A stretch of DNA of 33,664 nt, from positions 1 through 33,664 of the forward strand of contig JALHTJ010000193.1 of NCBI GenBank assembly GCA_022865785.1, written 5' to 3'. This document shows, one piece after another, positions 1 through 33,664 of the stretch. Source of the stretch: Candidatus Aminicenantota bacterium. GTDB lineage: Bacteria > Acidobacteriota > Aminicenantia > UBA2199. Position 1 is the first letter of the stretch, and every line of letters starts with the position of its first letter. A program made the position numbers and the translations under genes. A model generated the notes under the pieces. The model worked only from the letters and a program-made list of their open reading frames with translations. It was not told the origin of the DNA and did not search any database.

Positions 1-175
1 GGGATGCGTTCACTGCCAGAGTAGCGCAATCCTCATCCGGGGCCGGCACTGATTTCTCATTCAGTCCCAGGCCTTTCTTGTACGATGGAGCGTCCGCGCC
101 CCATACTTTGGCGATTTCCTCAACCCTGATTCTGTATCGCGGAATATGACTGCCATAACCAACTATTCCAATCAT
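1..175 (-). CDS. Hydroxymethylglutaryl-CoA synthase, archaeal type (N-terminal part, runs off the window)
   Basis: The 58 visible residues begin MIGIVGYGSHIPRYRI and continue through VEEIAKVWGADAP and KGLGLNEKSVP. This matches the conserved N-terminus of archaeal-type HMG-CoA synthases, which condense acetyl-CoA with acetoacetyl-CoA in the cytoplasm, the step before mevalonate. The catalytic Cys lies beyond the window edge, so activity cannot be judged. The start at 175 is chosen because GGAGG sits 5 nt upstream and because the family starts with this MIGI-like motif; an in-frame ATG at 208 has no ribosome site. The gene reads away from the defence genes to its right. In archaea this enzyme works with an SCP-x-like thiolase, and one is encoded at 21.2 kb. 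Confidence 0.85.
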   Translation of the reverse strand, partial: MIGIVGYGSHIPRYRIRVEEIAKVWGADAPSYKKGLGLNEKSVPAPDEDCATLAVNAS

Positions 176-238
176 TTCAGCCTCCATTTGTTTATTTACA
201 TTGCTCATTTTTCGATCAATCCTATTTGGTGGTCTTTT

Positions 239-267
239 AATATAAACTATTTTTTTTAAAAAGTAAA
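239..267 (-). promoter_or_regulatory. Candidate sigma70-type promoter for HMG-CoA synthase
   Basis: On the minus strand TTTACT (-35, 267-262) is separated by 17 nt from TATATT (-10, 244-239). The predicted transcript start near 232 leaves a leader of about 57 nt before the ATG at 175. Assigned by eye from consensus only; the surrounding A-rich sequence makes chance matches likely. Confidence 0.35.
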
Positions 268-329
268 TCAAAGTCAGCGCAATAAGAATGCCAAAGCAGC
301 TTCTATATTATGGAAACTCTCAGTAATCC

Positions 330-640
330 TTGTTCCTGAAAACTAAAATATCCTTATCAAAACTTAAAAAAGTAGATTTGCGCGATGTTTTGGGCCATGA
401 AGCCCTTGATTTTCCCAGCAGGAAAATCTTGATGCTTTGAGTGAAGAAATTGGCGAAACAATTGAATGGGTAGATGCCGCGGTTGCTTCCCGTATAAAAA
501 TCAAAAAGGAAGTTTCGGGAGTATTTGATCAAGTGGAGGCGGAAAAATATTTTGTTTGGCTTTATGAAAAAACCATCTTGTTCCAAAAAATATTCAGTAA
601 ATACTTCAAGGAGTTTAAAAATAATATTTATGCAAAATAG
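330..640 (+). pseudogene. Decayed DUF4268-like nuclease-family gene, internally deleted and frameshifted
   Basis: Two adjacent frames read like the two ends of one protein. The first (330-437) gives KLKKVDLRDVLGHEALDFP, typical of the N-terminus of DUF4268 proteins (KVDLREVWxHEAxDFT). The second (about 413-640, ending at a stop) gives ENLDALSEEIGETIEWVDAA followed by a segment ending in a helix rich in F and K (LFQKIFSKYFKEF), which resembles the DUF4268 C-terminal domain. A functional member is several hundred residues long, so the middle is missing. No good ribosome site is visible. The region is A+T-rich and lies at the edge of a defence island, where such remnants are common. The family match is from memory and only moderately certain. 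Confidence 0.4.
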
Positions 641-934
641 CACCTCGCATCTTATTGACGAAATCTTTGGTGAACTGGAAATCAAACACGGCTTAAAAGA
701 TTTTAATAAGTTGAGAAGTAATGCACCGAACAAGATTTTTCATCACAAAAACTGTCTTTTCAAGACTTGATCCTAATGTCCTTTTATAACCATTTTTATA
801 AATCCCCATATTTGTATCCTCCAAAAAATTTACACAAACCTATTTCAATTATGGAAAAATGTCAAATGGAATTTACTTCTAACGACAATTCTAATTCCCT
901 TTTCAATACATCTCCAAAAAATCACTTCCAGCTA
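641..934. other. Spacer with no convincing gene
   Basis: Roughly 300 bp of A+T-rich sequence between the decayed gene and the promoter of the DUF262 operon. Short open frames exist in several phases, but none has a ribosome site, a recognisable motif or coding-like composition. It may hold further eroded coding sequence. Confidence 0.5.
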
Positions 935-963
935 TTGCAATTTCAAGACAATTTTCTTAAAAT
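935..963 (+). promoter_or_regulatory. Candidate promoter of the DUF262/ATPase/unknown operon
   Basis: TTGCAA (935-940), a 17-nt spacer and TAAAAT (958-963) form a plausible sigma70-type promoter. Transcription would start near 970, about 70 nt before the ATG at 1042. No other promoter-like sequence is obvious downstream, and the next two genes overlap or abut, so all three genes probably share this transcript. Confidence 0.45.
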
Positions 964-1041
964 GCCATCATGGACGAAATTGGCTTTCCTTTAAAAGTCC
1001 ATCTATAAGGTTTTTTAAGCCAACAGGAGCATTAAACAAAA

Positions 1042-2256
1042 ATGGCATCAGAAACACAACTACCTGACCCTGAAGATACCTTCGAGGGAGAGGAAACACT
1101 CGGCGCTGAACTAAAGGAAAAATCGGCTTCGACGGAATCCGATACGACAAGCATATACCCCGATGCAATTGTTAGCATCACTGCAGAAAATGCTTCAGTT
1201 TTTCAGCTCAAGCGCAAGTTTGATAAAATACCGCCTCTCATTAAACTGGATCCTGATTATCAACGGCAATTGGTCTGGACGCCAAAGCAGAAAAGTGAAT
1301 TGATCGAATCAATTCTCATGGGGATTCCCCTTCCTCTTATTTATGTGAAGGAGGACGATAAGGGTGTGTATATCATCGTAGATGGTCGCCAACGATTGAC
1401 GACTCTTTTCAATTTCCTGAACCATGACTTTCCGCTCCAGAACCTTAATGTCTTGAAAGACCTGAATGGTTTATACTTCAGTGAAACTACAAAGAACGGA
1501 ACTAAAAATGACAAGTACCTGACCCAGGCACAGCAGAGCAAGATCGAAGATTGTCAACTCACGCTGCATGTAATCAAACCACCAACTCAGGACCGTGTCA
1601 CATTTGACTTGTTTGATAGAGTCAATCGCGGCGGTACACGACTGAATAATCAGGAAATGAGAAACGCCATTTATCAGGGCACTGCAACAAATCTTTTGAA
1701 TACTCTAGTAGCTTTTAAAAGTTTCACTGATGCTACTGAAAACTCAATTAAACCAGACCGTATGAAGGACAAATACCTTATTCTCCGATTCATCGGTTTT
1801 TACCTTTGGCGCAAAGGACTACTTTTGTCCGTCAAAGAAAAAGGGTTTCCTAAGGTCGAATACCGCAGCGACCTTGAGGATTTTCTCGGTAAAACGATGC
1901 TGTTCCTTAACCATCAAGAGGGCAGTCCATTTTGTGCTCAATTCCCGGATCTGTTCGACAAAACCATGCGAGCATGCGGAACAGTTTTAGGCTCAGGGTG
2001 TTTCCGGCTTCCGAAAAAAAGCACTGGGCCACGTCGCCCAATCAATATGGCGTTATTTGAAACAGTAAGCTACCTGATACTTGAATTGATTGGCCAGCTA
2101 CAAGTAAAACATCAAAGCATAAAAAACAACTTCACAAAACTTCTTTCAGACAAAAAATTCATTGATAGCACGACATATACCGTCGATAGTAACGTTAGTG
2201 TCTACAAACGATTTGAGCTCATAGAAACAATCATTCAGGAGATACGAAATGCTTGA
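1042..2256 (+). CDS. DUF262 domain protein (ParB/GmrS-like fold)
   Basis: 404 residues. After a charged, probably disordered N-terminus (1-45), the DUF262 domain shows PDYQRQLVW (71-79), the family hallmark DGRQRLTTL (114-122) and FDRVNRGGTRLNNQEMRN (191-208). DUF262 is the N-terminal domain of GmrS/GmrSD-type modification-dependent nucleases and is related to ParB/sulfiredoxin-like NTP-binding folds. In this family the DGQQR-type motif is thought to act in nucleotide binding or hydrolysis. The C-terminal DUF1524 HNH nuclease of GmrSD is absent: residues 215-404 show no His-Asn-His pattern. Any nuclease function must therefore come from elsewhere or not exist. The ribosome site AGGAG lies rather far (12 nt) from the ATG. 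It overlaps the next gene by 8 nt, indicating translational coupling with the ATPase. Confidence 0.85.
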   Translation: MASETQLPDPEDTFEGEETLGAELKEKSASTESDTTSIYPDAIVSITAENASVFQLKRKFDKIPPLIKLDPDYQRQLVWTPKQKSELIESILMGIPLPLIYVKEDDKGVYIIVDGRQRLTTLFNFLNHDFPLQNLNVLKDLNGLYFSETTKNGTKNDKYLTQAQQSKIEDCQLTLHVIKPPTQDRVTFDLFDRVNRGGTRLNNQEMRNAIYQGTATNLLNTLVAFKSFTDATENSIKPDRMKDKYLILRFIGFYLWRKGLLLSVKEKGFPKVEYRSDLEDFLGKTMLFLNHQEGSPFCAQFPDLFDKTMRACGTVLGSGCFRLPKKSTGPRRPINMALFETVSYLILELIGQLQVKHQSIKNNFTKLLSDKKFIDSTTYTVDSNVSVYKRFELIETIIQEIRNA

Positions 2257-3313
2257 AGCACTTCATATTCAAGGATACAAATGTTTCGACACAGTCGAAA
2301 TATCATTGCGGCGGATCAATATTTTATCGGGGACGAATTCATCGGGTAAGTCTACCGCAATTCAGGGGTTTCTTCTGCTTTGTAATAATGCTGTTAAAAA
2401 TTCACCATCGCCACTTAATGGAATGTGGTTGCGCTTGGGTTCTTTTGATGAATGCCGCAATCATCGGACAAATGCACGTTCCTTCCGAGTTGGAGTTACA
2501 AGCGGAAAAAAATCTTTTAAAGCAGAGTTTTGCTCAGCTGACGATGATAAAAATGATGTCAAAGTTACATTTATTGATGAATCTGAAGCAATTCAAAACC
2601 TCTTAAGCCTCGAGAATCGTCACGTATACTATCTCCCCGCAAACCGGGTTGGTCCTGAGGATTCATATCCAAAGAATTTTGACTGGGTGAATTTTCTAGG
2701 GAACAAGGCGGAATTCATTGTCGATTTTCTGTACAAAAACCGCAAGAAAGAAGTTGCACCGTCGCTTATTGCCGACACAGCAAGCGTAACGCTTGAACAT
2801 CAAGTTAATTACTGGCTGATGAAATTGTTCGGAATCAAAAATAAAATCCAAGACCTTGGACTCAGCAATAGCCTTTCATTGGAATTCTCTCTTGAAAATG
2901 GCAAGTTCATCCGACCATATCACATGGGATCTGGCGTCAGCTTTGCCATCGGAGTGCTTGTTTCATGTCTAAGCGCAAATCCAGACGATATCGTTGTCAT
3001 TGAAAATCCGGAAATTCACCTTCATCCCAAGGCACAATCCGACCTGACGGAGTTTCTTTGCTTCGCAGCTAATGCGGGTATTCAGGTTGTACTTGAAACG
3101 CATAGCGACCATGTGTTCAATGGTATCCGAAAAGCCATTGTTAAAAAAAGGATTGCCAATACTGATGTGGCTTTGCACTTTTTCCAGCTTGATGAAAATG
3201 CACTTTCAAAAAACACGTCCATCGTTATCAATCAGCATGGCCGCATCATGAAGCACACCCAAGGCCTGTTTGACCAGTTTGACGATGACCTCGACCAGAT
3301 TTTGGGGCTCTGA
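2249..3313 (+). CDS. AAA family ATPase, DUF3696/OLD-like (SMC-type P-loop)
   Basis: 354 residues, soluble. It opens MLEALHIQGYKCFDTVEISL, the usual start of RecF/OLD-like ATPases, followed by Walker A GTNSSGKST (28-36). The C-terminal half carries the ABC-type signature region GSGVSF (about 227-232), Walker B with IVVIENPEIHLHP (248-260) and the switch histidine in LETHSDH (282-288). The ENPE-HLHP form is typical of the DUF3696 group. Unlike OLD nucleases there is no Toprim domain: the protein ends shortly after the ATPase core with an acidic tail, so it is an ATPase sensor or motor without its own nuclease. It starts inside the stop region of the DUF262 gene, with AGGAG 7 nt ahead of the ATG, and ends 1 nt before the third gene. 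Confidence 0.88.
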   Translation: MLEALHIQGYKCFDTVEISLRRINILSGTNSSGKSTAIQGFLLLCNNAVKNSPSPLNGMWLRLGSFDECRNHRTNARSFRVGVTSGKKSFKAEFCSADDDKNDVKVTFIDESEAIQNLLSLENRHVYYLPANRVGPEDSYPKNFDWVNFLGNKAEFIVDFLYKNRKKEVAPSLIADTASVTLEHQVNYWLMKLFGIKNKIQDLGLSNSLSLEFSLENGKFIRPYHMGSGVSFAIGVLVSCLSANPDDIVVIENPEIHLHPKAQSDLTEFLCFAANAGIQVVLETHSDHVFNGIRKAIVKKRIANTDVALHFFQLDENALSKNTSIVINQHGRIMKHTQGLFDQFDDDLDQILGL

Positions 3314-3314
3314 C

Positions 3315-4151
3315 TTGCAGATACTCTTCAACGAACTTTCTTTGACAGGCCAATTCCATGATCAAGATGCTTTTATCAAAAATGGTCTTCTTCTGTTTGT
3401 TGGTGTGCTGAAAGAAATGCAGAGATTTTCAACAGTACTGCTCAAGAGGAGCGATGCATGGAACAAAATGATCACACCGTCCATCACTCTGCACTCGTTT
3501 CTTATCAATAATGCATTTCGAAAATCCGACGAGGTTCGTCGTTGGAAATTAGCAATCGTCGACCTTACCAAAGAACCGTTCTGGGATCACGATAGCAAAC
3601 AGAATCCTGATTCTACATATCTTTTGGATGGGGCCGATATCCGGGGCAGTTCGTCCGCCGAGGCATGCGAGCGAGACAAGGCTATTGTTTCCTTTGTTTC
3701 ATCATCCGCGTCGATAGATCCATTGAATATCATTCGGAATGGAATAAATGTTCCATTATTGAATCTGACTCGTTCAGGTAAACTAATTGAATCTCTTTGG
3801 ACAAATAAGCATATTTCTTTTGAATCATATCTGAAAACTCGGTTTTCAGGAGGCAAACTTGATTTTTCGAAAGTTGAGAAGAAGATTGATTTTAATAAAA
3901 TTCAATCTGAAGAACAATTTCTTTTCATTGGCACATTCAAAAAAATCGAGGGATTGACCTGGGATCAGGTCTATTCTGACAAAGGCCTTGACTACAAGGA
4001 ATATCATGGAAATATTAGTGTACATAACCGAAGTATAAAAACATATAAGTTCAGGGCATCAAAAAAAATCCGCTGCCACGGGTATCGAGAGAAGGATTCG
4101 TTTGTTATTGTCGGCTTTGAGATCGACCACAAATTGAGTGATCGGGGATGA
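3315..4151 (+). CDS. Uncharacterised third gene of the DUF262/ATPase operon; candidate effector
   Basis: 278 residues from a TTG start one base after the ATPase stop, with GGGG 7 nt upstream. An ATG at 3270 is also open but would overlap the ATPase by 44 nt and add residues unlike the rest. With the TTG start the protein begins MQILFNELSLTGQF, which I recall as a common opening for proteins found next to DUF3696 ATPases (weak memory). No membrane segment or known nuclease motif is visible. The last about 60 residues have the pattern YKFRASKKIRCHGYRE then FVIVGFEIDHKLSD. This alternation of basic strands and a final D-H-K resembles RelE/ParE-like toxin cores, but the likeness is only a suggestion. 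The tight coupling argues that it works with the two upstream products. Confidence 0.7.
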   Translation: MQILFNELSLTGQFHDQDAFIKNGLLLFVGVLKEMQRFSTVLLKRSDAWNKMITPSITLHSFLINNAFRKSDEVRRWKLAIVDLTKEPFWDHDSKQNPDSTYLLDGADIRGSSSAEACERDKAIVSFVSSSASIDPLNIIRNGINVPLLNLTRSGKLIESLWTNKHISFESYLKTRFSGGKLDFSKVEKKIDFNKIQSEEQFLFIGTFKKIEGLTWDQVYSDKGLDYKEYHGNISVHNRSIKTYKFRASKKIRCHGYREKDSFVIVGFEIDHKLSDRG

Positions 4152-4192
4152 TCAAACCCAAGGTATACTCTAATTGGGGAGAAGAAAGAAAA

Positions 4193-4378
4193 CGGAAAAA
4201 ATCGTACGCTAAGGAATATCTGTTTTAAATAACATTGGTTTGTCGGGGATCTTGAACATTTCTCTAAAATGAGTTTTTTACGGATATTCTCAAAAGAGCA
4301 GCAATAACCACATTCTTGGGAGTGCCGATATAGAAGGATTTGTAGAATTCGTAAAAGCTTAACGTACGATTTTTTCCG
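4193..4378. repeat. Imperfect 21-bp inverted repeat pair between convergent operons
   Basis: The 21 bases at 4193-4213 (CGGAAAAAATCGTACGCTAAG) recur as reverse complement at 4358-4378 with one mismatch. The copies are 144 bp apart, too far for a usual terminator hairpin. The enclosed DNA has no clear gene. The layout resembles the ends of a small non-autonomous element (MITE) or a remnant of a larger one, but no target duplication is evident. Confidence 0.5.
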
Positions 4379-4407
4379 AATTCTGCGTTGACCCTATATA
4401 TAAAAAC

Positions 4408-7400
4408 CTAATCATCTTCGCTACTCTCATTAATCAAACTTTTTCTCTGTGTATTTGACAAAGATTTCTTAATATGTGCGATCTCGTTCGCCGTCAGGTC
4501 GAAAAGCCGATAGACAATTTCGTCAATCTCCTGTTCCGTCTTCCGCAGGCCCTCAATGTCCCCTCCCTTCGCCTGGTTGGACGCACGTTCAACAAGCTTA
4601 GTCAGGAGCGACTTGTCAACTGAACTTACTGATGGAATGGGGACTTGATGCATCCGGTTTCCCCTGAACTGGATGCGTCCAGAACTCCACGGATCACCCC
4701 ATGACGGAAACGTTGACCGGTAGAACCAATCCATTAGAGTTGAGTTTAACACTGCGAGAACATACGGTGCATCAGGCGTGAGTATGATGAATCCTGTTTT
4801 GTTGATGACGTTTTTATCTTTGTCAAAATAGGCATGTAATCGTTTTGAGGTCTCATTGAAGACAATTTTTGACTCGTCGAATGCTGCGATATAAGACTCC
4901 GCCGGATTGTTATCCAATTCGAGCCAGTGATGCTGTCCCTCGCTCGCTCCGCTTCGCGATGTCTTGCATTGGCCACGCGCTTTCAGTTCTTTCTCAAACT
5001 GCGCCAGATGGCGGGAAATAGCGGGATATTTTTTCAGTTCGGTGTGAAATCCGTATCGCACGATGATTATGTAGAGATCATGGAATTCGTGGAGCCAGCG
5101 TTTGATATCCTTGCCACGAATCCAAGGTTTAATTAGTTCAGTGGATTTCCGATCTTCTTGAATCAACCGATCACGCTTGGCTCGGTTAATAACGAAAGCC
5201 TCATTGAAGCCAGTAATGACTCCACGATAAAACCGGCCTTTCACATATTGGACCAGCGGGATTCCTTTTGACCGGAGTTTATCTACCAAAGAAAGGCCAT
5301 CATTCCCTTCAAGAGACCAACCATCAACTTTAAGTTGCTCCGGCTTGTAGCGCACCCCACGGGTTGCGAGAGACTCCGCCAGCGACCCGAACTCGGCTTC
5401 ATCCTTAATTACTACAACCGGAAACTCATGGTTCATGCGAGGCGCGCCCTTGTTAATAATAACAATCATCGGATCCGTGGCGGCATCAAAAACAGGCAAT
5501 TCGCAAAAGTCAATGAGCGCCTGTATGCAATGGGACCCAAGGAGTTGACGCAAGCCTCTGCCATATCCAGTCCTTTGAAACTTATTCGAGCTAATGAAAG
5601 TCAACACTCCACCATCGCGTATGAGTTCAAGTCCCCGCTCGTAGAAAAAGCAATAGATGTCACCCCGCGATGCATAAGTCTTAAATCGGCGCTTCCACTC
5701 CATTTGCTGTGCCGTACGAGCGAACTTCTCGACTGAAATATATGGCGGATTTGCAATCATTACATCAAAACCACCCTTCTTGTGAAACACCTCGGAAAAA
5801 AAGACTTCAAAATCAAATTCCTTATGGCCATTTGTAATTTGACATATCAAATCGTCAATTTGCTTTTTATATTTTTGCTTTTTAGTAGGATTTGTCTCAT
5901 TGAAATAAAGAGGCTTTATTTTTTCAAGTTCAGAAAAGAACTTCTCATTAAACAAATTCTTCTCTACATCAAACAGTGAATTCCCGCAGACTATTTTGTA
6001 ATCAAGGTTAGGGAGAGGTTTGATATTCTTTATGTCATCTTCATCCACTACAAGCGATAGCCATAAACGAAGCTTGGCGATCTCTACTGCACCAGGATCG
6101 ATGTCTACCCCATAGAGGGAATGTTCGATGCAGCGACGTTTGAAATCGTAGGTTGTGCGATTCGTTTTTTGATCACTAAAAGTGGTTAGAACTGTTCTTA
6201 CTCGGACGATCTCGTTCATCATACCCACGGGGAAAGCACCAGAGCCCACTGCCGGATCGCATACTGTGATTTCGGAAAGCTTTTGGTCGATCCTTTCAGC
6301 ATTGACACGGATGCTTTCGGGTAGTTGATAGTAATAAGTGCTGGTTTCCTTGCCCTTACTTTCCACACGGGCTTCGTTTTCGCTGACATTTTCACCGTGA
6401 TGAATCAATTTTTCTATTTCTTCTTTTGAAACAAAAGGATATTTTCGGTGTTCAACAATAAAATCCAGTTGGCCTTTCTTGTTTTTATTGTCGAACAATA
6501 CAAGATTTTCATCACCGATTTTTTCCAGATTAACACGACCAGAGTTCAGCTCGGTAAAAAGATAACTGGTCAGACTTTGTTGGCACATGTAATGAACAAT
6601 CTCGCGCGGGGTGTAATAAACGCCGAATTGTTTATTGAATTTGGTTTCATCGCCTTTTTTACCGCTCTTCAGAGCCTGTTTGTAATCTTCAAAATTATCG
6701 GGCCGAATGGCGTTGAATTTTTCATAAGCTTTGCCCAGCAGCTCGGGGTCTATGGCTACTTCCTTTTCCAGCGGTTCGTCTTCCTTGACTGTGAAATTAT
6801 AGCGGTCAAAGATATCAAGAATACCATCACCAGAATCGCCTTCTTTGGTCTTGCTTTGATTGGAAAAAAGGTCATTGGGGAAAAGAATGTCAGTATTATA
6901 CCAATTGTAATTGCCGATCGGATCAAATAATCCTCCATTCAAAAAAGGGATTTTGCTTTTAAAATGGTCATTCCAATGATCTATGTCTGAACGATCTCTG
7001 GATAACGCATCATAAAAAAGTGGTTCGAGAATGTCATTGAAAAAATTCTTGTATTTGCCATGCTTGCTTTCAAAAAGTTCCCGCAGAAAATTTTTTGAAC
7101 CGCTTCCCCATTCTGCATTGCGAGCAACACCAAACCACCCTTTTTTCTGCAGGAAATATAGGAATATGATCTGCCCCAAAAGTTTTTTAGCAAAGTCGAC
7201 GGTATTCACACCCTTGCTTATAAAATCAGCCTGAACGCTAGGATCATGTTGAACCACCTTATCCAGCGCCTCCTTGGTGCGAATAAACAGATCGCGGTAC
7301 TCACGAAAGAACTCCTTGGTAACCGTTTCAATGTTGAACGCTTCTTCTATTTGTTCTAGGGTTGGTGATTTTTCATCTTCTGCCAAGATATTAACCAACC

Positions 7401-7899
7401 TGCTTTGAGCAGTATGACTTCTCTCATTTGCGCCTACCAGGAACGACCAACGCCGGGCCGGAGTGAATTCTTCCTTCACTTTCATCATGCCGGTCGGAGT
7501 CTGTTCGAATTTGTACTCCATTTTGACCAACGAAAATCTCCAGTCTTCATCATCCGGTGAAACAAATGCAAAAAGACCAGCGTCTTTCTGGCCCCGATCA
7601 GACAGATATTTTCCAGCAAAATTTCGCTGTGTCACCCGGGCATGGTGAATGGAATATGATTTTTGCAGATAGGCAATGATGATGTCGATCTTTTTACCGT
7701 CAGGAGCCTCATAAGAACCAATGCGTTCGTAGGTTTTAATGACGTTGCGGAAACTCTCTTTCACATCACCGCGGACATGAAATGCTTTTGTCTCATCAAT
7801 TCTGTTCAATAAGTTTTTAATAAATACAATGAAGTGCTCTTTATTAAATGGTTTTTCCAAAATATCTCGGATGAGAGAGCGCGCCTGAAGTTTATCCAT
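4408..7899 (-). CDS. Eco57I-type N6-adenine DNA methyltransferase, large (modification/specificity subunit)
   Basis: 1163 residues. The AdoMet-binding motif I DPAVGSGAFP is at 548-557 and catalytic motif IV NPPY at 717-720, the order of gamma-class N6-adenine methyltransferases of the Eco57I/type IIG group. The segment before motif I contains FGVYYTPREIV (425-435), a hallmark of this group. The C-terminal about 300 residues, with the ITGFNEAFVI and IQFRGNRMHQVPIP stretches, form the TaqI/Eco57I-like target-recognition region. The N-terminal about 200 residues (with KKIDIIIAYLQK near 69-80 and WRFSLVKMEY near 120) are conserved in my memory of this group, and a degenerate nuclease fold there cannot be excluded. 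It is the second gene of the operon: ATG 2 nt after the helicase stop, with GGAGAC inside the helicase end as ribosome site. It probably supplies target recognition and self-protection to the helicase-nuclease. Confidence 0.88.
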   Translation of the reverse strand: MDKLQARSLIRDILEKPFNKEHFIVFIKNLLNRIDETKAFHVRGDVKESFRNVIKTYERIGSYEAPDGKKIDIIIAYLQKSYSIHHARVTQRNFAGKYLSDRGQKDAGLFAFVSPDDEDWRFSLVKMEYKFEQTPTGMMKVKEEFTPARRWSFLVGANERSHTAQSRLVNILAEDEKSPTLEQIEEAFNIETVTKEFFREYRDLFIRTKEALDKVVQHDPSVQADFISKGVNTVDFAKKLLGQIIFLYFLQKKGWFGVARNAEWGSGSKNFLRELFESKHGKYKNFFNDILEPLFYDALSRDRSDIDHWNDHFKSKIPFLNGGLFDPIGNYNWYNTDILFPNDLFSNQSKTKEGDSGDGILDIFDRYNFTVKEDEPLEKEVAIDPELLGKAYEKFNAIRPDNFEDYKQALKSGKKGDETKFNKQFGVYYTPREIVHYMCQQSLTSYLFTELNSGRVNLEKIGDENLVLFDNKNKKGQLDFIVEHRKYPFVSKEEIEKLIHHGENVSENEARVESKGKETSTYYYQLPESIRVNAERIDQKLSEITVCDPAVGSGAFPVGMMNEIVRVRTVLTTFSDQKTNRTTYDFKRRCIEHSLYGVDIDPGAVEIAKLRLWLSLVVDEDDIKNIKPLPNLDYKIVCGNSLFDVEKNLFNEKFFSELEKIKPLYFNETNPTKKQKYKKQIDDLICQITNGHKEFDFEVFFSEVFHKKGGFDVMIANPPYISVEKFARTAQQMEWKRRFKTYASRGDIYCFFYERGLELIRDGGVLTFISSNKFQRTGYGRGLRQLLGSHCIQALIDFCELPVFDAATDPMIVIINKGAPRMNHEFPVVVIKDEAEFGSLAESLATRGVRYKPEQLKVDGWSLEGNDGLSLVDKLRSKGIPLVQYVKGRFYRGVITGFNEAFVINRAKRDRLIQEDRKSTELIKPWIRGKDIKRWLHEFHDLYIIIVRYGFHTELKKYPAISRHLAQFEKELKARGQCKTSRSGASEGQHHWLELDNNPAESYIAAFDESKIVFNETSKRLHAYFDKDKNVINKTGFIILTPDAPYVLAVLNSTLMDWFYRSTFPSWGDPWSSGRIQFRGNRMHQVPIPSVSSVDKSLLTKLVERASNQAKGGDIEGLRKTEQEIDEIVYRLFDLTANEIAHIKKSLSNTQRKSLINESSEDD

Positions 7900-7901
7900 A
7901 A

Positions 7902-10900
7902 TTAGTCTCCACTCATATACATGGATAGGATAACTTCCCGCTTACCAGAAATCGCCGGATTCTGTTCAGAATAGTGCCCTTCAAGTAATTTCTCCGGAAT
8001 ATTGGTTTGCAAAATTGCCAGCACCTTGAAGGGATTGATAATTTCATTTTTTAAATCATTTAGGCTTTTCAATGTTTGTTTGGTTGTTTGCTTGGGCAAG
8101 CCGCCCTCTTCAAGTTGCTTCAAAACTTTTTTCAGATAAATTTCCTGATCATCAGTCAGCTTTTGAGTATTCTTCAAGGTTGCCTTCAAAATTTGCATAA
8201 TGAGGGTTGCACTATCGCGTCCACCTCGTTGCTTTTGTTGCGGTAATTCTTCACTAGTCGCAAAAATGAACGCCTTTTTGTTTTTGTCCAACAAGTCGTA
8301 ATATCCTTCGGGGATTTTTGTTTTTGCTTCGTTGGGAAGACTCTCCAGCAATTTCGCCGCTGAGATGAAGTCAAGCTCTTTTGCTTCTGGAGGGTTGGCT
8401 GCCAAATAAAATTTCTGTAGCTTTCCGCGCCGGAAATAGGTGAGAAGTGAATTTTTTTCTTTGAGCTGCTGCTTTGCTGTGCGCGCTTTTCTAGCCAAAC
8501 GCTTTACCTTTTCAAACAAATCGGGATTTTGATCGCGGATTTCTTTGATCACGTTTAAATACTTAAGTGGGCTTTCTCCTGCATCCTCCTCACCTTCCAA
8601 TGTTTTTTTGGAAAGCAAACGGTTAAAAAGTTCATGGGATCCAATAGGCTCCCCCTCGGTTAACAGCTCAGCATCGCCGCCCAGCAGAGTGAGGAAGGCG
8701 TTGATTTTGGCTTCAGCTGCTTCTTTAAGCTTGATTTGGTCGTTGGCTTGCCGAGTAGGGAAAAAATTATATGTAAAAATCTTATCAAAAACCGTATCTA
8801 CCCGGTTAATGCGTCCGACCCGTTGCATCATACGAGTTGGGTTCCAGGGAATATCATAGTTGATTACCGTGTTGGCCCGGTGCAGGTTTACGCCTTCGGC
8901 TAGCACTTCGGTGGATACCAGTATTCGGTACTCGTTCTTGGGATGCCGGGCCCTGGCGTCAAAGTTGGCAATGACTTTGTCTCGCGTAGCCACGCTTGAG
9001 CCACCGGTATAACACAATACAGTACCCGGAAATTTTTGCTGTAAATTAGTGAACAAGTAATTAGCTGTTTCCTTTGATTCAGTAAAAATAATCAGGTGAT
9101 TTTTTTGCAAACCCTTATCAATGGACAAATCATGCAAAAATTTGATAAGTTTGGGATCTCGTTCAATATGTATCCAAAGGTTTTTTATCTTCAGTAAAAT
9201 ATCACGATCAGCTTGCAGATGGAGCAGAAAGTTTTCACCGAATTCACTGCTATTATAGCGATTGGCTTTGCCTTCATCAATCAGATGTTGCACGGCTTCA
9301 TCATCATCGTTTTCCAACATTTCAAAGATTTTATTTGTAAATTTTTTACTTACATATACATTGCCATTGTTAAATTCTTTGATAAACATTTCGTAGGAAT
9401 ACAAAAACCGATCGATCGAATTCCTGAAAGCAAAGAAACTGCTTTCCAGGCGTTTAACCAAAAGGATTTTCATGAACCGTCCCATGTTTCGCTGCGATTG
9501 TTTTTCTAATGGATCAATTTCACCTTGAAAATAGAGCATCGGCATATAGCGGGCATATTTGAATTTTGTAGCAATCAGTTCAATGGTTTGATTGAATATG
9601 TCGTCTTCTTTTTCATTCAGTTCGTAAAAAAAGGGGACCGGTTTTTCTATGGTAGGAAATTTTAATCCTTGCTTGGTTATATCTTCGGAAAAATATTTTT
9701 CGATCTCGGTTCGGGTGCGGCGTACCATCAAATATTTCAAAACTTTTTCTCGAATTTCACCGGCGTTTTCCTTTACGGTGCGGATGTATTTAGCATTATC
9801 CTTCTGCCGGTCCAGTTTTTTAAGCTTCCCCTCCAGATAGCCAAAGAAACCTTCCAGATCAGGCAAGTTGGGAATTGTACTTTTTTTAGCCTTCTGAAAC
9901 AACTTGAGCAAGCTGAGAATATCCCGGGGCGAATTGTTGTATGGAGTTGCGGTTACCAACATTACCCTTTTACCACGGCAAATTTCTGCCAATTTTTCAT
10001 AAGTCATGGTTGTTTCAGTGCGAAAACGATGCGCTTCGTCGATGACAATATTGTCATATTTTTGAGTACCATGATCGACGAGGTAGTCGAGTTTGCCCAA
10101 AGATTCATAATCGGCCGAAACACGGAAATCGGAAAACACATTGGGCCAGGAACCAGGGTTGGCTTTATCCAGAAGCACTGGAGGAGCAATGACCAGCGTC
10201 CTACCGTCAAGTTGTCCGGCCAGCATAGCCGAAATATAAGTTTTACCCAAACCAACAACATCGGCAATAAAAACACCGCCAAATTCGAGTAAAATCTTTT
10301 TGGCGTTTAAAACCGCCTGCTTTTGGTAAGCGAGTTTCATAAATTCCACAGGTAGATATTTTGCGAAAACCTCGTCTGTTTGGCTGAGTTCATCTTTGAA
10401 ATATTCATAAAGAAATTTCAAATAAAGTTCATATGGGGTTATGTTTTGATTAAGCCAAGTTTTTTCATTTATTGTCTGAACAAACCTTGGACCAACATCA
10501 ACCGCATCTTTCCACAACTCGTTGAATTTTTGTCTGGCAAATTCGAAATCACCTCGATTCTTTAATTCCACATTAAATTCCAGATTGTCGATAAGTCCAG
10601 CCCTGCTAAAGTTGCTGGAGCCGGTGATTACCCGTCCGGTATCCATATTGCTTTCTTTGAAAGTCATAATGTAAAGCTTGGCGTGGATATTCCGAGTTGG
10701 ATAAGCGTAAATTTCCAATTTGCCATTATTTCGCCATTCAATGAATTTATTCACTCCCGTTTCAACATTTTTGTTATCTTCAGAATCAATCAGATCTTGT
10801 TCAACCAAACTGTCAACTTTTTCCTTGGTTTCGGCATGGGAAAATTCAATTGCGCGTTGCTCTGGTTTTTCGACTTGTTCAAGCAAATCAAAGGTTTGTT

Positions 10901-11099
10901 TGTTGGTGCCAATACCAATCAAAATGCGTATTTTCTCTGTATTTTCAAGAGCTTTGTATATGGCGTGAAAACCGCTAATATAAAAAAACCCAACCAGGCA
11001 ATCAAAATAGGAAGTGTTTTTAATTAATATTTCAAAACGTTTTTTTAAACTTTGATTGTTTTCATTGGTGATAAATGTTAAATCCGCATTTGCTGGCAT
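7902..11099 (-). CDS. PLD-family nuclease fused to SNF2-type helicase (restriction translocase)
   Basis: 1065 residues. The N-terminal domain (1-200) is a phospholipase-D-like nuclease with one HKD motif: NIHAKLYIM (H139, K141) then GSSNFS (160-165); such domains dimerise to form the active site. A superfamily-2 helicase follows: Walker A GLGKT (283-287), DEAH (354-357), TATP (383-386), and motifs V/VI in STEVLAEGVNL and MMQRVGRINR (around 735-775). The C-terminal about 250 residues are helical and charged and of unknown role. The combination suggests an ATP-driven DNA translocase that cuts. It precedes the methyltransferase by 2 nt, so the pair resembles a type ISP (LlaGI-like) enzyme divided over two polypeptides, with PLD replacing the PD-(D/E)xK nuclease. 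It differs from DISARM, where the PLD protein is separate and DUF1998 proteins are present. Confidence 0.87.
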   Translation of the reverse strand: MPANADLTFITNENNQSLKKRFEILIKNTSYFDCLVGFFYISGFHAIYKALENTEKIRILIGIGTNKQTFDLLEQVEKPEQRAIEFSHAETKEKVDSLVEQDLIDSEDNKNVETGVNKFIEWRNNGKLEIYAYPTRNIHAKLYIMTFKESNMDTGRVITGSSNFSRAGLIDNLEFNVELKNRGDFEFARQKFNELWKDAVDVGPRFVQTINEKTWLNQNITPYELYLKFLYEYFKDELSQTDEVFAKYLPVEFMKLAYQKQAVLNAKKILLEFGGVFIADVVGLGKTYISAMLAGQLDGRTLVIAPPVLLDKANPGSWPNVFSDFRVSADYESLGKLDYLVDHGTQKYDNIVIDEAHRFRTETTMTYEKLAEICRGKRVMLVTATPYNNSPRDILSLLKLFQKAKKSTIPNLPDLEGFFGYLEGKLKKLDRQKDNAKYIRTVKENAGEIREKVLKYLMVRRTRTEIEKYFSEDITKQGLKFPTIEKPVPFFYELNEKEDDIFNQTIELIATKFKYARYMPMLYFQGEIDPLEKQSQRNMGRFMKILLVKRLESSFFAFRNSIDRFLYSYEMFIKEFNNGNVYVSKKFTNKIFEMLENDDDEAVQHLIDEGKANRYNSSEFGENFLLHLQADRDILLKIKNLWIHIERDPKLIKFLHDLSIDKGLQKNHLIIFTESKETANYLFTNLQQKFPGTVLCYTGGSSVATRDKVIANFDARARHPKNEYRILVSTEVLAEGVNLHRANTVINYDIPWNPTRMMQRVGRINRVDTVFDKIFTYNFFPTRQANDQIKLKEAAEAKINAFLTLLGGDAELLTEGEPIGSHELFNRLLSKKTLEGEEDAGESPLKYLNVIKEIRDQNPDLFEKVKRLARKARTAKQQLKEKNSLLTYFRRGKLQKFYLAANPPEAKELDFISAAKLLESLPNEAKTKIPEGYYDLLDKNKKAFIFATSEELPQQKQRGGRDSATLIMQILKATLKNTQKLTDDQEIYLKKVLKQLEEGGLPKQTTKQTLKSLNDLKNEIINPFKVLAILQTNIPEKLLEGHYSEQNPAISGKREVILSMYMSGD

Positions 11100-11165
11100 T
11101 TCTGAGTCTCTCCCGCTTGATTAAGCTAAATAAATGCAAAATATTGTTTTTCAATCGGTATTTTC

Positions 11166-11194
11166 TTAATATCATAAAGCAAATAAAAATTCAA
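11166..11194 (-). promoter_or_regulatory. Candidate promoter of the helicase/methyltransferase operon
   Basis: Minus-strand TTGAAT (11194-11189), a 17-nt spacer and TATTAA (11171-11166) lie about 70 nt upstream of the helicase ATG. Both hexamers match 4 of 6 consensus bases. A GGGAG ribosome site lies about 10 nt from the ATG. Confidence 0.3.
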
Positions 11195-11243
11195 TAAGGA
11201 AGGGCAGTGACAGTGCTTGCAATTTTGCCCTCTTCATGCCTTT

Positions 11244-11395
11244 TTATAAACCGAACTCTCCAGTTTCAATCACTCGCTTTTGATCAGGGACCAAAATTCG
11301 TTGGCCAGGCCTTCCAGGACATAGGCATAGGGCAGCCAGCCGTAGCCTTTCTCGCCCCATTCTGTTCCCCAGTCCCCCCCCGCATTGAACCCAGA
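11244..11395 (-). pseudogene. 3' remnant of a C1A (papain-like) cysteine protease gene, copy 1
   Basis: Directly after the Fic stop codon the minus strand reads GGDWGTEWGEKGYGWLPYAY and continues to WSLIKSE before a stop. The WGxxWGxxGYGWLPY pattern matches the active-site Asn region and C-terminus of bacterial C1A peptidases (usual form NSWGxxWG). Compared with copy 2, a single base is lost inside the Trp codon of the SEW-IETGEFGL tail, which creates the premature stop; after the shift the tail IETGEFGL resumes up to TAA at 11246-11244. There is no protease N-terminus upstream because the Fic gene is there instead, so the fragment is dead. Confidence 0.6.
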
Positions 11396-12514
11396 CTACC
11401 TGAACAGCGCCAGGTAATCGCTGAGCGCGAACAAGCGGTTGCGGGAATGCCCGGTCACCTCTTTCAGGAATCCGAAGCGCTGGAAATCGGTGATCATCCT
11501 GGCGGCGGCGGCAAAGCCGAATTTCAAGTGATCGGCCGTCTGGGCGATCGACACCACGGGATGCGAAAAAAGAAAAAGCAGGAATTGCTCCGCCATTTTC
11601 GATTTTCTGCCCATGGTCATGATTTTCTCCTCATAGGCTTTGCGCAGCTTGACGATGGCGGCCAGGGTCTCCTTGCCGCTCCTGGCCGTGGCCGCAACCC
11701 CGGTCAGGAAGAATTTTATCCACTGGTCCAGGTCATTGGCACTGCGAACCACGCTGAGCGAATCGTAATAGGATCCCTTGTTCCTTTCGAAAAAATCGGA
11801 CAGGTACAGCGTCGGCTTCTGCAGGAATTTCAGGTCGACCAGCTGCAAGGTGATCAGCAGCCTGCCAATGCGGCCATTGCCGTCCAGGAACGGATGGATG
11901 GTTTCAAACTGGTAGTGACTGATGGCGATCTTGATCAGTTCGGGAACGACCAGTTCCCGGTTGTGCCAGTATTTTTCCAGGTCGGTTAGCAGGTTCGGCA
12001 GGTCATCATGGTGCGGCGGGATGAAGAACGCATCCTTGAGGCTCGAGCCGCCGATCCAATTTTGACTGCGCCTGACATCACCGGGAAGCTTGTGCTCTCC
12101 CCGCACACCCGCCAGCAGTTTTTTATGGGTTTCCTTCAGTAGCCGCATGGATAAAGGCAAATGATCGAGCTCCTGAATGGCGAAATTCATGGCCCGGATA
12201 TAATTCTGCACTTCCTCCCAGTCATCTTTTTTTTCAGGGCTTATTTCGCTTTCCGGGAGGACCACGTCATTGATATCCGTTCGGGTCCCTTCCAGGCGAC
12301 TCGATGTCGTAGCCTCTTTGGCGACATGCATTTTTATGAAAAACTCCACGTCCGGGACCAACGTGGAATAGGCATTCAGTTCACCCAAATATCTCATTGT
12401 CTCTTCGAGCTGCATGACAATATGTTTGTCTTTCCATTCATAGATCTGGTTGATCAGCGACGGCATAAAGCTCTTGTATTCATATTGTTGCTTGTAACTT
12501 CCCGCCTTGAACAT
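11396..12514 (-). CDS. Fic family protein AMP-transferase (class II) with C-terminal winged-helix region
   Basis: 372 residues. The Fic core has the full active motif [12 protein letters not shown] (207-218), so transfer of AMP from ATP to a hydroxyl of a target protein is expected. An inhibitory helix motif S-x3-E-G (S71-E75-G76 in TSSRLEGT) precedes the core, which places it in class II, self-inhibited from the N-terminal side. The segment about 310-372 ([20 protein letters not shown] and what follows) looks like a winged helix-turn-helix, common in this subgroup and compatible with DNA binding. The ATG has GAGG 6 nt upstream. It is a single gene with its own promoter and lies between two remnants of one protease gene, so it may have arrived with or within a duplication. 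The target is unknown. Confidence 0.9.
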
Positions 12515-12556
12515 AATTTACCTCACCATTCTCCTAAACTAATAATACACCTATTG

Positions 12557-12585
12557 TAATTATCATTTAATCAAGGTAATGTCAA
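12557..12585 (-). promoter_or_regulatory. Promoter of the Fic gene with overlapping inverted repeat
   Basis: Minus-strand TTGACA (12585-12580), 17 nt, TAATTA (12562-12557). A perfect 9-bp inverted repeat, aattatcat at 12558-12566 and atgataatt at 12587-12595, covers the -10 and lies just upstream of the -35. That is a natural place for an operator, possibly bound by the Fic protein's own winged-helix region. Confidence 0.5.
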
Positions 12586-12630
12586 TATGATAATTTTTAT
12601 TTTCATTTAAAGCCACTATAAAGCGGAAAT

Positions 12631-12657
12631 TAGGAAAAATAGGAAAAATAGGAAAAA
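12631..12657. repeat. Three tandem copies of a 9-mer
   Basis: TAGGAAAAA is repeated exactly three times upstream of the Fic promoter. It is short, A-rich and probably a slippage product; no function is implied. Confidence 0.7.
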
Positions 12658-12702
12658 TATTGGTGCCTGGTCTTTCATTATTACTTTTTCTATTTGACTT
12701 GT

Positions 12703-12808
12703 TTACAACCCGAACTCGCCAGTTTCGATCCACTCACTCTTGATCAGTGACCACCATTCATCTGCCAGGCCTGCCAAGAGATATTCGTTTGGCAGCCAGC
12801 CATAGCCT
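12703..12808 (-). pseudogene. 3' remnant of a C1A cysteine protease gene, copy 2
   Basis: The minus strand reads GYGWLPNEYLLAGLADEWW, then SLIKSEWIETGEFGL and TAA. About 100 bp are close to 80 percent identical to 11250-11351, in the same orientation, with one single-base indel. A stop codon lies immediately before GYGW, so only the last about 34 codons remain. With copy 1 it brackets the Fic gene as a direct repeat. Confidence 0.55.
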
Positions 12809-12903
12809 TACATCTCCGTGTTTTTTTTATAATATATTTTTCATTATTGTATATCCACAAAAAAATTCAACCTTTTCAAAAGGCCTGAGATTATTTTAAC
12901 AAA

Positions 12904-12932
12904 TTGACAATTTCCCCTTTCGCGCTTACAAT
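12904..12932 (+). promoter_or_regulatory. Strong sigma70-type promoter of the TPR gene
   Basis: TTGACA (12904-12909), 17-nt spacer, TACAAT (12927-12932): a near-consensus promoter. Transcription would start near 12940, about 23 nt before the ATG at 12963, leaving just enough leader for the GGAGG ribosome site. Confidence 0.7.
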
Positions 12933-12962
12933 CCTTACAAAAAATGAAGCCTGGAGGCTAAA

Positions 12963-13775
12963 ATGACAGCTGATCATGACGATAAAAGTGGGAAAACGGA
13001 ATCCGCGGCAGGGAAAGAAATGGCCAATAGATGCGAACAGTGCGGAGAGGAACTGGCAGCCAAATACAACTTCTGCCCACTGTGCGGTAAACCCATAAAA
13101 AACAGCAATAGCGTTTCTTACTGGGTATATCAGTTGAACCTGCTGCAAGCCAAGGGCAAGATCAAGAAAGCTATCGAGGCAGCCAAGAACCTGCTGCAGG
13201 TGGACCAGCAGAATCCCTACATTCACAGTATCCTGGGTGAACTATATTACCAGGCCGGGGCCATAAACGAGTCCATCGCCAGCTACAGGAAAGCCATCGA
13301 AACCAATCCCGGCCAGGCAAAGGATCATTACAACCTGGGCATCAGTTATTACCGGAGCGGCCGGATCAGCGACGCGGTCAGCAGCTTTGAAAAGTGCCTT
13401 GATCTCGACTCCGGATTCATCGGCGCTTACTACTGGCTGGGCATTGCCTACTACCACCAGGGGAGTCAGCAGAAAGCCATCGCGGCTTTCACGAAATTGT
13501 TGGAAATGAATCCGGACTCGGTCATTGCCAACTATCACCTGGGTATCAATCTGAATGCCATCGGCCAGCACGAAAAAGCCATTCCCCACTTCCTGAAGGT
13601 CATTGAAGCCAGCCACGAAGACAAGGCCGCCCTGTACCATCTCGGCATGTCCTATTACAATCTGCGCAGGATCAACGATGCGGTGGAAACGCTGCGCAAG
13701 TCCATCGAAGCCAACCCCGACGATAAACGTTCCCGGGATGTGCTCGAAAGTATAATCAGCGTACCGGAGATTTGA
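12963..13775 (+). CDS. Zinc-ribbon and tetratricopeptide-repeat protein
   Basis: 270 residues. A short N-terminal linker is followed by a zinc ribbon with CEQC (C24, C27) and CPLC (C38, C41). Six consecutive 34-residue TPR units (about 51-265) then show the usual W/Y-x2-LG-x2-Y and A-x3-F/Y patterns (for example YNLGISYYRSG, YWLGIAYYHQG). No signal peptide or membrane helix is seen, so it is a cytoplasmic scaffold that probably binds other proteins; the partner cannot be read from sequence. GGAGG lies 5 nt from the ATG. It is transcribed alone and convergent to the mutase operon. Confidence 0.88.
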   Translation: MTADHDDKSGKTESAAGKEMANRCEQCGEELAAKYNFCPLCGKPIKNSNSVSYWVYQLNLLQAKGKIKKAIEAAKNLLQVDQQNPYIHSILGELYYQAGAINESIASYRKAIETNPGQAKDHYNLGISYYRSGRISDAVSSFEKCLDLDSGFIGAYYWLGIAYYHQGSQQKAIAAFTKLLEMNPDSVIANYHLGINLNAIGQHEKAIPHFLKVIEASHEDKAALYHLGMSYYNLRRINDAVETLRKSIEANPDDKRSRDVLESIISVPEI

Positions 13776-13845
13776 CCTGCATGGCTGGGTTTAGCGCAGG
13801 AACGTCCGCAAGAAAACCTGCGGCCGGTTGCTTTTGAAAAAGGGT

Positions 13846-14367
13846 TTAGGCGCCGAGGCGGAAGCGCCAGATACAATAATGATCGGGCCGGGTAATATTC
13901 GGCGGACAACTGACAACTTCGGTGTGAAAATCGGCATCGATTGCGCTGGCAAAGAGGCCATACTCCACCAGTCCCACCGGTTGGCAGGGAAAATCGGCCA
14001 GTTTTTTACGTCGTCTCGCCTGCTGCACCCGACAGGTTTTGACCCTGTATTCAAGGGTATTTTCGTCAATGAGAACCATTTCGTCCTCATTCAATGAGGC
14101 ATAGAGGCGAAAAGCCAGGGCTTTTTTCAAGCCTGAAAGACCCGAGTTTTTTCCTAATTGCAGAAACTCGATCAGACGTGCGGCTTCAATGACGGTGAAT
14201 TTTCGCCACGACTCGATATCGATTTCGATGCTCTTGGCCAAACCGTATTTTTCCTCAATAGAAAGGAACCATGAACCGTCATGAGCAAGCCAGTTTTTGG
14301 CATATACTTGCGTCAGTTGCAGCAATTCTTCCCTGGACAGTTCGCCGATCCGGTCTGCTTTTATCAT
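13846..14367 (-). CDS. DUF6125-like protein (conserved Cys/His, acyl-CoA operon partner)
   Basis: 173 residues with no membrane segment. The pattern LSREELLQL, KNWLAHDGSWFLSIEEKYG and KALAFRLYASLNEDE agrees with my memory of DUF6125 proteins, often found beside acyl-CoA genes. Four Cys (112, 128, 154, 165) and two His (148, 163) sit in the C-terminal third, in CRVQ, FPCQPVG, SCPP and HYCIW. The spacing suggests a metal site or a fold like ATC hydrolase-type proteins (inference). It is the last gene of the dehydrogenase-IcmF operon: its GGGAGGTG ribosome site overlaps the IcmF stop, and the ATG is 11 nt after IcmF. A role with the mutase, such as repair or cofactor handling, is possible but unproven. 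Confidence 0.65.
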   Translation of the reverse strand: MIKADRIGELSREELLQLTQVYAKNWLAHDGSWFLSIEEKYGLAKSIEIDIESWRKFTVIEAARLIEFLQLGKNSGLSGLKKALAFRLYASLNEDEMVLIDENTLEYRVKTCRVQQARRRKKLADFPCQPVGLVEYGLFASAIDADFHTEVVSCPPNITRPDHYCIWRFRLGA

Positions 14368-14378
14368 CTTTCACCTCC

Positions 14379-17300
14379 CTAAATTCCACGACGGTACTGG
14401 CCGCCAACCTCATAGAGCACCTTGGTAATCTGACCAAGAGAAGCATATTGCACCGTATCGAGCAGCTCGGCAAAAATATTCCCGCTGCCGAGAGCCACTT
14501 CGCGCAGCTTTTCCAGGGCCCGTTGTGCCTGCTCCCGGTTTTTTTCCTGGAAACATTGCAGTTCACTTAGTATCCGCTCCTTCTCCTCTTTCGAGCTGCG
14601 GGTGATACTCATCTTTTCATAGGGATTTTCCTGTTTTTCATTGACAAATTTGTTGACGCCGATGATAGGGTAGGCGCCAGACTGTTTCAGTTCTTCATAA
14701 TACAATGATTCTTCCTGAATTTTCGACCGTTGATATTGCGTTTCCATTGCTCCCAGCACGCCTCCGCGCGATGACAGGCGATTGAACTCAGTGAGGACGG
14801 CTTCTTGAACGAGATCGGTCAATTCTTCAATGATAAACGCTCCTTGCATAGGGTTCTCATTTTTCAGCGGCCCGAATTCATTGGACAGGATCATCTGAAT
14901 GGCCATCGAACGCCGGACTGACTCTTCGGTCGGGGTAGTGATGGCTTCATCATAGGAATTGGTGTGCAGCGAATTGCAATTATCATTGAAAGCCAGCAGG
15001 GCTTGCAGGGTGGTGCGGATATCGTTGAAATCGATTTCCTGTGCGTGCAAGGAACGACCGGAGGTCTGAATATGGTATTTTAGCTTCTGGCTTCTTTCAT
15101 TGCCGTGATAAATGTCCCGTATGGCAATGGCCCAAATCTTCCTGGCCACCCGGCCGATAACCGAATACTCCATTTCCATGCCATTGCTGAAGAAGAAGGA
15201 AAGATTGGGAGCGAATTCATCGATTTTCAAGCCGCAGTTGAGAAAATACTCGACATAAGTAAAGCCATTGGCCAGCGTGAAGGCAAGCTGGGTAATCGGA
15301 TTGGCCCCGGCTTCGGCGATATGATAACCACTGATACTTAAAGAGTAATAATTTTCGATCCTGTTCTCTGACAGATATTTTTGCACGTCGCCGATCAGCT
15401 TCATGGCAAAATCGATGGAAAAAATACAGGTGTTCTGTCCCTGATCCTCCTTCAGAATATCAGCCTGGATGGTGCCACGCAAGCGCCTGAAGGTGGCCAC
15501 TTTCAGATCTGCTTTTGCCGCTGCAGTAGCATCCGGGCCCAATTTCTCCAATTCCCGCTGGTAGGCAACCATGAAATACATGGCCACCATGATCGGCGCC
15601 GGAGCGTTGATCGTCATCGAGACCGATGTGAGTGGATCGACCAGGTCGAAGCCGGCAAACAGCTCAGCCATGTTCTCGATGGTACAGATACTGACGCCAC
15701 TCTCCCCGATCTTGCCATAGATGTCAGGTTCTAAAGCTGGATCTTCGCCATAGAGGGTAATCCCATCAAAGGCCACCGACAATCGCTTCGCCGGCTCACT
15801 GGCGGTCAGATAGTGAAAGCGGCTATTGGTGCGTCGGGCACTGCCCTCGCCGGCAAACTGGCGCTTGGGATCTTCGCTGATGCGGCGAAAAGGAAAGACA
15901 CCGGCGGTGAATGGGAAATAGCCGGGCAGGTTCTCCTTGAAGAAAAACAGCAAGCGGTCATGCCAGTGACCATAGCCGGGCAGGGCCACTTTTGGAATCT
16001 TCAGGCCGGAGATCGTCTGGCAGAAAAGTTCGACAGTCATCTCTTTCTTTTGAATCTTATAGGTCAGGATATCCTGGCTATAACTTGCCTTTAATTGCTC
16101 CCAGCGATCCATGATCTGCCTGGACTCGAGGCTCAATTGCGCATACAGCTCCTCATATTTTTGCTGCATTGCCAGCTTGGTCTCTTCCTCTGCGAACAGT
16201 TCCAAACTCTGTTTGATGCTGTCACAGCGACCGGCGATAAGTGCCTGCTCGCGGGCTTGAAGATGATACTTCTTAATTGCCGCAGCAATATCCGCCATAT
16301 AATGGGTGCGGTTCTTGGCAATGGTACCGAAATCGAATTTGCGCTCTGTTGGCAGCAGCGCCAGCAGATTTTCCTTGACTGCGATTTTGTGATTGCTTTT
16401 TTTAATCACCAGTTGCAGCAGTTCTCTGAACAGTTTATTCAAGCCATGGTTATTGAATTGGTTGCTGCTGGTGCCAAAAACCGGAATATTGAGTTCGAAC
16501 AGTGATTGCGTTGGGGACAACTTGATATCATGGTTGTGCAGGTAATTGCGGGCGACCTCGCGAAACGCATCTTCTGAACCTGCTTTTTCGAATTTATTGA
16601 TGACGATGTACTCGGCCGCTTCCAGCATGTCGATTTTATCGAGTTGTGAAGGTGCGCCGAACTCTGAGGTCATCACATAAACCGAACAGTCGCAGAAATC
16701 GACTACGCGGCTGTCGCCCTGGCCGATACCACTGGTTTCGACGATGATAAGATCAAAGCCGCTGGCTTTGAGAACCGCGATGACATCAGGCAGCGCCAGA
16801 GTGATTTCCGACCTGCTTTCACGGGTGGCAAAACTCCGATAATAAACCCGGGGATCATTGATATTATTGAAGCGAATGCGGTCACCGAGCAGGGCGCCGC
16901 CGGAAACCCTTCTGGTTGGATCAATGGTCAGCACCCCGATATGGAAGGCGCTGGTAATTTTCAGGAAGCGGTTGATCAATTCATCGATCAATGAACTCTT
17001 GCCGCTGCCTCCGGTTCCGGTGACGCCCAGAACCAGAGATTTTTTCTGATCATGGGCGGCATATAATTTTTTGCAGGCTGCCGATACAGAACCAGTTTGC
17101 AGGTTGTTTTCAATGAAGGTGATCTGCTTGGCGATGTTCAGGTGGGCCGAGACATTCAAGCTGGCGACTTGATCTGCGCCGATGTTCTGCAGACCATTGT
17201 CCATGCTACTATCTTTTTTTCTGTTTATCCGGACGATAACGTCATCGATAATGCCGTTGATACCCATTTTTTGGCCATCGCTGGCATGATAGATTTTTTC

Positions 17301-17627
17301 GACACCATAGGCTTCCAGTTCCTTTATCTCGGCAGGGAGAATGACGCCGCCACCGCCCCCGAAGATGAGGACATTACTAATGGCCAGTTCCTTGAAACTG
17401 TCCACGGCATAACGGAAGAATTCATTATGGCCGCCCTGATAGGAGCTGATCAGGATCGCATCGGCATCCTCCTGTAGCGCCACTGTGACAATTTCCTTGA
17501 CTGCATGGTTGTGGCCGAGATGAATGACCTCAATCCCTTTTTTCTGCAGAAGTTTTCTAAAGATGTTAATGGAAACATCATGCCCATCAAACAGGGCAGC
17601 CGCGGTTACGACTCTGATACGATTCAT
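14379..17627 (-). CDS. icmF: Fused isobutyryl-CoA mutase (IcmF)
   Basis: 1082 residues in the order found in IcmF. The B12-binding domain (1-135) has DGHD (D14, cobalt-ligand H16). The MeaB-type GTPase chaperone has P-loop GVTGTGGSGKSS (201-212) and NKFE (344-347). A linker follows, then the mutase barrel (about 545-1082). Two positions set substrate choice: Phe591 (RQFAGEGS) where methylmalonyl-CoA mutase has Tyr, and Gln731 (DQGQNT) where it has Arg. The F/Q pair marks interconversion of isobutyryl-CoA and butyryl-CoA through adenosylcobalamin radicals. The built-in GTPase loads and protects the cofactor. The ATG lies 10 nt after the dehydrogenase stop with no clear ribosome site, suggesting coupled translation. 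With the neighbouring dehydrogenases it links valine-derived isobutyryl-CoA to butyrate-type beta-oxidation. Confidence 0.95.
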   Translation of the reverse strand: MNRIRVVTAAALFDGHDVSINIFRKLLQKKGIEVIHLGHNHAVKEIVTVALQEDADAILISSYQGGHNEFFRYAVDSFKELAISNVLIFGGGGGVILPAEIKELEAYGVEKIYHASDGQKMGINGIIDDVIVRINRKKDSSMDNGLQNIGADQVASLNVSAHLNIAKQITFIENNLQTGSVSAACKKLYAAHDQKKSLVLGVTGTGGSGKSSLIDELINRFLKITSAFHIGVLTIDPTRRVSGGALLGDRIRFNNINDPRVYYRSFATRESRSEITLALPDVIAVLKASGFDLIIVETSGIGQGDSRVVDFCDCSVYVMTSEFGAPSQLDKIDMLEAAEYIVINKFEKAGSEDAFREVARNYLHNHDIKLSPTQSLFELNIPVFGTSSNQFNNHGLNKLFRELLQLVIKKSNHKIAVKENLLALLPTERKFDFGTIAKNRTHYMADIAAAIKKYHLQAREQALIAGRCDSIKQSLELFAEEETKLAMQQKYEELYAQLSLESRQIMDRWEQLKASYSQDILTYKIQKKEMTVELFCQTISGLKIPKVALPGYGHWHDRLLFFFKENLPGYFPFTAGVFPFRRISEDPKRQFAGEGSARRTNSRFHYLTASEPAKRLSVAFDGITLYGEDPALEPDIYGKIGESGVSICTIENMAELFAGFDLVDPLTSVSMTINAPAPIMVAMYFMVAYQRELEKLGPDATAAAKADLKVATFRRLRGTIQADILKEDQGQNTCIFSIDFAMKLIGDVQKYLSENRIENYYSLSISGYHIAEAGANPITQLAFTLANGFTYVEYFLNCGLKIDEFAPNLSFFFSNGMEMEYSVIGRVARKIWAIAIRDIYHGNERSQKLKYHIQTSGRSLHAQEIDFNDIRTTLQALLAFNDNCNSLHTNSYDEAITTPTEESVRRSMAIQMILSNEFGPLKNENPMQGAFIIEELTDLVQEAVLTEFNRLSSRGGVLGAMETQYQRSKIQEESLYYEELKQSGAYPIIGVNKFVNEKQENPYEKMSITRSSKEEKERILSELQCFQEKNREQAQRALEKLREVALGSGNIFAELLDTVQYASLGQITKVLYEVGGQYRRGI

Positions 17628-17637
17628 GGGGTCGCTT

Positions 17638-18777
17638 TTATTTCAAGCAGGCCCCGGCAATGATTGCGCGCATGATCTCGCTTGTGCCTTCATAGATTTC
17701 TGTTATTTTGGCATCGCGCAGGTATCGTTCCACGTCGAATTCTTTGGTATAGCCATAGCCACCATGTATTTGCATGGCTTTGTTGGCACAAAAGGAAGCG
17801 GTTTCAGAGGCCTTCAACTTGGCCATGGCCGCTTCTTTGGAATAATTGACCCCCTTATCTTTAAGCAGCGAAGCCCGGTAAGTCAACAGCCAGGCGGCTT
17901 CATATTCGGTGCACATATCGGCAATCATCCATTGAATCGCCTGGAAATTGGCGATGGGTTGATTGAATTGCTCCCGTTCCTTGGCGTATTTGCAGGCATC
18001 CTCCAATGCAGCCCTGGCGATGCCGAGCGCTTGTGAGGCGATACCCAGCCTGCCTCCATCCAGGGTAATCATGGCGATCTTGAAGCCTTTATTGATTTCA
18101 CCCAGTAAATTCGCCTTGGGGATGGCGCAGTCTTCGAAGATGAGCTCGGCTGTCGAACAGGCGCCGATGCCCAATTTATGTTCCTTCTTGCCAATACTGA
18201 AACCCGGTGTCCCTTTCTCGACAATAAAGGCGCTGATACCTCTCGTCTTTTGCGCCGGCTCGGTCAAAGCCATGATCACCGCCACTTCGGCTTCACAAGC
18301 ATTGGAAATAAAATTCTTGACGCCATTCAATACCCAGTGGTCATTGGCCAGAACAGCGACTGTTTTCAAACCGCCGGCATCGGAACCGGCAGCCGGCTCG
18401 GTCAGCGCGAAACAGCCGATCTTTTCCCCTTTGCACAATGACGGAAGATATTTTTGTTTCTGTTCTTCGCTGCCAAAACGATAGATAGGATCGATACAAA
18501 GCGACGAATGGGCCGAGATGATGACTCCGGTCGACGCGCAATATCGCGAAATCTGCTCGATGGCCAGCATGTAGGATATATAATCCATACCACTGCCGCC
18601 ATATTCTGCCGGATAAGCGATGCCCATCAAGCCAAGCGCGCCTGCTTTTTTGATGATTTCAGCAGGAAAAATCTCCTGGGCCTGGTTCGCCCGGGCCTGG
18701 GGAGCAATTTCTTCTCTGGCAAATTTTTCCACCATTATCTCGACCATTTTTTGCTCTTCGCTCAATAAATAGTTCAA
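17638..18777 (-). CDS. Acyl-CoA dehydrogenase, butyryl-CoA type
   Basis: 379 residues, the standard length for the FAD acyl-CoA dehydrogenase family. Motifs: CFALTEPAAGSDAGG (flavin/substrate contact, about 121-135), the HGGYGYTKEF segment and the catalytic base E363 in EIYEGTSEIMR. It resembles short-chain/butyryl-CoA dehydrogenases, making crotonyl-CoA from butyryl-CoA with an electron-transfer flavoprotein, or the reverse with a bifurcating complex. No etfAB genes are in the window. It starts at TTG 18777, supported by AAGGAGG 5 nt upstream. It is the first gene of the leftward operon with IcmF and the DUF6125-like gene, which supports butyryl-CoA as substrate. Confidence 0.92.
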   Translation of the reverse strand: MNYLLSEEQKMVEIMVEKFAREEIAPQARANQAQEIFPAEIIKKAGALGLMGIAYPAEYGGSGMDYISYMLAIEQISRYCASTGVIISAHSSLCIDPIYRFGSEEQKQKYLPSLCKGEKIGCFALTEPAAGSDAGGLKTVAVLANDHWVLNGVKNFISNACEAEVAVIMALTEPAQKTRGISAFIVEKGTPGFSIGKKEHKLGIGACSTAELIFEDCAIPKANLLGEINKGFKIAMITLDGGRLGIASQALGIARAALEDACKYAKEREQFNQPIANFQAIQWMIADMCTEYEAAWLLTYRASLLKDKGVNYSKEAAMAKLKASETASFCANKAMQIHGGYGYTKEFDVERYLRDAKITEIYEGTSEIMRAIIAGACLK

Positions 18778-18794
18778 GCAGGCCTCCTTAATTT

Positions 18795-18834
18795 GATATT
18801 TTAATATCTAACTATAAAAAATTTTTAATGTCAA
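18795..18834 (-). promoter_or_regulatory. Promoter with palindromic operator candidate for the dehydrogenase-IcmF operon
   Basis: Minus-strand TTGACA (18834-18829), 17 nt, then the weaker TTAGAT (18811-18806). The palindrome gatatt-tt-aatatc (18795-18808) overlaps the -10 and the predicted start point, just ahead of the ribosome site: a plausible repressor site for a fatty-acid regulator. The wider 18778-19017 region is very A+T-rich and must also hold the rightward promoter, which I could not place. Confidence 0.4.
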
Positions 18835-19017
18835 CATAGTGCAATATTTAATAATTCTATATTTTATTGAATTGAATTTGCGCAGAGAAAAATTGCAAAA
18901 AATATATTTTTATTATATTTAATAATCGTGATAAAATTAAATCAGTTATTCAAAGCTGAAATTTCATTGGCAGAAGACTCCTAAAAAAATTCCTTTTTTC
19001 CGGCAGGAGGTGAAAAA

Positions 19018-19785
19018 TTGAATTATGAAATCTTATCCACTGACATCAATGAAGGCGTTGCGACCCTGACCATCAGCCGTCCCAAGGCAATGAATGCCCT
19101 GAACCGGCAGTTCTTTGCCGAGATGAATGCCTGGTTGAGCGAATTTGGTGAGCGCCGGGATATCAAAGTCCTGATCATCACCGGCGCCGGCAATGCCTTT
19201 GTCGCCGGTGCCGATATCGCCGAGTTGAAGGACATGAATCCGGCCCAGGGAAAGGAAATTTCCGCCATAGGGCAACAGACCTTCGCCCGCCTTGAACAGC
19301 TTGACATGCCGGTAATCGCCGCGGTGAACGGCTTTGCCCTTGGTGGTGGTTGCGAGCTGGCCTTGGCCTGCGACATCCGCATTGCCAGCAGCAAAGCCAA
19401 ATTCGGCCAGCCGGAAGTCAATCTCGGCCTGACACCGGGGTTCGCCGGTACCCAGCGCCTGCCGCGGCTGATCGGCTTGGGCAATGCCCTCTATCTGCTG
19501 ATCAGCGGTGAATTGATCGGCGCCGACGAGGCTTTGCGCTTGGGATTGGTACAAAAAGTGGTGGCGCCGGAGCAATTATTGACAGAAGCACTCGAACTGG
19601 CTAGAAAAATCACAACCAAGGGTCCGGCCGCCGTACGCTTGGTAAAAAAAGTGTGCCGCCAGGGATTGGAGCTCGACTTCAAGGCTGGCTGTCTTCTGGA
19701 ATCCAGCGAGTTCAGTTCTCTGTTCGGCAACGAAGGCCTGGAAGGAATGAGTGCCTTCCTGGAGAAGCGTCCGCCAAAATGGTGA
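19018..19785 (+). CDS. Enoyl-CoA hydratase (crotonase family)
   Basis: 255 residues. The oxyanion-hole motifs are AFVAGADIAEL and NGFALGGGCELALACD. The two catalytic glutamates, E113 in GGGCEL and E133 in GQPEVNLGL, are 20 residues apart, as in the rat mitochondrial enzyme (E144/E164), so true hydratase activity (crotonyl-CoA to 3-hydroxybutyryl-CoA) is expected. It starts at TTG 19018 behind a near-perfect AGGAGGTG ribosome site. It is the first gene of the rightward acyl-CoA operon, 41 nt ahead of the hydroxyacyl-CoA dehydrogenase that takes its product. Confidence 0.94.
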   Translation: MNYEILSTDINEGVATLTISRPKAMNALNRQFFAEMNAWLSEFGERRDIKVLIITGAGNAFVAGADIAELKDMNPAQGKEISAIGQQTFARLEQLDMPVIAAVNGFALGGGCELALACDIRIASSKAKFGQPEVNLGLTPGFAGTQRLPRLIGLGNALYLLISGELIGADEALRLGLVQKVVAPEQLLTEALELARKITTKGPAAVRLVKKVCRQGLELDFKAGCLLESSEFSSLFGNEGLEGMSAFLEKRPPKW

Positions 19786-19826
19786 GGCCTGCCGGGCAAT
19801 TATTCTTTATGACATAGGAGAGTGCG

Positions 19827-21176
19827 ATGACTTATACTGAAAGACTGAGAAATGTATCCGTATTGGGTGCCGGCGGAAAAATGGGCAGTGGTATCGTCCT
19901 GCTGACGGCGCTGGAGATGTGTGACCTGAGCCAGAAAGCGGAGAATCGTGCGCAGCCATTCGTCTTGCAAGCCATAGACATTTCCCATGCCGCCCTGGCC
20001 GGGTTGATGCCTTATCTGCAGGTCCAGATCCAAAAAGTAGCCGAAAAGAATATTGTCCGCCTGCGCCAGGTCTATCAGGATCGCGAGGATTTGATCGAAA
20101 ACAGCGACATCATTACCCAATATATCGCTGATGTGTTGAACATCGTCCGTCCTACCACAGCCCTGGAAGCGGCTTATGAATCGACAATGATTTTTGAAGC
20201 GATTGTTGAGAATATAGCAGTCAAAACCAAAGTATTATCGCAAATAAACACGAACAACCTCAATTCCCCTTGGTTCTTCAGCAACACCTCCGCCATCCCC
20301 ATTCACGAACTTGACGAGAAAGCCGGTCTTGGTGGTCGTATTCTCGGTTTCCATTTCTACAATCCACCTGCCGTGCAAAAACTGGTGGAATTGATCAGTG
20401 CCAAAACCACGCAGTCGGAGCTGCTTGACTTCGCCGGCAGCTATGCCAAAAACCTGCGCAAGACCATGGTCCCGGCCAACGATTTTGCCGGCTTCATCGG
20501 AAATGGCCACTTCATGCGCGATTTTCTCTATGCCACCAGCGAAATCGAACGCCTGCAAGCAAAGGCAACCTTCGCCGAAGCCGTATACATGATCAACAGG
20601 GTGAGCCAGGACTTTCTGCTGCGACCGATGGGCATCTTTCAGCTCTGCGATTATGTCGGGCTGGATGTGTGCCAGCTGATCCTGCGTGTCATGAGCCCAT
20701 ATTTTAGCGGCGAAAACCTGCACAGTCCACTGCTCGATGAGTTGATCGCCCAGGGCGTGCGCGGCGGCCAGTTCCCTGACGGCTCGCAAAAAGACGGCTT
20801 TTTCAAATATGAAAAAAACCGGCCCAGTGCCATTTATGATCCCAAGCAAAAGGGCTACCTGTCATTGGCAGATCTGCAATCCCGCTGCGATGACAGCCTG
20901 GGGCCTCTGCCCACGGTATTTCAACCCTGGAAGGCCGTCATCGCCCTTGCCGCTAAAGACACCTTCCTGCAGAGCTATTTCAGCGAATTGCAGCCGCTGA
21001 ACACCCTTGGGGCGCAATTGGCAAAAGCCTATGGCCTGCGCTCCAGAGAGATAGGATTGCAGTTGCTGAGCCAGGGGGTTGCTCAAAAGGAGAATGATGT
21101 CAACGCTGTGCTGACAACCGGTTTTTATCATGCCTATGGTCCGATCAACAACTATTTCTCTGAGGTGAGCAAATGA
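19827..21176 (+). CDS. 3-hydroxyacyl-CoA dehydrogenase, extended form
   Basis: 449 residues. The Rossmann domain starts with VLGAGGKMGSG (12-22). The catalytic pair is H176 (GFHFYNPP) and E188 (KLVELI), 12 residues apart as in the classical enzyme (H158/E170), with SNTSAIPI (152-159) contributing the conserved Ser/Asn. A first helical domain (about 210-305, FAGFIGNGHFMRDF and FQLCDYVGLDVC) matches the usual C-terminal domain. Classical members end near residue 300; here about 145 further residues follow, perhaps a second, degenerate helical domain. The reaction is NAD-dependent 3-hydroxyacyl-CoA to 3-ketoacyl-CoA. TAGGAG precedes the ATG by 6 nt, and the stop overlaps the thiolase start (ATGA). 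Confidence 0.88.
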   Translation: MTYTERLRNVSVLGAGGKMGSGIVLLTALEMCDLSQKAENRAQPFVLQAIDISHAALAGLMPYLQVQIQKVAEKNIVRLRQVYQDREDLIENSDIITQYIADVLNIVRPTTALEAAYESTMIFEAIVENIAVKTKVLSQINTNNLNSPWFFSNTSAIPIHELDEKAGLGGRILGFHFYNPPAVQKLVELISAKTTQSELLDFAGSYAKNLRKTMVPANDFAGFIGNGHFMRDFLYATSEIERLQAKATFAEAVYMINRVSQDFLLRPMGIFQLCDYVGLDVCQLILRVMSPYFSGENLHSPLLDELIAQGVRGGQFPDGSQKDGFFKYEKNRPSAIYDPKQKGYLSLADLQSRCDDSLGPLPTVFQPWKAVIALAAKDTFLQSYFSELQPLNTLGAQLAKAYGLRSREIGLQLLSQGVAQKENDVNAVLTTGFYHAYGPINNYFSEVSK

Positions 21177-22420
21177 AGAAAATGCGCCGAAAAGTATTCA
21201 TGACCGCTGGCTACAATACGATTTCCATGGGCACGGGGCGAAAGGAATTTCATCCCAAAAAAGCCCGCCCCGGACTCGAAGAATATATCAAGGAAGCGGG
21301 ACAGGGAACTTTAAAGATGATCGGCGGTGCTCAGGCTGTCGATGAAGGTGTGATCGGCAATTTTATGGCTGCGCGCTTCAATCATCAAGGTAATTTGGCG
21401 GCCTTGATTCCCACCATCGACGAAGGACTGCGTTGGAAATCGTGCACCCGTGTCGAAGGGGCCTGCGCATCAGGCGGGCTGGCACTGTTGAATGGCATCA
21501 AATCGGTTCTGGCAGAGACCGCCGAGGTGGCATTGACCATCGGCGTCGAGGTGCAGAACACGGTTAAAGCCGTATATGGCGCCGACATCCTGGCCGGTGC
21601 CGGCTGGTACCGGGGCGAACGAAAAACCGGGCATGCTTTTTTTTTCCCGGCCAAATTCAGTGACCGCGCCGGAGTCTATTTCGAGAAATTCGGCCGCGAG
21701 CGCACGCGCCGTGCCTTGGCCCGCTGGTACCGCAATGCCATTGAAAATGCCCGCCTCTGCCCCAGCGCCCAGGAGTATCACAACAAAAGCCTCGATCTGG
21801 AAGCCCTGGCCATGAGCGAACCCAATCCCCGGTCATTTGTTGAGCATCTCAATTTCTATGATTGTTCGAAAGTTTCAGATGGTGCCGCGGCCATTGCCAT
21901 TGTGTCCGAAAGCGGACTGAAGCGCATTGGTTGCAGTACAAAAGAGGCTGTTGAAGTTCTGGGTTGGGCGCAGGTCCAGGCCGACCTGACGGTGCCGATC
22001 ACTGAAGCATTCCGCCTCGAAACAACCGAGCGGGCGGTGCAACAGGCTCTGAAAATGGCCGGAATCACCAGTGCCGACCTGGGGACCGTTGAAGGCCATG
22101 ATTGCTTTACCATAGCCGGCATCATGTCGCTCGAAGCCATTGGGCTCTGCAAACCTGGCGAAGGCCCCGATTTTGTCCTGGCCGGAAACACCTCGCGCCA
22201 GGGCAGCACTCCCTTTAACACTTCCGGCGGCTTGATCGGCTGGGGCCATCCCACCGGCGCAACCGGTGTTCATCAGGCTGTCACCATCTGGGAGCAATTG
22301 ACCGGCAAAGCCGGAGACTGGAAGATAGATATCGCGTCCAAGCGCCCCTATGGCTTGTCGGTGAATATGGGGGGCAACGATAAAACGTTGGTGGCCATTG
22401 TCTACCGCCAGGGGCAGTAG
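21173..22420 (+). CDS. Thiolase family protein, SCP-x type (acetyl-CoA C-acyltransferase)
   Basis: 415 residues. The nucleophile C98 lies in VEGACASGG, and EGHDCFTIAG (H309, C311) and GWGHPTGATG (H359) are the active-site loops of the SCP-x branch. The second Cys of FadA-type thiolases (CxGGGxG at the C-terminus) is absent and reads NMGGNDKTLV, as in SCP-x/archaeal thiolases. It should cleave 3-ketoacyl-CoA or condense two acetyl-CoA. The 4-nt overlap with the dehydrogenase points to a fixed pairing of the last two beta-oxidation steps. Archaeal thiolases of this type channel acetoacetyl-CoA to HMG-CoA synthase, and one is at the left end of the window; the DUF35 bridging protein is not present here. 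Confidence 0.88.
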   Translation: MKKMRRKVFMTAGYNTISMGTGRKEFHPKKARPGLEEYIKEAGQGTLKMIGGAQAVDEGVIGNFMAARFNHQGNLAALIPTIDEGLRWKSCTRVEGACASGGLALLNGIKSVLAETAEVALTIGVEVQNTVKAVYGADILAGAGWYRGERKTGHAFFFPAKFSDRAGVYFEKFGRERTRRALARWYRNAIENARLCPSAQEYHNKSLDLEALAMSEPNPRSFVEHLNFYDCSKVSDGAAAIAIVSESGLKRIGCSTKEAVEVLGWAQVQADLTVPITEAFRLETTERAVQQALKMAGITSADLGTVEGHDCFTIAGIMSLEAIGLCKPGEGPDFVLAGNTSRQGSTPFNTSGGLIGWGHPTGATGVHQAVTIWEQLTGKAGDWKIDIASKRPYGLSVNMGGNDKTLVAIVYRQGQ

Positions 22421-22554
22421 CAGGGGACAAGTGAGTATTTACATCCGGCGGCCAGGATTTTTCTTTGAGTTTCGCCGCTTTCATGTAGTACCATGATTAT
22501 CAGGAATATCCGAATTGCACAGCAATAGGAATTCTTAATAGAGAGGAACCCAAA

Positions 22555-23694
22555 ATGTCCAGTCCATTAACTGTCCTGAATGACGAAGAACAAGCTCTGA
22601 GCGAACTGGTAGCAAAATTCGCCAAGGCCGAGATAGAGCCCCTGCGCATGACCATGGATGAAGAACAGCAGATGGACCCCGACTTGCTGCCAAAGCTATT
22701 TTCCCTGGGGCTGATGGGTATCGAGATCCCTGCCGAGTATGGCGGCAGCGGTTCCAACTTTTTCAATTCTATTATTGTCATCGAGGAGCTCAGCAAAGTC
22801 GATGCGGCTGTGGGCGTATTGGTGGATGTTCAAAACACCGTGGTCAACAGTTGTATCATTCGCTATGGGACCGCCGAGCAAAAGGCAAAGTATCTGCCCT
22901 GGCTGGCTACTGAAAAAGTTGGCTCCTACGCCCTTTCTGAAGCCGATTCGGGTTCCGACGCTTTCGCGCTCAAATGCCGGGCCATGCCCGTGGCTGACGG
23001 CTTCGTCCTCAACGGTGCCAAGCTTTGGATAACCAACGCCCAACAGGCCGAGGTCTTCATCGTCTTTGCAACCGTCGACCCCAAGGCCGGACACAAAGGC
23101 ATCACCGCTTTTTTGATCGACCGCGACAGTTCCGGTTTTTCCATCGGCAAGAAGGAGAACAAGCTCGGCATTCGTGCCAGTTCAACCTGCGAGCTTTGTC
23201 TGGATGATGTGAAGCTCGGCCATGACCAGGTTCTGGGCACTGTCGGCAAGGGTTACAAAATAGCCATCGAAACCCTCAACGAAGGTCGTATCGGCATCGC
23301 CGCCCAGATGCTGGGATTGGCCGAAGGGGCAATGGCGGCAGCTCTGGCTTACAGCAAAGAACGTCAGCAGTTCGGCCGGCCGATCTTCAATTTTCAGGCC
23401 GTCCAGTTCCTCCTGGCAGAGATGGCCAGCCGCATCGAGGCCGCCAGGCTACTGACCTACAATGCCGCCCGCCTCAAGGACCAGGGCTTGCCTTTCATCA
23501 AGGAAGCCGCCATGGCTAAATACTTCACCAGTCAGGTCGCCGAGTGGGTGGCCAGCGAAAGCCTGGAGCTTTTCGGCGGTTATGGCTTCAGCAAGGACTA
23601 CCCGGCCGAGAAATTCTATCGCGATGCCAAGATCGGCAAAATCTACGAAGGTACAAGCTTCATGCAGCTGCAAACGATTGCCAAGCTTCTTTAA
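22555..23694 (+). CDS. Acyl-CoA dehydrogenase, short/branched-chain type
   Basis: 379 residues, FAD family. Motifs: YALSEADSGSDAF (substrate/flavin contact), LFGGYGFSKDYP and catalytic E365 in KIYEGTSFMQLQTIAKLL. The EGTS-MQLQTIAK ending closely recalls the human 2-methylbutyryl/isobutyryl-type enzyme (ACADSB), unlike the EGTSEIMR ending of the other dehydrogenase in this window, so the two probably divide straight and branched substrates. Isobutyryl-CoA would suit the adjacent mutase. GAGGAA lies about 7 nt from the ATG. It follows the thiolase by 134 nt and is probably cotranscribed, although a separate promoter cannot be excluded. No terminator is evident after it. Confidence 0.9.
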   Translation: MSSPLTVLNDEEQALSELVAKFAKAEIEPLRMTMDEEQQMDPDLLPKLFSLGLMGIEIPAEYGGSGSNFFNSIIVIEELSKVDAAVGVLVDVQNTVVNSCIIRYGTAEQKAKYLPWLATEKVGSYALSEADSGSDAFALKCRAMPVADGFVLNGAKLWITNAQQAEVFIVFATVDPKAGHKGITAFLIDRDSSGFSIGKKENKLGIRASSTCELCLDDVKLGHDQVLGTVGKGYKIAIETLNEGRIGIAAQMLGLAEGAMAAALAYSKERQQFGRPIFNFQAVQFLLAEMASRIEAARLLTYNAARLKDQGLPFIKEAAMAKYFTSQVAEWVASESLELFGGYGFSKDYPAEKFYRDAKIGKIYEGTSFMQLQTIAKLL

Positions 23695-23849
23695 GGTGCC
23701 GGACGAGCACTCAGAATAAAGCTTTTCAAGCATGATGAAAAGAAACATGAAGATGGTGACAGAAGAGTTATGTGCTGGAACAAAAGCTGCCAGGCCTGAG
23801 GATCACGGTCCTTTGTATTGGGGCGGCCATAGCGTTTTACTTTTTTGTT

Positions 23850-23877
23850 ACTTGGAGCTTGGCACTTAGAATTTTAC
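23850..23877. repeat. Heptanucleotide-period tract (acttgga type)
   Basis: Four diverged 7-mers, acttgga, gcttggc, acttaga and attttac, lie head to tail at the 3' end of the membrane-protein gene. The last units cross its stop codon (23874). See the other 7-nt tracts between 24.8 and 33.1 kb. Confidence 0.5.
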
Positions 23878-24722
23878 TTGATCTTTGGCGTCGAGCCGCG
23901 GACTTCCTTTGCTGTTTCTATTTTCCCGGTTTGGTAATTCAACTCCGATCCGAGCATGGAATGGGGAATGAGGTAGACCGCTACCATCAGCACCGTCGCG
24001 GCCACGGTCCACCAGCGCCCCTTTTTCCTGAGCAGGTGCGCCGCCAGCCAGAAGAGGGCCACGAACAGGGTCTTGCTGTCAGTCAGGTCGCCGCCCAGGG
24101 GAAAACCGGTCCAGTAGGCGCCGAAGGCGAACTTCTGCACGATGGGGCCAAATATCAGGCCGCCGACCACGGTCACGCCGAGCGTCCAGGCTGTCAGCCG
24201 CGGCCAATTTCCTTCCCGGAGCAGCGCCCCCAGCCCAGCACGGAAGGCGAGCAGCATGCCGGCGAACATCAAGAGGACATGGGAGATCAACAGCCACGAC
24301 GGGACTTCGTTCTTGAAGCGCGCCACCACCGGTCGGCCGCCATTCAGCCAGGAGGGCCCGCCCGGAGCGATGACCTCGATCTTGTAGGTCACCTTGCCCG
24401 CGGCGGGCTGTCCGGGGATCCGGCATTCGAAAAAGCCCTGCTTTTCGCTCATCGGTTCGACCGCCCACGGCTCGCCGGCGATGAGCGGGAAGCGGCGGTG
24501 ATAGAGGCGGAGACGCAGGCCCGCCGCCCGGGCAGCGATGCGCACCGTCAAAGGCTCATGGCTGGTGCCGCTGCGCGGGAGCCTGTATCGTATCTCGGCT
24601 CCGGCGAACTCCTGGGAGCCGCGCAGGGGATAGGTCGGTCCGCTCAGGCGCTGGTATACCGCCAGCAGCAAGGTCAGCACGAAGGCCAGAAGCCACAGCC
24701 ACGGGTGAGTTTTTTTATGCAT
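23874..24722 (-). CDS. Integral membrane protein of unknown function
   Basis: 282 residues starting MHKKTHPWLWLLAFVLTL. The N-terminal helix (7-24) acts as signal or anchor. An extracytoplasmic beta-rich domain (about 30-145, ending in the YKIEVIAPGG stretch) follows. Four further helices are near 148-170 (SWLLISHVLLMFAGMLLAF), 180-200, 220-235 and 243-260, with FGPIVQKFAFGAYWTGFPLG between them and IPHSMLGSEL after the last. His, Trp and Tyr residues at helix ends are conserved-looking, but I know no named family. An upstream in-frame ATG at 24785 would add 21 residues encoded by repeat DNA and is rejected. No good ribosome site is seen. The coding strand is strongly G+C-rich. It stands alone, convergent to the dehydrogenase. 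Confidence 0.72.
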   Translation of the reverse strand: MHKKTHPWLWLLAFVLTLLLAVYQRLSGPTYPLRGSQEFAGAEIRYRLPRSGTSHEPLTVRIAARAAGLRLRLYHRRFPLIAGEPWAVEPMSEKQGFFECRIPGQPAAGKVTYKIEVIAPGGPSWLNGGRPVVARFKNEVPSWLLISHVLLMFAGMLLAFRAGLGALLREGNWPRLTAWTLGVTVVGGLIFGPIVQKFAFGAYWTGFPLGGDLTDSKTLFVALFWLAAHLLRKKGRWWTVAATVLMVAVYLIPHSMLGSELNYQTGKIETAKEVRGSTPKIK

Positions 24723-24778
24723 GGAGCAATTATATTCAGGATACGGAAAAATGCAACCGGTGGTTAAACTATCTATTC

Positions 24779-24806
24779 GTGACACGTGACGCGTAACGCG
24801 TAACGA
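24779..24806. repeat. Heptanucleotide repeat, GTRACGC type (left arm)
   Basis: Four 7-mers: gtgacac, gtgacgc, gtaacgc, gtaacga. The reverse complement of this tract occurs at 25251-25278, so the two bracket a 440-bp repeat-rich spacer. Confidence 0.85.
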
Positions 24807-24844
24807 GAAAGAAATTTCAAAATTCCAACCACCAATTCAAAAAC

Positions 24845-24872
24845 AAGCACCAAGCAGCAATGACCAAATGAC
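24845..24872. repeat. Heptanucleotide-period tract (aagcacc type)
   Basis: Four diverged 7-mers: aagcacc, aagcagc, aatgacc, aaatgac. A different word from the neighbouring tracts but the same period. Confidence 0.55.
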
Positions 24873-24910
24873 CCAAACGAAGATGAACGACGATTACACG
24901 AATAACCAAC

Positions 24911-25057
24911 TCATCCCCCGGCCCCCCGCGTGGCGGGGTGGCATCGCCAGATGCCTCGCAAAGCCTCGGCATGGCGATGCGTACCTTCTCATCCCGAAGA
25001 GAAGGGGAGTGAAGATGGGGAATACCCCTCTCTTCGCAAGAGAGGGGGTAGGGGGTG
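24911..25057. repeat. Structured C-run hairpin element, inverted pair
   Basis: Both ends carry C-runs plus a hairpin in opposite orientation: left, ctcatccccc followed by stem ccccgc/gcgggg (24924-24929/24933-24938); right, stem cccctctctt/aagagagggg (25025-25034/25038-25047) followed by gggggtgag. Between them lie a 9-bp inverted repeat, gcatcgcca/tggcgatgc (24941-24949/24972-24980), and a 7-bp stem, ccttctc/gagaagg (24984-24990/24999-25005). A related pair is at 31906-32019. No gene is present; it could be a mobile palindromic element or a structured transcript. Confidence 0.6.
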
Positions 25058-25095
25058 AGTTTGAGGAGAGCGATTATGATTTCTCGTTTATTCTT

Positions 25096-25130
25096 ACCCT
25101 ATACCTTATCCCCTGTACCCTGGCCCCTGT
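25096..25130. repeat. Heptanucleotide-period tract (accctat type)
   Basis: Five 7-mers: accctat, accttat, cccctgt, accctgg, cccctgt. The period is regular although the units vary. Confidence 0.65.
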
Positions 25131-25138
25131 TTTGGACA

Positions 25139-25180
25139 TTGGAATCTGGAACTTGGAATTTGGAATTTACGATTTGGAAT
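25139..25180. repeat. Heptanucleotide repeat, TTGGAAT type
   Basis: Six 7-mers: ttggaat, ctggaac, ttggaat, ttggaat, ttacgat, ttggaat. Four are identical and in phase. Confidence 0.85.
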
Positions 25181-25206
25181 TTTATTCTTTCCCCCTGCGG
25201 GGACGG

Positions 25207-25242
25207 ACAAATCAGATCCGCCAAGATAGGCGGATGATTTGT
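25207..25242. repeat. Hairpin-forming palindrome
   Basis: Arms acaaatc and atccgcc (25207-25213, 25216-25222) pair with ggcggat and gatttgt (25229-25235, 25236-25242) around loop aagata, with a 2-nt bulge. No T-run follows on either strand, so a classical terminator is unlikely. Confidence 0.6.
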
Positions 25243-25250
25243 GCTGCCTC

Positions 25251-25278
25251 GTCACGCGTTACGCGTTACGCGTCACGT
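25251..25278. repeat. Heptanucleotide repeat, GTTACGC type (right arm)
   Basis: Four 7-mers: gtcacgc, gttacgc, gttacgc, gtcacgt. This is the inverse of the 24779 tract and identical over the whole tract to 33096-33123. Confidence 0.88.
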
Positions 25279-25287
25279 AGTTCGTAC

Positions 25288-25316
25288 TTGCATTTGAGCT
25301 TCGGAAATACTAAAAT
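25288..25316 (+). promoter_or_regulatory. Candidate promoter of the threonine dehydrogenase gene
   Basis: TTGCAT (25288-25293), 17 nt, TAAAAT (25311-25316). It lies immediately after the repeat-rich spacer and about 28 nt before the ATG, leaving room only for the AAGGAG ribosome site. Confidence 0.4.
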
Positions 25317-25343
25317 GGCGTTTACCGATCAAGGAGTTCTCCC

Positions 25344-26381
25344 ATGAAAGGAAATATGAAGGCACTGCGTAAAATCAAACCTGGTCCCGGACTGGAAATG
25401 CAGGAAGTTCCCATCCCGTCCATCAAGGCCAGCGAGGTCCTGATCAAGGTTCATAAGCGGGCCATCTGCGGCACCGACCTGCACATATATAACTGGGACG
25501 AGTGGTCGCAGAACCGGCTGAAGCCGCCCCTGACCACGGGCCATGAATTCTATGGCGCCATTGTGGAGATCGGCGCCGATGTCCGCCATTACCAGGTCGG
25601 CGACCTGGTGACCGCGGAGATGCACCTGGTCTGCAGCCAGTGTTTTCAATGCCGCACCGGCAACGCCCACCTCTGCGAGAACGTGGTCATCCTGGGCGTG
25701 GATGGCGACGGCTGTTTCGCCGACTATATTGCCGTGCCCGAGTCCAACCTGTGGCGTGTGCCCAAGGATATTGACCCCGAATTAGCGGCCATCTACGACC
25801 CGTTCGGCAACGCCGTGCACACGGTCATGGCCGGACCTACGGTCGGCAAATCCTTTCTGATCCTGGGCGGCGGACCTATCGGCCTCGCCGCCATCCCGGT
25901 CTGCAAGGCCGCCGGGGCGGCGCTGGTTCTGCTGAGCGAGGTGCTGCCTTTCCGCCAGGAGCTGGCCCGCACAATGGGGGCCGACCGTGTGATCGATCCG
26001 GCCAAGGAAGCACTGTCAGAGATCGCCAAAGCCATGACTTCGGGACAGGGAGTGGACGTGGTGCTGGAAATGTCGGGCCACCCGGCCGCCATTGCCCAGG
26101 GCTTCCGTTCCATCCGCAAGAACGGCCGCTATTCGCTGCTGGGCATCCCGGCCAAGCCGCTCAGTCTCGACCTGGCCAAGGATATTATTTTCCCCGGCGT
26201 GACTGTCCAGGGCATCAACGGCCGGCGCATGTTTGAAACCTGGTACCAGATGGACGCCCTGCTGGTTTCGGGCAAGGTCGATCTAAAACCGCTGATCACC
26301 CACCGCTTCAAGATGGAGGATTTCCAGAAAGCATTTGAAGTGGGACTTTCGGGCAACGCCGGCAAGATCATCCTGGAGTAG
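25344..26381 (+). CDS. tdh: L-threonine 3-dehydrogenase
   Basis: 345 residues, zinc-dependent medium-chain dehydrogenase. Catalytic zinc region: CGTDLHIYNWDEWS (Cys near 42) and GHEFYG (His near 67, Glu 68). The structural zinc loop CSQCFQCRTGNAHLC supplies four Cys. The NAD-binding site is LGGGPIGL. GINGRRMFETWYQMDALL, near the C-terminus, is diagnostic of Tdh rather than sorbitol or alcohol dehydrogenases. It oxidises threonine to 2-amino-3-ketobutyrate, which a ligase (Kbl, not in the window) splits into glycine and acetyl-CoA. AAGGAG lies 7 nt from the first ATG; a second ATG four codons on is less well placed. It is a single gene, convergent to the S46 peptidase, and both fit amino-acid catabolism. 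Confidence 0.93.
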   Translation: MKGNMKALRKIKPGPGLEMQEVPIPSIKASEVLIKVHKRAICGTDLHIYNWDEWSQNRLKPPLTTGHEFYGAIVEIGADVRHYQVGDLVTAEMHLVCSQCFQCRTGNAHLCENVVILGVDGDGCFADYIAVPESNLWRVPKDIDPELAAIYDPFGNAVHTVMAGPTVGKSFLILGGGPIGLAAIPVCKAAGAALVLLSEVLPFRQELARTMGADRVIDPAKEALSEIAKAMTSGQGVDVVLEMSGHPAAIAQGFRSIRKNGRYSLLGIPAKPLSLDLAKDIIFPGVTVQGINGRRMFETWYQMDALLVSGKVDLKPLITHRFKMEDFQKAFEVGLSGNAGKIILE

Positions 26382-26382
26382 A

Positions 26383-26465
26383 GTGATTAGTGAGTAGAAA
26401 GAAAAGAAAGCCTTATTTCGATCTATGGCTGTTTCTCATCACTCATCACTTATCACTTATCACCT
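26383..26465. repeat. Heptanucleotide repeat pair in inverted orientation between convergent genes
   Basis: Left units gtgatta, gtgagta (26383-26396); right units atcactc, atcactt, atcactt, atcacct (26438-26465), the inverse word. Arms of 18 nt pair with about three mismatches, so the transcript of either convergent gene could fold into a long hairpin. It may serve as a bidirectional terminator, though no T-run follows. Confidence 0.7.
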
Positions 26466-26478
26466 AAGTTCGTTTTAT

Positions 26479-28653
26479 TTATTGGACTCCCATCTCTTTT
26501 AAAAGGCGGTCGGCGCCGCTGAATTTGGCCAGCGACCAGAGAATGAAGCGGATATCGACCCCGATGGAGCGGCTGTAGGATTCATCCCAGGCGTAGTCGT
26601 TGATGGTGGCTTCGAAAACCCGGTCGAAGTTCAGCCCGATCAGTTCGCCCCTGGCATTCAGCACCGGGCTGCCGGAATTGCCGCCGGTGGTGTCCATATC
26701 GTAAAGCATGGCCACCGGGACGTCGTCCAGTTCGGGGTGGGCGAAGCGTCCGTAATCCTTGGCCTTGGCCAGTTCGATCAACTTGGCCGGCGCCTGGTAT
26801 GAGGGCAGGTCAGGGTGGGCGTAGTGCTTTTCGACAATGCCGTTCAGGGTCGTGAAGGGCTCCATACGCACGGCATCGGCCGGAACATAGCCCCTGATCC
26901 TGCCATAGGTCAGGCGTAGCGTGCCGTTGGCGTCGGGTATAAAGTCCCGGCCCATGAATTCTTTCCTGACATCGACCAGCTGCGCCAGCAGCGGGTCAAG
27001 GACTCCCTTTTCTTTTTTTTCAGCTTCTTTCAATTCGCGGTGGTCGGGGTAGAGGGCGAAGGCCAGGTTGACGAAAGGATCGTTCATGGCCTGCAGTTGC
27101 GCAGTGGTTTTTGTGAGCCAGTCGCTGACGATTTCCGGATTTTTCAGTTTTGTTTCGGCAAAGGCCTTTTCCAGAAATGCGTCAATGGCTTTTTCCTCAT
27201 CGCCGCCGGCAATGATGTCGCGCAAGCCCGCGATGGCTTGTTCGCCTTTGCAGGCGGCAGCGCGGCGCAGCATCTCCTTGAGCAGGGCCTTTTCGGTCGG
27301 TTCATGGTAATCTCTCAGCGCCATGGTCATTTGCTTCTGGGTGCGGTCGAAATTGCGGTCCATATAAGCGGATTCGCGCTTGGTGTCTTCCTTGACGCGC
27401 TCATAGGAGGCCTCGCAGATCTTGAAGGCGTTGCCCAGCATGAAGGATATCCTGTTGCTCAGCAGGCTGGACAGGGTCAGGTCGCGGCGCGCTCTTTTGC
27501 CTTTTTCCTCATAGACTTTGGCAAGGTCAGCAAGCAGCGAACCGTATTTTTTTTGCCGGGCTGGATTGGCTAAAATGAATTGCTGCAGGGATTCCTCCTC
27601 CTTTTCCCGTTTTTCTACCAAATGGAGGTTTTTCAAGCCCTTGAGCTGGCCGAGACTGCGGGTGACGGTGTTCCACAACCCCTTGAGGGATGACGAAAGC
27701 TTGATGGCGACGCCGCGGTCGCCGGAGCTCATTTTTTCTTTCAGCTGGATGATCCAGCGATAAAGATCGACCGTGAAAGGCATGCGGATATTCTCTTCAT
27801 GGGCGATGAAGTGGGATGACTTGTGGCGGTGAGTGCTGCCCGGGTAGCCGAGGATAAAGGCGAAATCACCGTTTTGCACACCCTCGGCCGCGACCTTGAG
27901 GTATTTTTTGGGCTGGAAAGGGACATTCTGAGGTGCGAATTCGGCATTGGAACCATCGGGGGCGACGTAGGCGCGCATGAAGGCGAAATCACCGGTGTGG
28001 CGGGGCCACATCCAGTTGTCCTCCTCACCGCCGAATTCGCCGATGGAGCGCGGCGGAGCGTAAACCAGGCGCACGTCCTTGATATAATTATAAATGAACA
28101 GAACATAGGTCTTGCCGCGGAACATTTCGGCGACCTCCGCCCGCTTGCCGGGATTGCTTTTCTCGAAAGCAACGACCATTAGGTTTATTTTTTCTTCTAT
28201 GGCCTTGCTGCGCTGGGCGTAAGTCATTTTCTTTTTGGCCGCGGTCAAAATCTCCCGCGAAACGTCCCGGTAAGATTCGATCAGGCGCACGGTATAGCGC
28301 TTGGCCGGGATCTCGGCTGAGCGGTCCGCAGCAAAAAAGCCGTCGCGCAGGTAATCGTTCTCGGTAGTGGTGACGGCCTGGATGGCGCCGAAGGCGCAAT
28401 GGTAATTGGTCAGGATCAGGCCGTCCCCGGAAACGAAACTGGCGGTGCAGCCGCCCAGGTTGATAATGCCATCGATTAGACTGACGCCACTGGGATTGTA
28501 CATCTCCCGGGATCCAATGCTGAATCCCCAGGCCTTGAGGTCGAGTTTGTGGATCTCGCTCAAGGGGAACATCCCTTCCTCGGCGTGGAGAGGAAGGTTG
28601 AAAAGCCCGGTAAAAAACAATGCCAGCAAAGCGACCAGAATGATTTTTTTCAA
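26479..28653 (-). CDS. S46 family dipeptidyl-peptidase (DPP7/DPP11-like), secreted
   Basis: 724 residues with a signal peptide (1-24, ending LPLHA). Family S46 triad: H85 in LTNYHCAFG, D222 in PRHTGDFAF, S660 in GGNSGSPV. These enzymes remove dipeptides from peptide N-termini in the periplasm. Arg678 (GLNFDR) lies 18 residues after the catalytic Ser. The equivalent Arg673 in Porphyromonas DPP11 (Ser655, also 18 apart) selects Asp/Glu at P1, whereas DPP7 has Gly there; an acidic preference is therefore inferred. The start is TTG 28653 with AGGAG 8 nt ahead. The product would supply dipeptides for the amino-acid catabolism encoded around it. Confidence 0.93.
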   Translation of the reverse strand: MKKIILVALLALFFTGLFNLPLHAEEGMFPLSEIHKLDLKAWGFSIGSREMYNPSGVSLIDGIINLGGCTASFVSGDGLILTNYHCAFGAIQAVTTTENDYLRDGFFAADRSAEIPAKRYTVRLIESYRDVSREILTAAKKKMTYAQRSKAIEEKINLMVVAFEKSNPGKRAEVAEMFRGKTYVLFIYNYIKDVRLVYAPPRSIGEFGGEEDNWMWPRHTGDFAFMRAYVAPDGSNAEFAPQNVPFQPKKYLKVAAEGVQNGDFAFILGYPGSTHRHKSSHFIAHEENIRMPFTVDLYRWIIQLKEKMSSGDRGVAIKLSSSLKGLWNTVTRSLGQLKGLKNLHLVEKREKEEESLQQFILANPARQKKYGSLLADLAKVYEEKGKRARRDLTLSSLLSNRISFMLGNAFKICEASYERVKEDTKRESAYMDRNFDRTQKQMTMALRDYHEPTEKALLKEMLRRAAACKGEQAIAGLRDIIAGGDEEKAIDAFLEKAFAETKLKNPEIVSDWLTKTTAQLQAMNDPFVNLAFALYPDHRELKEAEKKEKGVLDPLLAQLVDVRKEFMGRDFIPDANGTLRLTYGRIRGYVPADAVRMEPFTTLNGIVEKHYAHPDLPSYQAPAKLIELAKAKDYGRFAHPELDDVPVAMLYDMDTTGGNSGSPVLNARGELIGLNFDRVFEATINDYAWDESYSRSIGVDIRFILWSLAKFSGADRLLKEMGVQ

Positions 28654-28696
28654 GCGCGTTTCTCCTTTTCTATTTTATTTTAAGGATCACTTTTTA

Positions 28697-28725
28697 TATT
28701 TACACGGTTTCCGGAACGCAGTCAA
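28697..28725 (-). promoter_or_regulatory. Candidate promoter of the S46 peptidase gene
   Basis: Minus-strand TTGACT (28725-28720), 17 nt, TAAATA (28702-28697), about 45 nt before the TTG start. The -35 matches 5 of 6 bases; the -10 is weak. Confidence 0.4.
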
Positions 28726-28824
28726 ATTTTCCCCCGATGCTCCAAGGCATTTAATAGCCCGTATTTATTGTCAGTTAAATGAAAAAGCGATCGCTCTTAA
28801 AAATCATGATAGCAATGGCCGTTT

Positions 28825-30225
28825 TTATTCGGCTCCGTCCCAACAGTAGGTGCAGAGTTTTTCTTTCGGCAGGCCGATGGCAGTGATCAAGTCGTCAAGG
28901 ACCTGGTACTTCAGCGTGGTCAGATTCAGTCGCTGCCGGATCGATTCTTCCATGTTGGCGTACTTCGCGGTTCCGGCGCGGGCGTACTCGCTGAAATCCT
29001 TCACGTCCGACCCCTCGAGCGAGCGCACAGCCTGGCGGGAGGCCAGGTCCATTTCCGATCGCGAACGTGAAAAATTGAGAAATTTGCAGCCGTAGACCAA
29101 TGGCGGACAGGCTGGACGCATGTGGATTTCGCCGGCTCCGGCGTCTAAAAGACGCTGGATGGTGTCCTTGAGCTGGGTGCCGCGCACGATGGAATCCTCG
29201 CAGAACAGGATGCGTTTCCCTTCGATCAATTCCCTGACCGGAATCAGCTTCATGCAGGCGACGAGATCCCTGATGTCCTGATGCTGGGGCATGAAGCTTC
29301 TGGCCCAGGTCGGGGAGTATTTGACGAACGGCCGTTTGAAGGGAATGTGGGCCTCGTTCGCGTAACCCAGGCCATGACCTATCCCGGAATCGGGGATGCC
29401 GGCCACGAAGTCAACGGCGGTCGGAAAGCGGCGGGCCAGGAGCGCTCCGCAGCGATTGCGTACTGCTTCGACGTTGATTCCTTCGTAACTTGATGCCGGA
29501 TAACCGTAATAGACCCACAAAAAACTGCAGATCTGCATGTGGCTCTCCGGTTCTTTGCGGCGCTCGTAGCCTTCAGCGGTAATAAAAACTATTTCGCCCG
29601 GGCCCAGAATTTTATCGGTTTTGTAATCCAGGTTGGGAAAGGCGCAGGTTTCGAAAGTCACGGCCATGGCGCCGTCTTTCCGGCCGATGATGACCGGGGT
29701 GCGTCCGCGCCGGTCGCGGGCCGCATAGATCCCGGTCCTGGTCAGGACGAGCAGTGAACAGGAACCTTCGATCTCGGCCAGGGCGCGGCTGATGCCCGCC
29801 TCGAAACTATCCTCCATGTTAATGAGTGAAGCGACCAACTCTGTGGGGTTGATGCCGCCGCTTCCCATTTCGCTGAGGTGCATGCGCCGGTTGCGAAACG
29901 CTTCCCCGGTCAGCGCTTCGGCGTTCTGCACGACCCCGACCGTCGCGATCGCGTAATCGCCTAGATGAGAACGGATGAGCAACGGCTGATCGTCGGTGTC
30001 GCTGATGACGCCGATTCCGCTGCGGCCTCCCATGCGAACGAGATCGGGGTCGAATTTCGACCGGAACTGGCTGCTTTCGATGTTGTGTATGATGCGTGTG
30101 AACCCGTCGCTGCCGATAGTGGCCATGCCGCCGCGTTTCGTTCCCAGGTGGGAATGATAGTCGGTGCCGTAAAAAAGATCGGCAATACAATTGCCCTTGG
30201 ATACCACTCCGAAAAATCCGCCCAT
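28825..30225 (-). CDS. PurF-like amidophosphoribosyltransferase lacking the glutaminase nucleophile
   Basis: 466 residues, the usual PurF length. The phosphoribosyltransferase half is intact: PRPP loop FCEDSIVRGTQ (341-351). The four iron-sulfur ligands of the Bacillus-type enzyme have counterparts at C233 (MQIC), C373 (RPACPP), C458 and C461 (CTYC). The N-terminus reads MGGFFGVVSK where active PurF has MCG, so Cys1 is Gly. The downstream glutamine-binding motifs are also unrecognisable (GVISD instead of a VRYPT-type motif, VGVVQN instead of HNGN). Glutamine use is therefore unlikely; ammonia-dependent activity or another role is inferred. The start is fixed by AGGAG 6 nt upstream and by the promoter at 30275-30303. 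I recall similar MGG variants in other anaerobes. Confidence 0.85.
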   Translation of the reverse strand: MGGFFGVVSKGNCIADLFYGTDYHSHLGTKRGGMATIGSDGFTRIIHNIESSQFRSKFDPDLVRMGGRSGIGVISDTDDQPLLIRSHLGDYAIATVGVVQNAEALTGEAFRNRRMHLSEMGSGGINPTELVASLINMEDSFEAGISRALAEIEGSCSLLVLTRTGIYAARDRRGRTPVIIGRKDGAMAVTFETCAFPNLDYKTDKILGPGEIVFITAEGYERRKEPESHMQICSFLWVYYGYPASSYEGINVEAVRNRCGALLARRFPTAVDFVAGIPDSGIGHGLGYANEAHIPFKRPFVKYSPTWARSFMPQHQDIRDLVACMKLIPVRELIEGKRILFCEDSIVRGTQLKDTIQRLLDAGAGEIHMRPACPPLVYGCKFLNFSRSRSEMDLASRQAVRSLEGSDVKDFSEYARAGTAKYANMEESIRQRLNLTTLKYQVLDDLITAIGLPKEKLCTYCWDGAE

Positions 30226-30274
30226 TGTTACTCCTGACTCAGTGAATGCCGAATGTATTTTGGCCTGAACCCCA

Positions 30275-30303
30275 CTTATACCAAAGGCGGAAGCTTGTGT
30301 CAA
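30275..30303 (-). promoter_or_regulatory. Strong promoter of the PurF-like gene
   Basis: Minus-strand TTGACA (30303-30298), exactly 17 nt, TATAAG (30280-30275). The start point near 30268 leaves a leader of about 43 nt. It overlaps an in-frame upstream extension of the coding frame, which argues against that longer start. Confidence 0.7.
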
Positions 30304-30315
30304 AATTAAAGATCG

Positions 30316-30413
30316 GTGTCCGAGTGAGTGCCCGTGTCAGTAGCTCGATTTTCGGTTTTAATTTTTTCTTGCTGACACTGACACTGACACTGTCACTGTC
30401 ATTGACACTGTCA
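30316..30413. repeat. Hexanucleotide repeat pair (GTGTCA/CTGACA), inverted
   Basis: Left arm: gtgtcc, gagtga, gtgccc, gtgtca (30316-30339). Right arm: seven 6-mers, ctgaca three times, ctgtca twice, ttgaca, ctgtca (30372-30413). The arms are inverse and separated by an A+T-rich loop. The element sits between two divergent genes, where it could affect both promoters. Confidence 0.8.
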
Positions 30414-30473
30414 CTCATTTGTAATTTGCGAAGCACTTACCTAAAATATGAACTGAGTTAGAAGGAGAGCACT

Positions 30474-31841
30474 ATGGCACTACAATCTATCAACCCGGCC
30501 ACCGGAGAATTGCTGGAAAGTTATGTCGAACAAACCGCGGACCAGGTTGAAGCATCCGTGGTAAGGGCCAACCGGGCCTTCGGCGTATGGAGGCAGACAG
30601 GATTTGCCGAGCGCGCCCGACTACTGCTGGCTGCGGCCGATCTGCTGCGCTCGCAAAAGAGAGCTTTGGCCGCTCTGATGAGCAGGGAGATGGGCAAGCC
30701 CATCCTGCAGGCGCAGGCGGAAATCGAAAAATGCGCCCTGGTCTGCAAGTATTACGCCGAGAACGCCGCGGCAATGCTCGCTCCAGAAAATATGGTGACC
30801 GACGCCCATGGCGCTTATGTCCGTTTCGATCCGCTGGGAGCGGTTCTGGCGGTCATGCCCTGGAATTTCCCCTTCTGGCAGGTTTTCCGTTTTGCCGCCC
30901 CGGCCCTGATGGCCGGAAACGTCTGCCTGCTCAAGCACGCCGCCAACGTGCAGGGCTGTGCCGCGGCCATTGAAGAAATTTTCAGCCGCGCCGGTTTTCC
31001 AGAGCAAGCCTTCACCACCCTGCGCATCGGCTCGGCTCAGGTCGAGGCGCTGATCGCCCATCCTTTGCTGCGGGCCGTGACCTTGACCGGCAGCGAGCGG
31101 GCCGGCAGTGAAGTGGCCGCTGCCGCCGGCAGGAACCTGAAAAAGGTTGTCCTGGAACTGGGCGGCAGCGATCCATTCATCGTCCTGGCTGACGCCCAAC
31201 TGACACCCTGCGTTGCCGCGGCCGTCAGTTCGCGCATGATTAACAACGGTCAGAGCTGCATAGCCGCCAAGCGCTTCATCGTCGTGGACACTATATTCGA
31301 CCGTTTTCAAAAGGACTTCGTTGCCGCCGTGTCCAAGCTCAAGACCGGTAACCCCCTCGATGAAAGCAACGACCTGGGACCATTGGCTCGGGAAGACCTG
31401 CTGCTTGAGCTTGAGCGCCAGGTCGCCGAGTCGGTCAGCCGCGGCGCCCGTATCCTGACCGGGGGCGGACGCCTGGGGCCGGGACCGGGTTTCTATTTCC
31501 AACCGACGATCCTGGCCGCTGTGGCGCCCGGAATGCCGGCTTACGAAGAAGAATTGTTCGGACCTGTGGCCGCCTTGATCAACGCCCGTAACGACGAAGA
31601 CGCCTTGCGTATCGCCAACGATACCGCTTTCGGCCTGGGAGCTTCCATCTGGACCCAGGATCAATCCAAGGGGGAAAAATTGGCGGCGCGCATCGAAGCC
31701 GGCACGGTTTATATCAACGGCATGGTCAAGTCCGATCCGCGTCTGCCCTTCGGGGGGGTGAAAATGTCGGGCTTCGGCCGTGAGCTTTCCCATTATGGTA
31801 TCAGGGAATTCGTCAACATCAAGACGGTGGTGGTCGGATGA
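30474..31841 (+). CDS. gabD: Succinate-semialdehyde dehydrogenase (GabD1-type aldehyde dehydrogenase)
   Basis: 455 residues, the length of the short GabD1 branch. Active-site residues: N131 (PWNFPFW), E228 (LELGGSDPF) and C262 (NNGQSCIAAKRF), with the usual 34-residue Glu-Cys spacing. LELGGSDPFIVLADA and GQSCIAAKRFIV are typical of GabD1, which oxidises succinate semialdehyde to succinate with NAD(P); related aldehydes cannot be excluded. AAGGAG lies 6 nt from the ATG. It is a single gene, divergent from the PurF-like gene. Succinate semialdehyde may come from GABA or 4-hydroxybutyrate breakdown, consistent with the C4 acyl-CoA theme, but no partner gene is adjacent. Confidence 0.9.
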   Translation: MALQSINPATGELLESYVEQTADQVEASVVRANRAFGVWRQTGFAERARLLLAAADLLRSQKRALAALMSREMGKPILQAQAEIEKCALVCKYYAENAAAMLAPENMVTDAHGAYVRFDPLGAVLAVMPWNFPFWQVFRFAAPALMAGNVCLLKHAANVQGCAAAIEEIFSRAGFPEQAFTTLRIGSAQVEALIAHPLLRAVTLTGSERAGSEVAAAAGRNLKKVVLELGGSDPFIVLADAQLTPCVAAAVSSRMINNGQSCIAAKRFIVVDTIFDRFQKDFVAAVSKLKTGNPLDESNDLGPLAREDLLLELERQVAESVSRGARILTGGGRLGPGPGFYFQPTILAAVAPGMPAYEEELFGPVAALINARNDEDALRIANDTAFGLGASIWTQDQSKGEKLAARIEAGTVYINGMVKSDPRLPFGGVKMSGFGRELSHYGIREFVNIKTVVVG

Positions 31842-31846
31842 TAAAA

Positions 31847-31874
31847 GTGATTCGTAATTCGTGATTCGGAATTA
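31847..31874. repeat. Heptanucleotide repeat, GTGATTC type
   Basis: Four 7-mers: gtgattc, gtaattc, gtgattc, ggaatta, starting 5 nt after the dehydrogenase stop codon. No inverse partner was found nearby. Confidence 0.8.
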
Positions 31875-31905
31875 ATAAAGAAAAGAACCATTTCACGAAA
31901 TCCAG

Positions 31906-32019
31906 ATCCCCCCGGCTTCGCCACCCCCCTTGAGTAAAGGGGGTAAAGAAACGAGCCCTTAATTTCGTCATACTGCTTTTACATTTCCCCCCTTAGCGAA
32001 GGGGGGATGCAGGGGGGAT
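31906..32019. repeat. C-run hairpin element, inverted pair
   Basis: Left copy 31906-31944: atcccccc, spacer, stem ccccctt/aaggggg (31925-31931/31937-31943). Right copy 31985-32019 is its inverse: stem cccccctt/aagggggg (31987-31994/31999-32006), spacer, ggggggat. Same design as 24911-25057. Confidence 0.75.
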
Positions 32020-32060
32020 AAAAATATCGAGGAATATTAGGGGGTTTTGCAAAAAAAAAC

Positions 32061-32089
32061 TTTTCAAACCAATCGGAAAGCGGTATAAT
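32061..32089 (+). promoter_or_regulatory. Promoter of the exported DUF4412-like gene
   Basis: TTTTCA (32061-32066), 17 nt, perfect TATAAT (32084-32089). The ATG follows 29 nt later with AAGGAGG 7 nt before it. Confidence 0.6.
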
Positions 32090-32117
32090 CTCTATAGAAA
32101 TCCAAGGAGGAATCCCA

Positions 32118-32918
32118 ATGAAAAAAACGATTTTCGTGATTTTTCTTATTTTCATTTTTGCAGTGACCGCTTTCGCCGGTGTGGAATGGCGGGCCAGGAC
32201 CTTGACCCAGGCCGCGGCCAAGGGACAGAGCAATACGATCGTCATGCAGGTCTTTGCCAGCGGCGGCAATGTCAAACAGGTGTTCGAAAGTGTGGCTTAC
32301 GAGAACGAAATGTTCCGGAAGGGCTCGTACTGGCTGTTCAAGGCCGATGACAGCTCCCTCTACCTGGTGAACCCCGCCGAGAAGACGTACTCGCAGCTGC
32401 CCCTGAACGCCATCATGCAAATGGCCGGTGTGGTAGGCAAGCTGGTCAAGATCAAGATCAAGAACCCGGTGGTGAACAGCGAAAAACTGGGAACGGAAAC
32501 GGTCCTGGGTTATAACTGCCTGCACAGCAAGCTGCTGATGGAATACGATATGGAAGTGAAGATCGCCATCATCAAGAGCAAGAGCCACGAGAAGATCGAA
32601 AAAGAGGTTTGGTCCACTCCCAAGTTCATAGGCATGGCCGAAATGGCCGAAGCCTTCCGCTTCCGGGACTTCAAGACCGGCATGGAAGACCTGGACAACC
32701 TGATTGAAGCGCAGATAAAGGCCGAAGCCGGACTGGGTTTCCCCTTGAAGATGGTCACCGTGGTCACTTCCATCGGTAAGAAAGGCAACGCCAAGGAAAA
32801 GAGCCGCACCACCATGGAAGTCCTCTCACTGGGCAGCAAGAACCTGCCGGCGGCGTTCTTCGATATCCCCGCCGGCTATACCGAAAAGAATATCGGCTTC
32901 GGAGCGGAAGAGAAATAG
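32118..32918 (+). CDS. Exported DUF4412-like / LolA-fold protein of unknown function
   Basis: 266 residues. A clear signal peptide (1-20, MKKTIFVIFLIFIFAVTAFA, cleavage before GVEW) sends it to the periplasm; there is no lipobox Cys. The body has the alternating strand pattern of LolA/LolB-like folds: MFRKGSYWLFKADDSSLYLV and the AEKTYSQLPL stretch, then GTETVLGYNCLHSKL and EVWSTPKFIGM, a combination I associate with DUF4412 proteins. No catalytic motif is visible. It has its own strong promoter and ribosome site and no operon partners, so its role cannot be inferred from context. Confidence 0.7.
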   Translation: MKKTIFVIFLIFIFAVTAFAGVEWRARTLTQAAAKGQSNTIVMQVFASGGNVKQVFESVAYENEMFRKGSYWLFKADDSSLYLVNPAEKTYSQLPLNAIMQMAGVVGKLVKIKIKNPVVNSEKLGTETVLGYNCLHSKLLMEYDMEVKIAIIKSKSHEKIEKEVWSTPKFIGMAEMAEAFRFRDFKTGMEDLDNLIEAQIKAEAGLGFPLKMVTVVTSIGKKGNAKEKSRTTMEVLSLGSKNLPAAFFDIPAGYTEKNIGFGAEEK

Positions 32919-32933
32919 ATCAGAGACGCATTC

Positions 32934-32961
32934 GTGACGCGTAACGCGTAACGCGTAACAC
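32934..32961. repeat. Heptanucleotide repeat, GTAACGC type (left arm)
   Basis: Four 7-mers: gtgacgc, gtaacgc, gtaacgc, gtaacac. Its inverse is at 33096-33123. The enclosed 134 bp share nothing visible with the spacer inside the 24779/25251 pair. Confidence 0.88.
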
Positions 32962-33095
32962 GGAAGAAAGTTAGGCAATCTTTCTAGAGCCTGAATTATG
33001 CTACAAAAAAAAGCACATTGAAATATCTAAACGAAATATTCTCTTGATTCTTCAGCCTGCATGTGTCGCGAAAGAATGCTGCTTTGTGGCTACTC

Positions 33096-33123
33096 GTCAC
33101 GCGTTACGCGTTACGCGTCACGT
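33096..33123. repeat. Heptanucleotide repeat, GTTACGC type (right arm)
   Basis: Units gtcacgc, gttacgc, gttacgc, gtcacgt. The tract plus its flanks (ctc before, agt after) is identical to the copy at 25251-25278. It ends 8 nt before the stop codon of the phosphate acyltransferase gene. Confidence 0.88.
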
Positions 33124-33131
33124 AGTCCAGA

Positions 33132-33664
33132 TCATACCAATGCTGCAGCTAGTACTATTGAATAGTATTTGGAATCGTCGTCGTCGGCCCGGGAAGTCAG
33201 GATGGCCGGGAAGGGAGCCCCGGTGACCACCGCGGCCAGCATACCCTTAGCCAGCAGGGTGGTAGCCTTGTAAAAAATGTTGCCGGCCTCGATATTGGGC
33301 ATGATCAGGATGTCGGCGTAACCTTCCACCGCTGATTTCAACCCCTTGATTTCCAGGGCGTGCTTGGAAATAGCCACGTCCAGGGCCAGGGGGCCGTCAA
33401 CGATTGCACCCTTGATCTGCTTGCGTTCGGCCATCTTGGCAATGACCGCGGCTTCCAAGGTGCAGGGCATCTTGTCCGAGACCTTTTCGTTGGCCGTAAG
33501 AATAGCCACTTTGGGATTTTCGATGCCCAGCTTGGCGGCGATCTTGATGTTATAATTTATCATCTGCACTTTCTGGTTCAGGTCGGGGTAGGGGATCATG
33601 GCCACGTCGGAGACCAGCAGTAGCTTGTCGTAGGTCGGGATTTCCAGGATCGCCGTATGCGACA
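33132..33664 (-). CDS. Phosphate butyryl/acetyltransferase family (Ptb-like), C-terminal part
   Basis: About 177 residues are visible; the N-terminus lies beyond the window. Motifs: LGIENPKVAILTANEKVS, AERKQIKGAIVDGPLALD, ADILIMPNIEAGNIFYK and AILTSRADDDDSKYYSI. These follow the C-terminal domain of phosphate acetyl/butyryltransferases, and the AxVDGPLALDxAxSK and GDADILLxPxIExGN patterns favour Ptb over Pta. It converts butyryl-CoA (or a branched analogue) plus phosphate to the acyl phosphate, which a butyrate kinase turns into ATP; that kinase is expected next to it but lies outside. It fits the isobutyryl/butyryl-CoA enzymes at 14-24 kb. Confidence 0.88.
   Translation of the reverse strand, partial: SHTAILEIPTYDKLLLVSDVAMIPYPDLNQKVQMINYNIKIAAKLGIENPKVAILTANEKVSDKMPCTLEAAVIAKMAERKQIKGAIVDGPLALDVAISKHALEIKGLKSAVEGYADILIMPNIEAGNIFYKATTLLAKGMLAAVVTGAPFPAILTSRADDDDSKYYSIVLAAALV

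What the first reader, a model, noticed from the sequence alone, without database searches (positions are those of the whole stretch)
4408..11099. Restriction-modification pair with the nuclease on the helicase and recognition on the methyltransferase
An N-terminal PLD nuclease (H139/K141) is fused to an SNF2 helicase, and the adjacent 1163-residue Eco57I-type methyltransferase carries motifs I and IV and a target-recognition region. This equals a type ISP enzyme split into two chains with a different nuclease class. Stop and start are 2 nt apart, which suggests fixed stoichiometry.
Basis: partly seen in the sequence, partly recalled or inferred. Interest (0 to 1): 0.55.

Follow-up and report, generated by a model that had tools for sequence, protein, structure and literature searches.

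The report
Widespread two-gene PLD-helicase restriction-modification system
Two neighbouring genes encode a probable bacterial anti-virus restriction system in which one protein marks and recognises DNA and the other, a motor fused to a likely cutting domain, would destroy unmarked DNA; the same gene pair recurs in many bacterial groups, with an exchangeable recognition part and a slot that holds different passenger genes.

Summary
Observation confirmed: window 7902-11099(-) encodes a PLD-SNF2 protein (1065 aa), 4408-7899(-) an Eco57I/TaqI_C-type methyltransferase (1163 aa), 2 nt apart. The pair is conserved: in 73 of 80 related loci the methyltransferase (once a remnant) follows on the same strand; the other 7 contigs end 5-1662 nt after the helicase. 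Recognition on the methyltransferase is supported by natural exchange: in the 11 pairs with helicases 84-93% identical, methyltransferases are 67-87% identical up to NPPY but 16-31% after it. Best reading: a two-subunit, ATP-dependent m6A restriction-modification system working like Type ISP/III with PLD cleavage. It is not Type ISP proper, BREX-related Type 2 (no DUF499) or DISARM. A Type IIG reading stays open: the methyltransferase N-terminus has a candidate D119...E128xK130, with K in 24 of 42 relatives. 'Fixed stoichiometry' is weak: 32 of 73 loci have 184-2132 nt between the genes, in 27 a same-strand ORF, mostly toxin- or regulator-like, exchanged almost freely on the helicase tree. Orphan copies of the methyltransferase 3' end lie downstream in 8 loci. 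No activity is shown.

The parts
7902..11099 (-). PLD-SNF2 nuclease-translocase subunit, 1065 aa
   Evidence: 69-row alignment A1; model mean pLDDT 75.9
10512..10973 (-). PLD nuclease domain, residues 43-196
   Evidence: PLDc_2 2.6e-9
10677..10685 (-). HxK motif H139/K141
   Evidence: 69 of 69 and 17 of 17 distant rows
10611..10622 (-). GSSN motif, residues 160-163
8580..10394 (-). SNF2-type motor, residues 236-840: GLGKT 283-287, DEAH 354-357, QRVGR 759-763
   Evidence: Pfam; motifs; fold matches to SNF2 proteins
7905..8579 (-). C-terminal region of the helicase, residues 841-1065; function unknown, whole-chain Foldseek hits to RapA run over it
   Evidence: not searched alone
7900..7910 (-). 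Junction: GGAG, helicase stop TAA, 2-nt spacer before the methyltransferase ATG; probable translational coupling (inference)
4408..7899 (-). Adenine methyltransferase and specificity subunit, 1163 aa
   Evidence: PADLOC PDLC03596 1210.8 bits over 1-1146; model mean pLDDT 79.8, pTM 0.77
7330..7899 (-). N-terminal domain, residues 1-190; candidate docking region (inference)
   Evidence: no significant Pfam or PDB sequence match for 1-200; alignment; correlation
7510..7545 (-). Candidate nuclease-like residues D119...E128-Y-K130 in that domain; activity doubtful
   Evidence: D119 in 41 of 42; acidic at 128 in 42 of 42; K at 130 in 24, R in 14, other in 4; no K at 130 in 12 distant rows
6610..7329 (-). 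Residues 191-430; start of the BrxX-like part; divergence tracks the helicase most closely
6232..6258 (-). Motif I, DPAVGSGAF, residues 548-556
5740..5751 (-). Motif IV, NPPY, residues 717-720; left edge of the exchanged cassette
4624..5739 (-). Exchangeable specificity cassette, residues 721-1092, includes TaqI_C
4450..4623 (-). Conserved C-terminal tail, residues 1093-1150; orphan copies occur downstream in 8 relatives
11396..12514 (-). SoFic-like Fic protein upstream on the same strand; possible accessory gene, not a conserved part
   Evidence: Fic_N and Fic; PADLOC SoFic 377.4 bits; flanking families reach at most 5 loci apart from cut methyltransferases

Best explanation
A two-subunit, ATP-dependent restriction-modification system. 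The methyltransferase binds an asymmetric site through its exchangeable C-half and methylates adenine, probably on one strand. The PLD-SNF2 subunit docks on the methyltransferase (most likely on residues 1-430), is loaded onto DNA at unmethylated sites, moves along DNA by ATP hydrolysis, and cuts through a PLD active site formed between two chains when complexes meet or stall. Shown here: the gene pair, intact PLD, motor and methyltransferase motifs, conserved linkage, exchange of the C-half independent of the helicase, co-divergence of the helicase with methyltransferase residues 1-430. Inferred: the complex, methylation, translocation, cleavage, phage defence.
For: Domains. Linkage in 73 of 80 loci and 12 of 15 from the other side. 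HxK, GSSN and helicase motifs kept in 17 distant rows. For 35 pairs, helicase identity correlates with methyltransferase 1-720 (Spearman 0.60; 0 of 1000 permutations as high) and not clearly with 721-end (0.13; 112 of 1000); N-half against C-half -0.003. L042/L099: 37/40 identical at 681-720, 7/37 at 721-760. 31 groups at 45% identity among 42 cassettes. Partial rank correlation with the helicase: residues 1-190 0.35, 191-430 0.53, 500-720 -0.02 (no permutation test). The methyltransferase model matches CamA, BrxX, LlaBIII and MmeI; the helicase model matches SNF2 motors. SauUSI, a PLD-motor enzyme, is a dimer held by its PLD domains with ATP-driven movement (PMC7913695, passages). Setting: NsnABC beside it; GC 0.36-0.49 over 1-13000, 0.45-0.62 beyond.
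Against: No methylation, cleavage or phage data. Co-divergence may only reflect co-transfer; the raw correlation of the helicase with the methyltransferase core is 0.37 and that of the PLD domain with 1-190 only 0.23. The SauUSI match is poor as a superposition (TM 0.19/0.24, rmsd 29.4). Methyltransferase frames are often interrupted: 7 of 48 closed ORFs are under 1000 aa, and L057 has only a 237-aa remnant; decay and assembly error were not told apart.
Confidence: 0.7

Rival explanations
1. The methyltransferase is a complete Type IIG restriction enzyme with its own N-terminal nuclease; the PLD-SNF2 gene is a helper or a separate defence protein.
For: PADLOC PDLC03596 REase_MTase_IIG matches 1-1146 with 1210.8 bits. 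The N-terminal part lies where MmeI has its nuclease (alignment begins at 159 on MmeI 158). D119 (41 of 42) is followed by an acidic residue at 128 (42 of 42) and K (24) or R (14) at 130; the window has E-Y-K.
Against: K130 is R in 14 and another residue in 4 of 42; among 12 distant rows (two the same gene) none has K at 130 and only 3 have D119. The other candidate, D72...K80, has L at 78 in 42 of 42. Comparison with PF20464-type N-termini gave about 1% probability, from small and partly wrong sets. The domain was not folded alone. The close pairing with the helicase is unexplained.
Confidence: 0.16
2. An epigenetic or signalling locus: the methyltransferase marks DNA and the PLD-SNF2 protein acts in repair, or kills the cell when marks are lost, rather than restricting incoming DNA.
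For: Toxin-like cargo sits in and beside the operon.
Against: Divergent specificity cassettes, a helicase tree that mixes phyla and defence neighbours suit restriction better.
Confidence: 0.08
3. It is a reduced member of a larger named system (DISARM class 1, BREX-related Type 2, or CxC-ABC/PbeABCD) that lost its other genes.
For: Weak relatives in PADLOC and NCBIfam include DrmD, DrmMI, HKD+Snf2 (C3a139), NF042964, HmaA and PbeA; HKD-helicase plus methyltransferase occurs in BR Type 2 and CxC-ABC systems.
Against: Scores far below NCBIfam cut-offs (132 of 610, 131 of 1100). No DUF499 in the 95%-complete genome, with a control that rang. No third gene is present in most loci: in the slot SLFN_AlbA_2 in 12 of 73, in the flanks at most 5 loci apart from cut methyltransferases.
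Confidence: 0.06

Closest known systems
Type ISP restriction-modification (LlaBIII, LlaGI)
   Same: ATP motor, gamma-order methyltransferase, C-terminal recognition; methyltransferase model aligns with LlaBIII, Z 24.2
   Different: Two chains; PLD where Type ISP has an Mrr-like PD-QxK nuclease (review passage); SNF2-like motor
Type III restriction-modification
   Same: Two genes; recognition on the methylating subunit, motor and nuclease on the other (recalled)
   Different: C-terminal recognition part after motif IV and PLD nuclease here; Type III Mod order and Res nuclease are recalled
SauUSI (Type IV)
   Same: N-terminal PLD fused to an SF2 motor, ATP-dependent (passages); Foldseek rank 25, loose
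   Different: SauUSI reads 5mC with its own recognition domain; no methyltransferase partner (recalled)
CglI / NgoAVII
   Same: PLD nuclease, SF2 ATPase and methyltransferase in one restriction system (abstracts and passage)
   Different: PLD and B3 recognition domain on a separate R protein, helicase on another
BREX-related Type 2 systems
   Same: HKD nuclease at the N-terminus of a Swi2/Snf2 helicase plus N6-methyltransferase
   Different: Those have a DUF499 ATPase and usually DUF3780; no DUF499 in this genome
CxC-ABC ATPase / PbeABCD systems
   Same: HKD-SF2 helicase, with a DNA methylase among the recruited parts (passages)
   Different: ABC-ATPase with DndE core; no such conserved partner seen here
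PADLOC REase_MTase_IIG PDLC03596
   Same: Matches the methyltransferase at full length
   Different: The label implies one chain with its own nuclease and says nothing of the helicase partner

Membership tests
Type ISP | Single polypeptide nuclease-motor-methyltransferase-TRD | tested here: not met
   Two ORFs with stop and new start; separate genes in relatives
Type ISP | Mrr-like N-terminal PD-QxK nuclease on the motor chain | tested here: not met
   PLDc_2 in that position; feature from review passage
Type ISP | Gamma-order methyltransferase with C-terminal TRD | tested here: met
   Motif I 548, NPPY 717, TaqI_C 925-1066; LlaBIII alignment
Type ISP | ATP-driven translocation and head-to-head cleavage | not testable with these tools
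   Only motor motifs seen
Type III | Two subunits in a complex, recognition on the methylating one | tested here: inconclusive
   Two genes and exchange pattern; complex not shown
Type III | Beta-order Mod with central TRD (recalled) | tested here: not met
   Motif I before IV, TRD C-terminal
Type III | PD-(D/E)xK nuclease at the Res C-terminus (recalled) | tested here: inconclusive
   No Pfam nuclease there; C-terminal part not searched alone
Type IIG | Nuclease and methyltransferase in one chain | tested here: inconclusive
   Candidate D119...(D/E)128x(K/R)130, K in 24 of 42 and in 0 of 12 distant rows; domain fold not tested alone
BREX-related Type 2 | DUF499 ATPase | tested here: not met
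   0 of 1 genome (94.91% complete), control rang in Thermotoga maritima
BREX-related Type 2 | DUF3780 | tested here: inconclusive
   0 of 142 genomes but the control was silent
BREX-related Type 2 | HKD nuclease at the N-terminus of an SNF2 helicase | tested here: met
DISARM class 1 | DrmD above the NCBIfam cut-off | tested here: not met
   132.1 bits, cut-off 610
DISARM class 1 | DrmA/DrmB (DUF1998/MZB, recalled) in the locus | tested here: not met
   No such Pfam hit in 19 window ORFs; one MZB match on another contig of the genome
CxC-ABC / PbeABCD | ABC-ATPase and DndE partners | tested here: inconclusive
   No DndE among Pfam hits of 19 window ORFs and no such widespread flanking family; no profile search for either, and the window's NsnB is an ABC-type ATPase of another system
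SauUSI Type IV | SRA-type recognition domain at the C-terminus of the PLD-motor chain | tested here: inconclusive
   No such Pfam match; region not folded or searched alone
CglI / NgoAVII | PLD nuclease and B3 domain on one protein, helicase on another | tested here: not met
   PLD is fused to the motor

The most novel reading that the evidence does not exclude
The operon is an exchange platform. Incoming DNA replaces the recognition cassette between two conserved arms (upstream of NPPY, and the C-terminal tail) and often brings a toxin-like gene along; the displaced 3' end stays behind as a scar. The cargo genes may guard the restriction complex, as PrrC guards a Type I system (recalled), firing when it is blocked by a phage. 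Tail scars would then record past changes of specificity.
Probability: 0.2. Interest if true: 0.72.

Novelty: new variant of a known kind. Interest (0 to 1): 0.52.

Why it matters
A conserved two-gene system that the libraries searched either label as generic Type IIG or do not name may be a common ATP-dependent restriction system of environmental bacteria. If right, it adds a PLD-powered counterpart to Type ISP/III, gives ready-made natural experiments on where specificity lies (near-identical motors with unrelated recognition halves), and offers a direct test of whether toxin-like genes inserted in restriction operons guard them.

Tried and rejected
Rejected: membership in Type ISP proper, DISARM class 1 and BR Type 2 (see Membership tests). 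Phase variation by mononucleotide runs: runs of 9 or more A/T or 7 or more C/G occur in 4 loci (L033, L036, L055, L070), none in L037 or L065 whose methyltransferase frames are broken; longer repeat units were not tested. Promoter and terminator scan of 4100-12700: 14 and 9 sites, no more than shuffles. N-terminal domain of the methyltransferase as a known nuclease fold: no significant sequence match, profile comparison inconclusive (L122 and L134 in the MmeI-type set were other ORFs, so it is weak). VIA/Foldseek lists do not test the PLD domain, the helicase C-terminus or methyltransferase 1-190 separately; identities and ranks are unreliable where few columns aligned (L065, L071, L086, L023).

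Literature: ten searches; two searches returned no paper; in the other listings I recognised none on a two-gene PLD-SNF2/Eco57I system. Nine papers were opened: outlines with abstracts, passages and sections 28 and 30 of PMC12839542. The library holds open-licence PMC papers only, so absence from print is not shown.

Dropped before counts: the scan kept the best 80 of 167 relatives; L001-L021 are not in the 80-locus counts; 4 of 72 full-length helicases (L088, L093, L094, L097, long insert) were left out of A1; A2 holds 41 complete methyltransferases plus the window, of 63 ORFs captured; A3 holds 31 of those 42; 8 of 69 tree rows had no cargo label. L057 is counted among the 73 although its methyltransferase is a remnant, and its gap value is an artefact. 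In one search, 7 of 19 hits outside own genes were set aside by my judgement.
Full report
What is there. A GGAG lies in the helicase 3' end just ahead of the methyltransferase ATG, so coupled translation is plausible (inference). Nothing in the window looks like a third subunit: NsnABC lies convergent at 1042-4151 (PADLOC 357.7, 316.6 and 276.7 bits), a SoFic-like Fic gene upstream, then metabolic genes. The defence half is lower in GC.

A conserved pair. A genome scan found 167 relatives of the helicase and kept the best 80 (61-80% identity in the listing), from 23 named phylum-rank groups, with 14 loci unplaced. In 73 of 80 a methyltransferase match follows on the same strand; the other 7 contigs end 5-1662 nt after the helicase. 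Of the 73, 38 have 0-15 nt between the genes and 32 have 184-2132 nt. L057 keeps only a remnant of the methyltransferase. From the other side, 12 of 15 methyltransferase matches in 14 of 396 genomes have the helicase upstream. More distant plasmid copies exist: Parabacteroides distasonis has helicase then methyltransferase; in Thermus oshimai a DNA methyltransferase gene lies upstream instead. Frames are not always whole: 7 of 48 closed methyltransferase ORFs are under 1000 aa, and the helicase ORFs of L066 and L080 are short; I did not tell decay from assembly error.

Where recognition lies. In 35 pairs, mean identity is 70% for helicases, 64% for methyltransferase 1-720 and 25% for 721-end. 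L054/L061 have helicases 93% identical, N-halves 87%, C-halves 27%; L027/L042, with helicases 82% identical, share C-halves at 76%. The break falls at NPPY. The tail at 1121-1160 is again shared (23/27 in L054/L061). Among 42 methyltransferases there are 31 groups of cassettes at 45% identity; 5 of the 6 groups with more than one member hold more than one named phylum. The window's cassette has relatives of 31-38% identity over most of its length in other methyltransferases, among them a Lactococcus cremoris plasmid enzyme at 34%. This is the pattern expected if specificity sits in the C-half of the methyltransferase and the motor is indifferent to it.

Where cleavage lies. The PLD residues H139, K141, S161, N163 and E174 are kept in 69 near and 17 distant rows. 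The helicase model lists SauUSI at Foldseek rank 25, but as a loose superposition (TM 0.19/0.24); SauUSI is a PLD-linked dimer that moves on DNA by ATP hydrolysis (passages). By analogy the PLD site here would form between two chains (inference). Against a single nuclease: the methyltransferase N-terminal domain has D119 in 41 of 42, an acidic residue at 128 in 42 of 42, and at position 130 K in 24 and R in 14 of 42. That spacing could suit a PD-(D/E)xK site. It is not kept in 12 more distant rows (no K at 130, D119 in 3), where R121, R150 and G156 are kept in 11, 12 and 11. I judge a nuclease there less likely, not excluded.

How the subunits may meet. Helicase identity tracks methyltransferase residues 191-430 (raw 0.61, partial 0.53) and 1-190 (0.39, 0.35); for the core 500-720 the raw value is 0.37 and the partial -0.02. 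Residues from about 192 onward align with BrxX from its residue 1 (Z 26.9, rmsd 4.8, 692 residues), so 1-190 is an addition relative to BrxX. I read 1-430 as the docking region; this is correlation only.

Cargo. Of 29 gaps of 642 nt or more, 27 hold a same-strand ORF of 90 aa or more; L039 and L077 do not. By Pfam for ten proteins of nine loci and BLAST clusters for the rest: SLFN_AlbA_2 type 12 (L031 only 23-29% like the others), Bro-N 7, one each RhuM, HepT with nucleotidyltransferase, PIN, DUF559, AbiEii, DUF3800, TumE, and a HigBA-like pair judged by eye. On the helicase tree the four cargo states need 22 changes, shuffled mean 24.1, as low in 26 of 200: close to free exchange. Similar accessory genes in Type I loci are recalled; one search listed no paper on it that I recognised.

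Tail copies. A profile of the methyltransferase tail gave 60 hits in 80 loci plus the window and 0 in reversed sequences. 41 are the genes' own tails. Of the other 19, I set 7 aside as own tails of broken or unlisted methyltransferases (L023 first hit, L050, L057, L058, L065 first hit, L079, L084). That leaves 12 in 8 loci (L023, L038, L065, L071, L072, L086, L095, L101), all downstream on the same strand; two of the 8 (L023, L065) have broken methyltransferases. The script's own count was 10 of 40 loci with a closed ORF and 1.5 kb or more downstream. In L095 five copies of a 133-nt 3' end (orphans 71-86% identical to the first) alternate with DUF2283, DUF5615/YhcG_C and Bro-N genes; over the last 102-105 nt the four orphan copies are 89-92% identical to the own tail. 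In L086 the present gene ends differently and a standard tail lies beyond a DUF3800 gene. In L038 and L101 the copies are 64% and 72% like the own tail, near the between-locus mean of 67%, which suggests import. The window has none. I read these as scars of past exchanges; the mechanism is open.

What it is called. PADLOC labels the methyltransferase Type IIG and matches the helicase weakly (C3a139 HKD+Snf2, 145.9 bits). Neither protein reaches an NCBIfam cut-off. Of known systems with an HKD-SNF2/SF2 helicase and a methyltransferase, BR Type 2 has DUF499 and the CxC-ABC systems an ABC-ATPase with DndE; DUF499 is absent from this genome and no third gene is widespread in the loci. I therefore call it a new variant of ATP-dependent restriction-modification, working like Type ISP/III, with no activity shown.

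Noticed in passing
L088, L093, L094, L097 (helicase residue ~876); methyltransferases of L039 and L046; L167 1132-6495: In-frame inserts of about 200 aa lie inside the helicase of four loci; Pfam Y1_Tnp 3e-8 and 6e-8 in the two tested. Similar stretches are inside the methyltransferases of L039 and L046 and, by eye, L167, which also has a repeated peptide array just before NPPY. The ORFs stay open. 'REP-associated transposase' is my recalled reading.
   Followed up: partly
L165 (Lactococcus cremoris pJM1F) 1-7251: A helicase gene (PLD not testable, 5' end cut from the stretch) and a methyltransferase, followed by an inverted TaqI_C-annotated cassette and a serine DNA invertase; a 321-nt, 71% inverted repeat links the methyltransferase C-half and the cassette: a probable invertible specificity switch in a related layout.
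   Followed up: partly
window 1042-4151 (+): NsnABC-like defence genes (GmrSD_N protein, AAA ATPase, NsnC) convergent with the pair.
   Followed up: no
L057 9986-14735: Intact PLD-SNF2 helicase ORF followed by a Bro-N-like gene and only a 237-aa methyltransferase remnant.
   Followed up: partly
L072 8412-10667 and L058 16596-18848: Large ATPase genes directly after the methyltransferase that look by eye like RloC/PrrC-type proteins; no family search was made.
   Followed up: no
L166 (Nostoc plasmid pn2) 2380-10014: TaqI_C methyltransferase, two further genes, then a PLD-SNF2 helicase: the reverse gene order.
   Followed up: no
G016 contig C349 6844-7531: Only short pieces of both genes match side by side, probably a decayed copy.
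   Followed up: no
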